Below, piece after piece: positions 1 to 46,746 of a stretch of DNA of 46,746 nt. A program made the position numbers and the translations under genes. This DNA comes from Chitinophagaceae bacterium (GTDB taxonomy: Bacteria > Bacteroidota > Bacteroidia > Chitinophagales > Chitinophagaceae): contig JABFRU010000004.1 in assembly GCA_013140985.1 (NCBI GenBank), forward strand, positions 1 to 46,746, written 5' to 3'. Numbering within the stretch: position 1 is the stretch's first letter; the number at the start of each line of letters is the position of its first letter. The notes beneath the pieces are model-generated. The model did no database searches. It was given only the letters and a program-made list of their open reading frames with translations, and was not told where the DNA came from.

Positions 1-149
1 GATTAAATAATTGTCAGTTCAATAATTGTTTGCATGTAAATGAACCGGGCTGTGCGATCAAAGAAGCGGTGGTCAATGGTGAAATATCTGAGGACCGGTT
101 TGTGAGTTATGTTGGAATACTTGATTCGATCGAGCAAAAAAGCTATTAG
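1..149 (+). CDS. rsgA: RsgA (ribosome small subunit-dependent GTPase A), C-terminal fragment
   Basis: Only the last 49 codons are inside the window; the reading frame is open from the left edge and ends at TAG 147-149. The translation contains C-x4-C-x-H-x5-C (CQFNNCLHVNEPGC), which is the zinc-binding signature of the C-terminal domain of RsgA/YjeQ, followed by a helix of the expected type ending ...SYVGILDSIEQKSY. RsgA is a circularly permuted GTPase that checks late 30S subunit maturation. The GTPase and OB domains lie upstream of the window. The identification rests on the zinc motif and flanking residues (EPGCAIKEAV), which are characteristic of the family. Confidence 0.85.
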   Translation, partial: LNNCQFNNCLHVNEPGCAIKEAVVNGEISEDRFVSYVGILDSIEQKSY

Positions 150-470
150 CAGATAATAACTAATAGATGATAGATAATAGTTAACAGACCCCGAGGGGAT
201 CAAATGTCAATAGTGAATATGCAGATGATTCCCGAAAACCCTGAAAGGGTTCAATATTGCTGAATAATGAACAGGAAGTACAAGAGTCCCGACGAAGCGA
301 AGCTTGTCGGGATGCTGACCAAAGCGTCAGCATGCGACGCAACAGGCGATACCAGGAGCACAAAAGCCGGGTTCAAAATAAAATCAATAAAGAGGAGAGT
401 AGATATATTGCCGGTGAAATACACGAATAGCACGATAACTATTATCTTTTAGTTATCATCTATCATCTGC
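149..470. repeat. Intergenic repeat block: 35-bp imperfect inverted repeat enclosing a REP-like element
   Basis: This gene-free stretch between rsgA and the next gene has an AT-rich imperfect inverted repeat, arms 149-183 and 436-470, about 77% complementary. The left arm reads like ATAACTAATAG...AATAGTTA and is followed by AGACCCCGA. A related inverted repeat with the same following AGACCCCGA lies at 44700-44776. Inside the arms is copy 1 of the double-hairpin element (262-355). Short open frames across this block are artefacts of the repeat. Confidence 0.6.
262..355 (+). repeat. REP-like double-hairpin element, copy 1
   Basis: The core (about 287-342) contains two adjacent perfect stems: TCCCGAC...GTCGGGA around a 12-nt loop, then ATGCTGAC...GTCAGCAT around a 6-nt loop, followed by GCGACGCAA. 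The same core is found, reversed, at 1805-1895 and 8023-8115 with only one or two changes, and the flanking sequence (GAACAGG-like 5' side, CGATG-like 3' side) is also partly shared. All three copies are intergenic. Confidence 0.8.
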
Positions 471-800
471 TTACGCAATATTTCTTTGATCGCCGCTAAA
501 CAGTTTTCCTTCCAGCACACCAGCCAGTTCCACCACCGCCTTGTTGTCCTTGCTCAGGGCATCACGGGTCTTGGTAGGAAATAACGAGATGCCATTGTAG
601 ATGCTGTAGTGCAGGGTCAGGTTATGACCTTTGAACCGGAATTCCCAGTCAATGGTATCAAAATCATCTTCTTTGTTGGAAAACTTGATGTCAAAATCCT
701 GGCTGAGGATGTTGGCAACACGGTAGAATTGTTTCAGACCGCCGTCATCGGCGATCACGGCTTCGGTACAGCCAAGGTTGGTTCGTAGGGTGAGGCTCAT
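471..800 (-). CDS. Hypothetical protein, 109 aa
   Basis: I do not recognise this family. It is a small acidic soluble-looking protein without signal peptide or membrane segment. It has alternating charged and aromatic residues in the middle (DTIDWEFRFKGHNLTLHYSIYNG), compatible with a small alpha/beta fold of beta strands, and a helical C-terminus. The start is ATG at 800. It runs in the same direction as the small lipoprotein and the carbonic anhydrase upstream of it, but inverted repeats separate it from the latter. Codon use resembles the neighbours, so it is likely a real gene. Confidence 0.6.
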   Translation of the reverse strand: MSLTLRTNLGCTEAVIADDGGLKQFYRVANILSQDFDIKFSNKEDDFDTIDWEFRFKGHNLTLHYSIYNGISLFPTKTRDALSKDNKAVVELAGVLEGKLFSGDQRNIA

Positions 801-865
801 GGTAAAAGGTTTTTGTTTTTTTCATAAGACCGGATAGTGGATTGTATAGCTGCATGAACAAACTA

Positions 866-1072
866 TTAACTCTTGAATTTTTTCGCTTTCTTGGCGTCTT
901 TTGTCGCTTTCGGGTCGCCACTCAATATCTTTTCAGCGCCAACATTCTTGCCATTACTTGGACAACCAGTTTTTTCTTTTTTATTAAAAAGACCAATACT
1001 ATTAAAAAGTTTACAGGAAGATAACAGGAGCACAAGGCTCAATGCGATGGTAAGATGGCGAAGACTTTTCAT
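866..1072 (-). CDS. Small lipoprotein, 68 aa
   Basis: The N-terminus MKSLRHLTIALSLVLLLSSC is a lipoprotein signal peptide with lipobox LSSC at residues 17-20. The mature part is only about 48 residues, rich in Lys and Gly, with one further Cys (TGCPSNGKNVGAEK) and a Lys/Ala/Asp-rich tail. Short lipoproteins of the form C-x-lots of K with a CPSNGKNVGAE-like motif are common in Bacteroidota, but I know of no function. It is likely anchored in the inner leaflet of a membrane envelope. The distance to the preceding gene leaves room for its own promoter. Confidence 0.7.
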   Translation of the reverse strand: MKSLRHLTIALSLVLLLSSCKLFNSIGLFNKKEKTGCPSNGKNVGAEKILSGDPKATKDAKKAKKFKS

Positions 1073-1142
1073 AGCAAATTGGTTATACTGTTAACGAAAT
1101 TAGATTAAATAAATTGCTCATACTATAGTAAAGCTACGAATT

Positions 1143-1219
1143 GAGTCGGGAGTTCGGAGTCTTTAGTCGGGAGTAAGGAAATCGTTTAAAATCAGGGTTA
1201 TACTCCGGACTCCCGACTC
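1143..1219. repeat. 18-bp inverted repeat downstream of the carbonic anhydrase gene
   Basis: Arms 1143-1160 (GAGTCGGGAGTTCGGAGT) and 1202-1219 (ACTCCGGACTCCCGACTC) are complementary at 17 of 18 positions with a 41-bp spacer. The right arm ends 9 bp from the carbonic anhydrase stop codon. There is no T-run, so it is not a standard terminator. Part of the left arm (AGTCGGGAGT) repeats directly at about 1165-1174. Confidence 0.75.
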
Positions 1220-1227
1220 ACAACTCT

Positions 1228-1746
1228 CTACTTTCCTCTGAACCAATCCGCATACCGCACATAATTTTCAGCGATCCGGTTGATCTCACCGCTGATGAGT
1301 TCTTCCGAAATATCTTTTATTTTTTTTGCTGGCACACCGGCATAAATGCTTCCCGGTTCACAGATCGTATTCTCCAATACCACAGCCCCGGCCGCAATGA
1401 TCGTATTGCTGTGCACCACCGAATTATCCATTACGATCGCACCCATCCCTATCAGCACATTATCATGCAAAGTGCATCCATGAACAATGGCATGATGTCC
1501 TATCGAAACATTATTACCAATGGTGGTGCCGAAGCGCTGGAAAGTGCAATGGATACAGGCCCCATCCTGCACATTTACTTTATTACCGATCCGGATAAAG
1601 TTCACATCGCCCCGCACCACAGTATTGAACCAGAAACTGCAATCATCACCGGTGGTCACGTCACCAACAATAGTGGCATTCGGTGCGATGAAGCAATTGT
1701 TACCGAATTGCGGGTTTTTATCTTCTACGGGAAGTATGATTGGCAT
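1228..1746 (-). CDS. Gamma-carbonic anhydrase family protein (left-handed beta-helix)
   Basis: The 172-residue protein is built of hexapeptide repeats typical of the left-handed beta-helix trimeric fold (for example GNNCFIAPNATIVGDV, then GDDCSFWFNTVVRGD). The family's metal and active-site landmarks are visible: VVRGD, NVQDGACIH, and GHHAIVHGC supplying the His ligands that bridge subunits. The C-terminal amphipathic helix (ENYVRYADWFRGK) closes the helix. Members (YrdA/PaaY/CaiE-like) hydrate CO2 or act as thioester hydrolases; many are annotated only as transferase hexapeptide proteins. Length matches the family. It is monocistronic here, with repeats on both sides. Confidence 0.88.
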   Translation of the reverse strand: MPIILPVEDKNPQFGNNCFIAPNATIVGDVTTGDDCSFWFNTVVRGDVNFIRIGNKVNVQDGACIHCTFQRFGTTIGNNVSIGHHAIVHGCTLHDNVLIGMGAIVMDNSVVHSNTIIAAGAVVLENTICEPGSIYAGVPAKKIKDISEELISGEINRIAENYVRYADWFRGK

Positions 1747-1804
1747 GAAGAAAGTTTATGGTTTATAGTTTTTTATTTGTGGTTACCAGCTTCAGTTTTT
1801 CATG

Positions 1805-1895
1805 GCATCGTCCCTTGCGTCGCATGCTGACGCTTTGATCAGCATCCCGGCAAGCTTCGCTTCGTCGGGACTCCTCATCGTTCTGTTCATTGCTC
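1805..1895 (-). repeat. REP-like double-hairpin element, copy 2
   Basis: Reverse-strand copy of the element at 262-355. The two stems are kept; one stem has a T-to-C change (GCCGGGA against GTCGGGA) and the second loop reads ATCAAAGC. It lies in the divergent gap between the carbonic anhydrase and aminotransferase genes. Confidence 0.8.
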
Positions 1896-1937
1896 AGCTT
1901 TTATTTTTCGCAGCGGGCTCAGAGGAGCAACGTCGCT

Positions 1938-2035
1938 GCGTCGCCGTTTCTTTGCGTTCGCTGCGGGAAATGTACTCTGCAAATTATAGAATTTCTTTGC
2001 GTCTTTGCGTGCCCTTTGCGTTCTTTGTGGGAAAT
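1938..2035. repeat. CTTTGCG-rich intergenic repeat
   Basis: The stretch contains several spaced copies of CTTTGCGT or close variants (around 1950, 2001, 2010, 2019 and 2027) ending in CTTTGTGGG. Sequences of this kind, reading TTTGCGTCTTTGCG...CTTTGTGG, recur between genes in many Bacteroidota genomes. It lies directly upstream of the aminotransferase start. Confidence 0.55.
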
Positions 2036-2043
2036 AAAACTCC

Positions 2044-3216
2044 TTGAACCAGCGGGAACTTTTTTTACATCATGTTGCTCAAACTTCTCCTTCGCCCATG
2101 GCTTTTGAAATTACAAAGGCTGAAGGTTGTTTGCTCTATGATACGAACGGGAAGGAATACATTGACCTGATCGGTGGTATCAGTGTAGCCAATGTGGGAC
2201 ACCGGCATCCAAAAGTTATCGGGGCCATACAAAAACAATTGGAAGCTTACCTGCATGTAATGGTCTATGGAGAATTTGTTGAATCGCCGCAGGTGCAATA
2301 TGCCAAACTGATTACTGATCATTTACCTGCTACACTCAACTCGGTTTACTTCACTAATTCAGGAGCAGAAGCAGTAGAAGGAGCCATGAAATTGGCAAAG
2401 CGAACAACCAACCGCACACAGATCATTGCTTTTAATAATTCTTATCATGGTTCTACCCAGGGTGCTTTGAGTGTGATGGGAGATGAATATTGGCGGAATG
2501 CATTTCGTCCATTATTGCCCGATGTGTTGCATTTGGAATACAATTCATTTGATTCATTACTGTCGATCACAGAACAAACAGCCTGCGTGATTGCCGAACC
2601 GGTGCAGGCAGAAGCCGGCATTATCGTCCCATACAAAGAATGGATGCAGGCATTGAGGAAAAGATGTACGGAAACAGGAACGCTATTGATACTGGATGAG
2701 ATTCAAACCGGTTTTGGAAGAACTGGCAAGCTCTGGGGCTTTGAGCATTTTAATATAGTTCCTGATATTTTATTACTCGGCAAAGCATTGGGAGGCGGTA
2801 TGCCGCTGGGAGCATTCATTGCAGATAAAAAACTAATGGATGCATTTACAGAAAACCCGGTGCTGGGACATATCACCACTTTTGGGGGTCATCCTGTTTG
2901 CTGTGCCGCAGGCATGGCAGCAGTGAAAGCATTACTTGATGAAAAAATGATAGAGGATGTTCAGCAAAAAGAAGAACTGTTCAGATCGCTGCTTGTTCAT
3001 CCGGGAATAAGGACCATCCGTTCTTTTGGTTTATGGTTGGCAGTAGAATTTGATTCATTTGAAACAAATAAAAAAGTGATTGATGCCTGTTTGGTCAATG
3101 GTGTAATGACTGATTGGTTTTTATTTTCCCCGCAATGTTTACGAATATCCCCGCCGCTGATCATTGACAAAGAGGAGATAAGGAAAGTTTGCAAAATGAT
3201 CCTGAAGGTGATCTGA
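2044..3216 (+). CDS. Class III (ornithine/acetylornithine type) PLP aminotransferase
   Basis: The 390-residue protein is a fold-type I PLP enzyme. Landmarks in order are IDLIGGISVANVGHRHP near the N-terminus, the SGAEAVEGAMKLAK phosphate-binding turn, LLILDEIQTGFGRTG with the Asp that contacts the pyridine nitrogen, and LLGKALGGGMPLG with the Schiff-base Lys. This pattern is shared by acetylornithine, ornithine, 4-aminobutyrate and related omega-aminotransferases; substrate cannot be assigned from sequence alone. The start is a TTG codon. The N-terminus NQRELFLHHVAQTSPSPMAFEI resembles that of homologues, which supports it over the downstream ATG at the PMAFEI methionine. Confidence 0.88.
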   Translation: MNQRELFLHHVAQTSPSPMAFEITKAEGCLLYDTNGKEYIDLIGGISVANVGHRHPKVIGAIQKQLEAYLHVMVYGEFVESPQVQYAKLITDHLPATLNSVYFTNSGAEAVEGAMKLAKRTTNRTQIIAFNNSYHGSTQGALSVMGDEYWRNAFRPLLPDVLHLEYNSFDSLLSITEQTACVIAEPVQAEAGIIVPYKEWMQALRKRCTETGTLLILDEIQTGFGRTGKLWGFEHFNIVPDILLLGKALGGGMPLGAFIADKKLMDAFTENPVLGHITTFGGHPVCCAAGMAAVKALLDEKMIEDVQQKEELFRSLLVHPGIRTIRSFGLWLAVEFDSFETNKKVIDACLVNGVMTDWFLFSPQCLRISPPLIIDKEEIRKVCKMILKVI

Positions 3217-3325
3217 TTTCGCACAGGCCGGATCACGGTAGTTGAATAATTAATTAGTAAAACTTTCTTTCGTATCAATATTTTTCACCTATCTTCCAAT
3301 AATTATTAAATCAAAACAACAAGCT

Positions 3326-3841
3326 ATAAAAAAAGTTTTTGCACTATTTGCGGCAACAGCCTTTTTTGTTTCCTCTTTTGCCACCAGCATTCCTTCAAAG
3401 GAGCCGGTCATTCACACCGACCAGATATTTGTTCCTGTTGGTAAAACCGGTAAGACTATTTCCTTATACGATCTTTCACAGATCAGTGTAAAAGAACTTC
3501 AAAAATTGACAGGTCAGAAAATGAATTTCATGGATAAAGTGAAATTCAAGGTGGCACAAAAGAAATTAAGGAATGGCATTAACCCCGATGGCACTTTCAG
3601 CAACAAAAAAATTGAAAAAGCAATTTCCGGCCAGTCAAAAGGCGGTGAATCAGGATTCCATTTCGGTGGATTTGCATTAGGATTCTTCCTGGGCCTGATA
3701 GGAATTATTGTTGCCTATGTGATCAATGATGATTATAAAAAGAACCGTGTAAAATGGGCTTGGCTTGGATTCGCAATAGGTGTTGCGCTTAGCCTCATCC
3801 TCGTTTTAGCAGTGTTTAATACAGCTGTTAACTCGATATAA
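3326..3841 (+). CDS. Secreted/membrane protein with signal peptide and two C-terminal helices; apparent ATA start
   Basis: The coding frame is open well upstream of the first ATG/TTG. From 3326 it encodes KKVFALFAATAFFVSSF, a clear signal peptide, then a Ser/Lys-rich segment and the stretch ISLYDLSQISVKELQKLTGQ. The C-terminal 60 residues hold two hydrophobic helices (GGFALGFFLGLIGIIVAYVI and AWLGFAIGVALSLILVLAVF) separated by a DDYKKNRVK loop. The codon before KKVF is ATA, where ATG would be expected; either a rare ATA start, a sequence error, or a mutation that reduces expression. A start at TTG 3506 would cut off the signal peptide. Family unknown; similar small proteins are common in Chitinophagaceae. 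Confidence 0.6.
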   Translation: MKKVFALFAATAFFVSSFATSIPSKEPVIHTDQIFVPVGKTGKTISLYDLSQISVKELQKLTGQKMNFMDKVKFKVAQKKLRNGINPDGTFSNKKIEKAISGQSKGGESGFHFGGFALGFFLGLIGIIVAYVINDDYKKNRVKWAWLGFAIGVALSLILVLAVFNTAVNSI

Positions 3842-3862
3842 TTTAGAATATCTTTTAGTAGG

Positions 3863-3897
3863 AAAAGAACCAGCAGTAATGTTGGTTCTTTTTTATT
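3863..3897 (+). terminator. Rho-independent terminator
   Basis: A 10-bp perfect stem, AAAAGAACCA (3863-3872) with TGGTTCTTTT (3883-3892), a 10-nt loop and a following T-run. It lies about 20 bp after the stop codon at 3841 and also before the convergent RidA gene. Confidence 0.85.
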
Positions 3898-3928
3898 GAT
3901 AAGGCTTTGGGGTAAATTTCATAGATCC

Positions 3929-4447
3929 CTATTCTATCTCTACAATCAATTCGATCTCTACTGCCATATTATTCGGTAAAGAACACATACCGACTGCCGA
4001 TCTTGCATGTTTCCCTTTTTCACCAAATATTTCAACCACCAGGTCAGAAAAACCATTGATCACTTTGGAATGATCTTTAAAATCTGCTTCACAATTCACC
4101 ATGCCCAATACTTTCACATTACGCTTTACTTTGTTCAGATCACCTAGTTCTGCTTTCAGCACTGTCAGTTGATTGATGGCTGTTAATCTTGCAGCTTCCT
4201 GTCCTTGCTCCAATGTCAGGTCTTTTCCGACTTTACCGGTGATATATACTCCCTGTGCATCGGAAGGTCCTTTACCGGCGAGGAATAACAGATTGCCGCT
4301 GCGCACCACATGAACATAATTGGCAATAGGCTTATTAATGGCAGGCAATTCTATTTTTAATTCTTTCAGTTTGGTTTCGGGGTCTTGTGCCAGGAGATCA
4401 ATTGTCAACATGCAATTGGTAAGCAATAGCAGGAGAATATTTTTCAT
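3929..4447 (-). CDS. RidA/YjgF/UK114 family protein with signal peptide
   Basis: Residues 1-20 (MKNILLLLLTNCMLTIDLLA) form a signal peptide, so this member is probably exported, unlike cytosolic RidA. The rest follows the YjgF fold: YVHVVRSGNLLFLAGKGP, GKVGKDLTLEQGQEAARLTAIN, and a C-terminal ARSAVGMCSLPNNMAVEIE. The Arg in ARSAVG is at the position of the RidA catalytic Arg that holds the imine carboxylate, and the end matches the family. RidA hydrolyses reactive enamines/imines formed by PLP enzymes; whether an exported paralogue does so is unknown. The gene is about 100 bp from the large gene upstream and has its own start. Confidence 0.85.
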   Translation of the reverse strand: MKNILLLLLTNCMLTIDLLAQDPETKLKELKIELPAINKPIANYVHVVRSGNLLFLAGKGPSDAQGVYITGKVGKDLTLEQGQEAARLTAINQLTVLKAELGDLNKVKRNVKVLGMVNCEADFKDHSKVINGFSDLVVEIFGEKGKHARSAVGMCSLPNNMAVEIELIVEIE

Positions 4448-4494
4448 TCCGTGAGGTTTAATTGTAAAGGAATAGGGAAGCGGTTACTAAAATT

Positions 4495-4520
4495 AAAAAA
4501 AGCTCTTTAATAAGAGCTTT
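4495..4520 (-). terminator. Rho-independent terminator of the 1141-residue protein gene
   Basis: On the minus strand a 9-bp perfect stem (AAAGCTCTT with AAGAGCTTT, arms 4512-4520 and 4498-4506) with a 5-nt loop is followed by a run of T. It lies 29 bp beyond the stop codon at 4549. Confidence 0.85.
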
Positions 4521-4548
4521 AAAGTTATTTCGATCGTTGGATCACCAG

Positions 4549-7500
4549 TTAAAAATCCAATCCCATTGCAAAATAATATTTCGGCTTGCCCCTGAAAATG
4601 CCATCCATTTCCCAACCTGCATCAAAGCGGAGGAAATAGCCAAGTAATGTACTTCTGGCGCCAAATCCATAGCCACCGGCAAAAGGGCCCACACCACCTG
4701 TCCTTACTTTTACCTGAACAGGAGGAACGCCATAAGTAACGGAAGGCCGTTTCAATTTATTATAAGCGCCATTCCATGCAGTGCCGAGGTCAATGAACTG
4801 AACGATCTGGAAATTTCTCAGGAAGGCATTATTGATCGGTTTGTTTAATAAAGAAGCAAACACAGGAACTCTCACTTCACTGTTTATCACCAGAGCATTG
4901 TTGCCATTAGCCACATTTTGTATAAAGCCCCGCAGGTTTACAGCGAGAGATTGATAGGCATAATTGCCATCTGCTGCCGGAACAGGGTCAGGGTTGAAAT
5001 ACCGGTAGCTTACATTACCATTATCATCCTCTTTACGGTTTTGACCAAACATCAGCCAGTTGTCAACACCACCCAGGTAATAAACGAATTTTTCTTTGCC
5101 CCATGAAAAATCACCGGCCGCTCTTACCGCCCAAATGATATTGCGATAGATCTGTAAATAATGGCGGGCATCAAAACCCACATTCATGGTGAATGGATGA
5201 TCCTGGCTTTTTGTGAGACCTACTTTTTTACTTACCTGTGCATTTATATCTACATATACTTTCCAGCGAAGACCAAACCAGATATTAGTAGCAGGAGTGA
5301 TGGCATCATCATGCACATATTCAAGATGAGCCAATGCATAGTTGAGCTTCCTGTCATTAACTTTTAAAGAAAGGGAGTCAGTAAGCAAAGTGGCAAACTT
5401 ATCTCCCCGGTAAGCTATGTTCAACCGGAGGCTTTGTATCCGTGTAAATGGATAGGTAAGAGATAACTGGTACAGGTTGGTGTAGATCTTGGTAAGTGGG
5501 GTGTATAATATATTGCCAAGCACAGTATCGGGCCCTGACACTTTTTGGGCTGTTCTGTAATAAGTCAATCCGAAATCAATTCTTTTTTTCAGGTATTGGG
5601 TTGATAATACGTACTCCTTATTGTTCAGGTCGGGGCTGATACGGAATCCGCCGGCAAATTTCCAGTCTTCAAACAGGTCAGAGGTGCCTACACGAATGAT
5701 ACCATTAAAAGGATCACCATTGCTTAATTGTATAGGTCCTGCGCCTCCGGCATAAGGTTGAAAACGGCTTACCAGTACATTATTATTAAAACCACTTACG
5801 AGATAATCATTGAAAAACTTCGGTGGCCTGTATTCAAACACTTTGGCTTTTTTCAACACAGATTCTTTTACTACCTCCTGTCCCTGCACCACATTGCCGA
5901 GTTTGCTTTGATTATTTTTCACTGTATCATCAGCAAATCCGCTATTGAAGAAATCATTTTGCTTTTGCGTCAATGTATCTGATTTGGGAACAAAGCTGGA
6001 AGCTTTACCTGCTGCTTTCTTTTCTTCCTCAATTAATTTTTTAACGTATTCTGTTGGCCGGGCTGTTTTATTCCGGCGTTTCAATGTGGCCTCATCTACT
6101 TTCAGGCGATACAATAATTTCATATCGCCGAGTTTTACTACTTCACTCACCTGCTGGTTGTCGCCGGCCGTTCTTGTTTCTAATAAACTGCTTTGATAAT
6201 TGGTCAACGGGAATACATAAGATGAATCCAGTGTAACAGACACATAGCCTACTGAATCAATATCCGTTTTCTTCCATTCTTTCAATAAACTGTCCACATC
6301 TTTTCGTTCAGGATTGCGAAGCACTTCATCGCCGATAAAGATCAGCGTATCCAGCCCCGCTCTTTCGGTGGTAAAGAAACCGGCATAGCGGTTATTGATA
6401 CCATTCTCATCGCTGACAAATGTAAAATGCGATTGATTGTATTGTGATGGATAACGGGCATTCCCATATTTAAGGTCAGAAAGCTTGGAAATTTGTTTGA
6501 ACTCAGATTTATTCCAATTATCAACCAGGTAAATATTGAAATGACGACCCGGTAATGAATCATCACTGCTTAAAGCCTGCGCTGTAGGACGATTGCTGGC
6601 ATACAAAATGCCGGTACGGTTTGGAAAAGCTACAAAAGAAGGATCAAGATCATCATATACATCATTAGTGACCTGCTCAAAGGTTCCCTTGTCTATTTTA
6701 TAGACATAAATATCTGTTTGGCCGCTTCTCACAGCGCTTAATAAAAGTGTGTTGGCATCCAGCATGTATTTCATGTCCTGCACCTGGTCAAACATATCCC
6801 ACTCCTGTTTCCAGAGTTTGTTATGATTGACAAGATCATATACAAAGAATTTTGTTTTGCCTTCATCGTTATACAAAACAGCCAGCCTTGTTCCTTTGCC
6901 ATCCCATGCCAGTATTGGATAAACGGGATACAATTCTGTTTCCCTTGAACGTACTCCCAGTTTCACCAGCACTTTCCGGTTCACAAAATTTTCAACCAGC
7001 ACAATTTGATAACGACCCTGCTTGAATTCCACATACGCATACGTATAGCTGCGGGGCATCGGGTTGGCATTAAAACGGATAAAATCTTTTTTGCCGATCT
7101 CTTCACTGATGGATAACTGGCCCTTGGGTGAATTGCGGCGGCCACGGATATCTTTAAAATAAGCCTGTGGCATTTCGGTCATAAAATCTTCGAGCAGCAG
7201 TTTGAATTTCTTTTTGGCTATTTTATTCGAAGCATTGTTCAGGCTGCGATAAATGCGGGCTAAATAGAGAAAATAAGTCGTTTTGCTTTTACCGAATTTA
7301 TCAGCAACATACTTCCAAAAAGCATGACCGGCCAGCAACGGTTTTTCATAAGCAAATGCATAGAAGTTTTTATAATCACTTGCCAGCATGGCGGAACGAA
7401 GATCATCATCCAGCGACGTATTCCAGTTCTCAGCAGCATATTCAATATAGCCATCCGTCATCCATTTGGGGAGATCAAGCAATGCCTGGTTGGCAGCAAA

Positions 7501-7974
7501 CTCACCCAGGTCATCACCAAACAAAACATTATCCACTAAGATCTTTGCAATACCTTGTCGTATTTGACGTCGAAGATTTTCATGGTTGCCGTCAAAATAA
7601 ACGATCATTTTATTGTTCACCAGTTTGGTAACGCCACCGGTATTCTGCCAGTCAATACCCAGCCCGATATTGGACTGTTGCATCTCATCATAATTATTAT
7701 AAATAACAATATTGGCCCGGCGCTGTAAACCGTATTCTACAAACTCTTCAATGGAAGGAAGCTCTTCTTCGGCTATTTGCGCCACATATTTTCCAAGACC
7801 CAATCCATCCTGGCTGAAATAGGAATTGAAATTATCAGTTTGATAATATTTCCAGCTGAACTTTTGATACTGGATGCGGTTCTTTCCAAACTCCACGGTG
7901 TTTACTTGTGCCGCCGTTTCCATAGCCATGAAAACAGAAAGGCAAACGATCATCAGGCTTGATACTCTCTTCAT
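4549..7974 (-). CDS. Large secreted protein: peptidase MA-like N-terminus, TolB-type propeller, C-terminal outer-membrane barrel
   Basis: The 1141-residue protein has a signal peptide (residues 1-22, ending ETAAQ). Residues 30-270 look like the peptidase MA-like domain often found in such proteins (IVIYNNYDEMQQSNIG, RRQIRQGIAKILVDN, LPKWMTDGYIEYAAE), but the region has no HExxH zinc motif. Residues 280-560 contain beta-propeller repeats of the PD40/TolB kind (for example LDPSFVAFPNRTGILYASNR). After a linker rich in Lys, Ser and Thr, residues 720-1141 have alternating strands with the final aromatic residue of an outer-membrane barrel (YYFAMGLDF), similar to BamA/TamA surface antigens. The role is unknown; location would be the outer membrane with a periplasmic propeller. 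It is a single gene with its own terminator. Confidence 0.75.
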   Translation of the reverse strand: MKRVSSLMIVCLSVFMAMETAAQVNTVEFGKNRIQYQKFSWKYYQTDNFNSYFSQDGLGLGKYVAQIAEEELPSIEEFVEYGLQRRANIVIYNNYDEMQQSNIGLGIDWQNTGGVTKLVNNKMIVYFDGNHENLRRQIRQGIAKILVDNVLFGDDLGEFAANQALLDLPKWMTDGYIEYAAENWNTSLDDDLRSAMLASDYKNFYAFAYEKPLLAGHAFWKYVADKFGKSKTTYFLYLARIYRSLNNASNKIAKKKFKLLLEDFMTEMPQAYFKDIRGRRNSPKGQLSISEEIGKKDFIRFNANPMPRSYTYAYVEFKQGRYQIVLVENFVNRKVLVKLGVRSRETELYPVYPILAWDGKGTRLAVLYNDEGKTKFFVYDLVNHNKLWKQEWDMFDQVQDMKYMLDANTLLLSAVRSGQTDIYVYKIDKGTFEQVTNDVYDDLDPSFVAFPNRTGILYASNRPTAQALSSDDSLPGRHFNIYLVDNWNKSEFKQISKLSDLKYGNARYPSQYNQSHFTFVSDENGINNRYAGFFTTERAGLDTLIFIGDEVLRNPERKDVDSLLKEWKKTDIDSVGYVSVTLDSSYVFPLTNYQSSLLETRTAGDNQQVSEVVKLGDMKLLYRLKVDEATLKRRNKTARPTEYVKKLIEEEKKAAGKASSFVPKSDTLTQKQNDFFNSGFADDTVKNNQSKLGNVVQGQEVVKESVLKKAKVFEYRPPKFFNDYLVSGFNNNVLVSRFQPYAGGAGPIQLSNGDPFNGIIRVGTSDLFEDWKFAGGFRISPDLNNKEYVLSTQYLKKRIDFGLTYYRTAQKVSGPDTVLGNILYTPLTKIYTNLYQLSLTYPFTRIQSLRLNIAYRGDKFATLLTDSLSLKVNDRKLNYALAHLEYVHDDAITPATNIWFGLRWKVYVDINAQVSKKVGLTKSQDHPFTMNVGFDARHYLQIYRNIIWAVRAAGDFSWGKEKFVYYLGGVDNWLMFGQNRKEDDNGNVSYRYFNPDPVPAADGNYAYQSLAVNLRGFIQNVANGNNALVINSEVRVPVFASLLNKPINNAFLRNFQIVQFIDLGTAWNGAYNKLKRPSVTYGVPPVQVKVRTGGVGPFAGGYGFGARSTLLGYFLRFDAGWEMDGIFRGKPKYYFAMGLDF

Positions 7975-8022
7975 AATTCTTTAATCGGTCTTTTTTATTG
8001 TTTGGCAGCCGGCTTTGGTAAT

Positions 8023-8115
8023 TCTTTTCATCGATTGTTGCGTCGCATGCTGACGCTTTGGTCAGCATCCCGACAAGCTTCGCTTCGTCGGGACCCTTCA
8101 TCGTCCTGTAATCCT
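8023..8115 (-). repeat. REP-like double-hairpin element, copy 3
   Basis: Reverse-strand copy of the element at 262-355. Its core is identical to copy 1 through both stems and the GCGACGCAA tail, with flanks also related (GGACGATGA on one side, CGATGA on the other). It lies in the divergent gap upstream of the 1141-residue protein and of the MBL-fold hydrolase. Confidence 0.8.
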
Positions 8116-8229
8116 GCTCATCATATTTTCAGGCGGAAAATACAATTGGTGATAAAGACTTTACCTTTATTTCCAATTAATCCGGATAAATCTGGAAAAT
8201 CTTGGTTCTAAAATTACGGAAAACCATCC

Positions 8230-8874
8230 ATGTTAAACGTTATCTCATTCACTTTTAGCCCCGTCCAGGAGAATACGTATGTTTTGTATAACGAACAGAA
8301 GCAATGCTGCATTATTGACCCCGGCTGTTATTTTCCGGAAGAAAGGGAAGAATTAAAAACGGGCATTGAAAAGACAGGCCTGACGCCGGTTTTGCTGCTT
8401 AATACTCATTGCCATTTGGATCATGTATTTGGGAATAAGTTCATACATGAAACATGGGGGCTTTCCCTCCATTTACATGAAAAAGAAAAGCTGGTCCTCG
8501 ATTTTGCCCCGCAGGCAGGCGATATGTGGCAGCTTCCTTTCGACAACTTCGAAGGGCCATTGGTTTACTTGAAGGAAGGGAATACTATAAAAATAGGTGA
8601 CGAAGAGTTGGAGATACGTTTTGTTCCCGGTCATTCACCAGGCAGCATTGCTTTTTACCATGAAGCCGGTGGGTTTATTATCGGGGGCGATGTCTTATTT
8701 AATTTAAGTGTGGGCAGGACCGATCTGCCCGGCGGTGATTTTGATACATTGGTCAACAGCTTACAGACCCAATTCTTCACTTTGCCGGATGAAACCAAAG
8801 TGTATTCAGGTCATGGACCAATAACAACAATTGGATTTGAGAAAATGAACAACCCTTTCGTAAAATTGTATTAG
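8230..8874 (+). CDS. MBL-fold metallo-hydrolase (glyoxalase II-like, YcbL type)
   Basis: The 214-residue protein has the metallo-beta-lactamase metal motif NTHCHLDHVFGN (HxHxDH) near residue 58-63. The further His ligand is in VPGHSPGSIAFY, the bridging Asp in IIGGDVLFNLSVGRTD, and the last His in YSGHGPITTIG. The short length without the extra C-terminal glutathione-binding domain of full GloB matches the YcbL subgroup. Substrate is probably a thioester or similar small molecule. It likely forms an operon with the 81-residue membrane protein: a second copy of its last codons ends in TAA directly abutting that gene's ATG. Confidence 0.88.
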   Translation: MLNVISFTFSPVQENTYVLYNEQKQCCIIDPGCYFPEEREELKTGIEKTGLTPVLLLNTHCHLDHVFGNKFIHETWGLSLHLHEKEKLVLDFAPQAGDMWQLPFDNFEGPLVYLKEGNTIKIGDEELEIRFVPGHSPGSIAFYHEAGGFIIGGDVLFNLSVGRTDLPGGDFDTLVNSLQTQFFTLPDETKVYSGHGPITTIGFEKMNNPFVKLY

Positions 8875-8883
8875 CGGAGTCGT

Positions 8884-8950
8884 AACCCCCTCTCCGCAAG
8901 GGGTTCCCGAACATAGTGTAGGGAAGGAGCGTAGCTCGTGGGGTGAGGCC
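8884..8950. repeat. GC-rich palindromic element, copy A (long form)
   Basis: On the reverse strand it begins GGCCTCACCCC and ends GGAGAGGGGGTT, the same ends as the element inside nuoL at 30163-30200. Between them is about 45 bp with further GC-rich palindrome (AACCCCTTGCGGAGAGGGG). It is bracketed by two versions of the MBL gene's 3' end. Confidence 0.65.
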
Positions 8951-8952
8951 GC

Positions 8953-8991
8953 GTTTGAAAGATGAATAACCCTTTTGTGAAACTGTATTAA
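8953..8991 (+). pseudogene. Second copy of the MBL hydrolase 3' end (about 10 codons)
   Basis: The sequence from TTTGA (8953) through TAA 8989-8991 corresponds to the last codons of the MBL gene at 8836-8874, both encoding KMNNPFVKLY-stop. The two copies differ at nearly every wobble position (AAA/AAG, AAC/AAT, TTC/TTT, GTA/GTG, TTG/CTG, TAG/TAA) yet give the same peptide. The downstream copy abuts the next gene's ATG and is therefore likely the ancestral end; the intact gene now ends at the upstream copy. Confidence 0.75.
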
Positions 8992-9237
8992 ATGAGCAAC
9001 TTACAATCAGCCGGTCTTATTCTTTTTTTGTCGATCGCTGCGGCTGCTCTTTTTTTCTTATGGAAAATATTTAGCATCACCTTCCCGCATTGGAAATGGA
9101 GAGAAGATCATTTTGGACGGCAGATAAAAGGAAAATTGACAAGAGAAGAATGGAGTAAAGTAAAAAAATACCGGCTTTATTTCTTTTTGAGTATCGTCGC
9201 AGGATTGATTGTATTTATTCTTTTGTCTTTGCTTTAA
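8992..9237 (+). CDS. Small membrane protein, 81 aa
   Basis: There are two membrane helices, residues 7-27 (GLILFLSIAAAALFFLWKIF) and 64-81 (YFFLSIVAGLIVFILLSLL), joined by a basic loop with FPHWKWREDHFGRQIKGKL and REEWSKVKKYR. I do not recognise the family. The ATG directly follows a TAA that closes the duplicated MBL 3' end, showing an original operon. It converges with the flippase gene; the two stop codons overlap at 9234-9237 (TTTAAG region). Confidence 0.7.
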   Translation: MSNLQSAGLILFLSIAAAALFFLWKIFSITFPHWKWREDHFGRQIKGKLTREEWSKVKKYRLYFFLSIVAGLIVFILLSLL

Positions 9238-10748
9238 GTACTGCGGGGTCTCAAAAACCTTCCGATCAGCGGCAGTCTCGCAAATTCCTTTCTTTCTACA
9301 CTTATTACCAGTAAGGTAAACAAGCCAACAAATGCAACCGCAACGCCACGGTTTATCCAGCGATTCATTTCTAACAAAAGAAATGCCTGGTGCAGTCCAA
9401 ACAGCATTAAACAGATAAAGATATAGGCCAGTATCTTTTTCCAGGCATAAGGCACCGGGTAATGTCTTTGTCCCAATGTATAACTGATCACCATCATAAA
9501 TCCATAGCACAATACAGTTGCAATGGCACAGGCCATATATCCCCAGACAGGAATAAAGATCCAGTTGAATACAATTGTTATAACAGCTCCACCAATGGTG
9601 ATCCATGCTCCGGTCAAATTCTTCTCTTTTATTTTATACCAGATGGAAAGATTATAGTAGATGCCGAGAAATATTTTGGCCGTCATTAATAATGGAACAA
9701 CTTTCAAACCGGTATAGTATTCGGGATGTGCGGTACCCATAAAATATTTCCAGATGTCGAGAAACAACGTAACACCTAAAAAACAAAAGCAACAGGCGAT
9801 CACAAAGAATTTCATCACTCTTGCATAGGTACGTTGGGCATTTTCGCTGGTGGATTGTTTAAAGAAAAATGGTTCTGCCCCCATCCGAAAAGCCTGTATG
9901 AACAATACAATGATCACTGCCAGTTTATAGTTGGCCGAATAAATACCCGATTGCGAAAAAGCTTCTTCTGTTGTGCCGGGATACAATTTCAGCAACATGA
10001 TACGGTCAATCGTTTCATTGATCATACCGCCAAAACCAACGATCACCAATGGCCAGCTGTATTTCATCAGTTGTTTCCAGAAGATTGGGTTCAACCGGAA
10101 ACGGAACTGCAAGAATTCTTTGCTCAATAATAATAAAGTGAAACCACTGGCGATAAGATTGGAAATGATCACATAACCCAATCCAATTTTTGGATCATAC
10201 AGGTCAGCAAAAATATTATCTGCATTTTTTTCATCTGCTTTTTTACAAACAACCAAAAAGAAAACCACCAACCCGACATTGATAAGAATGTTCAGGATCT
10301 TGATAGCGGCAAATTTTCTCGGCCTGCCTTCAAAACGAAGTTTGGCGAATGGCATTACCACCAATGTATCCAATGCTACGATCAAAATGACCCAGATGAT
10401 ATATTCCGGGTGAGCCGGCATTTCCAAAAAGCCGGCAATATCTTTTGTGAAAAGTAAAAGGATACCCGAGAAAAGAATGGTTGTAATTAATAAAGACGAG
10501 GAGCAGGTATTGTAAACCTTTTGTTCCGGTTCAATGGAAGCAAAACGGAAATAAGATGTTTCAAGACCATAAGTGAAAACGATATTGAGAAAAGCAGCAA
10601 TAGTAAAGAGGGTACTTATCTTTCCATACTCGCCCGCAACAAAAATGGTGACCAGCAGGGGAGTAAGCAGGTAATTAAGGAACCTGCCGAAAATGCTGCT
10701 CATCCCGTACCAGATAGTTTGCCCTGCCAGTTTTTTAATACCACTCAA
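9234..10748 (-). CDS. Polysaccharide/oligosaccharide flippase (MOP superfamily, Wzx-like)
   Basis: The 504-residue protein has about 14 predicted membrane helices. It starts in the manner of this family (SGIKKLAGQTIWYGMSSIFG), with repeated Gly and aromatic residues in helices 1 and 2. The central region (RLNPIFWKQLMKYSWPLVIVG) is characteristic of polysaccharide biosynthesis flippases in Bacteroidota. Role: lipid-linked sugar export across the inner membrane, for polysaccharide or lipid II-like substrates. The start is TTG, chosen because the next ATG would cut into helix 1. There is no glycan gene cluster around it, so substrate is unknown. Confidence 0.85.
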   Translation of the reverse strand: MSGIKKLAGQTIWYGMSSIFGRFLNYLLTPLLVTIFVAGEYGKISTLFTIAAFLNIVFTYGLETSYFRFASIEPEQKVYNTCSSSLLITTILFSGILLLFTKDIAGFLEMPAHPEYIIWVILIVALDTLVVMPFAKLRFEGRPRKFAAIKILNILINVGLVVFFLVVCKKADEKNADNIFADLYDPKIGLGYVIISNLIASGFTLLLLSKEFLQFRFRLNPIFWKQLMKYSWPLVIVGFGGMINETIDRIMLLKLYPGTTEEAFSQSGIYSANYKLAVIIVLFIQAFRMGAEPFFFKQSTSENAQRTYARVMKFFVIACCFCFLGVTLFLDIWKYFMGTAHPEYYTGLKVVPLLMTAKIFLGIYYNLSIWYKIKEKNLTGAWITIGGAVITIVFNWIFIPVWGYMACAIATVLCYGFMMVISYTLGQRHYPVPYAWKKILAYIFICLMLFGLHQAFLLLEMNRWINRGVAVAFVGLFTLLVISVERKEFARLPLIGRFLRPRST

Positions 10749-10820
10749 AGGATTGGAAATTTCAAAGCAAAAGTAGTTGTTAGCTTTTCAAAAAACGAAT
10801 TAAGCGGTTATCAAAGCCCG

Positions 10821-10853
10821 TTTGCAACGCTTTTTCACTTTATGTTATCTTTA
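10821..10853 (+). promoter_or_regulatory. Bacteroidota-type promoter of the coiled-coil secreted protein
   Basis: TTTG at 10821-10824, a 21-bp spacer, and TATCTTTA at 10846-10853 fit the -33 TTTG / -7 TAnnTTTG pattern of the phylum's primary sigma factor. The gene's ATG is 18 bp downstream. Confidence 0.6.
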
Positions 10854-10871
10854 TCTGCAAAATCAGCTACC

Positions 10872-11516
10872 ATGAAAGGAACATTTTTACTCATTGCCAT
10901 ACTTACAGCTTCAATAGTATCCAAAGCCCAGTCATACGAGGGCAATATCCAGTTCGACAAGAAAAAACAGCAAGCCATTGTAATTGAACATAATTATCCT
11001 GCACAGGCAGTGGAGAATGCTATTGTCCTGAAAATGGAGAAACTCGGCTATAAAGCCAAAGAAGAGAAAGGGATCTTTAATAAAGACAAAGGCTTTATTG
11101 TTTTTAAAAACGCATATATAACAGAGATCAGCAATGACCGGATGGACTATATCATCAATGTGGAACGCAAGAGCAGGAAAGAAAGCGATGAATCGGTACT
11201 GTACCTGGTTATGATGAAAGAAGGAAAGAATGCCATGATCGAAATGGATGCAGAGAATGTGGGCAAAGCAAAAGTATTCCTCAATAATATGCTGCCCGAG
11301 ATCGAAGCCGCTCATTTAGAAATTCAAATAAAAGAACAGGAAGAGGTAGTGACAAAAGCGGAAAAAAAATTAAGAGAGCTTAAAGACGACCAGGTAAGCC
11401 TGGAAAAAAAATTACAACAAAATAAAACAGACCAGGAAAGCACTCAAAAAGATATCGAAGTACAAAAAAACTCTCTCGGCATTCTTATTGGAAAAAGAAA
11501 AATTGAAAAGCAATAG
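10872..11516 (+). CDS. Secreted protein with C-terminal coiled coil, 214 aa
   Basis: A Sec signal peptide ends at SKAQ (residues 1-20: MKGTFLLIAILTASIVSKAQ). Residues 21-140 form a mixed domain (NAIVLKMEKLGYKAKEEKG, GFIVFKNAYITEI, MDYIINVERK), a repeating beta-alpha pattern. From about residue 150 on it is a long, highly charged helix (EIQIKEQEEVVTKAEKKL, KKLQQNKTDQESTQKDIEVQ) predicted as coiled coil. I do not know the function. The ATG at 10872 was preferred over an in-frame extension to 10521, which overlaps the flippase gene. Its stop directly abuts the stop of the convergent peroxidase gene, with GCAATAGTTATTGC spanning the junction. Confidence 0.7.
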   Translation: MKGTFLLIAILTASIVSKAQSYEGNIQFDKKKQQAIVIEHNYPAQAVENAIVLKMEKLGYKAKEEKGIFNKDKGFIVFKNAYITEISNDRMDYIINVERKSRKESDESVLYLVMMKEGKNAMIEMDAENVGKAKVFLNNMLPEIEAAHLEIQIKEQEEVVTKAEKKLRELKDDQVSLEKKLQQNKTDQESTQKDIEVQKNSLGILIGKRKIEKQ

Positions 11517-12563
11517 TTATTGCGGCTTGCTGAATCTTGTATCTCTCAGGAAAGCAGAGTCGGTCAATGCCCGTAGAAAAACAAAAAGGTTATTTGCTTC
11601 AGTGTCTGTCAGCGTAATTCCATTTGTCAATAAAGGATCGAGAGTGCTGCTTGCCTGCACACCGGTTCGATAATGATTGATGCATTGACCTATTGTGTTG
11701 AACCTTCCGTCATGCATATAGTTGGATGAGATATAAGTATTGCGTAACGTAGGTGTTCTGAATTTTAAGGAATCTTCTTTTTTATTGGTGATCCTCATGC
11801 GACCAAAGTCATTTAAAAAAGGATCAACAGCTAACCCGGTATTATGCAGTTTATGATCAGTGAACATCGGTTCGGGATGACAGGTGGCGCAGTTGATTTT
11901 GTATAGCTGGTAACCTGCATTTTCCTGTACCGTCAATGTTGCTGTTCCTTTTTTATAGCGATCGTATTTGGAATCTGCAGAGACCATATACCCGGTGAAT
12001 TGTTCTAATGCTTTTAAAATAAATTCAGGGCGGATAAAAGGGGAACGGAAAACTTTTTTGAATTGTTCCTGGTAATCTTGATCATCTTTTATTTTATTAA
12101 TGACCCCTTCAAATGATTCACCCATTTCAATATGACCATTGATAGGCTGGGCTGCTTCATCTTGTAGTGTTGTAAATTCTCCGTCCCAATGAAAAAAAGG
12201 ACTCCAGGCAAGATTAAAAAGCACTGGTGCATTGCGAAGCGTATGAGAATTATTTACGCCATGGCTGCGGTCATGTTCAAAAGTTCCAAAACCGGCGATC
12301 TGCTGGTGACAGGATGAACAGGGATGCTGGTTATCTATTGAAAGCCTTTCATCATAAAATAATTTCCGGCCCAGTTCAAAACCTTCTTTGCTGAGAGGAT
12401 TATCATTGAATGTATGTAATGGAGCAGGAAAGCCAGCGGGGATCTCCTGTTGCATCAACTGAATGCCTTTGGTATTCTGTTCTTTTTTACAGGAACCGAG
12501 CAGGTAGGTAAATAAAACGCAAACAAAAAATAAAATAAATATGGTCAGCAGGCTTTTTCGCAC
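11517..12563 (-). CDS. Di-haem cytochrome c peroxidase/MauG family lipoprotein
   Basis: With a GTG start at 12563 the protein begins MRKSLLTIFILFFVCVLFTY and has a lipobox ending LLGSC at residue 25, so it is a lipoprotein; longer in-frame starts translate an intergenic repeat. Two haem-binding sites are visible: C82-S-S-C85-H86 and C225-A-T-C228-H229. TPTLRNTYISSNYMHDGRFN towards the C-terminus is typical of the family. Bacterial CcpA reduces H2O2 with electrons from small cytochromes; MauG-like members oxidise proteins. Location is the periplasmic face of a membrane. It is a single gene. Confidence 0.88.
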   Translation of the reverse strand: MRKSLLTIFILFFVCVLFTYLLGSCKKEQNTKGIQLMQQEIPAGFPAPLHTFNDNPLSKEGFELGRKLFYDERLSIDNQHPCSSCHQQIAGFGTFEHDRSHGVNNSHTLRNAPVLFNLAWSPFFHWDGEFTTLQDEAAQPINGHIEMGESFEGVINKIKDDQDYQEQFKKVFRSPFIRPEFILKALEQFTGYMVSADSKYDRYKKGTATLTVQENAGYQLYKINCATCHPEPMFTDHKLHNTGLAVDPFLNDFGRMRITNKKEDSLKFRTPTLRNTYISSNYMHDGRFNTIGQCINHYRTGVQASSTLDPLLTNGITLTDTEANNLFVFLRALTDSAFLRDTRFSKPQ

Positions 12564-12607
12564 AGGGTTCAATTGTACCTGTAATTTACAATATTCTTTT
12601 TGGGTTA

Positions 12608-12706
12608 GCCACAGATGGACACAAATGAACACAGACGGAACGCTTCGCAATCAAAAAAAGTTGTTGCCACGAAAACTATCTGTGTTTATCTGCGTTCATC
12701 TGTGGC
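12608..12706. repeat. 28-bp inverted repeat (GCCACAGATG type)
   Basis: Arms 12608-12635 and 12679-12706 read GCCACAGATG...ACACAGA in opposite orientation and match at 24 of 28 positions, with a 43-bp spacer. The element lies between the peroxidase start and the arfB stop. Related GCCACAGATGAACACAGA sequences are widespread intergenic repeats in bacteria. Open frames through it (FICVHLW-like) are artefacts. Confidence 0.8.
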
Positions 12707-12714
12707 AAAAAAAA

Positions 12715-13119
12715 TCAAATATCACCCGGCTTTAATCTTTGTCTTCCTGATTTGATCTCAGCCTTCCTTTTTTTCGATTGCAGTCTTCTTTCTTTAGCAG
12801 CTTTACCGGCTTTGGTGGCAATGCGGGGTTTTTTCTTTTCAAGTGCCCTGCTTACCAGTTCATTTATTTTTTTGACCGCTTCATCCTTATTTGACAATTG
12901 GGTGCGGTGAGTTTGTGCTTTTACCATTAAATATCCTTCAGCATTGATGCGGTTACTCAGCTTTTCTTTTAATAACTCTTTTTGTTCTGCTGTGAAGAAT
13001 GAAGATGATCCAATATGAAAAGAAGCGATAACAGCCGTTTCCACTTTATTTACATTCTGGCCGCCCTTGCCTCCGCTACGGGTGGTTTGAAAAGATATTT
13101 CTTTGCTAACGTTGATCAT
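12715..13119 (-). CDS. arfB: Alternative ribosome-rescue peptidyl-tRNA hydrolase
   Basis: The 134-residue protein carries the GGQ release-factor motif at residues 19-21 within TTRSGGKGGQNVNK, then VETAVIASFHI, and ends in a basic tail (KKRKAEIKSGRQRLKPGDI) that in ArfB/YaeJ reaches into the empty mRNA channel of stalled ribosomes. There is no codon-recognition domain, as expected. It hydrolyses peptidyl-tRNA on ribosomes without a stop codon. The ATG at 13119 gives the usual N-terminus; an in-frame extension to 13200 has no support. It is divergent from dtd with a 38-bp gap. Confidence 0.9.
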   Translation of the reverse strand: MINVSKEISFQTTRSGGKGGQNVNKVETAVIASFHIGSSSFFTAEQKELLKEKLSNRINAEGYLMVKAQTHRTQLSNKDEAVKKINELVSRALEKKKPRIATKAGKAAKERRLQSKKRKAEIKSGRQRLKPGDI

Positions 13120-13157
13120 CTTGCAGCTATTACATTTGTAGGACAAAATTACAGACA

Positions 13158-13610
13158 ATGAGGGCAGTAATTCAAAGGGTGACCAGCGCCAGTGTAACAA
13201 TAGAAGGGAAGGTTCATGCTTCTATAGAAGATGGACTGCTTGTGCTGCTGGGTATTGAAGATGCAGATACGGACGAGGATATTGAATGGCTTTCCGGAAA
13301 GATCGTTAACCTCAGGATCTTTAATGACAATAACGGGGTAATGAATATTTCTATCCGGGAAGCCGATGGAAATATACTACTGATCAGTCAGTTCACTTTG
13401 CATGCTTCAACAAAAAAAGGAAACCGGCCTTCTTATATCAAAGCCAGTAAACCGGAGATTGCTGTTCCATTGTATGAAAAGATGATACAACAGCTTTCAA
13501 AAGATATGGGAAAGATCATCAAGACCGGGATATTTGGCGCTGATATGAAAGTGGAATTGCTGAATGACGGACCGGTAACAATAGTAATTGATTCTAAGAA
13601 CAAGGAATAA
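13158..13610 (+). CDS. dtd: D-aminoacyl-tRNA deacylase
   Basis: The 150-residue protein has the family's N-terminus MRAVIQRVTSASVTIEGK, the catalytic SQFTLHAS motif, the GNRPSYIKAS segment and the C-terminal NDGPVTI motif that forms the cross-subunit Gly-cis-Pro site. Dtd removes D-amino acids and Gly mischarged on tRNA. Length is that of the family. It is divergent from arfB and precedes the GxxExxY cassette by 1 bp. Confidence 0.95.
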   Translation: MRAVIQRVTSASVTIEGKVHASIEDGLLVLLGIEDADTDEDIEWLSGKIVNLRIFNDNNGVMNISIREADGNILLISQFTLHASTKKGNRPSYIKASKPEIAVPLYEKMIQQLSKDMGKIIKTGIFGADMKVELLNDGPVTIVIDSKNKE

Positions 13611-13611
13611 T

Positions 13612-13642
13612 AACACGAATTTCAAACGAATTACACGAATTA
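13612..13642 (+). repeat. Left terminal inverted repeat of the GxxExxY cassette
   Basis: The 31-bp arm (ACACGAATTTCAAACGAATT, then ACACGAATTA) includes the first base of the gene's ATG. It pairs with 14014-14043 with about 27 of 30 positions matching. Confidence 0.85.
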
Positions 13643-14016
13643 TGGAAAATATCATACTAAAAGAGGAGTCTTACAAAATAGTGGGAGCTTGTATGGAAGT
13701 CCATACACAGTTGGGCATGGGATTTAAGGAAGTAGTTTACAAGGATGCATTGGAAATTGAGTTTAAGAAAATTGAGATACCGTTTAAAAGAGAACAACAA
13801 TATAAAATTGAGTATAAAGGGATAATACTAGCTCATAAATACTATGCGGATTTTATTGTTTATGATAGTATCATACTTGAAGTCAAATCATCAACATTCA
13901 TTGTCAATAGTTTTGTAGCGCAAACTATAAACTACCTTAAAGCTTCAGGATTAAAATTGGGAATTATTGCAAACTTCGGAGAGAAATCGTTTGTTTCTAA
14001 GAGAGTAGTATTTTAA
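13642..14016 (+). CDS. GxxExxY protein (PD-(D/E)XK nuclease-like)
   Basis: The 124-residue protein carries the family motif G-x-x-E-x-x-Y as GFKEVVY, preceded by ACMEVHTQLGMG, and the nuclease-like core ADFIVYDSIILEVKSS where D, E and K fit D-Xn-ExK of the PD-(D/E)XK superfamily. The family has a patchy distribution; its function is unknown to me. The ATG at 13642 overlaps the left inverted repeat and the TAA at 14014-14016 overlaps the right one, so gene and repeats form a unit. A start at 13588 would overlap dtd. Confidence 0.85.
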   Translation: MENIILKEESYKIVGACMEVHTQLGMGFKEVVYKDALEIEFKKIEIPFKREQQYKIEYKGIILAHKYYADFIVYDSIILEVKSSTFIVNSFVAQTINYLKASGLKLGIIANFGEKSFVSKRVVF

Positions 14017-14043
14017 TTCGTGTAATTCGCCCTAATCCGTGTT
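14014..14043 (-). repeat. Right terminal inverted repeat of the GxxExxY cassette
   Basis: The arm begins at the TAA stop of the gene and mirrors the left arm, including the identical CGAATTACACGAATTA core. It ends just before the stop codon of the next gene. Confidence 0.85.
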
Positions 14044-14049
14044 CTAAAG

Positions 14050-14382
14050 TCAGGGTATCACCAGCTTCTCCGTATAGATATTTCCATTATTCAATCCTAC
14101 CATCAGGAAAAAGGTCTTTTGACTCACACCGGGATTCAGTGTAAAAGAATTTGCATTGATCTGTTTATGTTCTGCCACCCTGTTACCATCGGTGGTCCAA
14201 AGCATCACATGCTGAATAGTTTTACTGCTTTTAATAGTGATCTGTTTACCGGAAGTAATTACTTTATACGGCGGAGCTTCTTTTTTTGCAGGAAGATCAC
14301 CGGAAGATTGTGCATTGGATGCGATCAATGAAGCCGATAATGCTGCAGCGGCGAATAGCCGGCGAATGGATGTTACCATCAT
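14050..14382 (-). CDS. Small secreted protein resembling a type IX sorting domain
   Basis: A signal peptide at residues 1-25 (SIRRLFAAAALSASLIASNA) is followed by a Pro/Lys-rich linker. Residues 45-110 resemble the Por_Secre_tail (type A) sorting module: GKQITIKSSKTIQHVMLW, DGNRVAEH, SFTLNP and FLMVGLNNGNIYTEKLVIP in the usual order. There is no passenger domain in front of it, so it may be a stand-alone domain or a surface-tethered small protein. I base this on the pattern of short strands, so it is tentative. The ATG at 14382 gives the signal peptide. Confidence 0.6.
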   Translation of the reverse strand: MMVTSIRRLFAAAALSASLIASNAQSSGDLPAKKEAPPYKVITSGKQITIKSSKTIQHVMLWTTDGNRVAEHKQINANSFTLNPGVSQKTFFLMVGLNNGNIYTEKLVIP

Positions 14383-14495
14383 AGAATACAATAATTTTTT
14401 AAAGGAATTGGTTTACCAACGGTCTTCAAGGGGCAGGGAGCAGTTTAACGCCAAGAATCATGCTAAATTGCAGAATAGATTCAAAATTATTTGTT

Positions 14496-14822
14496 ATGAC
14501 TATCCAGGAAGCGCAACAACAAGTAGATGGTTGGATCAAAACAACCGGTGTTCGTTATTTCAGTGAATTGACTAATATGGCCATGCTGACGGAAGAGGTA
14601 GGAGAGCTGGCCCGTATCATGGCCCGCACTTATGGTGATCAATCTTTCAAAGAAAGTGATAAGAATAAGAACATCGGCGATGAAATGGCTGATGTTCTTT
14701 GGGTCTTATTATGTCTCGCCAATCAGACAGGTGTTGACCTGACCGATGCTTTAAAAAAGAATTTTGAAAAGAAAAATAGCAGGGATGCTGACAGGCATAG
14801 GAGTAATGAAAAGCTGAAATAG
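14496..14822 (+). CDS. MazG-like nucleotide pyrophosphohydrolase
   Basis: The 108-residue all-alpha protein has the EEVGELARIMAR motif (E-E-x-x-E) and GDEMADVLWVLLCLAN (E-x-x-D), which together bind Mg2+ in the dUTPase/MazG NTP pyrophosphatase superfamily. It cleaves NTPs to NMP and PPi. The single-domain length matches MazG-like iMazG proteins. The ATG at 14496 is the usual start; an in-frame ATG at 14460 adds an unsupported extension. It lies upstream of the gasdermin operon but is separated from it by 200 bp. Confidence 0.85.
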   Translation: MTIQEAQQQVDGWIKTTGVRYFSELTNMAMLTEEVGELARIMARTYGDQSFKESDKNKNIGDEMADVLWVLLCLANQTGVDLTDALKKNFEKKNSRDADRHRSNEKLK

Positions 14823-14950
14823 CTTTGGCATCTCTCCTGGAGATTCTCTCCGGCAAAAGAATAGTTTTTTAAATAAAAAAAATTTATATTTATTTCGGAT
14901 TCGGTTCGATCAAATGATCGGATTGTGCCAAAAACAAGTTGAGAGGTGTC

Positions 14951-14982
14951 TTTGTGATCCTCCACATAATCTAGGGTATAGG
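14951..14982 (+). promoter_or_regulatory. Weak candidate promoter of the protease-gasdermin operon
   Basis: TTTG at 14951-14954 and TATAGG at 14977-14982, with a 22-bp spacer, loosely resemble -33 TTTG / -7 TAnnTTTG, but the -7 lacks the TTTG half. The TATAGG lies inside the left arm of an inverted repeat. The gap 14823-15023 has no gene; this is the best promoter I see. Confidence 0.3.
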
Positions 14983-15007
14983 CCCATTCGTGGTGTCCTG
15001 TACCCTA
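14972..15007 (+). promoter_or_regulatory. 11-bp hairpin in the leader of the gasdermin operon
   Basis: Arms TAGGGTATAGG (14972-14982) and CCTGTACCCTA (14997-15007) pair at all 11 positions in RNA (one G-U) around a 14-nt loop. The structure ends 16 bp before the first ATG. It could be an operator or an RNA hairpin that affects translation. Confidence 0.5.
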
Positions 15008-15023
15008 CTTTTAACCTTATTCA

Positions 15024-16718
15024 ATGAATTTCGCTTTTCAATTCCCCATAATTGATCTGCGCCAGGCCATACAAGCCGGCGAAACTTTAAATGCATGGCC
15101 TTCTGCTGATATGACAAAGGCACAGGTTGATGAGCTGATGTCAAAAGCCCCTTTCATAAAAAATTTTGGAAAAATAGAGAGTGGCCCTGCCGGTTATTTC
15201 TGTAATATAAATTGTATCAACTCCAGTATGCTGCAGGATAACGGCTTTCGCATAAAAGTCGCTGCGGGCGGCTATATGAGCCTTTATGTTGAAAAGATGG
15301 TTACAGTCTTTAACAGCTATAAGCGTTTATATGCAGACGGAGTTTATACTACTAAAACTGAATTTGGCTTTAAAGATCAGCTCGAATCCATGCTTGAGTA
15401 TGCTACACCGGATCAGCCTGTACATATATCGGATGTATTGACTCATTATATGTCCATGCCACTGGATGTGCAGGATATGTCCATAACAAATACGGATGAG
15501 GTCAGTAATTGGATAACAATAAAATTAAGCGACCTCGGTCCTGTATTGGCAAAAAATTATTGCCGGGCCACCACGAAAAAAGATAAGCCTGCGGCTGATG
15601 AGTTTGTTGTAAATGGAGAGGCTTGCATAACACTTGCATTTGCTGACAATAAGGATATCGTATTGCCTGCTAATGCTGAAAAGCTGGATCAGTTTGATAT
15701 TGCCGGCAATACCGTGCAGCTGTATGGGTATAAACTGAATTTTGAAGATCATAGTTTCAAAGTTTGGCTGTTTCAGTTGCCCAAACTGGATCTATTAATG
15801 TTACCCGCAACAGATCTTGAACTGCGGAACAGGCGCATGAACCTGTTTCGCCTGAATGCTGAAAAAGAGACCATGCGTATATTGGTCAATGGACTTGACC
15901 CGGAAAATGCCGACCAGGGTGTAAAAAAATACATTAAAAAAACACCGATAAAAATATTTAAGAAGGAACGCTTTTCCAATTCGCAGGATGCTGTACGCAA
16001 TTTTGCCCTGCAAAGTGCGAACGATAAAGTACAATTTACACTTGATGACATCAGGAAAGTATTAGATGAGTACGGCCTGGACAACCTGAAAAACCTGGAG
16101 CAGAATATGAAGACTGCTCCAAAGAAGAAAACCATTTTGTTCATTACTTCCAATCCAACCGACAGCAATCCGATCGATTTTGGTGAGCAATTCAAAAAGA
16201 TTGATGAGGCTTGGCAAAGGGGATCTGACCGGGACTATTTTACATTGCTGAATATTAAAGCCGGTGTGGAGAGGAACAAGGTCATGGAAATACTATACAC
16301 AAACGAACCGGACTACCTGCATATTACCCTTCATAATTCTGAGATAAAAGGTCTTTATTTCCAGGATGCTGCTAAAAATCCTGATCCCATGCCGCCGGAA
16401 GAATTTGCAGTATATATTCAAACGCTTACCGAACAAAAAAAACCGGAGGCGGTAATTCTCTGTGCCTGCAACACATTGGACCATGCCACCGCCATAAAGA
16501 AATTTTGCAATTATGCTGTAGGTACAAATTATGTATTCCCTGATGATGCCGCAGTAGCCTACGCCAATAATTTCTATACGGCCTTATTCAGTGGTAAGAA
16601 AGTGAGTTTTTGCCACCAGGTCGCCGTGGACAATATAAGATTTAGCAAGCCTCCTTTCTCAGCAGGTAAAGATGCTCCCGAAGTATATAAAATATTGCAA
16701 CTAATTCAGCCATCCTAA
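15024..16718 (+). CDS. CHAT-domain (caspase-like) protease, putative gasdermin activator
   Basis: The 564-residue protein has a C-terminal CHAT domain from about 367: KKKTILFITSNPTDSNP opens it, the catalytic His is H437 in YLHITLHNSE (position of the second His in the usual HFSGHG), and the catalytic Cys is C482 in VILCACNTLDHA. The end matches CHAT proteases: AVAYANNFYTALFSGKKVSF. The GHG glycines are replaced by LHN, which is unusual. Residues 1-365 are soluble, with strands and helices, several Cys (YFCNINCINSS), and I do not recognise the fold; it is likely a sensing or regulatory domain. The gene is 12 bp upstream of the gasdermin-like gene. In bacterial gasdermin operons such proteases cleave the pore former. 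Confidence 0.85.
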   Translation: MNFAFQFPIIDLRQAIQAGETLNAWPSADMTKAQVDELMSKAPFIKNFGKIESGPAGYFCNINCINSSMLQDNGFRIKVAAGGYMSLYVEKMVTVFNSYKRLYADGVYTTKTEFGFKDQLESMLEYATPDQPVHISDVLTHYMSMPLDVQDMSITNTDEVSNWITIKLSDLGPVLAKNYCRATTKKDKPAADEFVVNGEACITLAFADNKDIVLPANAEKLDQFDIAGNTVQLYGYKLNFEDHSFKVWLFQLPKLDLLMLPATDLELRNRRMNLFRLNAEKETMRILVNGLDPENADQGVKKYIKKTPIKIFKKERFSNSQDAVRNFALQSANDKVQFTLDDIRKVLDEYGLDNLKNLEQNMKTAPKKKTILFITSNPTDSNPIDFGEQFKKIDEAWQRGSDRDYFTLLNIKAGVERNKVMEILYTNEPDYLHITLHNSEIKGLYFQDAAKNPDPMPPEEFAVYIQTLTEQKKPEAVILCACNTLDHATAIKKFCNYAVGTNYVFPDDAAVAYANNFYTALFSGKKVSFCHQVAVDNIRFSKPPFSAGKDAPEVYKILQLIQPS

Positions 16719-16730
16719 ACTATTAATTTT

Positions 16731-17522
16731 ATGTCAACTGCTCAATCTCCACTAACAAACCTTGGATTTAACATGGTTGCCTGGCCAAAAACAGGCATTC
16801 AGCCATTAGCCTTATTATATAAGACTGACAAAGGCGTAAGTGCAGTAGAGTCCGACGTGGAAGAATTGTTCAAGCCCGGAGATGCTACAATACCGCGAAT
16901 AAAATCAGGAATAGCTACGGATATAAAGGGCGCTGCAGGATTAACATTTGATGCAAAAGGCGGTATAAGCATGCTTGACTGGTTGCTTAATAAACTACAC
17001 CTGGGAAAAATGAATGCCAATGTAAACCTTAATAACAGTTATGAAGTTACCGTGTCATATCTTAATGTAAGGGAGGATAAAATCAGCCTGCTGTCACTTG
17101 ATAATTTTATCACTACTGCAAAGCCCGATCTGAATGGCTTTAACACCTTTAAAGATAAGCTGCAGAATAATGAACTGTATGTTATCAATGCTGTGGCAAA
17201 GAGCAATGATATTTCTGTTACCATCGCTGATAAGAATGGCCAGGATGTTAGTCTTGACGCAACGGTCAAAGGCATTATGGGTATTAATATGAGCGCTGCC
17301 CGGAAGCAAAATAATGCGATCGAACTGGTATATAAAACGTCCGAGGATGAACCATTGGTATTCGCCTTTAAGGCTCAGAGGATCATTTATGATGCTCCGG
17401 GTTTTTGGAGTGGGGGACCAGGAAGTTTTCGTATCAAGGACCAGGTAGGTGCTGTATTAATGGGACCCGAAGATCTCCCCACAAAGCCATTACAAACAGG
17501 GAGTGACCTGGTGGAGATATAA
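16731..17522 (+). CDS. Bacterial gasdermin-like pore-forming effector
   Basis: The 263-residue protein looks like bacterial gasdermins: GFNMVAWPKTGIQPLALLYK near residues 12-31, VEELFKPG, then a TFDAKGGISMLDWLLNKL stretch and INLDNFI-like SLLSLDNFITTAKP. A FAFKAQRIIYDAPG motif around 211-224 precedes a short C-terminal tail (DQVGAVLMGPEDLPTKPLQT). In known family members a protease removes such a tail and the N-terminal part forms membrane pores that kill the cell. There is no Cys anywhere, so the N-terminal palmitoylated Cys of described members is absent. Assignment rests on pattern recognition and on the adjacent caspase-like protease; a structure prediction would confirm it. Confidence 0.8.
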   Translation: MSTAQSPLTNLGFNMVAWPKTGIQPLALLYKTDKGVSAVESDVEELFKPGDATIPRIKSGIATDIKGAAGLTFDAKGGISMLDWLLNKLHLGKMNANVNLNNSYEVTVSYLNVREDKISLLSLDNFITTAKPDLNGFNTFKDKLQNNELYVINAVAKSNDISVTIADKNGQDVSLDATVKGIMGINMSAARKQNNAIELVYKTSEDEPLVFAFKAQRIIYDAPGFWSGGPGSFRIKDQVGAVLMGPEDLPTKPLQTGSDLVEI

Positions 17523-17610
17523 GCTTGCATATCATACGGGGATCTCATTTGTGAAGATTCAGCTTTTGAATAGCGAATATCCTTTTCAATCCCGAAAATC
17601 TTGGTTCTAT

Positions 17611-17618
17611 TATCTTTG
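17611..17618 (+). promoter_or_regulatory. -7 promoter box of glyS
   Basis: TATCTTTG fits TAnnTTTG. It ends only 6 bp before the ATG at 17625, so the transcript would be leaderless or nearly so. No clear -33 TTTG precedes it. Confidence 0.55.
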
Positions 17619-17624
17619 CGCCCT

Positions 17625-19112
17625 ATGGCAAATGATTCTAACAGGTTCCAGGCAATTATCTCTCATGCAAAAGAGTATGGCTTTGTTTTTCCCAGCAGCG
17701 AAATATATGATGGCCTGCAGGCGGTATATGATTATGGCCAGTGGGGCAGTGAGCTGAAAAAAAATATCAAAGATTACTGGTGGGAGAGCATGACCCGCAT
17801 GTATGAGAATATTGTGGGTATCGATGCGGCCATTTTTATGCATCCAACTACCTGGAAAGCTTCGGGGCATGTTGATAATTTCAACGACCCGATGATCGAT
17901 AATAAGGACAGCAAGAAGAGGTACAGGGTTGATCATTTGATTGAAGGGTATGCGGAAGAACAATCGGCAACAGGCAATGAGCAATTGGCAAAAGATGTCC
18001 TTGCTCAGATGGATGCTTTGTTAGCTAAAGATGATTTTGCCGGATTAAAAAAATTAATTGAGGATAATAAAATAAAATGTGCTGTCAGCGGTACAGCCAA
18101 CTGGACAGATATCCGTCAGTTCAACCTCATGTTCTCAACAGAGTTTGGATCTACGGAGTCTTCCGAAATCCCCCCTTCGGGGGGTGGGGGGGCTAATAAA
18201 GTTTATTTAAGACCCGAAACGGCACAGGGCATCTTTGTCAACTTTTTAAATGTGCAGAAAACAGGAAGAATGAAAATTCCTTTTGGTATTGCACAGATCG
18301 GTAAAGCATTTCGTAATGAAATTGTGGCAAGACAATTCATTTTCAGGATGAGAGAATTTGAACAAATGGAAATGCAGTTCTTCATTCAACCCGGGACACA
18401 AAAACAATGGTATGAATACTGGAAAGAAGAAAGACTGAAATGGCATTTAGCATTAGGTTTTGGAAAAGAACAGTATCGTTTTCATGATCATGTCAAATTA
18501 GCCCATTATGCAGATGCAGCCTGCGATATTGAATTCAATTTCCCGATCGGGTTCAAAGAAGTGGAGGGTATTCACTCAAGAACAGATTTTGACCTGAAGC
18601 AACACCAGGAATACAGCAAAAAGAAAATGCAGTATTTCGACAATGATATTGATCCGGCTACTAATAAACCTTACGGTAATTATATTCCCTATGTGATCGA
18701 AACATCTATTGGCCTCGACAGGATGTTCTTATTGGTATTGAGTGCTGCTTATGAGGAACAAGATCTGAGTACCCCGGAAAAGCAAGACAGCCGTGTGGTA
18801 TTAAAATTCCCTGCAAAACTGGCGCCGATGAAATTGGCTATCCTGCCATTACTTAAAAAGGATGGGCTACCGGAGATCGGAAGAAAATTAATGGATGATT
18901 GCAGAACTTCTTTCCGTTGCTTTTATGAAGAGAAAGATGCGATCGGCAAACGTTACCGCCGGATGGATGCGATCGGTACCCCTTTTTGTGTTACGATCGA
19001 TCACCAGACAAAAGAAGATAACACTGTTACGATCCGTTATCGGGATACGATGCAACAGGAAAGGATACCATTGGATAAGGTGAAAGAGATTGTACAAGCG
19101 GCCATCATGTAA
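17625..19112 (+). CDS. glyS: Glycyl-tRNA synthetase (class II, alpha2 type)
   Basis: The 495-residue enzyme is the single-chain type. It has GHVDNFNDPMIDNK, the conserved VYLRPETAQGIFVNF, motif 2 as FRNEIVARQFIFRMREFEQMEMQFF split around the Arg, motif 3 as IETSIGLDRMF, and a C-terminal anticodon-binding domain. Residues about 172-192 carry an insertion (SSEIPPSGGGGANK) produced by a GC-rich palindromic element in frame, just before VYLRPETAQ. The start at 17625 (ANDSNRFQAIISHAKEYGF) matches the family. Reaction: charges tRNA-Gly in the cytoplasm. Confidence 0.93.
   Translation: MANDSNRFQAIISHAKEYGFVFPSSEIYDGLQAVYDYGQWGSELKKNIKDYWWESMTRMYENIVGIDAAIFMHPTTWKASGHVDNFNDPMIDNKDSKKRYRVDHLIEGYAEEQSATGNEQLAKDVLAQMDALLAKDDFAGLKKLIEDNKIKCAVSGTANWTDIRQFNLMFSTEFGSTESSEIPPSGGGGANKVYLRPETAQGIFVNFLNVQKTGRMKIPFGIAQIGKAFRNEIVARQFIFRMREFEQMEMQFFIQPGTQKQWYEYWKEERLKWHLALGFGKEQYRFHDHVKLAHYADAACDIEFNFPIGFKEVEGIHSRTDFDLKQHQEYSKKKMQYFDNDIDPATNKPYGNYIPYVIETSIGLDRMFLLVLSAAYEEQDLSTPEKQDSRVVLKFPAKLAPMKLAILPLLKKDGLPEIGRKLMDDCRTSFRCFYEEKDAIGKRYRRMDAIGTPFCVTIDHQTKEDNTVTIRYRDTMQQERIPLDKVKEIVQAAIM
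18165..18195. repeat. GC-rich palindromic element, copy B, in frame inside glyS
   Basis: The hairpin CCCCCC-TTC-GGGGGG (18170-18184) with a second G run GGGGGGG (18186-18192) resembles the other copies. It adds about 10 residues (IPPSGGGG) to GlyRS between two conserved segments. Confidence 0.65.
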
Positions 19113-19121
19113 TTTTCGTTC

Positions 19122-19622
19122 ATGTCGCCAATACAAAAACTCATTCAGCAATTCGGTCTTCAACCGCATCCCGAAGGCGGATGGTACTGTCAAACTTATA
19201 AAAGCAGTGAAGTGATTACTGCTTCAGCATTGCCGGAAAGATTTAATGGCGACCGGGTATTTTCAACGGCTATTTATTTTTTATTGGGGAAAGAAAATTT
19301 TTCGGCATTTCATCGCATCAAAAGCGATGAGTGCTGGCATTTTTATTCAGGCGATCCGTTAGAGGTCTTTATCATTCATCCAAATGGTTTATTGGAAATA
19401 ATCAGAATGGGGAATGATCTTGATGATGGACAGCGATTTCAATATATCGTTCCTGCCAATTGCTGGTTTGCGAGCCGCCCGGCTGCCGGCAGTGAATATT
19501 GTTTTGTTGGTTGCACTGTTTCTCCCGGTTTTGAATTCTATGATTTTGAGTTGGCTGATGCAGGTAAGCTATCATCCGAATATCCTCAACATGCGGTACT
19601 GATCAATTCTTTGTGCAGGTAA
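19122..19622 (+). CDS. Cupin-fold protein, DUF985 family
   Basis: The 166-residue protein begins with PHPEGGWYCQTYKSSEVI and continues with TAIYFLLGKENFSAFHRIKSDECWHFYSGDPLEVF, all characteristic of DUF985 cupins. Later strands (VPANCWFASRPAAGSEYCFVGCTVSPGFEFYDFELAD) close the barrel. The FHRI...WHF pattern with His residues suggests a metal or sugar-binding pocket. Function is unknown. The start is 9 bp after the glyS stop, so the two are probably co-transcribed. Confidence 0.85.
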   Translation: MSPIQKLIQQFGLQPHPEGGWYCQTYKSSEVITASALPERFNGDRVFSTAIYFLLGKENFSAFHRIKSDECWHFYSGDPLEVFIIHPNGLLEIIRMGNDLDDGQRFQYIVPANCWFASRPAAGSEYCFVGCTVSPGFEFYDFELADAGKLSSEYPQHAVLINSLCR

Positions 19623-19738
19623 GAATAAAATAAATTTATAGGAGCTTCAATAAAAAATCTTTTCCTGCGTTAAAGCATAAATAATCTTTCCGCAGCATTT
19701 CTACTCTCATCTTTTATTGTTTAACCTAAACTGTTTTT

Positions 19739-20311
19739 ATGAGAAAGCAAATGCTTGTCATCCTCCTGCTGGTAATTATATCTGATTTTTCAAAGGCTCA
19801 AAATAAAAAGACTGCACCGGATAAAGCTACGGCCGGCCGGTATTCTTTTATTGCTGAAGGCGGCGGCGCCGGTATAGCATTCTCAGCCAATTTCGATACA
19901 AGATTCAAAAATAGTCGTCTTGGATTGGGAGGGCGACTAGGTGTTGGCTTTGTCAGTGCCTGGGCTGACTATTACGATCCTGTGCTTATGATGTGGACCG
20001 AGGATGATCAGGAATCTGCCATAACATTTCCTGTGCAACTGAATTATGTGTTTGGAAAAAATAATTCACCCCATACATTCGAAGCAGGCGCCGGCTGTAC
20101 TTATGTAAGCAAGAAACTGAACATAATGAATTTCGCTTCTTATTACAACTCGAATAGTGACCGGCGCACACAGTTCTTCGGGACTTTTGCATTTATGTAC
20201 AGGCGACAGCCATTAAATGGTGGTTTTTCCTGGAGAGCCGGGTTCACACCCATTTTTGCCAAAGATTATATCCAGCCTTTTGGCAGCTTAAGCGTTGGGT
20301 ATAATTTTTAG
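19739..20311 (+). CDS. Secreted outer-membrane beta-barrel-like protein, 190 aa
   Basis: A signal peptide (MRKQMLVILLLVIISDFSKAQ) is followed by alternating strands: GRYSFIAEGGGAGIAFSANF, RLGLGGRLGVGFVSAW, FPVQLNYVFGK, HTFEAGAGCTYVS, FFGTFAFMYRRQP, and a C-terminal PFGSLSVGYNF ending in Phe, the typical end of an outer-membrane barrel. An eight-stranded barrel fits the length. Family unknown. It follows the cupin gene by about 116 bp. Confidence 0.65.
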   Translation: MRKQMLVILLLVIISDFSKAQNKKTAPDKATAGRYSFIAEGGGAGIAFSANFDTRFKNSRLGLGGRLGVGFVSAWADYYDPVLMMWTEDDQESAITFPVQLNYVFGKNNSPHTFEAGAGCTYVSKKLNIMNFASYYNSNSDRRTQFFGTFAFMYRRQPLNGGFSWRAGFTPIFAKDYIQPFGSLSVGYNF

Positions 20312-20468
20312 ACCATGGGTTGCTTTAGATGATGACCGATCTGTCTTCCGGTGACTATTTCCTGATAAAACTCAACTCATTCCTCGTACCCGGCTGACAT
20401 TTGTCATATGCCTTACGTTGCCATTGAGATTACTTTGAGTAATCTTTTTTTACCTCAAAAACGCTGTA

Positions 20469-23400
20469 ATGGAAACCAATGTTTCTCCTTCAACCGGCAA
20501 ACAATTCAAACACAAAGGCGAGGTCAATTTTTCCATCATGGATGGGAATGAAGCAGCAGCCTATATTGCTTATAAAACAAGTGAAGTATGCGCCATCTAT
20601 CCTATCACACCTTCATCAGCCATGGGTGAATGGGCCGATGAATGGAGCAGCAATGATGTAAAAAATATTTTTGGAGAAACACCCAAGGTTATTGAAATGC
20701 AAAGTGAGGCCGGTGCTGCAGGTGCTATTCATGGTGCATTGCAGGGCGGGGCATTGGCATCCACATTCACCTGTTCCCAGGGATTGCTCCTGATGATACC
20801 AAACATGTATAAAATTGCTGGTGAATTGACACCTGCTGTATTTCATATTGCAGCAAGAGCTATTGCTACACATGCACTTTCCATATTCGGCGATCATAGT
20901 GATGTGATGGCAACAAGATCCACAGGCTTTGCGGAATTGTTTGGCAGTAATCCGCAGCAGGCCATGGATATGGCGATGATCGCACATGCAGCTACGCTCA
21001 AATCGAGGATTCCTTTTTTAAACATTTTTGATGGCTTCCGCACTTCACATGAACTGAACCAGGTAGCTGTTATCCCGGATGACGTTATCAAAAAAATGAT
21101 TGACGAGCAGGCTGTGAATGAACACAGGCATCGTTCAATGAACCCTGATCATCCGCAGGTCCGTGGTACTGCACAGAACCCGGATGTATTCTTCCAGAGC
21201 CGTGAAGCCTGTAACCGGTTTTACAAGCATGTGCCGGAGATCGTGGAAGAAACAATGAAGAAGTTTGAAAAATTGACCGGTCGTTCTTACAAACTTTTTG
21301 ACTATTATGGTCATCCCGAAGCTGAACGAATTATTATTATCATGGGCTCAGGTTATGGCCCAGTACATGAAGTGACTGATTACCTGAATGAGAGAGGGGA
21401 AAAAGTGGGTTATGTAAATGTGCACTTATTCCGTCCTTTCTCTGTCAAACATTTTATGGATGCGATACCGCCAAGTGTTAAAAAAATTGCTGTGCTGGAT
21501 CGCTGCAAAGAACCCGGAGCCATTGGCGAACCGCTTTATATGGATGTGATCAACGCATTGCATAACGACTGGGAATATAAAATGCCCAAAGTAATCGGAG
21601 GCCGTTATGGACTGGCTTCAAAAGAATTTAATGCCGGTATGGCCAAAGCGGTGTTTGATGAGCTGAACAGAGAAAGGCCAAAAAATAATTTCACTATTGG
21701 TATTGATGATGACGTGACACATACCAGTCTTAAATGGGACAAAGATTTTTCACTGGAAGATCAGCATCTTTTCCGGGGATTGTTCTTTGGCCTTGGCGCA
21801 GATGGCACAGTAAGCGCCAACAAGAATACGATCAAGATTATTGGTGAGGTAACAGATAATTACGTTCAGGGATATTTTGTATATGATTCAAAAAAATCAG
21901 GATCACTGACTGTTTCACATCTCCGTTTCAGCGAACACCCGATTCGTTGTTCGTACCTGATCAACTCTGCTAATTTTATTGCCTGCCACCATTTCAACTA
22001 TCTGGAAAAGTATGATGTGCTGAAGGATGCAGAAGAAGGAGCCATGTTCCTGCTGAATGCCCCCTATCCGGCAGAAGTGCTGTGGAAGCAGTTGCCACAA
22101 AAAATACAGGAGGAGATCATTCATAAGAAATTACAATTTTATGTAATCAACGCTTCCAAAGTGGCAAAGGAAACCGGGATGGGTTCCCGTATCAATTCCA
22201 TTTTGCAAACCTGTTTTTTTGCTATCAGCAATGTGATGCCAAAGGAAAAAGCGGTCCAGTATATCAAGGATGCCATCAGGAAAACCTACGGCCGCAAAGG
22301 CGAAGAAGTAGTGCAGAAAAATTTCAAAGCAGTGGACGAGACGCTTGAAAACCTTCACGAGATTGATTATTCAAGTTTTGTTGTAGGCAATAAGGAAATT
22401 GAAGAACCCATTCACGGCGATGCTCCCGCATTTGTGAAAAATGTATTGGGAAAAATCATTGCCGGCGAAGGAGATGATTTACCGGTAAGTGCTTTTCCGG
22501 TTGATGGTACTTATCCCTCCGGTACTACCAAATGGGAAAAAAGAAATATCGCCGACCAGGTTCCTGTCTGGGATCCCCAACTCTGTTCTCAATGCGGTAA
22601 ATGTTATTTTGTTTGTCCGCATGCAGCCATAAGAGTAAAAGTTTATGACAGGGAATTCTTATCCGAGGCTCCTTCCTTCTTTAAACATACTGATCCCATT
22701 GGCAAAGAATTTTTCAAAGACAAAGAAGCTTATACTTTACAGGTTGCAGTTGAAGATTGTACCGGCTGCAAACTTTGTACTGAGATATGCCCGATAGAGA
22801 GTAAGACACAACCGGGACATAAGGCTATTGACATGATGGATGTGCTACCGCTAAAAGAAGCAGAAAGGAAAAACTGGGATTACTTTCTTTCATTACCGGA
22901 TATTGACAGAACAAGAGTGAACAAAGCCACTGTGAAAGGCTCTCAATTACTGGAACCTTTGTTTGAATTTTCCGGCGCCTGCAGCGGCTGTGGTGAAACA
23001 CCGTATCTAAAACTGCTCACACAATTATTTGGTGACAGGATGATTGTTGCCAATGCAACAGGTTGTTCATCCATCTTTGGCGCCAATTTACCAACCACAC
23101 CCTGGACAAGTAATGAGCAGGGTCGTGGGCCGGCCTGGGCCAATTCACTCTTCGAAGACAATGCAGAGTTTGGTTTGGGTATCAAACTCGCAACTGACAA
23201 AAAAAAGGAAATGGCCATGCGGTTATTAAAAGAGTTACGGGAAGAAATAGGAAGTGAATTAGCTGATGCTATTCTCGGCAATGCTGAAAACAGTGAAGCT
23301 GAGCTGGTGCAACAACGCAAATATGTAAATGAATTAAAGAAACGCTTAAAAGACCTAAGAAGAGAGGATGCCTGGCGGCTTTATTTGCTGGCAGAATTTT

Positions 23401-24044
23401 TAGAGAAGAAATCAATTTGGATAGTTGGGGGTGATGGCTGGGCTTATGATATTGGATTCAGTGGCCTCGATCATGTACTGAGCACAGGGGAGAATGTAAA
23501 TATCCTGGTAATGGATACAGAAGTGTACAGCAATACGGGCGGGCAAAAATCAAAAGCATCGCCCATTGGCGCCAGTGCCAAATTTTCCATCAAAGGAAAA
23601 ACAACCGGCAAAAAAGACCTGGCGATGCAGGCAATTGCACATGGCAGTGCATATGTGGCGCAGATTGCAATGGGCTCCAACGATGTGCATGCACTCAAAA
23701 CTATCCTGGAGGCAGAAGCGTATCCCGGACCTTCCATCGTTATTGCATACAGTCATTGCATTGCACATGGATACGATATGTGCCATGGATTAGATCAGCA
23801 GGACCTTGCCGTGAAGACTGGCTACTGGCCATTATTTCGCTACAACCCGATGAAAGAAAAGGGACAGCGGTTTACTATAGATTGCAAGCCCCCGTCAGTT
23901 GCATTGAATGAATTCCTTTATCATGAGAACAGGTTTGCCACTATTAAAAATAATTATCCGGATAAGGCTGCAGAGTTTCTTGTATTGGCAAATTCCGGTG
24001 TGCAAAGAAAATGGGAAACTATTGATGCACTAAAGGACCTCTGA
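20469..24044 (+). CDS. nifJ: Pyruvate:ferredoxin (flavodoxin) oxidoreductase
   Basis: The 1191-residue protein is a single-chain PFOR. The N-terminal part has EVCAIYPITPSSAMGEWADEW, EMQSEAGAAGAIHGALQGGA and SFTCSQGLLLMIPNMYKIAGEL (pyruvate-binding domains); residues 680-780 hold two 4Fe-4S motifs, CSQCGKCYFVCPHA and CTGCKLCTEICPIES; a further cluster motif is CSGCGETPYLK. The thiamine diphosphate site is GDGWAYDIGFSG with MDTEVYSNTGGQKSK. It oxidises pyruvate to acetyl-CoA and CO2 and reduces ferredoxin or flavodoxin, in the cytoplasm. Oxygen-sensitive PFOR in an otherwise aerobic-looking window suggests anaerobic or low-oxygen growth. A terminator lies 24 bp downstream. Confidence 0.95.
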   Translation: METNVSPSTGKQFKHKGEVNFSIMDGNEAAAYIAYKTSEVCAIYPITPSSAMGEWADEWSSNDVKNIFGETPKVIEMQSEAGAAGAIHGALQGGALASTFTCSQGLLLMIPNMYKIAGELTPAVFHIAARAIATHALSIFGDHSDVMATRSTGFAELFGSNPQQAMDMAMIAHAATLKSRIPFLNIFDGFRTSHELNQVAVIPDDVIKKMIDEQAVNEHRHRSMNPDHPQVRGTAQNPDVFFQSREACNRFYKHVPEIVEETMKKFEKLTGRSYKLFDYYGHPEAERIIIIMGSGYGPVHEVTDYLNERGEKVGYVNVHLFRPFSVKHFMDAIPPSVKKIAVLDRCKEPGAIGEPLYMDVINALHNDWEYKMPKVIGGRYGLASKEFNAGMAKAVFDELNRERPKNNFTIGIDDDVTHTSLKWDKDFSLEDQHLFRGLFFGLGADGTVSANKNTIKIIGEVTDNYVQGYFVYDSKKSGSLTVSHLRFSEHPIRCSYLINSANFIACHHFNYLEKYDVLKDAEEGAMFLLNAPYPAEVLWKQLPQKIQEEIIHKKLQFYVINASKVAKETGMGSRINSILQTCFFAISNVMPKEKAVQYIKDAIRKTYGRKGEEVVQKNFKAVDETLENLHEIDYSSFVVGNKEIEEPIHGDAPAFVKNVLGKIIAGEGDDLPVSAFPVDGTYPSGTTKWEKRNIADQVPVWDPQLCSQCGKCYFVCPHAAIRVKVYDREFLSEAPSFFKHTDPIGKEFFKDKEAYTLQVAVEDCTGCKLCTEICPIESKTQPGHKAIDMMDVLPLKEAERKNWDYFLSLPDIDRTRVNKATVKGSQLLEPLFEFSGACSGCGETPYLKLLTQLFGDRMIVANATGCSSIFGANLPTTPWTSNEQGRGPAWANSLFEDNAEFGLGIKLATDKKKEMAMRLLKELREEIGSELADAILGNAENSEAELVQQRKYVNELKKRLKDLRREDAWRLYLLAEFLEKKSIWIVGGDGWAYDIGFSGLDHVLSTGENVNILVMDTEVYSNTGGQKSKASPIGASAKFSIKGKTTGKKDLAMQAIAHGSAYVAQIAMGSNDVHALKTILEAEAYPGPSIVIAYSHCIAHGYDMCHGLDQQDLAVKTGYWPLFRYNPMKEKGQRFTIDCKPPSVALNEFLYHENRFATIKNNYPDKAAEFLVLANSGVQRKWETIDALKDL

Positions 24045-24067
24045 TGATTGAGGCCCACTTAAAGGGT

Positions 24068-24100
24068 AGAGGCTTCGTAGAGGTTGCGGAGCCTCTTTTT
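24068..24100 (+). terminator. Rho-independent terminator of nifJ
   Basis: A 7-bp perfect stem AGAGGCT (24068-24074) with AGCCTCT (24090-24096), followed by TTTTT. It is 24 bp after the nifJ stop. Confidence 0.85.
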
Positions 24101-24106
24101 AAAAGC

Positions 24107-24366
24107 TTCCAGGATCTTTCAAATCTTGCCTGGAAAAACCGAAGGTATTTTGGGTCATACACCATCTTCAGGCCCGTTGACCTTTCGGCGACACTCAAAT
24201 ACCCTGGTTGTTGACTCTGCGATCACATACATCCATATATGCCTGTGTATATACATGACGGGAATGGCAAAGTGCACCAAACAAACCTCTTCTGATCTTC
24301 ATAGAAAAGTGTTGAAACCCGCCTCAGCCAATGCTTTTTTTAATAATAGGGGTCATAAAAAATATT
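24107..24366. other. Gene-free stretch with a small hairpin
   Basis: Between the nifJ terminator and the tnaA stop I see no gene; a 96-codon open frame has no recognisable protein character. A hairpin TTCCAGG...CCTGGAA lies at about 24106-24135. There is also a repeat-like ATACATACATCCATATATG tract near 24225-24260. Confidence 0.5.
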
Positions 24367-25740
24367 TTAACTGATGGGTTTAAGTTTTGCAGTGAAATGA
24401 CGGAGCAGGGGAGTTTCTTCGGTTATCTCCAGTCCTTTTATTTCGTTCCTTTTCCGGAATACTTCAATGATAACTTCTGCTACGTAATCAATATGACTTT
24501 GAGTATATACTCTTCTCGGAATTGCTAACCTCACCAACTCCATTTGCGATGGGATCAGCTGATGATTTGGGGCGTATTTACCAAACATCAGCGAACCGAT
24601 CTCTACACTCCGGATCCCGCCTTCAACATACAAAGCACAAACCAATGCTTGCCCCGGATATTGCTCCACCGGAATATGTGGAAGAAACTCTTTTGCATCA
24701 ATATATACGGCATGTCCGCCGGCTGGCTGTATCACCGGTACATTGGCAGTAATTAATTTGTTAGTGAGATATTCAATGCTTCGGATGCGGTATTGCAGAT
24801 AATGTTCATCCATTACTTCTTTTAAACCAATGGCAATGGCTTCGAGGTCACGGCCTGCCAAACCACCATAGGTTGTAAAGCCTTCGGTGATGATCAAAAG
24901 ATTCCGGCAGCGGACAGCCAGCTCCATATCTCTCATGGCAAGAAATCCACCGATGTTGGCAAAGGCATCTTTCTTTGCACTCATAGTACACCCATCAGAA
25001 TAAGAAAAAAGTTCAACCGCAATCTCAGGAACTGATTTGCCGGCATAACCTTCTTCCCTCAGTTTGATAAAATAACTATTCTCTGCAAACCGGCAGGCGT
25101 CAATAAAAAAAGGAATGTTATGTTGTTTGCAAACTTCACTGGCAGCTTTTATATTTTGCATACTCACTGGCTGGCCGCCACCTGAATTATTGGTGATAGT
25201 CATAATGACCATCGGAATATTACCTGCTCCTTTTTGATCGATCATTTTTTTCAGGAGATCTATGTCCATGTTTCCTTTGAAGGGAGCAGGGAAGGAGGGA
25301 TACTTCCCTGCTTCACACAAACAGTCGATGCCTTCAGCACCTGAGAATTCTATATTGGCCCTCGTTGTGTCAAATAATGTATTACTGATAAAATATTTTC
25401 CTTTTCCGCCAAGAATGCTGAAGAGGATCTTTTCCGCGGCTCTTCCCTGGTGAGTGGGAATTACAATCGGAAATCCAGTTATCTCTTTTACTGATTGCTC
25501 AAAATGAAAAAAACTGGAACTGCCGGCATACGACTCATCACCTCGCATGATGCCTGCCCACTGGTCGCTGCTCATAGCGGAGGTTCCGCTATCAGTGAGC
25601 AGGTCAATCAATACATCATCCGCATGAATCCTGAAGGGATTGTAATGTGCCTTTTCGAGGATCACTTTTCGTTCTTTCTTCGTAGTAAAATGGATTGGCT
25701 CAACCGATTTTATTTTGAATGGCTCTATGATGGTTTTCAT
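24367..25740 (-). CDS. tnaA: Tryptophanase (beta-eliminating lyase family)
   Basis: The 457-residue PLP enzyme shows PTHQGRAAEKI, NTLFDTTRANI, MTITNNSGGGQPVSMQNIK, IDACRFAENSYFIK and SAKKDAFANIGGFLAM; the PLP Lys is K257. The C-terminus VRLAIPRRVYTQSHIDYV and LRHFTAKLKP matches both tryptophanase and tyrosine phenol-lyase. SVEIGS near residue 390 is the tryptophanase version; tyrosine phenol-lyase has an Arg in that region (MERG). Reaction: Trp to indole, pyruvate and NH3. Pyruvate could feed the neighbouring PFOR. No TnaC-like leader was seen in the 159 bp upstream. Confidence 0.85.
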   Translation of the reverse strand: MKTIIEPFKIKSVEPIHFTTKKERKVILEKAHYNPFRIHADDVLIDLLTDSGTSAMSSDQWAGIMRGDESYAGSSSFFHFEQSVKEITGFPIVIPTHQGRAAEKILFSILGGKGKYFISNTLFDTTRANIEFSGAEGIDCLCEAGKYPSFPAPFKGNMDIDLLKKMIDQKGAGNIPMVIMTITNNSGGGQPVSMQNIKAASEVCKQHNIPFFIDACRFAENSYFIKLREEGYAGKSVPEIAVELFSYSDGCTMSAKKDAFANIGGFLAMRDMELAVRCRNLLIITEGFTTYGGLAGRDLEAIAIGLKEVMDEHYLQYRIRSIEYLTNKLITANVPVIQPAGGHAVYIDAKEFLPHIPVEQYPGQALVCALYVEGGIRSVEIGSLMFGKYAPNHQLIPSQMELVRLAIPRRVYTQSHIDYVAEVIIEVFRKRNEIKGLEITEETPLLRHFTAKLKPIS

Positions 25741-25899
25741 ACTGAAGTTTTTTTGGGATGGTTACCTTGAGGAATAAAATGACATTAAATGAACGGGAAG
25801 AAACTTCAGGTAGGTTTGCAGATGATATTTTTCCAGAGACGCATAATATATAAGCTGACCAAAAGTAAGCTGTAGAAGCCTGGCGGCTTATGACTTTAA

Positions 25900-26349
25900 T
25901 CAGACCCCAAACTGACAAAGGTGGTGGTCAATATGCTTCCACATGGCCTTGCTCCAGTTTTCTTTGGTCATCTTTCCAAATACAGGATGTCTTTCGCCTT
26001 TGATATTTGATTCGGTGAATTGGCCGATCAGCTCAATGACAGCAGTTTTTTCTTTTTCAAAATCTTTCTCTGTGCCAGTCATAATAAAAGTAGTATCGGT
26101 GGGCAACCCTTTTTTATAAGGCTTTTCATCCCATAATTTACTTTTGAAAAAAGGCAGGATCAGTTTGAAAAAGAAATGCCCTTTTGGTTTGTGCGTACCA
26201 TAAGCAATTTTTATAGCCGGCTGTAAATGTGCCAGCATTTGTGACACATTCATTTTACCCCATTGCCTTTGTGATTGCGGAGTTAGTTTGTTTATTCTGC
26301 TAACGATCTCCTGTTTTACAACAGGGTCAAATAAATTTTTTATTTCCAT
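25900..26349 (-). CDS. DUF1569 (DinB superfamily) protein
   Basis: The 149-residue protein begins MEIKNLFDPVVKQEIVSRINKL and has MNVSQMLAHLQPAIKIAYG with a His at the DinB metal position, then HPVFGKMTKENWSKAMWKHIDHHLCQFGV with two more His. This pattern is that of DUF1569 proteins, a four-helix bundle related to DinB. Function unknown. The ATG is at 26349 (a GTG directly before it also starts in frame). It is 11 bp downstream of the proline-rich gene and could be co-transcribed with the nuo operon. Confidence 0.75.
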   Translation of the reverse strand: MEIKNLFDPVVKQEIVSRINKLTPQSQRQWGKMNVSQMLAHLQPAIKIAYGTHKPKGHFFFKLILPFFKSKLWDEKPYKKGLPTDTTFIMTGTEKDFEKEKTAVIELIGQFTESNIKGERHPVFGKMTKENWSKAMWKHIDHHLCQFGV

Positions 26350-26360
26350 CACGAGTGATT

Positions 26361-26744
26361 TTATTTTTCATAATAAGGGACTTCATCATCATTTACCATT
26401 TCTTCCTGGTTCCAGTAAGCCCATGTAACGATACTTCCTTTTTTTGTTTTCAGCATTCGTCCAAAGATCGCATTGATAGGATTGAAAGTATAATCCGTAA
26501 CACCCATGGTGAATGTTTCCGGTGCTGGTGGTGGAGGTGGGGCTTCAACAACTGGCTCACCTTCTTTAGGTGGAGGCGGGGCAGCTACTTTTGGCGGGGG
26601 AGTTTGGACAGTTACAATTGTATAACCATTCAGCTCCAGCAATTCTTTTAAGAAAGCAATTCTTTCCGGCTTTGCATTTTTTTCTACGATGCCGCATTTG
26701 ATGCCATTCAGTTCTTCGAATTCATGATTTTTATTAAGAGCCAT
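26361..26744 (-). CDS. Proline-rich small protein at the end of the nuo operon
   Basis: The 127-residue soluble protein has a globular N-terminus (KNAKPERIAFLKELLELNGYTIVTVQT), a low-complexity linker with PPPK, PPPPKEG and PPPPPAPETF, and a C-terminal segment (DYTFNPINAIFGRMLKTKKG). Unknown family. Its ATG is 1 bp after the nuoN stop, so it is surely co-transcribed; it may be an accessory of complex I or a passenger. Confidence 0.7.
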   Translation of the reverse strand: MALNKNHEFEELNGIKCGIVEKNAKPERIAFLKELLELNGYTIVTVQTPPPKVAAPPPPKEGEPVVEAPPPPPAPETFTMGVTDYTFNPINAIFGRMLKTKKGSIVTWAYWNQEEMVNDDEVPYYEK

Positions 26745-26745
26745 C

Positions 26746-28146
26746 TTAGTTCATTAAAGATTGAATGTAATCGTAGATCCAGCTCAATAAGCCAACCAGC
26801 ACAATGGCTGCTGCACACAGTATCAATGCAAATTTAACGGTGCTGTTCGTTTTTATTTTCTCAACGGGTTGTTCGTTCTTATCCATGAACATGGCTCTCA
26901 CCACTCTTAAATAATAATACAGCGAGATGATCATGTTCAATGCAGCCACCGTAACGAACCAGTATGCTCCTTTGGCAGCGCCGGAGCTGATCAAAAATAA
27001 TTTTCCAAAGAAACCGGCGGTAGGAGGAATGCCGGCTAAAGAAAATAATGCCAGTGTCAATATCCAGCAAAGGAATGGATTAGTCTTGTACAAACCTTTA
27101 TAGTCATCAATATTCTCTTTGCCGGAATGTTCGCTGATCACCGAAGCAACACCAAATGCAGCGAGGTTGGAAAAAACATAGATTAAAATAAAATAAACGA
27201 CAGCCGTAGTTCCATCCGGATAACCTGACATGCCTACGAGAATGAAACCAACCTGTGCGATCGAAGAAAAAGCAAGAAATCGTTTTATATTTTGCTGGCG
27301 CAGGGCAAACAGGTTTCCAATGATCATAGTGATCACAGCCAGTATCACCAGCATGAGATACCATGTTTCAAACATTTTTTGGAATGGTATGTATAGTGCA
27401 GCAATAAAAACAAAAGCAATAGAACCTTTTGAAATAACCGATAAGAAAGATGTAGTAGCAATGGGCGAACCTTCATACACATCTGCAGTCCACAAATGAA
27501 AAGGAACGATTGATAATTTGAAAGCAAAAGCACCGATCAGCATGGCAAAGGCCAGTATTTGAAATGCGCTGCCATCCAATTGTCCCGGCAATTCTGCAAA
27601 ACTGATCGTGCCGGTAGCACCATAGATCAACGAAATGCCAAACAATAATATCCCGGATGAAAATGCAGAAGAGAATATCATCTTCATGGCTCCTTCAGAA
27701 GAACGTTTTTTCTCCAGGTCAAAATTGGCCATGGCTGCCACAGGAATGCTGGCCAGTTCCAATGCTAAATAGAACATCAGCAGGTTACCGCTGGAGATCA
27801 TAAAGAACATTCCCAGCAAGGCTGATAACATCAGCATGAAGAATTCAGGAAGATGCGGGGTCTTCTTCAACCAATCTGCACACAATAATGAAATAAGGTA
27901 AACACCGAGATTCAAAATATTCTTCTCAAAGACTATCAGTTCATTGGTGTAAAACATGTCGCCAAACAAATGACCGTTCTTATTGAAGAAGAATCCAGCA
28001 ATAAAATTCACCAGCAATAAAACCTGTAATAATGGCAACAAATTCTCATTCTTCATCCCCTTGCCGATCTTAATGAACAGCAAAATGAAGATGATGAGGG
28101 TGATCACCAGTTCGGATTTCATCAATATCAAAAAATCGTTCAACAT
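26746..28146 (-). CDS. nuoN: NADH-quinone oxidoreductase subunit N
   Basis: The 466-residue membrane protein has about 14 helices and the proton-pumping antiporter pattern: MFYLALELASIPVAAM, FKLSIVPFHLWTADVYEGSPIA (TM Lys, His and the DxYEGSP loop), RFLAFSSIAQVGFILVG, FSLAGIPPTAGFFGK. This is an antiporter-like proton channel of complex I. It is the last nuo subunit of the operon. Confidence 0.93.
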   Translation of the reverse strand: MLNDFLILMKSELVITLIIFILLFIKIGKGMKNENLLPLLQVLLLVNFIAGFFFNKNGHLFGDMFYTNELIVFEKNILNLGVYLISLLCADWLKKTPHLPEFFMLMLSALLGMFFMISSGNLLMFYLALELASIPVAAMANFDLEKKRSSEGAMKMIFSSAFSSGILLFGISLIYGATGTISFAELPGQLDGSAFQILAFAMLIGAFAFKLSIVPFHLWTADVYEGSPIATTSFLSVISKGSIAFVFIAALYIPFQKMFETWYLMLVILAVITMIIGNLFALRQQNIKRFLAFSSIAQVGFILVGMSGYPDGTTAVVYFILIYVFSNLAAFGVASVISEHSGKENIDDYKGLYKTNPFLCWILTLALFSLAGIPPTAGFFGKLFLISSGAAKGAYWFVTVAALNMIISLYYYLRVVRAMFMDKNEQPVEKIKTNSTVKFALILCAAAIVLVGLLSWIYDYIQSLMN

Positions 28147-28167
28147 TACTTTCTTATTCTTTATTTC

Positions 28168-29643
28168 TTATTTCCCGGCGATCTTATTCATTATTATTTC
28201 TGCCGCCGGTCTTACCAGGTCATTCAACCAGCCGGGTATGATACCGATAACTATAATTCCCGCCACTAATATTATTGCAGCCAGTTTTTCATTCCATGTT
28301 GCATCTCTTAATTGCGATTGATTCTTCTTGATCGGTCCCATGGCCACTTGTCCAATTGCCCGTAAAATATAAACAGCCGTTACCACAATGGACATACAAG
28401 CTGCAATAGTTGCAATACGATGGAAAGCACTTGCATTTTCCCATGAACCCATAAAGATGGTCATCTCTGCTACGAAACCACTCAGCCCCGGTAATCCCAG
28501 CGAACATAATCCTACAATAAAAAATACGGTGCTGATGAATGGCATCACTTTCATCAGTCCGCCCATTTCACTTACCTGTCTTGTATGCGTTCGGTCGTAG
28601 ATCATTCCAATAACAGCAAAGAAAAGGGCTGTCATCAAACCATGGCTGACCATTTGCATAACAGCGCCGGTAACAGCAGTGGTGGTTAACATGCCAATGC
28701 CGAGCAAAACAAATCCGCAATGACTTACCGAAGAGTAGGCGTTGATATATTTAAGGTCCTTCTGCATCATTGTAGCGAAGGCGCCATATAAAATGGCAAT
28801 GCTGGATAGAATGATAATGATGTTCGAATATTGATGCGCTGCTTCCGGCATCAAATAAGCAGCTACACGCAAACAACCATAGCCGCCGAGCTTCATGGAG
28901 ATACCGGCGAGGAACATGGAACCGGCAGTGGGAGCAGAGGAGTGACCATCAGGTACCCATGTATGCAATGGAAATATCGCAGTGAATACACCGAAACCAA
29001 CAAATAATAAAGGAAAGACGATCCGTTGTGTATCTTCTGCGATTTTTATTTTAGATAGACTCAACAGATCAAAACTATGACCCGAAGAAAAGTATAACCC
29101 AAGAATCCCTACCAGTACCAATGCAGAGCCGCCCATTAACATCAAAGCCAGTTTATTGGCGCTGTATTCTTTTTTGCCGCTGCCCCATATTCCGATCAAT
29201 AAATATTTTGGAATAACTGCTATTTCCAGGAAAAAGAAAAGAACAAAAAGATCAAGGGAGATAAAGAAACCATAAGCGCCGAGACTTAGTAAGATCAGCA
29301 GGAAATAAAATTCCTTGGTCATCTTTTCAATATTCCAGGAAACCAATACACCAGCCACCACAACAAATGAAGTGAGTAAGATCATAGCTATGGAAATTCC
29401 ATCTACACCCAGGTGGAAGTTGATATGCCAGGCAGGGAACAAAGCATAATTCTGTTCGAATAACATTTCCGCTTCATTTCCCCCGGCTCTTTCTTTAGTA
29501 AAAGCACAATAAAGGATAATGGATAAGATCAGTTGTGCAACAGCACCGGCAAATGATATCCATCTTACCTGTTGTTTATTGCGGGACAATAGTGCAGCAA
29601 CGGCAGTCAGTAATGGGATAATTATGAGTAATAAAAGATTCAT
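28168..29643 (-). CDS. nuoM: NADH-quinone oxidoreductase subunit M
   Basis: The 491-residue antiporter-like subunit contains NFHLGVDGISIAM, FFFLEIAVIPKYLLIGIWG (with the conserved Glu), TAIFPLHTWVPDGHSSAPTAGSMFLAGISMKLGGYG, KYINAYSSVSHCGFVLLGIG and SHGLMTALFFAV. It pumps protons in the membrane arm. Gap to nuoN is 21 bp and to nuoL 7 bp. Confidence 0.95.
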   Translation of the reverse strand: MNLLLLIIIPLLTAVAALLSRNKQQVRWISFAGAVAQLILSIILYCAFTKERAGGNEAEMLFEQNYALFPAWHINFHLGVDGISIAMILLTSFVVVAGVLVSWNIEKMTKEFYFLLILLSLGAYGFFISLDLFVLFFFLEIAVIPKYLLIGIWGSGKKEYSANKLALMLMGGSALVLVGILGLYFSSGHSFDLLSLSKIKIAEDTQRIVFPLLFVGFGVFTAIFPLHTWVPDGHSSAPTAGSMFLAGISMKLGGYGCLRVAAYLMPEAAHQYSNIIIILSSIAILYGAFATMMQKDLKYINAYSSVSHCGFVLLGIGMLTTTAVTGAVMQMVSHGLMTALFFAVIGMIYDRTHTRQVSEMGGLMKVMPFISTVFFIVGLCSLGLPGLSGFVAEMTIFMGSWENASAFHRIATIAACMSIVVTAVYILRAIGQVAMGPIKKNQSQLRDATWNEKLAAIILVAGIIVIGIIPGWLNDLVRPAAEIIMNKIAGK

Positions 29644-29650
29644 TCAGTTT

Positions 29651-31597
29651 TTATTTCCATGCATAAATGAACAACACCGCTAAGCCAATAACTCCCAGTA
29701 AAAAATAAATAGCATACGACTGCACTTTACCTGACTGCACTTTTTTAATCCCTTCAGACACCTTTGCCGTTGTATTGCCGGTAAAATTGATCATTCCATC
29801 CACCACATTCCTGTCAAACCAGGCGGCAGGTCTTCCAATTAAATTGAATAATATTTTTTTAGTGATGAAAAGATAAATCTCATCAATATAAAATTTATTG
29901 TAAGCTGTTTTATAAAATCCATAAACAGATGCGGTGAGTTTGCCGGGCCTTTCATTTTGTTTCAAGTATAACCACATCGCTAAAAAGATGCCGGCCAGTC
30001 CCAATGCAACAGGAAGGATGGAGAACTGCAGATCAAAATGACTTTCGAGTCGTGTACCATCTGATGTTACAAAATGACCAAAAGGGATAAAACCTGCAGC
30101 AATTGCGCCAATGGCCAATACGATCAATGGCATCATCATACTAAAACCACCTTCACTGTGATGGGCCTCGCCCCGGCCCTCTCCTGGCGGAGAGGGGGTC
30201 TTGTTCCAAAAGATAGAGAAATACAAACGGAACATATAAAAGGCAGTCAATCCGGAAGTGAACAATGCGATATAATATATAGCAGTGTTGTTGTGATAAG
30301 CAGCCAATAATATTTCTTCTTTGCTGAAAAAACCTGCGAATGGAGGAATACCGGCAATAGCCAAACAAGCAATAAGGAAAGTAATATGTGTAATGGGCAT
30401 GAATTTCCTTAAACCACCCATATCTCTCATATCATTACTGTGCACATAATGTATAACAGCACCGGCGCCAAGGAACAACAATGCTTTGAACATCGCATGG
30501 GTGAAAAGATGGAACATGGAGGCTGTGTAACCCAAACCTGCTTCGCCACCATATCCTGATACGCCGAGTGCAAACATCATAAAACCTATTTGCGACATAG
30601 TGGAATAAGCCAGCACTCTTTTAATATCTGTTTGTGTGCAGGCAATGATAGCAGCAATGATCGCCGAGACAGCGCCGACCCAGCCAACAATTTCTAATAC
30701 GCCGGGAGTAGTAATGGAAAACACCGGGAACAATCTTGCGACCAGGAACACACCGGCGACTACCATCGTTGCTGCATGTATCAATGCAGAAACAGGAGTG
30801 GGACCTTCCATGGCGTCGGGTAACCAGATATGCAATGGGAACATGGCGCTTTTTCCGGCGCCGCCGATAAATACCAATGCCGCTCCCCATGTCAACGCAG
30901 ATGCACCGAGGAAAGTGGAGGCAGCTGCCTTCGCTTGAGTTGATCCCGATGATGTCAATGTGTCGATCATCGTATTGAAATCAAGTGTACCGGAACTATA
31001 GGATAAAATCAAAATGCCAATTAAAAAACCCAGATCAGCAAAACGGGTAACGATAAAAGCTTTTTTGCAAGCTGCAACGGCAGATGGTTTATTATAATAA
31101 TAACCGATCAGCAAGAATGATGAAACACCCACCAGTTCCCAGAAGATATAGATCTGGAAAAGATTGGAAGAGATGACCAGCCCGAGCATGGAGAAAGTGA
31201 ACAAGGCTAAGAAGGAATAATAAGTAGGAAACCTTTCTTCGCCTTTCATATAACCCAGGCTGTAAATATGCACCATCAATGAAACGAAAGTGACAACAAC
31301 GAGCATCATCACAGAGATAGGATCGAGCAGGATGCCCATATCAATGGAAACCCCTTTTGAGAATTCAAGCCAGGTATAATTGAACGCAATTATTTCCTGG
31401 TAGCTGCCGGCTACTTTTCCATAAACAAAAAAATATTCATAAGCCGTATATAAAGCAAGTACTGTTGATGCCAGCAATAAGATAGTTCCGATGATACCGG
31501 AGCTTTTCTTAAAATATTTTCTGCCGAATAATCCCAATAGCAGGAAACCTGCCAGTGGCAGCAGCGGGATCAAAGCAATTAGTGTGGCGTTCGGCAT
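29651..31597 (-). CDS. nuoL: NADH-quinone oxidoreductase subunit L
   Basis: The 648-residue subunit has the largest antiporter-like core: FSMLGLVISSNLFQIYIFWELVGVSSFLLIGYYYN, KSAMFPLHIWLPDAMEGPTPVSALIHAATMVVAG, DIKRVLAYSTMSQIGFMM, and a long C-terminal lateral-helix region. Around residue 463-480 it has an insertion NKTPSPPGEGRGEAHHSEGG produced by an in-frame GC-rich palindromic element, in a loop between helices. Protons are pumped at this distal subunit. Confidence 0.95.
   Translation of the reverse strand: MPNATLIALIPLLPLAGFLLLGLFGRKYFKKSSGIIGTILLLASTVLALYTAYEYFFVYGKVAGSYQEIIAFNYTWLEFSKGVSIDMGILLDPISVMMLVVVTFVSLMVHIYSLGYMKGEERFPTYYSFLALFTFSMLGLVISSNLFQIYIFWELVGVSSFLLIGYYYNKPSAVAACKKAFIVTRFADLGFLIGILILSYSSGTLDFNTMIDTLTSSGSTQAKAAASTFLGASALTWGAALVFIGGAGKSAMFPLHIWLPDAMEGPTPVSALIHAATMVVAGVFLVARLFPVFSITTPGVLEIVGWVGAVSAIIAAIIACTQTDIKRVLAYSTMSQIGFMMFALGVSGYGGEAGLGYTASMFHLFTHAMFKALLFLGAGAVIHYVHSNDMRDMGGLRKFMPITHITFLIACLAIAGIPPFAGFFSKEEILLAAYHNNTAIYYIALFTSGLTAFYMFRLYFSIFWNKTPSPPGEGRGEAHHSEGGFSMMMPLIVLAIGAIAAGFIPFGHFVTSDGTRLESHFDLQFSILPVALGLAGIFLAMWLYLKQNERPGKLTASVYGFYKTAYNKFYIDEIYLFITKKILFNLIGRPAAWFDRNVVDGMINFTGNTTAKVSEGIKKVQSGKVQSYAIYFLLGVIGLAVLFIYAWK
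30163..30200. repeat. GC-rich palindromic element, copy C, in frame inside nuoL
   Basis: A perfect 8-bp hairpin CCCTCTCC-TGGC-GGAGAGGG (30177-30196) follows GGGCCTCGCCCCGG. It matches copy A at both ends. In nuoL it codes for SPPGEGRGEA. Confidence 0.75.
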
Positions 31598-31598
31598 T

Positions 31599-31916
31599 TT
31601 AATACTTTAATTCTTCAGCACTTTCTACATCAATAGATTTATGACTACGATATAAATTAATGATAATGGCTATTGCTACTGCGGCTTCAGCAGCAGCAAT
31701 AGCGATAATGAATATTGTAAAGAACAGGCCATCCATTTTATGCGGCCATAAATATTTATTGAATGCGATGAAATTAATGTTCACACTGTTCAATATCAGT
31801 TCAATGCTCATCAATATGGTGATCAGGTTCCTTCTTGTAAGGAAACCGTACACACCAATAAAGAACAGTGCGCCGCTGATGAATAATAAATGATATAGTC
31901 CGGGTTCGATATTCAT
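31599..31916 (-). CDS. nuoK: NADH-quinone oxidoreductase subunit K
   Basis: The 105-residue protein has three membrane helices and the family's LYHLLFISGALFFIGVYGF, LITILMSIELILNSVNINFIAF with the membrane Glu needed for proton transfer, and AIAAAEAAVAIAIII. It overlaps nuoJ by one base and is 1 bp upstream of nuoL. Confidence 0.95.
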   Translation of the reverse strand: MNIEPGLYHLLFISGALFFIGVYGFLTRRNLITILMSIELILNSVNINFIAFNKYLWPHKMDGLFFTIFIIAIAAAEAAVAIAIIINLYRSHKSIDVESAEELKY

Positions 31917-32434
31917 TATTTGGGTTCAGGTTTACTTCTTAATGCAATAACGATACATCCGATCATTGCAGCCAGTAACAACATGCTCACTACCTCGAAG
32001 GGTAATGCATAACCGTTTTCGCCGGTGCTCAACATTTGGCCGCCAATATCTTTTACAGTATTGCCGATATGCGGAGCGGATGTTTCTACAAAATCATGCT
32101 GATAGATCTGCAACATTGTTAATGCAAAAGCACAGAATACGGCCAATGCTGAAAATATTTTCCTTCCGATCTTTTGTTTAGCTAATTTTTCCCCGGCTTG
32201 TTGTGTAAGAAAAATGGAAAAGATGATTAATACTACAATGCCGCCTACATACACAACGATCTGCACGGCAGCTATGAATTGATAATCCAACCAGAAATAG
32301 ATACCAGCGATGCCGATCAATGTGAACAATAAATAAATAGCAGCACGGAAGATATGTCTTGTCGAAACGGACAATACAGCACAAACCAATGTAAGTGCAG
32401 CCACCAGGTAAAATATTATACTCGATCCGTTCAT
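31916..32434 (-). CDS. nuoJ: NADH-quinone oxidoreductase subunit J
   Basis: The 172-residue five-helix protein has FYLVAALTLVCAVLSV, RAAIYLLFTLIGIAGIYFWLDYQFIAAVQIVVYVGGIVVLIIFSI split by a pi-bulge like region, and FEVVSMLLLAAMIGCIVIAL. This is the standard NuoJ pattern in the membrane arm. Confidence 0.93.
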   Translation of the reverse strand: MNGSSIIFYLVAALTLVCAVLSVSTRHIFRAAIYLLFTLIGIAGIYFWLDYQFIAAVQIVVYVGGIVVLIIFSIFLTQQAGEKLAKQKIGRKIFSALAVFCAFALTMLQIYQHDFVETSAPHIGNTVKDIGGQMLSTGENGYALPFEVVSMLLLAAMIGCIVIALRSKPEPK

Positions 32435-32458
32435 TGCAGTTAGTCTCTTTATTCTTTA

Positions 32459-32489
32459 GACCTCCAGAGCCCCCTTTTGGGGTTGGGGT
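32459..32489. repeat. GC-rich palindromic element, copy D, between nuoI and nuoJ
   Basis: The hairpin CCCCC-TTTT-GGGG (32470-32482) followed by TTGGGGTTTA resembles the other copies (CCCCAACCCCAAAAGGGGG on the reverse strand). It directly precedes the nuoI stop codon on the reverse strand at 32490. Confidence 0.6.
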
Positions 32490-32963
32490 TTATTCTACTC
32501 CATCCATGATCTTAGATCCGGGATTATTTAAAATTTTTGTCAGTTTATTCCTGTCAAACACACTGTGCTCAAATGTCTGCGCCATTTTAATTGCATCGGA
32601 AGGGCAAGCTTCGATGCAGAGATTGCACATGGTACAGAGTTCGAGATGATACACCAGTTTATCTATCGCTTTCTTTTTCTTTCCATCTATCATATCAAAC
32701 CTGGTAACTACTTTAATTGTCCCATTTGGACAAGCCAGTTCACAAGCCTGGCAGCCGGTACAACGATGTTCATTCTTTTCATCATGCGGCATCACTACTT
32801 CACCTTTGAACCGTTCAGGCAAATTCAATGTCTCCCTGTTATCGGGATATTGTTGCGTGATGATCTCTTTATGATGCGTAAAATAATACAGTGTACGCTT
32901 CATACCCCTGCCCAGCGAACGAACGGCGCCCCAAACATCTTTTATATATTTTCCGACACTCAT
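32490..32963 (-). CDS. nuoI: NADH-quinone oxidoreductase subunit I
   Basis: The 157-residue protein carries two ferredoxin-type 4Fe-4S motifs, CTGCQACELACPNGTI and CTMCNLCIEACPSDAI, binding clusters N6a and N6b. The N-terminus (VRSLGRGMKRTLYYFTHH) includes the usual amphipathic helix. It passes electrons to NuoB. In an operon without nuoE/F/G, this is the entry surface that ferredoxin could use. Confidence 0.95.
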   Translation of the reverse strand: MSVGKYIKDVWGAVRSLGRGMKRTLYYFTHHKEIITQQYPDNRETLNLPERFKGEVVMPHDEKNEHRCTGCQACELACPNGTIKVVTRFDMIDGKKKKAIDKLVYHLELCTMCNLCIEACPSDAIKMAQTFEHSVFDRNKLTKILNNPGSKIMDGVE

Positions 32964-32967
32964 AATT

Positions 32968-34044
32968 TTAAAAATGCCAACCCATAATTGCCATCAATGT
33001 TACCAGCAATAAATTCACCATGCTGATAGGTAACAAGTATTTCCATTCAAGATTCAATAATTGATCGATACGTAATCTTGGGAATGACCACCTGAACCAC
33101 ATGATAACAAATATGAGGAAGAATGTTTTTCCAAAGAACCATAAACTTGACGGTATATAATCCATTGCATTATTAAAGCCAGTCCAGTTGCCAATATGCA
33201 ACGGCATCCATCCGCCGAGGAATATTGTTGCACCGAGGCCGCATACAATAAATACGTTCACATATTCAGCCAAAAAGAACAAAGCGAATTTCATTCCCGA
33301 GTACTCCGTATGAAAACCTGCTGTTAATTCTGATTCGGCTTCGGCAAGATCAAAAGGCGCCCGGTTGGTTTCCGCCGTTACTGCAATAATGAAAATGACG
33401 AATGCAATAATAGCCGGGATATGTCCTTTGAATAACCACCAGCCGTTTCGCTGCGATTCGATTATTTCAGATACCTGCAAACTACCTGTCAGCACAATGA
33501 TCGCTAAAATGGATAGCCCTGCTGATAATTCATAGCTGACGATCTGTGCGCCACTTCGCATGGCGCCGAGTAAGGAGTATTTATTATTGCTGGCCCATCC
33601 TGCCATCAATATGCTGATGACCATGATGGATGAAACTGCTGTTATATACAATACACCAATATTCAGATCCCATAATTGAAAATTCTCGGCAAATGCAATA
33701 GGGGCCAGTAATAACATTGCAACGATCATCGCAACAAAAGGAGCCAGGTTGAACATGATCTTATCGGCGCCGTTCGGGGTCATTCCTTCTTTCACCATTA
33801 GCTTAATGGTATCCGCCATTGACTGCAACATTCCTTTTGGACCAACACGGTTAGGGCCCAGTCTTATTTGCATCCATGCAGAAACTTTTCTTTCCATGAT
33901 GACCAATATCAAACCCAGCATGGCAAATAAACCAATGACAAGCGTTCCGGCAATGACCATTTCGATGATCAATGTCCAGGTAGCATTGAAATTGGCGCTT
34001 AACCAATCATGAATGTTGTCCGATATGTTTGAAAAGCTCCACAT
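32968..34044 (-). CDS. nuoH: NADH-quinone oxidoreductase subunit H
   Basis: The eight-helix protein of 358 residues has AWMQIRLGPNRVGPKGMLQSMADTIKLMVKEG, the quinone-chamber loop with Glu/Arg, and RAPFDLAEAESELTAGFHTEYSGMKFALFF. This is the subunit next to the quinone site. The ATG at 34044 is preferred to the TTG two codons earlier. Confidence 0.95.
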   Translation of the reverse strand: MWSFSNISDNIHDWLSANFNATWTLIIEMVIAGTLVIGLFAMLGLILVIMERKVSAWMQIRLGPNRVGPKGMLQSMADTIKLMVKEGMTPNGADKIMFNLAPFVAMIVAMLLLAPIAFAENFQLWDLNIGVLYITAVSSIMVISILMAGWASNNKYSLLGAMRSGAQIVSYELSAGLSILAIIVLTGSLQVSEIIESQRNGWWLFKGHIPAIIAFVIFIIAVTAETNRAPFDLAEAESELTAGFHTEYSGMKFALFFLAEYVNVFIVCGLGATIFLGGWMPLHIGNWTGFNNAMDYIPSSLWFFGKTFFLIFVIMWFRWSFPRLRIDQLLNLEWKYLLPISMVNLLLVTLMAIMGWHF

Positions 34045-34053
34045 TATCAATTT

Positions 34054-34109
34054 TAAATTTTAAATGTCAGATGTTAAATGGGTTTCATTTAAAATTTAGC
34101 ATTTAACAT
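34054..34109. repeat. Interleaved inverted repeats in the nuoD-nuoH gap
   Basis: TAAATTTTAAATG (34054-34066) pairs exactly with CATTTAAAATTTA (34086-34098), and ATGTTAAATG (34071-34080) pairs exactly with CATTTAACAT (34100-34109). The order A-B-A'-B' is interleaved. The AT-rich repeats fill most of the 65-bp gap at the exact place where nuoE-F-G are normally found. Confidence 0.75.
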
Positions 34110-34115
34110 TCAACA

Positions 34116-35267
34116 TTAGCGATCGATATCAGGTATCACCAGGTCTAATGTTCCCATCATTGCCACCAAATCACCGATCTTACTGCCACGGGCAATATGA
34201 TCCAATACAGACAAATTCGAAAATCCTGGTGACCGGAATTTAATTCTGAAAGGGTTTGTACCGCCTTCGCTTACAATATAAACTCCCAGTTCACCTCTTG
34301 CTGTTTCAACTCTTGTATAAAATTCTCCTTTGGGTAATTTTAAAACCGCTTTAGTTTTGGTTAATACTTCACCTTCCGGAATATTATCAATTAGTTGTTC
34401 GATGATACGAATGGATTGATTCATCTCACGGATACGCACCATATAACGGGCAAATGAATCGCCGCCGGTTTCCAGGACCTCATCAAATTCAAGTGTAGAA
34501 TAGATCTCGTAAGGATATAATTTTCTTATATCACAACTTACACCGCTTCCCCTTCCTGTCGGACCAGTACAGCCGTATGAAATAGCATCTTCAGCAGATA
34601 AGACACCTACATTTTTCATCCTGTTTTGAAAAATGATATTGCCGGTCACCATTTCATCATACTCATGCACCTTGCGTTTATATAATTGTATGAACTCTTT
34701 TACCCTCTTCTGAAAATCCGGATGAATATCCTGCATCACACCGCCGGGCACCATATAGTTCATCGTTAACCTGGCACCGCAGGTCTCTTCCATGATATCA
34801 TTGATCGTTTCTCTTTCCCTGAACGCATGAAAAAAAGGAGTGAAAGCACCGAGGTCCATCGCCATGGCTCCCCACCAAAGTTCATGTGAAGCAATTCTTG
34901 TCAATTCATCCATCAGCACTCTTATCACTTGTGCTCTTGGCGGAATTTCTACCTGTAATCCTTTCTCCACACACATTGCACAGGCATGATTATTTATATG
35001 AGCAGATAAATAATCCATCCGGCTGGTAACATAAATGAATTGCCGGTAGCTTAGGCTCTCACACATCTTTTCAATGGAACGATGAATATAACCAAGATGT
35101 GGCTCTACTTTTTTGATCGTCTCACCACTTAATGTAATAACAAGATGAAGCACACCATGTGTAGCCGGGTGCTGCGGACCTACGTTAATAATGAATTCAC
35201 CAGGCTGCCCAACCTCTGCGAAGGAAGGATGTGATGAACCAGCAATTATTTGTGTCTCTCTATACAT
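34116..35267 (-). CDS. nuoD: NADH-quinone oxidoreductase subunit D
   Basis: The 383-residue 49-kDa-type subunit has NVGPQHPATHGVLHLVITL with the His next to the quinone site, PHLGYIHRSIEKMCES, YVTSRMDYLSAHINN, GPTGRGSGVSCDIRK and ends RGSKIGDLVAMMGTLDLVIPDIDR. It is separate from nuoC, not fused as in some enteric species. In this operon nuoH follows directly. Confidence 0.95.
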   Translation of the reverse strand: MYRETQIIAGSSHPSFAEVGQPGEFIINVGPQHPATHGVLHLVITLSGETIKKVEPHLGYIHRSIEKMCESLSYRQFIYVTSRMDYLSAHINNHACAMCVEKGLQVEIPPRAQVIRVLMDELTRIASHELWWGAMAMDLGAFTPFFHAFRERETINDIMEETCGARLTMNYMVPGGVMQDIHPDFQKRVKEFIQLYKRKVHEYDEMVTGNIIFQNRMKNVGVLSAEDAISYGCTGPTGRGSGVSCDIRKLYPYEIYSTLEFDEVLETGGDSFARYMVRIREMNQSIRIIEQLIDNIPEGEVLTKTKAVLKLPKGEFYTRVETARGELGVYIVSEGGTNPFRIKFRSPGFSNLSVLDHIARGSKIGDLVAMMGTLDLVIPDIDR

Positions 35268-35310
35268 TCAGAAATTTCAAATACAGTTTTTAAAATTCTT
35301 CTTTAGGCGA

Positions 35311-35347
35311 CTTAAAGCCCCTCCTGCAGAGGGGTTTGGGGAGGCCT
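35311..35347. repeat. GC-rich palindromic element, copy E, between nuoC and nuoD
   Basis: The hairpin CCCCTC-CTGCA-GAGGGG (35318-35334) continues as TTTGGGGAGGCC. On the reverse strand it starts GGCCTCCCC, like copies A and C. It abuts the nuoC stop codon at 35348. Confidence 0.7.
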
Positions 35348-35806
35348 CTATAGCTTGATCATATTAACCGGGTCTTCAAAATCTTTCCGCAATGGATTCT
35401 TTCCTTCCCAACCATCGGGTAATATCAATAAACGCAGATCGGGATGGTTGAGAAAATTCACACCGAATAATTCATATACTTCTCTTTCATGAAATTCAGC
35501 TGTCCGCCATATATGTGAAACAGATTCTATTTCCGGTTTATTTCTGTCGAGTTTACATCTTACAACAAGGTTATGGCGATATTGAGTAGAAGATAAATGA
35601 TACACCATTGTCAGGTGTGTCTTCCAGTCAATGCATGTCAGGCAAAAAAGATAATTAAAGAAGAGTGAGCTTTCATGGCGAAGCAATTCAGCAGCCGACA
35701 GCCAGTCCTTTGATTCAATATTTATATTGATCCACTCGCCTCCTTCTTCAAAAGTGGCAGCAGGAAGGAGTTCGGTTATTTTAGCTTTCAGTTCTTCGTT
35801 GGTCAT
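35348..35806 (-). CDS. nuoC: NADH-quinone oxidoreductase subunit C
   Basis: The 152-residue 30-kDa-type subunit has [27 protein letters not shown], then [46 protein letters not shown] split by the conserved Arg and Phe. It packs against NuoD in the peripheral arm. It overlaps the nuoB stop by 4 bp, a sign of translational coupling. Confidence 0.95.
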
Positions 35807-36342
35807 TCTTTTCCTGCTTTTATTTGCTCTCTTGTCAATCCTTTTTTTATTTTTTCCTGGAGAGTGATGAGTGCATGCAGTAATGCTTCGGGTCTTGGCG
35901 GGCAGCCTGCTATATAAACATCAACCGGTATGATATGATCGGCACCTTTCACCACTGAATAGGTATTATAAAAAAAAGGACCTCCGCTGATAGCACAGGC
36001 CCCCATGGCGATCACATATTTGGGGTCGGCCATTTGATCATATAACCTTTTCAATACTGGCCCCATTTTATTGACAATGGTGCCGGCAATGATGATCACA
36101 TCGGCTTGCCTGGGTGTAGCTCTCGCAACTTCAAACCCGAATCTCGAAAAATCATATTTGGCCGAAGCAGTCGCCATCATTTCGATACCACAGCAACTGG
36201 TGGCAAAAGTGAGTGGCCATAATGAGTTGGCCCTTGCCCAATTGATCAGGTCATCAAGTTTGCTCAGCGCCACATCAGTGCCGCCGACACTATGTACTTC
36301 GCCGGGAAATGTAGCTTCTAATTTTTTTTGCTCTTCGGTCAT
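35803..36342 (-). CDS. nuoB: NADH-quinone oxidoreductase subunit B
   Basis: The 179-residue PSST-type subunit binds cluster N2 with paired cysteines in [15 protein letters not shown], and the rest in [13 protein letters not shown] and [14 protein letters not shown]. It is at the end of the electron path to quinone. The start ATG at 36342 gives a typical N-terminus of soluble Glu/Lys-rich residues. Confidence 0.95.
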
Positions 36343-36374
36343 TAACCTTAAACTTTTAAACCCTTAAACCTTCA

Positions 36375-36743
36375 TCACATCCATTTTAACGCACCTTTTT
36401 TATGTGCGTATAAAAATCCCATAAATAATATAAAAAAGAAAATAACGATCTCGATCAGTGCGATCCAGCCGGCGCTTTTCGCCACCACTGCCCATGGATA
36501 AAGAAATACCAGCTCCACATCAAATATCAAGAAGATCAGGGCGAATAAATAATAACCCACATTCAGTTGTATCCATGTCTTTCCCTGCGTTGGAATACCG
36601 CACTCATAAGGTTCTCCTTTTTGTTTATTGGTGGTTGGTTTTAATACAAATTTTGAGATAAGGATAGCGATGCCGGAAAAAGCGATCGCTGCGATAATAA
36701 GTACGATGAGTGAGGCCGCACCCATAGGGAAATTGATTTCCAC
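36375..36743 (-). CDS. nuoA: NADH-quinone oxidoreductase subunit A
   Basis: The 122-residue three-helix protein has KGEPYECGIPTQGKTWIQLNVGYYLFALIFLIFDVELVFLYPW split by the loop with the conserved Cys. It is the first gene of the operon. The start is probably GTG at 36743, since the next ATG cuts the first helix's lead. A 111-bp gap separates it from the divergent TraB gene and must hold the promoter for nuo. Confidence 0.92.
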   Translation of the reverse strand: MEINFPMGAASLIVLIIAAIAFSGIAILISKFVLKPTTNKQKGEPYECGIPTQGKTWIQLNVGYYLFALIFLIFDVELVFLYPWAVVAKSAGWIALIEIVIFFFILFMGFLYAHKKGALKWM

Positions 36744-36854
36744 GAATATAATAACTATGAGCTAAAAAAAGACATGACAATTATCAACGGATGAATTGAA
36801 AGGCCACCCGGTTTTCATTAATAGTCGTAATATTACATAAACCATTTGTTTGAT

Positions 36855-37787
36855 ATGAATCGCAAGGCTATTTTTCTCATTTTATTGGTCATTTTCGTAT
36901 TTGCATGCAAACAAAAAGATGCTCAGAAACTATCCAATGAAAATTCTCTTTTATGGAAAGTGAGCGGCAATGGATTGAATGAGCCATCTTACCTGTACGG
37001 GACCATGCATATTATTTGTAAAGAAGATGCTTTGCTAAGCGAAAATTTCATATCGGTCATCAAAGGAACGGATGCGATCGTATTTGAAATTGATATGGAG
37101 AATATTGGTATGGACGAAATGATGGAATCTTTGGAAAAAATGAAAATGAAAGGAGATACAACATTGGAAGATCTTTTAGATGAAGCCGATCTTGCCAATG
37201 TGAAAGAGTATATAGAAGAAGCTGATCTTATGCTTCCTTATTCTGAACTCAAATCTTATCTTCCTATCCTGGCCTATGCGATCCTTGCGGAAGGAATATC
37301 GGAGTGTGAAGAATCAACCGGTATCGAAGAGGAGATCACCAGTATTGCAAAAAAATACAAGAAAAAAACATTTGGGATCGAAACGCTGGAGTACCAGATG
37401 GGGGTTATGGACAGCATTTCCTATTCGGTACAGGCCAATATGCTGGCGGATTATATTGACAGTCTTCGCCGGCCCGGGGGAATAGCAATAGAAAAAGAGA
37501 AACTGAGAGGATTCAATAAAGTATATACAACCCAGAACCTGGATTCGTTGAATAAATTAATTGTAGAAATAGACCCGACTTTTACGGAAGCATTTGCAGA
37601 TATATTATTATATAACCGTAACCGTAATTGGGTGGCCGAATTGAAAAAATTAATGAAAGAAAAATCACTGGTACTGGCGGTAGGCGCTGGTCATTTACCC
37701 GGGAAAAAGGGCCTCATCGATCTTTTAAGAAAAGAGGGATATGAGGTAACACCAGTTGAAAATAATATATCCCCGAAGAAAAAATAG
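36855..37787 (+). CDS. TraB/GumN family lipoprotein
   Basis: With the ATG at 36855 the protein (310 aa) has a signal peptide MNRKAIFLILLVIFVFAC with lipobox VFAC at residues 15-18. It continues with SLLWKVSGNGLNEPSYLYGTMHI (the GxxH motif), ETLEYQMGVMDSISY and LVLAVGAGHLPGKKGLIDLLRKEGYEVTPV, the typical C-terminal GAGHLPG of the family. The role is uncertain; members are predicted to be metallopeptidases related to ChaN/Tiki. It is anchored to a membrane. Confidence 0.88.
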   Translation: MNRKAIFLILLVIFVFACKQKDAQKLSNENSLLWKVSGNGLNEPSYLYGTMHIICKEDALLSENFISVIKGTDAIVFEIDMENIGMDEMMESLEKMKMKGDTTLEDLLDEADLANVKEYIEEADLMLPYSELKSYLPILAYAILAEGISECEESTGIEEEITSIAKKYKKKTFGIETLEYQMGVMDSISYSVQANMLADYIDSLRRPGGIAIEKEKLRGFNKVYTTQNLDSLNKLIVEIDPTFTEAFADILLYNRNRNWVAELKKLMKEKSLVLAVGAGHLPGKKGLIDLLRKEGYEVTPVENNISPKKK

Positions 37788-37790
37788 CTT

Positions 37791-38510
37791 TTATCCGTAC
37801 AATTCAAGATGGATCGCTTTGCCGGGGTATCCCATCTCCACAATTTTCTTCTTCGCATCATCGATCATATTTTTCCAGCCGCAGAGATAGAAAACAGCTT
37901 CCTGCCGGTCTTTGCATAACTCTTCATAAACAGGATGAACATATCCAATATGTCCGTCCCATTTTTCACGGGATAGGGTTGGATGATAATGGAAATTGGG
38001 TAATTTTTTTTCGAGTTCTTTTAGTTCATCATAATAAAGAATATCTTCTTTTGTCCTGGCGCCAAAGACGAGATAAATATTCTTAAAAGGAATAGTATGC
38101 AGGTAAAGATAATTGATCATGCTTCTGAATGGCGCAACACCGGTGCCGGTGCATATAAAAAAAATGTCATTGTCCAGTTTTTTGGGTAAGGTAAATACAC
38201 CCTGTGCGCCACGGAATGTCAGTTCACTTCCAACCTTTATTTCATTAAAAAGATAAGTGGTTCCAACACCTCCTTTTGCCAGCACAACGAGCAACTCAAA
38301 TACATTGCCGCCATCGGGCCATGAGGCAATGGAATAACTTCTTACTCTTTTATTGGATTTTTCATGAATGGGAAGATCGAGGGTAACGAACTGGCCTGGT
38401 ATAAAATCAAAAGAAGGAGTATCTGAAACCTCAACAAAGAACCGCCTTGTATTGGGAGTAAAATCCTCGATCCGTATAACTTTTCCTTTTCGCCATGATA
38501 ACAGGGCCAT
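37791..38510 (-). CDS. Ferredoxin-NADP+ reductase-like flavoprotein
   Basis: The 239-residue protein has the FAD-binding motif RVRSYSIAS, followed by an LLVVLAKGGVGTTYLF segment, then the NAD(P) motif FFICTGTGVAPFRSMI, and at the C-terminus VFYLCGWKNMIDDAKKKI as seen in FNR family proteins. The end with a Tyr-Gly (LELYG) resembles plant-type reductases. It moves electrons between ferredoxin/flavodoxin and NAD(P)H. It may connect PFOR-reduced ferredoxin to pyridine nucleotides. It converges with TraB with a 3-bp gap. Confidence 0.85.
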   Translation of the reverse strand: MALLSWRKGKVIRIEDFTPNTRRFFVEVSDTPSFDFIPGQFVTLDLPIHEKSNKRVRSYSIASWPDGGNVFELLVVLAKGGVGTTYLFNEIKVGSELTFRGAQGVFTLPKKLDNDIFFICTGTGVAPFRSMINYLYLHTIPFKNIYLVFGARTKEDILYYDELKELEKKLPNFHYHPTLSREKWDGHIGYVHPVYEELCKDRQEAVFYLCGWKNMIDDAKKKIVEMGYPGKAIHLELYG

Positions 38511-38694
38511 TCTTATAGTTTTGGCGAAAATTACGAACAGGCCCTCATTGCCTGTTTATGAGATTGAGAATTTATTGAAACTGCGCCCAATTACTTTATT
38601 GCCCGGGTATTCAAAAACAATTTCACAAAAAATCACTTGCAAATCATTAGGTGCTTGATTAAATTAAATAATTTAGGAAATAATTTTAACGCTT

Positions 38695-41244
38695 ATGACA
38701 AAGCTGGTCAAAATATATTGCCTTTCCGTTGTATTTATATTATTCATTTCCTGCAACAGTGACAATCATAGGCAGGAAAAAGTTGAAACGGACGGAATGG
38801 AGTTGGCCATGCGCCAGGAATTCATGATGACCCGTGACCCGGCACTGAATATTATTCCGAGGGAAAGATTGAATGCTGCCCGTTATTATATGGAGAGTAT
38901 TGATCCATCAGTTACCGGCAGGCTTACGGCGCTTGCCTGGCAGGAGAGAGGGCCCAGCAATGTAGGGGGACGGACAAGGGCGATCATGATCGACAAAAGA
39001 GATGCATCAGGTAATACTGTGTTTGCTGGCTCAGTCAGCGGAGGAATGTTCAAAACGACCAATTTCCTCAGTACTCCTCCTGCCTGGACGCCGGTAAATG
39101 ATTTTTTGCCCAATCTTGCTATTACTGCTATCGTACAGAACCCGGTAAATATGGATACAATGTATGCAGCAACCGGCGAAGGCTGGTTCAATATAGATGC
39201 AGTGCGTGGCGGAGGTATTTATAGAAGCATTAATGGTGGTACAACCTGGACCCTGATGGCTTCAACCAATCAATTTGAATACGTCCAGGACTTTGTGATA
39301 GATAATAGCGGTAATCTTTATGCTTCTTTACGAAACTTTGCTACAGCTAACCGTGGAGTGATGCGTTCAACCGACAGGGGAGCAACCTGGACACAGGTAT
39401 TGGGCGCTCCGTTACCAGGTTTTGAAACAGGACGGGCCACCGATCTCGAAATAGCAGCTAATGGGGACATATATGCTGCATTAGGGATCTTTGGAAGAAG
39501 TGTGGTAATGAAGTCATCTTTTGCTACGCATGGCGCTAATACCGGTGCAGCAGGTAACTGGGTAAACATTACCCCAACAACTCCTACGATCACTCAACGA
39601 ACAGAAATCTTGGTTGCTCCATCTGATGCACAAAGGGTTTATTTACTGATGCAGGATAGCGCCACATTGCAGGTACTAAATATTTTCCGTTCAACAAATG
39701 GGGGAACTAACTGGACCACATTGACAGCACCCAACCTTGGCCCACAAACATGGTATAATCTTATTGGCGCTGTTGATCCCTCTGATGCAGATATCCTGAT
39801 CATTGGAGGATTGAATCTTACCAGATCCACTAATGCAGGGGATAACTGGAGTACATCAATAAGCGGCGGAGTGCATGTAGATCATCATGCATTGATATTT
39901 GATGGATCTTCCAAACTGATTAATGGCAATGATGGTGGTATTTATTACTCCACCAACGCCAATACTGCCTCTCCTGCTTTTGCAAATAAGAACAGCGGGT
40001 ATAATGTGACGCAGTATTATGGATGTGATGCACATCCGAGCGCTGCCGATTATTTCCTGGCAGGTTCCCAGGATAATGGAACCCAAAGATTTACCACTCC
40101 CGGAGTGAATAATACGACGAATGCAACCGGAGGAGACGGAGGTTTTTGCCATATAGATCAAACCGATGGTCAACTACAGATCACTTCAAATACCGGTAAT
40201 ATTTATAACAGATCATTGAACGGAGGTGGAAGTTTTTCATCTCTCGGCGCTGTGAATAATAGCCGCGGTCAGTTTATTAATCCAACCGATATGGATGATG
40301 TTCAAAAAGTATTATACTGTGGTGATGATCCCGGCAGGTATTATTGTATCACTAATCTCACGGGGACACCGGCAGGGCAAGCCATTTCAGTAACTGCCAT
40401 GGGAACAAGGTCCGTCACAGCAGTTAAAGTGGATCCTTTTGCACCCAATACAATTTGGCTGGGAGCTTCGATTGGCACAACAACGGCTCTTGTCCCAATG
40501 GTACTGAAAATTTCCAATGCCAATACCGGGACGCCAAATGTGCAGATCAATGTTACGGTTCCTGCTGCAGCAGGTGCAGCTATTTCAAGTATTGATATAG
40601 ACCCGGCCAATGCCAATCACATTTTAGTGACCTTATCCAACTTTGGTGTTGTTAGTGTTTGGGAAAGTACAGATGGTGGTAATAGTTATTCCGGTATAGA
40701 AGGAAACCTTCCGGATATGCCCATTCGCTGGGGACTCTTTGCCCCTTCCAATGCACAATTAAATGGAACCGCTGGTGGCAATGGTGGAATAATGCTGGGT
40801 ACCGAACTGGGTGTTTGGACAACTTCACAGATCGCTGGCGCCGCCACACAATGGATCCCAAATAATTCAGGTCTTGCTAATGTAAGGACCGATATGCTTA
40901 AATACAGACCGGGAGATAATACAGTTGTAGCTGCTACACATGGACGGGGACTTTTTACAACTACAGTTCCAACTGTTGTTACAGGTATTGATAATCCAAC
41001 CAACACAACAGATTTTATTAAATATATCAGTGCAGATAAGGATAAGCTGCTTATCGTACCGGGCAAGTTGCAGGTAAAAACGATGACGATAACATTATTC
41101 AATGCAGCGGGGCAACGGGTCAAAGAAATGCAAACCCGTTACCAGAGTACTACCATTCCTATCAGTGATCTGCCAACAGGAGTGTATATTGTAAAATGTA
41201 CGGGAGATAAGAAAGAGAATTTTATTCAGAAATTTAGTAAGTAA
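38695..41244 (+). CDS. Secreted BNR/sortilin-type propeller protein with C-terminal sorting domain
   Basis: The 849-residue protein starts with MTKLVKIYCLSVVFILFISC, a signal with lipobox FISC. Residues 80-770 contain many propeller repeats with BNR-like Asp-box (GGIYRSINGGTTWTLMAS, RSTDRGATWTQVLG, SSTNGGTNWTTLT-type, GVWESTDGGNSYSG) seen in sialidase and sortilin-like proteins. The last 70 residues (MTITLFNAAGQRVKEMQT, STTIPISDLPTGVYIVKC, FIQKFSK) form a type IX secretion system C-terminal sorting domain. Predicted outer-surface or secreted. Combination of lipobox and sorting tail is odd; see findings. Confidence 0.8.
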   Translation: MTKLVKIYCLSVVFILFISCNSDNHRQEKVETDGMELAMRQEFMMTRDPALNIIPRERLNAARYYMESIDPSVTGRLTALAWQERGPSNVGGRTRAIMIDKRDASGNTVFAGSVSGGMFKTTNFLSTPPAWTPVNDFLPNLAITAIVQNPVNMDTMYAATGEGWFNIDAVRGGGIYRSINGGTTWTLMASTNQFEYVQDFVIDNSGNLYASLRNFATANRGVMRSTDRGATWTQVLGAPLPGFETGRATDLEIAANGDIYAALGIFGRSVVMKSSFATHGANTGAAGNWVNITPTTPTITQRTEILVAPSDAQRVYLLMQDSATLQVLNIFRSTNGGTNWTTLTAPNLGPQTWYNLIGAVDPSDADILIIGGLNLTRSTNAGDNWSTSISGGVHVDHHALIFDGSSKLINGNDGGIYYSTNANTASPAFANKNSGYNVTQYYGCDAHPSAADYFLAGSQDNGTQRFTTPGVNNTTNATGGDGGFCHIDQTDGQLQITSNTGNIYNRSLNGGGSFSSLGAVNNSRGQFINPTDMDDVQKVLYCGDDPGRYYCITNLTGTPAGQAISVTAMGTRSVTAVKVDPFAPNTIWLGASIGTTTALVPMVLKISNANTGTPNVQINVTVPAAAGAAISSIDIDPANANHILVTLSNFGVVSVWESTDGGNSYSGIEGNLPDMPIRWGLFAPSNAQLNGTAGGNGGIMLGTELGVWTTSQIAGAATQWIPNNSGLANVRTDMLKYRPGDNTVVAATHGRGLFTTTVPTVVTGIDNPTNTTDFIKYISADKDKLLIVPGKLQVKTMTITLFNAAGQRVKEMQTRYQSTTIPISDLPTGVYIVKCTGDKKENFIQKFSK

Positions 41245-41261
41245 AAAAATCTGTTTTAGTT

Positions 41262-41269
41262 TACCTTTG
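41262..41269 (+). promoter_or_regulatory. -7 promoter box of mfd
   Basis: TACCTTTG matches TAnnTTTG; it is 8 bp before the mfd ATG. A TTTAG 24 bp upstream (41233-41237) is a poor -33 match. Confidence 0.5.
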
Positions 41270-41277
41270 CCGCTCTC

Positions 41278-44200
41278 ATGAGTGTGAAGGAATTGCTGGA
41301 ACAGTATCAAAACACCCCCCGCCTTTTTCAATTGGCGGACAGGCTCTCTTTTGCTTCGTCTCAAAAAATATATCTGAAGGATCTCAGGGGAAGCTCATCA
41401 CAGTTTGTTGTAGCGGCTGCCTTTCTTCATCCATCCTGTTCCCAACTCAATCATTTGATTGTATTGAATGACGCAGAGGAAGCGGCGTATTTTCATAATT
41501 CACTGGAGAACCTGACCGAAGCGTTAGACATTTTTTATTTCCCTTCTTCTTTTAAAACAAGAAAAAATTTTCACTTACTGAATTCTTCGCATGTCATGCT
41601 GAGAACAGAGGCGTTGACAAAACTTTCGACAGGAGGCAATAAGAAGATCATCGTTACTTATCCCGAGGCATTATTTGAGAAAGTGGTATTGCCCGGAACT
41701 CTTTCTTCCAATATCATTCATATCAAGACGGGCGATTCATTGAATATGGAGCAGATATTATTGCAATTGGCTGATTATGGTTTTGAACGGACAGATTTTG
41801 TATATGAGGCGGGGCAGTTCGCCATCCGTGGCGGTATCCTTGACATTTATTCTTTCGGCAATGAAAAACCTTACCGGGTTGAATTGTTTGGCAATGAAGT
41901 TGATTCTATCCGTATTGTTGACCCAGAAACACAATTAAGTGAGAGGAGATTGTTGCAGGTAAGTATCATTCCTAATGTAGATACGCAATTCAAAAATGAA
42001 GAGAGGATATCGTTGTTCGAGTTTCTCCCCGAAAATACAATAGTATGGTTACAGGATTTTGAATTATGTAAAGAAAGATTGGAAGACAGCGAAGAAGACC
42101 TGCAGATATTTTTCAGGATCCGGGATGAAATAAAAGAACGAAACCTCACGACAAAGGCACAAGGGACAAGGAACAAGAGACAAGAGGAAGAGAATGATAA
42201 CCTGGAAAAGAAAGAAGTAACAACAAATGATTTTATTAATTCAAGGGATTTGGGAGACTATCTTTCTAAAAAGCATTTGGTTGAATTTGGTTACCAGCGT
42301 CATCTTGCAAACTTCGAAATAGAATTCAGGACCAAAGAACAACCGGCATTCAACCGGCAATTCGATCTTTTGATAAGGGACTTAAAAAACTGGGAGAGCA
42401 AAGGGTTTCAATTATTCCTTTTTGCCGATAATCCAAAACAGTTGGAAAGACTGCAAAGTATTTTTGATGACCTCAAAGCAGAAATTGTTTTTAACCCGAT
42501 CACTGTTTCTATTCATGAAGGATTTATTGATGAGGATCAAAAGATCGTTTGTTATACAGATCATCAAATATTCCAGCGTTATCATAAATACAAGGTAAAA
42601 CAGGCGTATAATAAAAATAAGGCGCTGACATTACGAACACTGAGGGAATTGCAACCGGGAGATTTTGTAACGCATATTGATCATGGTGTAGGCGTATTCA
42701 GCGGTTTGCAAAAAATAGAGGTGAATGGAAAATTGCAGGAAGCAGTGCGACTTATCTACAGGGACAGCGATATTTTATATGTCAACATCAACAGCCTTCA
42801 TAAAATTGCCAAGTACACCGGCAAAGAAGGCAGCGTTCCGAAAATAAATAAACTGGGAAGCGATGTTTGGAATAAGCTCAAGGATAAAACTAAGGCGAAG
42901 GTTAAGGAAATAGCTTTTGATCTCATAAAATTATATGCCAAAAGAAAAGCGCAGCATGGATTTCAGCATGCGCCGGATAATTATATGCAAACGGAACTGG
43001 AGGCTTCTTTTATTTATGAAGACACTCCCGACCAGGGCAAGGCAACAGCCGATGTAAAAAAAGATATGGAATCACCATCTCCGATGGACAGGTTAGTGTG
43101 TGGCGATGTTGGCTTTGGGAAAACAGAAGTAGCGATAAGAGCTGCATTCAAAACAAATATTGATGGTAAGCAGGCAGCTATTCTTGTTCCCACAACCATT
43201 CTTGCCTTCCAGCATTATAAAACTTTCAGCGAACGGCTAAAAGATTTTCCTGTTACGGTTGATTATATCAACCGTTTTAAATCTGCCAAAGAGAAAAAAG
43301 AAACGATGAAGAAAGTAGAGGAAGGAAAAGTTGATATCATCATTGGGACACATGCATTGTTGGGAAAAGATGTAAAATTCAAAGACCTTGGATTGCTGGT
43401 GGTGGATGAGGAACAAAAATTTGGTGTAGGGCATAAAGAAAAGATCAAAACATTGCGTACGGCCGTTGATTGTTTGACATTGACAGCAACACCGATACCA
43501 AGAACATTACAATTCTCATTGATGGGTGCGAGAGATCTTAGTATCATTAACACTCCGCCGCCGAACCGGCAACCGATACAAACAGAAGTGCAGGTATATA
43601 ATGAAGATCTGATCCGTGAGGCTATTTATTTTGAAACAGAAAGAGGAGGACAGGTCTTTTTTATCTATAACCGTATTGCTGGTTTGGGAGAAATGACTGC
43701 TATTATACAAGCCTTATGTCCTGACCTGAGTATTGGTTATGCCCACGGACAAATGGAAGGTCATCACCTGGAAGAAAGGATCATGGATTTTATTGACAAA
43801 AAATATGATGTACTTGTCTGCACCAATATTGTTGAAAGCGGTGTTGACATTCCGAATGTGAATACGATCATTGTTAACAATGCACATCAATTTGGTCTCA
43901 GTGATCTGCACCAGTTAAGAGGAAGGGTAGGAAGAAGTAATAAGAAAGCTTTCTGTTATTTATTATCGCCGCCGATGAGCACTTTGCCGGATGATTCAAG
44001 AAAAAGATTGCAGACACTGGAGCAGCACAGCGACCTGGGCAGCGGTTTTCAAATTGCCATGAGGGATCTTGATATAAGAGGAGCCGGTAATTTACTGGGT
44101 GGAGAGCAAAGTGGTTTTATGGCGGAGATCGGTTTTGAGATGTATCAAAAAATATTGGATGAAGCGATCAAAGAATTAAAGCGTTCTGAATTCAAAGAAT

Positions 44201-44700
44201 TATTCAAGGAAGAAATTGCGAAGCAGGATGATTTTGTTCAGGATTGTACCATTGATACCGATCTCGAAATATTGATACCGGATGATTATGTAGAAAGCAT
44301 CACAGAAAGATTATCATTATATCAGCGATTGGACAGCTGCGAGACAGAAGCTGATCTGGCTGATATGAAAACAGAATTCGAAGACAGGTTCGGGGCTTTA
44401 CCGCAACAGGTTGTTGATCTTTTTATCACTGTTCGCTGCCGCAAGCTGGCGGTTGACTTAGGATTTGAAAAAATGTCTTTAAAAGATAATATACTTCGCT
44501 GTTTTTTTATCAATCGTCCCGATTCACCTTATTTTGAATCAAAAACATTTGATAAGATCATTCAATTCTTACAAACGGAAACCAATAAAGGAAAACTCAA
44601 ACAAACCGGCCGTTTATTCCTGCTGACAGCAAATGATATGAAGTCGATGGATGAGATGCATTCCTTCCTTAAACAAATGCATGAATATGCAGACAGATAA
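41278..44700 (+). CDS. mfd: Transcription-repair coupling factor
   Basis: The 1140-residue protein has the UvrB-homology region at the N-terminus, the RNA-polymerase interaction domain (ELQPGDFVTHIDHGVGVFSG), the helicase core with Walker A GDVGFGKTEVAIRAAFK, DEEQ in VVDEEQKFGVGHKEK, TLTATPIPRTLQF and the motif TNIVESGVDIPNVNTI, QLRGRVGRSNK, and the C-terminal TRCF domain. It removes stalled RNA polymerase and recruits UvrA. Residues about 283-310 carry an insertion (KERNLTTKAQGTRNKRQEEE) encoded by a purine-rich tract at 42150-42190. Start ATG at 41278 has a promoter box just upstream. Confidence 0.95.
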   Translation: MSVKELLEQYQNTPRLFQLADRLSFASSQKIYLKDLRGSSSQFVVAAAFLHPSCSQLNHLIVLNDAEEAAYFHNSLENLTEALDIFYFPSSFKTRKNFHLLNSSHVMLRTEALTKLSTGGNKKIIVTYPEALFEKVVLPGTLSSNIIHIKTGDSLNMEQILLQLADYGFERTDFVYEAGQFAIRGGILDIYSFGNEKPYRVELFGNEVDSIRIVDPETQLSERRLLQVSIIPNVDTQFKNEERISLFEFLPENTIVWLQDFELCKERLEDSEEDLQIFFRIRDEIKERNLTTKAQGTRNKRQEEENDNLEKKEVTTNDFINSRDLGDYLSKKHLVEFGYQRHLANFEIEFRTKEQPAFNRQFDLLIRDLKNWESKGFQLFLFADNPKQLERLQSIFDDLKAEIVFNPITVSIHEGFIDEDQKIVCYTDHQIFQRYHKYKVKQAYNKNKALTLRTLRELQPGDFVTHIDHGVGVFSGLQKIEVNGKLQEAVRLIYRDSDILYVNINSLHKIAKYTGKEGSVPKINKLGSDVWNKLKDKTKAKVKEIAFDLIKLYAKRKAQHGFQHAPDNYMQTELEASFIYEDTPDQGKATADVKKDMESPSPMDRLVCGDVGFGKTEVAIRAAFKTNIDGKQAAILVPTTILAFQHYKTFSERLKDFPVTVDYINRFKSAKEKKETMKKVEEGKVDIIIGTHALLGKDVKFKDLGLLVVDEEQKFGVGHKEKIKTLRTAVDCLTLTATPIPRTLQFSLMGARDLSIINTPPPNRQPIQTEVQVYNEDLIREAIYFETERGGQVFFIYNRIAGLGEMTAIIQALCPDLSIGYAHGQMEGHHLEERIMDFIDKKYDVLVCTNIVESGVDIPNVNTIIVNNAHQFGLSDLHQLRGRVGRSNKKAFCYLLSPPMSTLPDDSRKRLQTLEQHSDLGSGFQIAMRDLDIRGAGNLLGGEQSGFMAEIGFEMYQKILDEAIKELKRSEFKELFKEEIAKQDDFVQDCTIDTDLEILIPDDYVESITERLSLYQRLDSCETEADLADMKTEFEDRFGALPQQVVDLFITVRCRKLAVDLGFEKMSLKDNILRCFFINRPDSPYFESKTFDKIIQFLQTETNKGKLKQTGRLFLLTANDMKSMDEMHSFLKQMHEYADR
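42150..42190. repeat. Low-complexity purine-rich repeat inside mfd
   Basis: The tract ACAAAGGCACAAGGGACAAG, then GAACAAGAGACAAGAGG, has repeated ACAAG units in place of conserved protein sequence. It lies in frame in a linker of Mfd between UvrB-like and RID domains. Confidence 0.5.
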
Positions 44701-44776
44701 TAACTAAAAACTAATAGAGAAAAGTTAGACCCCGACAGAAAACGACTCCAACTATTATCTTTTATCTATTAGTTAT
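44700..44776. repeat. 27-bp imperfect inverted repeat between mfd and the stress protein
   Basis: Arms 44700-44726 and 44750-44776 match at 21 of 27 positions. Between them the spacer begins AGACCCCGACAG, like the left arm at 149-183. It lies between convergent genes and might act in both directions as a terminator or be a mobile repeat. Confidence 0.65.
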
Positions 44777-44779
44777 TCA

Positions 44780-45610
44780 CTATTCCTCATGTACACACAT
44801 CACCGGTATGTGTGAATGAAATACCAGTTTTTTTGTATTCCGTTTTGAAAAAAGCCCTTCAAGCAGTTTGTGCTTTTTGGGAATTGCAATGATCAGGTCA
44901 AGGTTGTTTTCCTCAGCAAATTTGTTGATGCCTTCTTCCACATCCGGGTGATCGATGAAATGATATTGCGGGTTCAGATCAGTGAACATATCATGCAATT
45001 GCCATGATTCCTCAGGTGTATCAGGCTTGAAATGTTTATCGTCATGATCAACGTTGATAATGTGCAGTTCAGCATGAAACTCTTTTACCATTTCTTTGAT
45101 GGGTTCTACTGGTATTGTTTCCGCCACTTGTTTGAAATCACAGGCAAATCCTATTTTCTTAATTCCATTGCCGTATTCTTTTCCGGGCGGCACACAGATC
45201 ACCGGCCAGGTGAGATGACGGATTGCTGTTAGAGTGGTGCTTCCGAATAAAATGGTTTCCAATCCTGATGTTCCTTTGGCTCCCATCACTACTGCTAATG
45301 GCTTTACTTTTTTACACAATTCTTCCAGTTCATCCACGGTATTGCCCATTATTGACTCGGTATATACTTTTAATTTTCCGGAAGCCACATGCATGATATC
45401 TCTTTTAAGAACTTCCAGTTCAGCCTCGCTGCTTTTTTTTATTTCATCTACTGATACTAAGGCTACCGGCACTTCTCCATAAGGAACAGGGATATTGTAA
45501 ACATTGAAAAGCAATAAACTCGCATCCAATGCCACCGCCATATCAGCAGCAAAATTCACTGCGTTAACGGATATAGGAGAAAAATCGGTTGGAGCAATGA
45601 TCGTTTTCAT
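44780..45610 (-). CDS. Universal stress protein, two-domain (UspA family)
   Basis: The 276-residue protein consists of two UspA domains. The first starts MKTIIAPTDFSPISVNAVNFAADMAVALDASL and ends AVVMGAKGTSGLETILFGSTTLTAIRHLTWPVICVP, with the G-x2-G-x9-GST ATP-binding pattern. The second is IGFACDFKQVAETIPVEPIKEM and continues to SKRNTKKLVFHSHIPVMCVHEE, where the ATP motif is degenerate (KHKLLEGLFSKRNTKK). Role in stress and nucleotide binding. It is separated from mfd by the inverted repeat. Confidence 0.9.
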   Translation of the reverse strand: MKTIIAPTDFSPISVNAVNFAADMAVALDASLLLFNVYNIPVPYGEVPVALVSVDEIKKSSEAELEVLKRDIMHVASGKLKVYTESIMGNTVDELEELCKKVKPLAVVMGAKGTSGLETILFGSTTLTAIRHLTWPVICVPPGKEYGNGIKKIGFACDFKQVAETIPVEPIKEMVKEFHAELHIINVDHDDKHFKPDTPEESWQLHDMFTDLNPQYHFIDHPDVEEGINKFAEENNLDLIIAIPKKHKLLEGLFSKRNTKKLVFHSHIPVMCVHEE

Positions 45611-45806
45611 GATTGTTATTTTTAAGAAATTAAAATTAAACTTCAGGCACGGCTATTTTTCCTGATTTCAATCAGCCGTCAGCCTATTATTAATCAATCT
45701 TCCTGCCAGAAAGGTGAATGGTGAATAGTGAATGGTCAATGAGGTCGTTTATTTACGCAAATCGTTTGATTTTCTGAGCGTCATGCTATGAGCGACCCAT
45801 TCACAA
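45611..45806. other. Gene-free stretch with short TGAATGG repeats
   Basis: No gene is seen in these 196 bp. Around 45714-45740 there are tandem TGAATGGTGAATAGTGAATG-type units, and GTGAATGG reappears inverted as CCATTCAC near 45799-45806. This could be an ageing inverted repeat. It precedes the stress protein start. Confidence 0.45.
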
Positions 45807-46190
45807 TTAATCAAGAAATTGATCCAGATCCCTTCTTTCTTTTTTGGTAGGACGGCCGATCTTACTTTGCCGTTTGCCTGTATGAAAACTGGCGGCCTGG
45901 AATTGAAGCCGTTCTATTTCTTCAGCAGGGGTAATATCAATATAATTCTTGATGGCTTCTTCATATTTCACTCTTTTGTGTAAAAGACCAGTCACTTTTA
46001 TTCTCCATCGCTTTGCTTCGGTCTTTATTTCGTACTCATCTCCGATAGTTACATGTTTTGCAGGCTTTACTGCGGTACCGTTGAATTTTACTTTATTGGT
46101 ATCGCAGGCCTCTGCAGCCAATGTCCTTGTTTTGAAAAGACGAATGGCCCAGAGATATTTATCAATGCGGAGTTTTTCTTTTTCAGGCAT
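45807..46190 (-). CDS. S4-domain RNA-binding protein (Hsp15/HslR type)
   Basis: The 127-residue protein begins LRIDKYLWAIRLFKTRTLAAEACDTNKVKFNGTAVKPAKHVTIGDEYEI, an S4 domain of the Hsp15 type, and ends with a basic tail (KIGRPTKKERRDLDQFLD). Hsp15 binds 50S subunits with stuck tRNA in other bacteria. The lengths and tail match. It is 2 bp downstream of the XRE regulator gene, so the two are likely co-transcribed. Confidence 0.88.
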   Translation of the reverse strand: MPEKEKLRIDKYLWAIRLFKTRTLAAEACDTNKVKFNGTAVKPAKHVTIGDEYEIKTEAKRWRIKVTGLLHKRVKYEEAIKNYIDITPAEEIERLQFQAASFHTGKRQSKIGRPTKKERRDLDQFLD

Positions 46191-46192
46191 CG

Positions 46193-46393
46193 TTAGTCGT
46201 TCTTTTCCAGTTCAAAAATATCCTCCACTTTCTTCTTAAATATCTTAGCGATTTTCAGCGCCAGGACTGTTGAAGGAACATACATTGATGTTTCTATTGC
46301 AAAGATAGTTTGACGGGAAACTCCTAATTCCTCCGCAAGCTCCGTTTGGGTAATGTTGTTTTCTGTACGGAATCCTTTTACTTTATTCTTCAT
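46193..46393 (-). CDS. XRE-family helix-turn-helix regulator, 66 aa
   Basis: The protein is a single HTH domain: NITQTELAEELGVSRQTIFAIETSMYVPSTVLALKIAKIF, with the TQTELAEELGVSRQTIFAIE motif of the XRE family. KVEDIFELEKN at the end matches small stand-alone members. It overlaps the upstream membrane protein gene by 11 bp, so the pair is translationally coupled. Confidence 0.9.
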   Translation of the reverse strand: MKNKVKGFRTENNITQTELAEELGVSRQTIFAIETSMYVPSTVLALKIAKIFKKKVEDIFELEKND

Positions 46394-46724
46394 TTTGAAT
46401 TTTCATCTTATTTCTTATTAATACAAAATTGAAGCGAACAATATAAGCAAGCCAAAATATGAATAATGTTTTTACAAACAACATGAGTTCAGCGTCACGT
46501 GGAGGGTCCCTCATAAAACCGACACGTATTAATGAGTAAGCCAGGAACAGGATCTGGGTCAATGTGGCAAGTTGAAAACTTTCCAACCTTATTTTTCTTA
46601 TATATTCATCTTCTTTTTTTTCTTTTGAAAAAAGAAGGAAGTATAAACCGAATAGCCCTGAAAAAAAGAATAGTATTAATAGAATTGGAACAGAGGGGAA
46701 TGGTAGATCATCCACCCATAGCAT
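46383..46724 (-). CDS. Small membrane protein partner of the XRE regulator
   Basis: The 113-residue protein has about three membrane helices: PSVPILLILFFFSGLFGLYFL, LATLTQILFLAYSLIRVGF, and LMLFVKTLFIFWLAYIVRF. A charged KEKKEDEYIRKIRLESF loop follows the first. Family unknown. Its ATG lies 22 bp from the right edge, and the frame is open to the edge, so an earlier start cannot be excluded. Such XRE/membrane protein pairs in Bacteroidota may form a regulatory unit, but no function is known. Confidence 0.7.
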   Translation of the reverse strand: MLWVDDLPFPSVPILLILFFFSGLFGLYFLLFSKEKKEDEYIRKIRLESFQLATLTQILFLAYSLIRVGFMRDPPRDAELMLFVKTLFIFWLAYIVRFNFVLIRNKMKIQNEE

Positions 46725-46746
46725 GAATTTATATTTTATTCTTAGC

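Follow-up and report, generated by a model that had tools for sequence, protein, structure and literature searches.

A CHAT protease–gasdermin gene pair in a Chitinophagaceae genome and a mobile N-terminal domain of its protease

Introduction

Johnson et al. reportedly described, in 2022, bacterial systems that couple a gasdermin to a caspase-like protease. In that year, the response of such systems to invaders was listed as unknown (PMC9079055). A 46,746-nucleotide stretch of a Chitinophagaceae contig (hereafter the window) raises this question anew: two closely spaced genes lie between housekeeping genes, and a sequence-only reading had taken them for a gasdermin operon with a caspase-like activator. 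Do they form such a module, and which part of it could recognise an infection?

Results

Layout of the gene pair

Both open reading frames appear in the ORF list where that reading had placed them, on the forward strand: a 564-residue protease gene at 15024–16718 and a 263-residue gasdermin gene at 16731–17522. The tight spacing attributed to them was measured as a 12 bp gap. The protease comprises an N-terminal domain (15024–16118, +, profile match over residues 1–346), proposed below as a sensor or input module, and a C-terminal CHAT caspase-like domain (16119–16718, +, about residues 366–564). On the left, mazG (14460–14822, +) ends 201 bp before the protease start; on the right, a class II tRNA synthetase gene (17625–19112, +), which we read as the glycyl type (glyS), starts 102 bp beyond the gasdermin stop. 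By Pfam assignment, the flanks, described earlier as housekeeping genes, encode a D-Tyr-tRNA deacylase, a PD-(D/E)XK-superfamily protein, MazG, the class II tRNA synthetase, a cupin and a pyruvate:ferredoxin oxidoreductase. The leader of its own that had been ascribed to the operon is present as a 201-bp interval (14823–15023, +), but its reading as a leader is weakly supported, with promoter and terminator scans at or below chance: the promoter scan gave sigma-70-type sites at chance level only, and the terminator scan found no terminator-like site. The single TANNTTTG in this interval shares bases with the mazG stop; across the window, the motif occurs less often than chance would give.

The second gene encodes a bacterial gasdermin with a C-terminal tail

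Judged by its profile matches, the second gene encodes a bacterial gasdermin. Its product scored 159.6 bits against the NCBIfam equivalog model NF051890, for which the gasdermin cut-off is 100 bits, and 171.5 bits (E 5.5e-51) against the PADLOC model bGSDM (PDLC02986). A single-sequence search of the PDB returned 7n51 (E 6e-14) and 8sl0 (E 1e-13), followed by weaker matches to 9v2s and 7n52 (about E 1e-3). With profile A1, built from four related gasdermins, the matching PDB sequences were 7n50, 7n51, 7n52, 8sl0 and 9v2s, all named gasdermin, and the next match stood at E 0.26. Most, though not all, bacterial gasdermins carry a palmitoylated N-terminal cysteine (PMC9612521, partial text); the window gasdermin contains no cysteine at all, so the palmitoyl-cysteine of most members cannot be present.

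The protein has a C-terminal tail, in which its sole site of the VLxG type, VLM-G, leaves 19 residues after the bond (Met244–Gly245, codons 17460–17465, +). The window, L023 and L024 gasdermins each have a single site of the form [VIL]LxG, reading VLM-G, VLR-G and VLL-G and followed, beyond the bond, by 19, 20 and 19 residues, respectively. The expected VLxG is missing from the L025, L021 and L022 gasdermins, the nearest sequence in L025 being ILPG at 13 residues; the pattern thus covers three of the six tailed gasdermins. Published cuts in gasdermins follow a Leu or an Arg some 20 residues short of the C-terminus, and in one studied case the next residue is Gly (PMC9612521, partial text; PMC9079055), and the Runella gasdermin is cut after Leu247, which Gly follows (PMC9079055; PMC9612521, partial text). 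Given this Runella-type loss of some 20 C-terminal residues and the sole VLM-G site, we predict that the window gasdermin would be cleaved at Met244/Gly245, 19 residues from its end.

The protease ends in a CHAT domain

Similarity to a solved structure and to a defence-gene model indicates that the first gene ends in a CHAT domain, as had been proposed: the protease matched 8tl0 (E 9e-8) over residues 371–540 and the PADLOC chat model (E 1.1e-10), and a two-row profile (A2) raised the 8tl0 match to E 6e-12. The Pfam CHAT model reported no match to the window protease up to E 1 and gave 23.9 bits, just under its cut-off of 24, for the related L023 protease of genome G527. The CHAT His and Cys noted in the sequence-only reading align with the His and Cys of 8tl0 as His437 (16332–16334, +) and Cys482 (16467–16469, +, within ACN), and both are retained in the L023 protease. 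We take them to be the catalytic pair, from general knowledge of CHAT/caspase proteases. The glycines around the His are replaced, GHG in 8tl0 reading LHN in the window and LHA in L023.

We propose, with a probability of roughly 0.7, that the pair is a two-gene abortive-infection (pyroptosis-like) module in which the CHAT protease clips the gasdermin near Met244/Gly245. The N-terminal domain of the protease would detect an infection signal and release the CHAT domain; the protease, through His437/Cys482, would then clip the adjoining gasdermin near that bond and remove its 19-residue inhibitory tail; and the freed gasdermin would form membrane pores, with the cell dying before phage maturation. 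We infer the sensing, the cleavage and its site, the pore formation and the phage trigger, as well as the antiphage function, which had been put forward in the same spirit.

The N-terminal domain is shared with proteins of other effector types

The proposed sensor, residues 1–365, gave no match in Pfam or NCBIfam, nor, as a domain alone, in PADLOC up to E 1. A five-row profile of the domain reached a best E of 1.9 against PDB sequences, and its PHROGs matches were at E 0.05 and weaker. Nine proteins in total nonetheless carry the domain, the window and L023 proteases included. The seven relatives without CHAT come from G1085, from Nitrosomonas, Streptomyces and Rhizobium plasmids, and from G494, G546 and G990, and these CHAT-less fusions span three phyla. 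The class sample, in which 2 of 335 genomes matched (the window's included), gave G1085; the order sample, with 5 of 376 (the window's and G527 included), gave G494, G546 and G990. The Rhizobium protein was the sole addition from plasmid searches with L080, L083, L082, L091, L085 and L093, the last of which yielded none. The PADLOC chat model had matches in 17 genomes out of 348 sampled from the order; those at profile positions about 10–158, considered as further N-terminal domains, were rejected, proving on reading to be mostly CHAT domains; hmmscan of two of them placed CHAT on that part of the model. For this reason 15 other chat-matching genomes, whose neighbours were read to 1.5 kb, were left out of the count.

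A profile built from the seven CHAT-less proteins found the window protease over profile positions 1–332 of 353 (domain E 1.9e-19) and the L023 protease at E 1.8e-58. The search space comprised the nine proteins together with 1598 ORFs taken from the loci and an equal number of shuffled copies, and all matches up to E 10 were the nine proteins or their copies or fragments. By pairwise BLAST, the window's domain matched the Streptomyces (E 5e-14), G494 (2e-4) and G990 (0.001) proteins and none of the other four CHAT-less proteins at 0.01.

TIR and EAD11 are domains common in immune proteins, and each of them ends one of the relatives: the G494 protein (L091) has a C-terminal TIR (Pfam TIR_2, 61.3 bits, cut-off 28) and the G990 protein a C-terminal EAD11 (63.5 bits, cut-off 26). 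The C-termini of the Nitrosomonas (30.2 bits) and Rhizobium (18.3 bits) proteins match the PADLOC candidate family PDC-M14B, while those of the Streptomyces and G1085 proteins are hydrophobic stretches. Across four hydrophobic C-termini the 19-residue Kyte-Doolittle maxima are 2.03 (L082), 1.53 (L085), 1.34 (L083) and 1.13 (L080), values on which a membrane-helix reading is weak. The G546 protein (L092) has an unassigned C-terminus that shows a D...ExK nuclease-like pattern by eye, for which Pfam, NCBIfam, PADLOC and PDB sequences gave no support.

The domain, of about 350 residues, is N-terminal in all nine proteins and is their common part, and the C-terminal parts differ. By these matches it is a mobile domain, exchanged among effector types, and on the strength of this common N-terminal and differing C-terminal parts its simplest reading is an input module with exchangeable outputs, which would do the sensing. 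We lean, by a modest degree, towards a broader statement: that the first ~350 residues constitute an unnamed infection-sensing domain present in several phyla and joined to at least three or four outputs, namely CHAT with gasdermin, TIR, an EAD11 adaptor, a possible nuclease and a hydrophobic C-terminus. A literature search that included the available part of PMC8195603 returned no description of the shared domain, which the primary bacterial-gasdermin papers may contain.

The same region might instead act as a scaffold or inhibitory domain, the true sensor being another host protein. Its missing match to any known family or solved sequence is compatible with such a role, and a conserved stretch around LRNRRMNLFRLNAEKE could serve assembly; the logic of domain fusion, in which some 350 residues stay N-terminal and common to all nine proteins while the C-termini change, argues the other way, and we regard this alternative as possible but doubtful. 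If the domain is the input module that we favour, its occurrence in gasdermin-, TIR- and EAD11-type proteins offers a handle on the trigger: should two such proteins with different outputs answer one phage signal, the easier of them could reveal that signal.

The annotated neighbourhood of the Nitrosomonas copy includes a DNA methyltransferase and a TnsA-like nuclease, that of the Rhizobium copy a restriction endonuclease, and a cytosine methyltransferase was read by eye near the G1085 copy.

The pair occupies a cargo-like site between mazG and glyS

From the mazG stop codon to the glyS start, the window measures 2805 bp. A glyS search of 41 same-genus genomes matched 36, and 30 loci were listed, one of them the window's own; among the 29 others, 21 have mazG within the 1.5 kb of flank fetched, and of the 8 without it three (L053, L072, L075) reach a contig end. 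In the 21 loci the mazG–glyS gap, extrapolated from the mazG match, is 23–57 bp in 15 and 376–1117 bp in 6. In most comparable relatives, therefore, the gap that holds the operon is almost empty. The 29 other listed loci, with flanks up to 1.5 kb, contained no match to the gasdermin or the protease, and a single-sequence gasdermin search of 41 further genomes of the genus gave one weak match, which was rejected. Directly before the glyS start, TTTGCGCCC is present in the window and in L065, L068, L069 and L070. The G+C content of the two genes (0.41 and 0.42) does not set them apart as foreign from their flanks (0.39 and 0.42), and a search for repeats at the cargo edges found nothing convincing. 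The operon is likely to be acquired cargo, as judged from this comparison of loci.

Such a pair could also be a cell-lysis switch with a non-phage role, for example stress death or the release of material by a subpopulation, through the same chemistry and another trigger. It would sit well with the Pfam scan, in which none of nine flanking ORFs was a recognised defence gene, and it has a parallel in Caulobacter, where release of a gene-transfer agent needs a CARD-NLR-like immune system (PMC13236601, partial text). Defence is nevertheless the better fit to the patchy presence of the pair in the genus (single-sequence search) and to the cargo-like site, and the fusion of the N-terminal domain elsewhere to TIR and EAD11 also speaks against this alternative, which we consider unlikely.

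Recurrence of the pair and neighbours of other gasdermins

The pair has a second instance in the same family. In G527 (locus L023), a protease gene at 6636–8276 and a gasdermin gene at 8287–9099 follow one another in the same order and on the same strand, 10 bp apart, with identities to the window of 42% for the gasdermin, 44% for CHAT and 26% for the N-terminal domain. Four overlapping samples (395, 394, 335 and 376 genomes) contained no case of the pair beyond the window and G527; all of our genome sets (phylum 395, family 394, class 335, order 376 and 348) overlap.

NF051890 exceeded its cut-off in 3 of 395 genomes of the phylum and 8 of 394 of the family, giving 10 distinct genomes with the window's included; G172, G711 and G524, below the cut-off, were left out of these ten loci. 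The expectation that gasdermin homologues come with a protease neighbour held for part of this set: a protease-type neighbour stands at six loci, at one of them shown by a SIR2 fragment alone, and at three loci none was found among relatives of five tested proteases. The six comprise two of the same CHAT protease type (the window's included), one SIR2-CHAT, one SIR2 fragment and two amidase-C14 neighbours. In G638, the SIR2-CHAT protein (SIR2 by Pfam, CHAT by similarity to the window's) overlaps the gasdermin end; in G505, the SIR2 protein beside the gasdermin is interrupted by the contig end, so that a CHAT part would fall outside view. The amidase-C14 protein of G829 has 1290 residues and a sub-cut-off GDSL match, and its G759 counterpart is 90% identical. 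Relatives of the five tested proteases were not found within 12–19 kb of the gasdermin in G146, G150 and G796, and the G708 gasdermin lies at a contig edge, 47 bp from the contig start.

These last four gasdermins form a separate branch (100/99) with 14–20% identity to the window protein. They are 233–234 residues long and have no C-terminal extension, compared with 258–277 residues in the six with a protease-type neighbour (one known by its SIR2 fragment). Being a separate branch without that extension, the short gasdermins are not counter-evidence to the tailed kind being controlled by a protease. Neighbour type tracks the gasdermin tree, four types requiring three changes, the minimum, a value reached in 0 of 200 shuffles over the 10 rows; this tree of ten has good support for 2 of its 7 inner branches, leaves 3 open and may falsely unite the long C14 and orphan branches. 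That the CHAT protease is degenerate or has another substrate, the gasdermin being activated otherwise, is improbable: the lost glycines around the His, the missing Pfam CHAT match up to E 1 and the 3 of 10 gasdermin loci, in the other branch, with no protease found nearby would suit it, but His and Cys are kept in both pair members at 44% identity, adjacency and order are unchanged in G527, and gasdermin branch and neighbour type agree.

Mobile elements yielded few relatives. Pattern scans of viral contigs with single proteins found none of the protease or the gasdermin, the plasmid search none of the window gasdermin, and the phage search no match to the L023 protease or the L080 protein. 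The window protease is matched by 26 plasmid records, and among the 20 matches listed all begin only from residue 314 onward, on the CHAT side. The L023 gasdermin has one distant match, on a Gloeothece plasmid (E 1e-3). A contig scan with A1, which was a single pattern and no census, found one locus, whose DNA is the reverse complement of L025. The weak same-genus gasdermin match rejected above lies in G023, in a 363-residue protein that looks MlaD-like by eye.

Relation to known systems

CHAT is counted among the caspase-like proteases of gasdermin operons (PMC9612521, figure 2 legend, partial text), and the PADLOC chat model (PDLC02988) matches the L023 protease from residue 1 to 546 with 350 bits, and its N-terminal domain on its own with 225 bits. 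With this legend and this coverage, a CHAT protease beside a gasdermin is an already known kind, and the window pair is a further case of it. The end-to-end match, N-terminal part included, also means that the architecture is already in the PADLOC library. Both window genes match there, by bGSDM (PDLC02986) and chat; the window's N-terminal domain alone, without a match up to E 1, is a diverged member.

SAVED domains bind cyclic nucleotides. The SAVED-CHAT protease 8tl0, which is the sole significant solved match of the window protease and covers its CHAT domain, likewise places an N-terminal input domain before a CHAT protease (PMC11417357, partial text). It differs in that the match stops short of the N-terminal half and that no gasdermin is named in the available part of its description (PMC11417357).

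The window pair resembles the bacterial gasdermin–caspase-like systems (PMC9079055; PMC9612521 and PMC10989679, partial texts) in its adjoining protease, short C-terminal tail and candidate cut with a Gly some 20 residues before the C-terminus, and departs from them in the absence of cysteine from its gasdermin. Small enough at two genes to serve as a test case, it has a defined candidate cut site and lacks any cysteine that could carry a lipid. In the fungus Podospora anserina, a gasdermin is reported to be activated by a CHAT protease encoded with it in a two-gene cluster; TPR repeats are described for that protease, not the N-terminal domain found in the window (PMC12881547, partial text).

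Other gasdermins and their neighbours

Four gasdermins of 233–234 aa (loci L017, L018, L026 and L027, from genomes G146, G150, G796 and G708, respectively) form a distinct branch, in which the C-terminal end follows the pattern LVTD(N/D/G)RxxF and the C-terminal extension is absent. No relative of the five tested proteases was found near the gasdermin in three of these four loci, the fourth lying at a contig edge. Gasdermins of this branch are possibly controlled without cleavage.

Elsewhere, gasdermins have protease-type neighbours of other kinds. According to Pfam, applied to the L021 protein only, the neighbour in L021 (9087–12959) is a 1290-aa protein with amidase and C14 caspase domains, together with a weak GDSL-lipase match; its 90% identical counterpart in L022 (9002–12874) likewise neighbours a gasdermin. 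Proteins with a SIR2-like domain adjoin the gasdermins of L024 and L025; in the L024 protein (6942–8405) the domain is fused to CHAT, and the L025 protein (1–672) is cut by the contig end. The SIR2-CHAT/gasdermin pair of L024 is followed by a protein that, by eye, looks like an NTPase-TPR protein.

Matches to the gasdermin model (NF051890) below the 100-bit cut-off were obtained in L028 (8235–8993), L029 (7755–8612) and L019 (7600–8520). By eye, all three proteins start with a signal-peptide- or lipobox-like segment, and they are possibly exported gasdermin-like proteins. The L028 protein adjoins a WD40-like C14 protein, and the L029 protein an exported protein that appears subtilisin-like by eye and in which Pfam gave no peptidase.

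The mazG-glyS site and a TIR-linked neighbour

Other sequence of 376–1117 bp fills the mazG-glyS gap in 6 of 21 same-genus loci (L050, L051, L052, L058, L073 and L074), suggesting that this site, which holds the protease-gasdermin pair in the window, may take up inserts repeatedly. The first reading frame of the L050 insert resembles, by eye, a nucleotidyltransferase gene. In the window, a PD-(D/E)XK-superfamily protein (PDDEXK_3, Pfam; 13588–14016) lies ~0.4 kb upstream of mazG.

In L091, the protein joining a relative of the protease's N-terminal domain to TIR adjoins a protein with CHAT, DUF7379 and TPR-S domains (7448–12501), which spans 1684 aa up to the end of the stretch, itself falling inside the protein.
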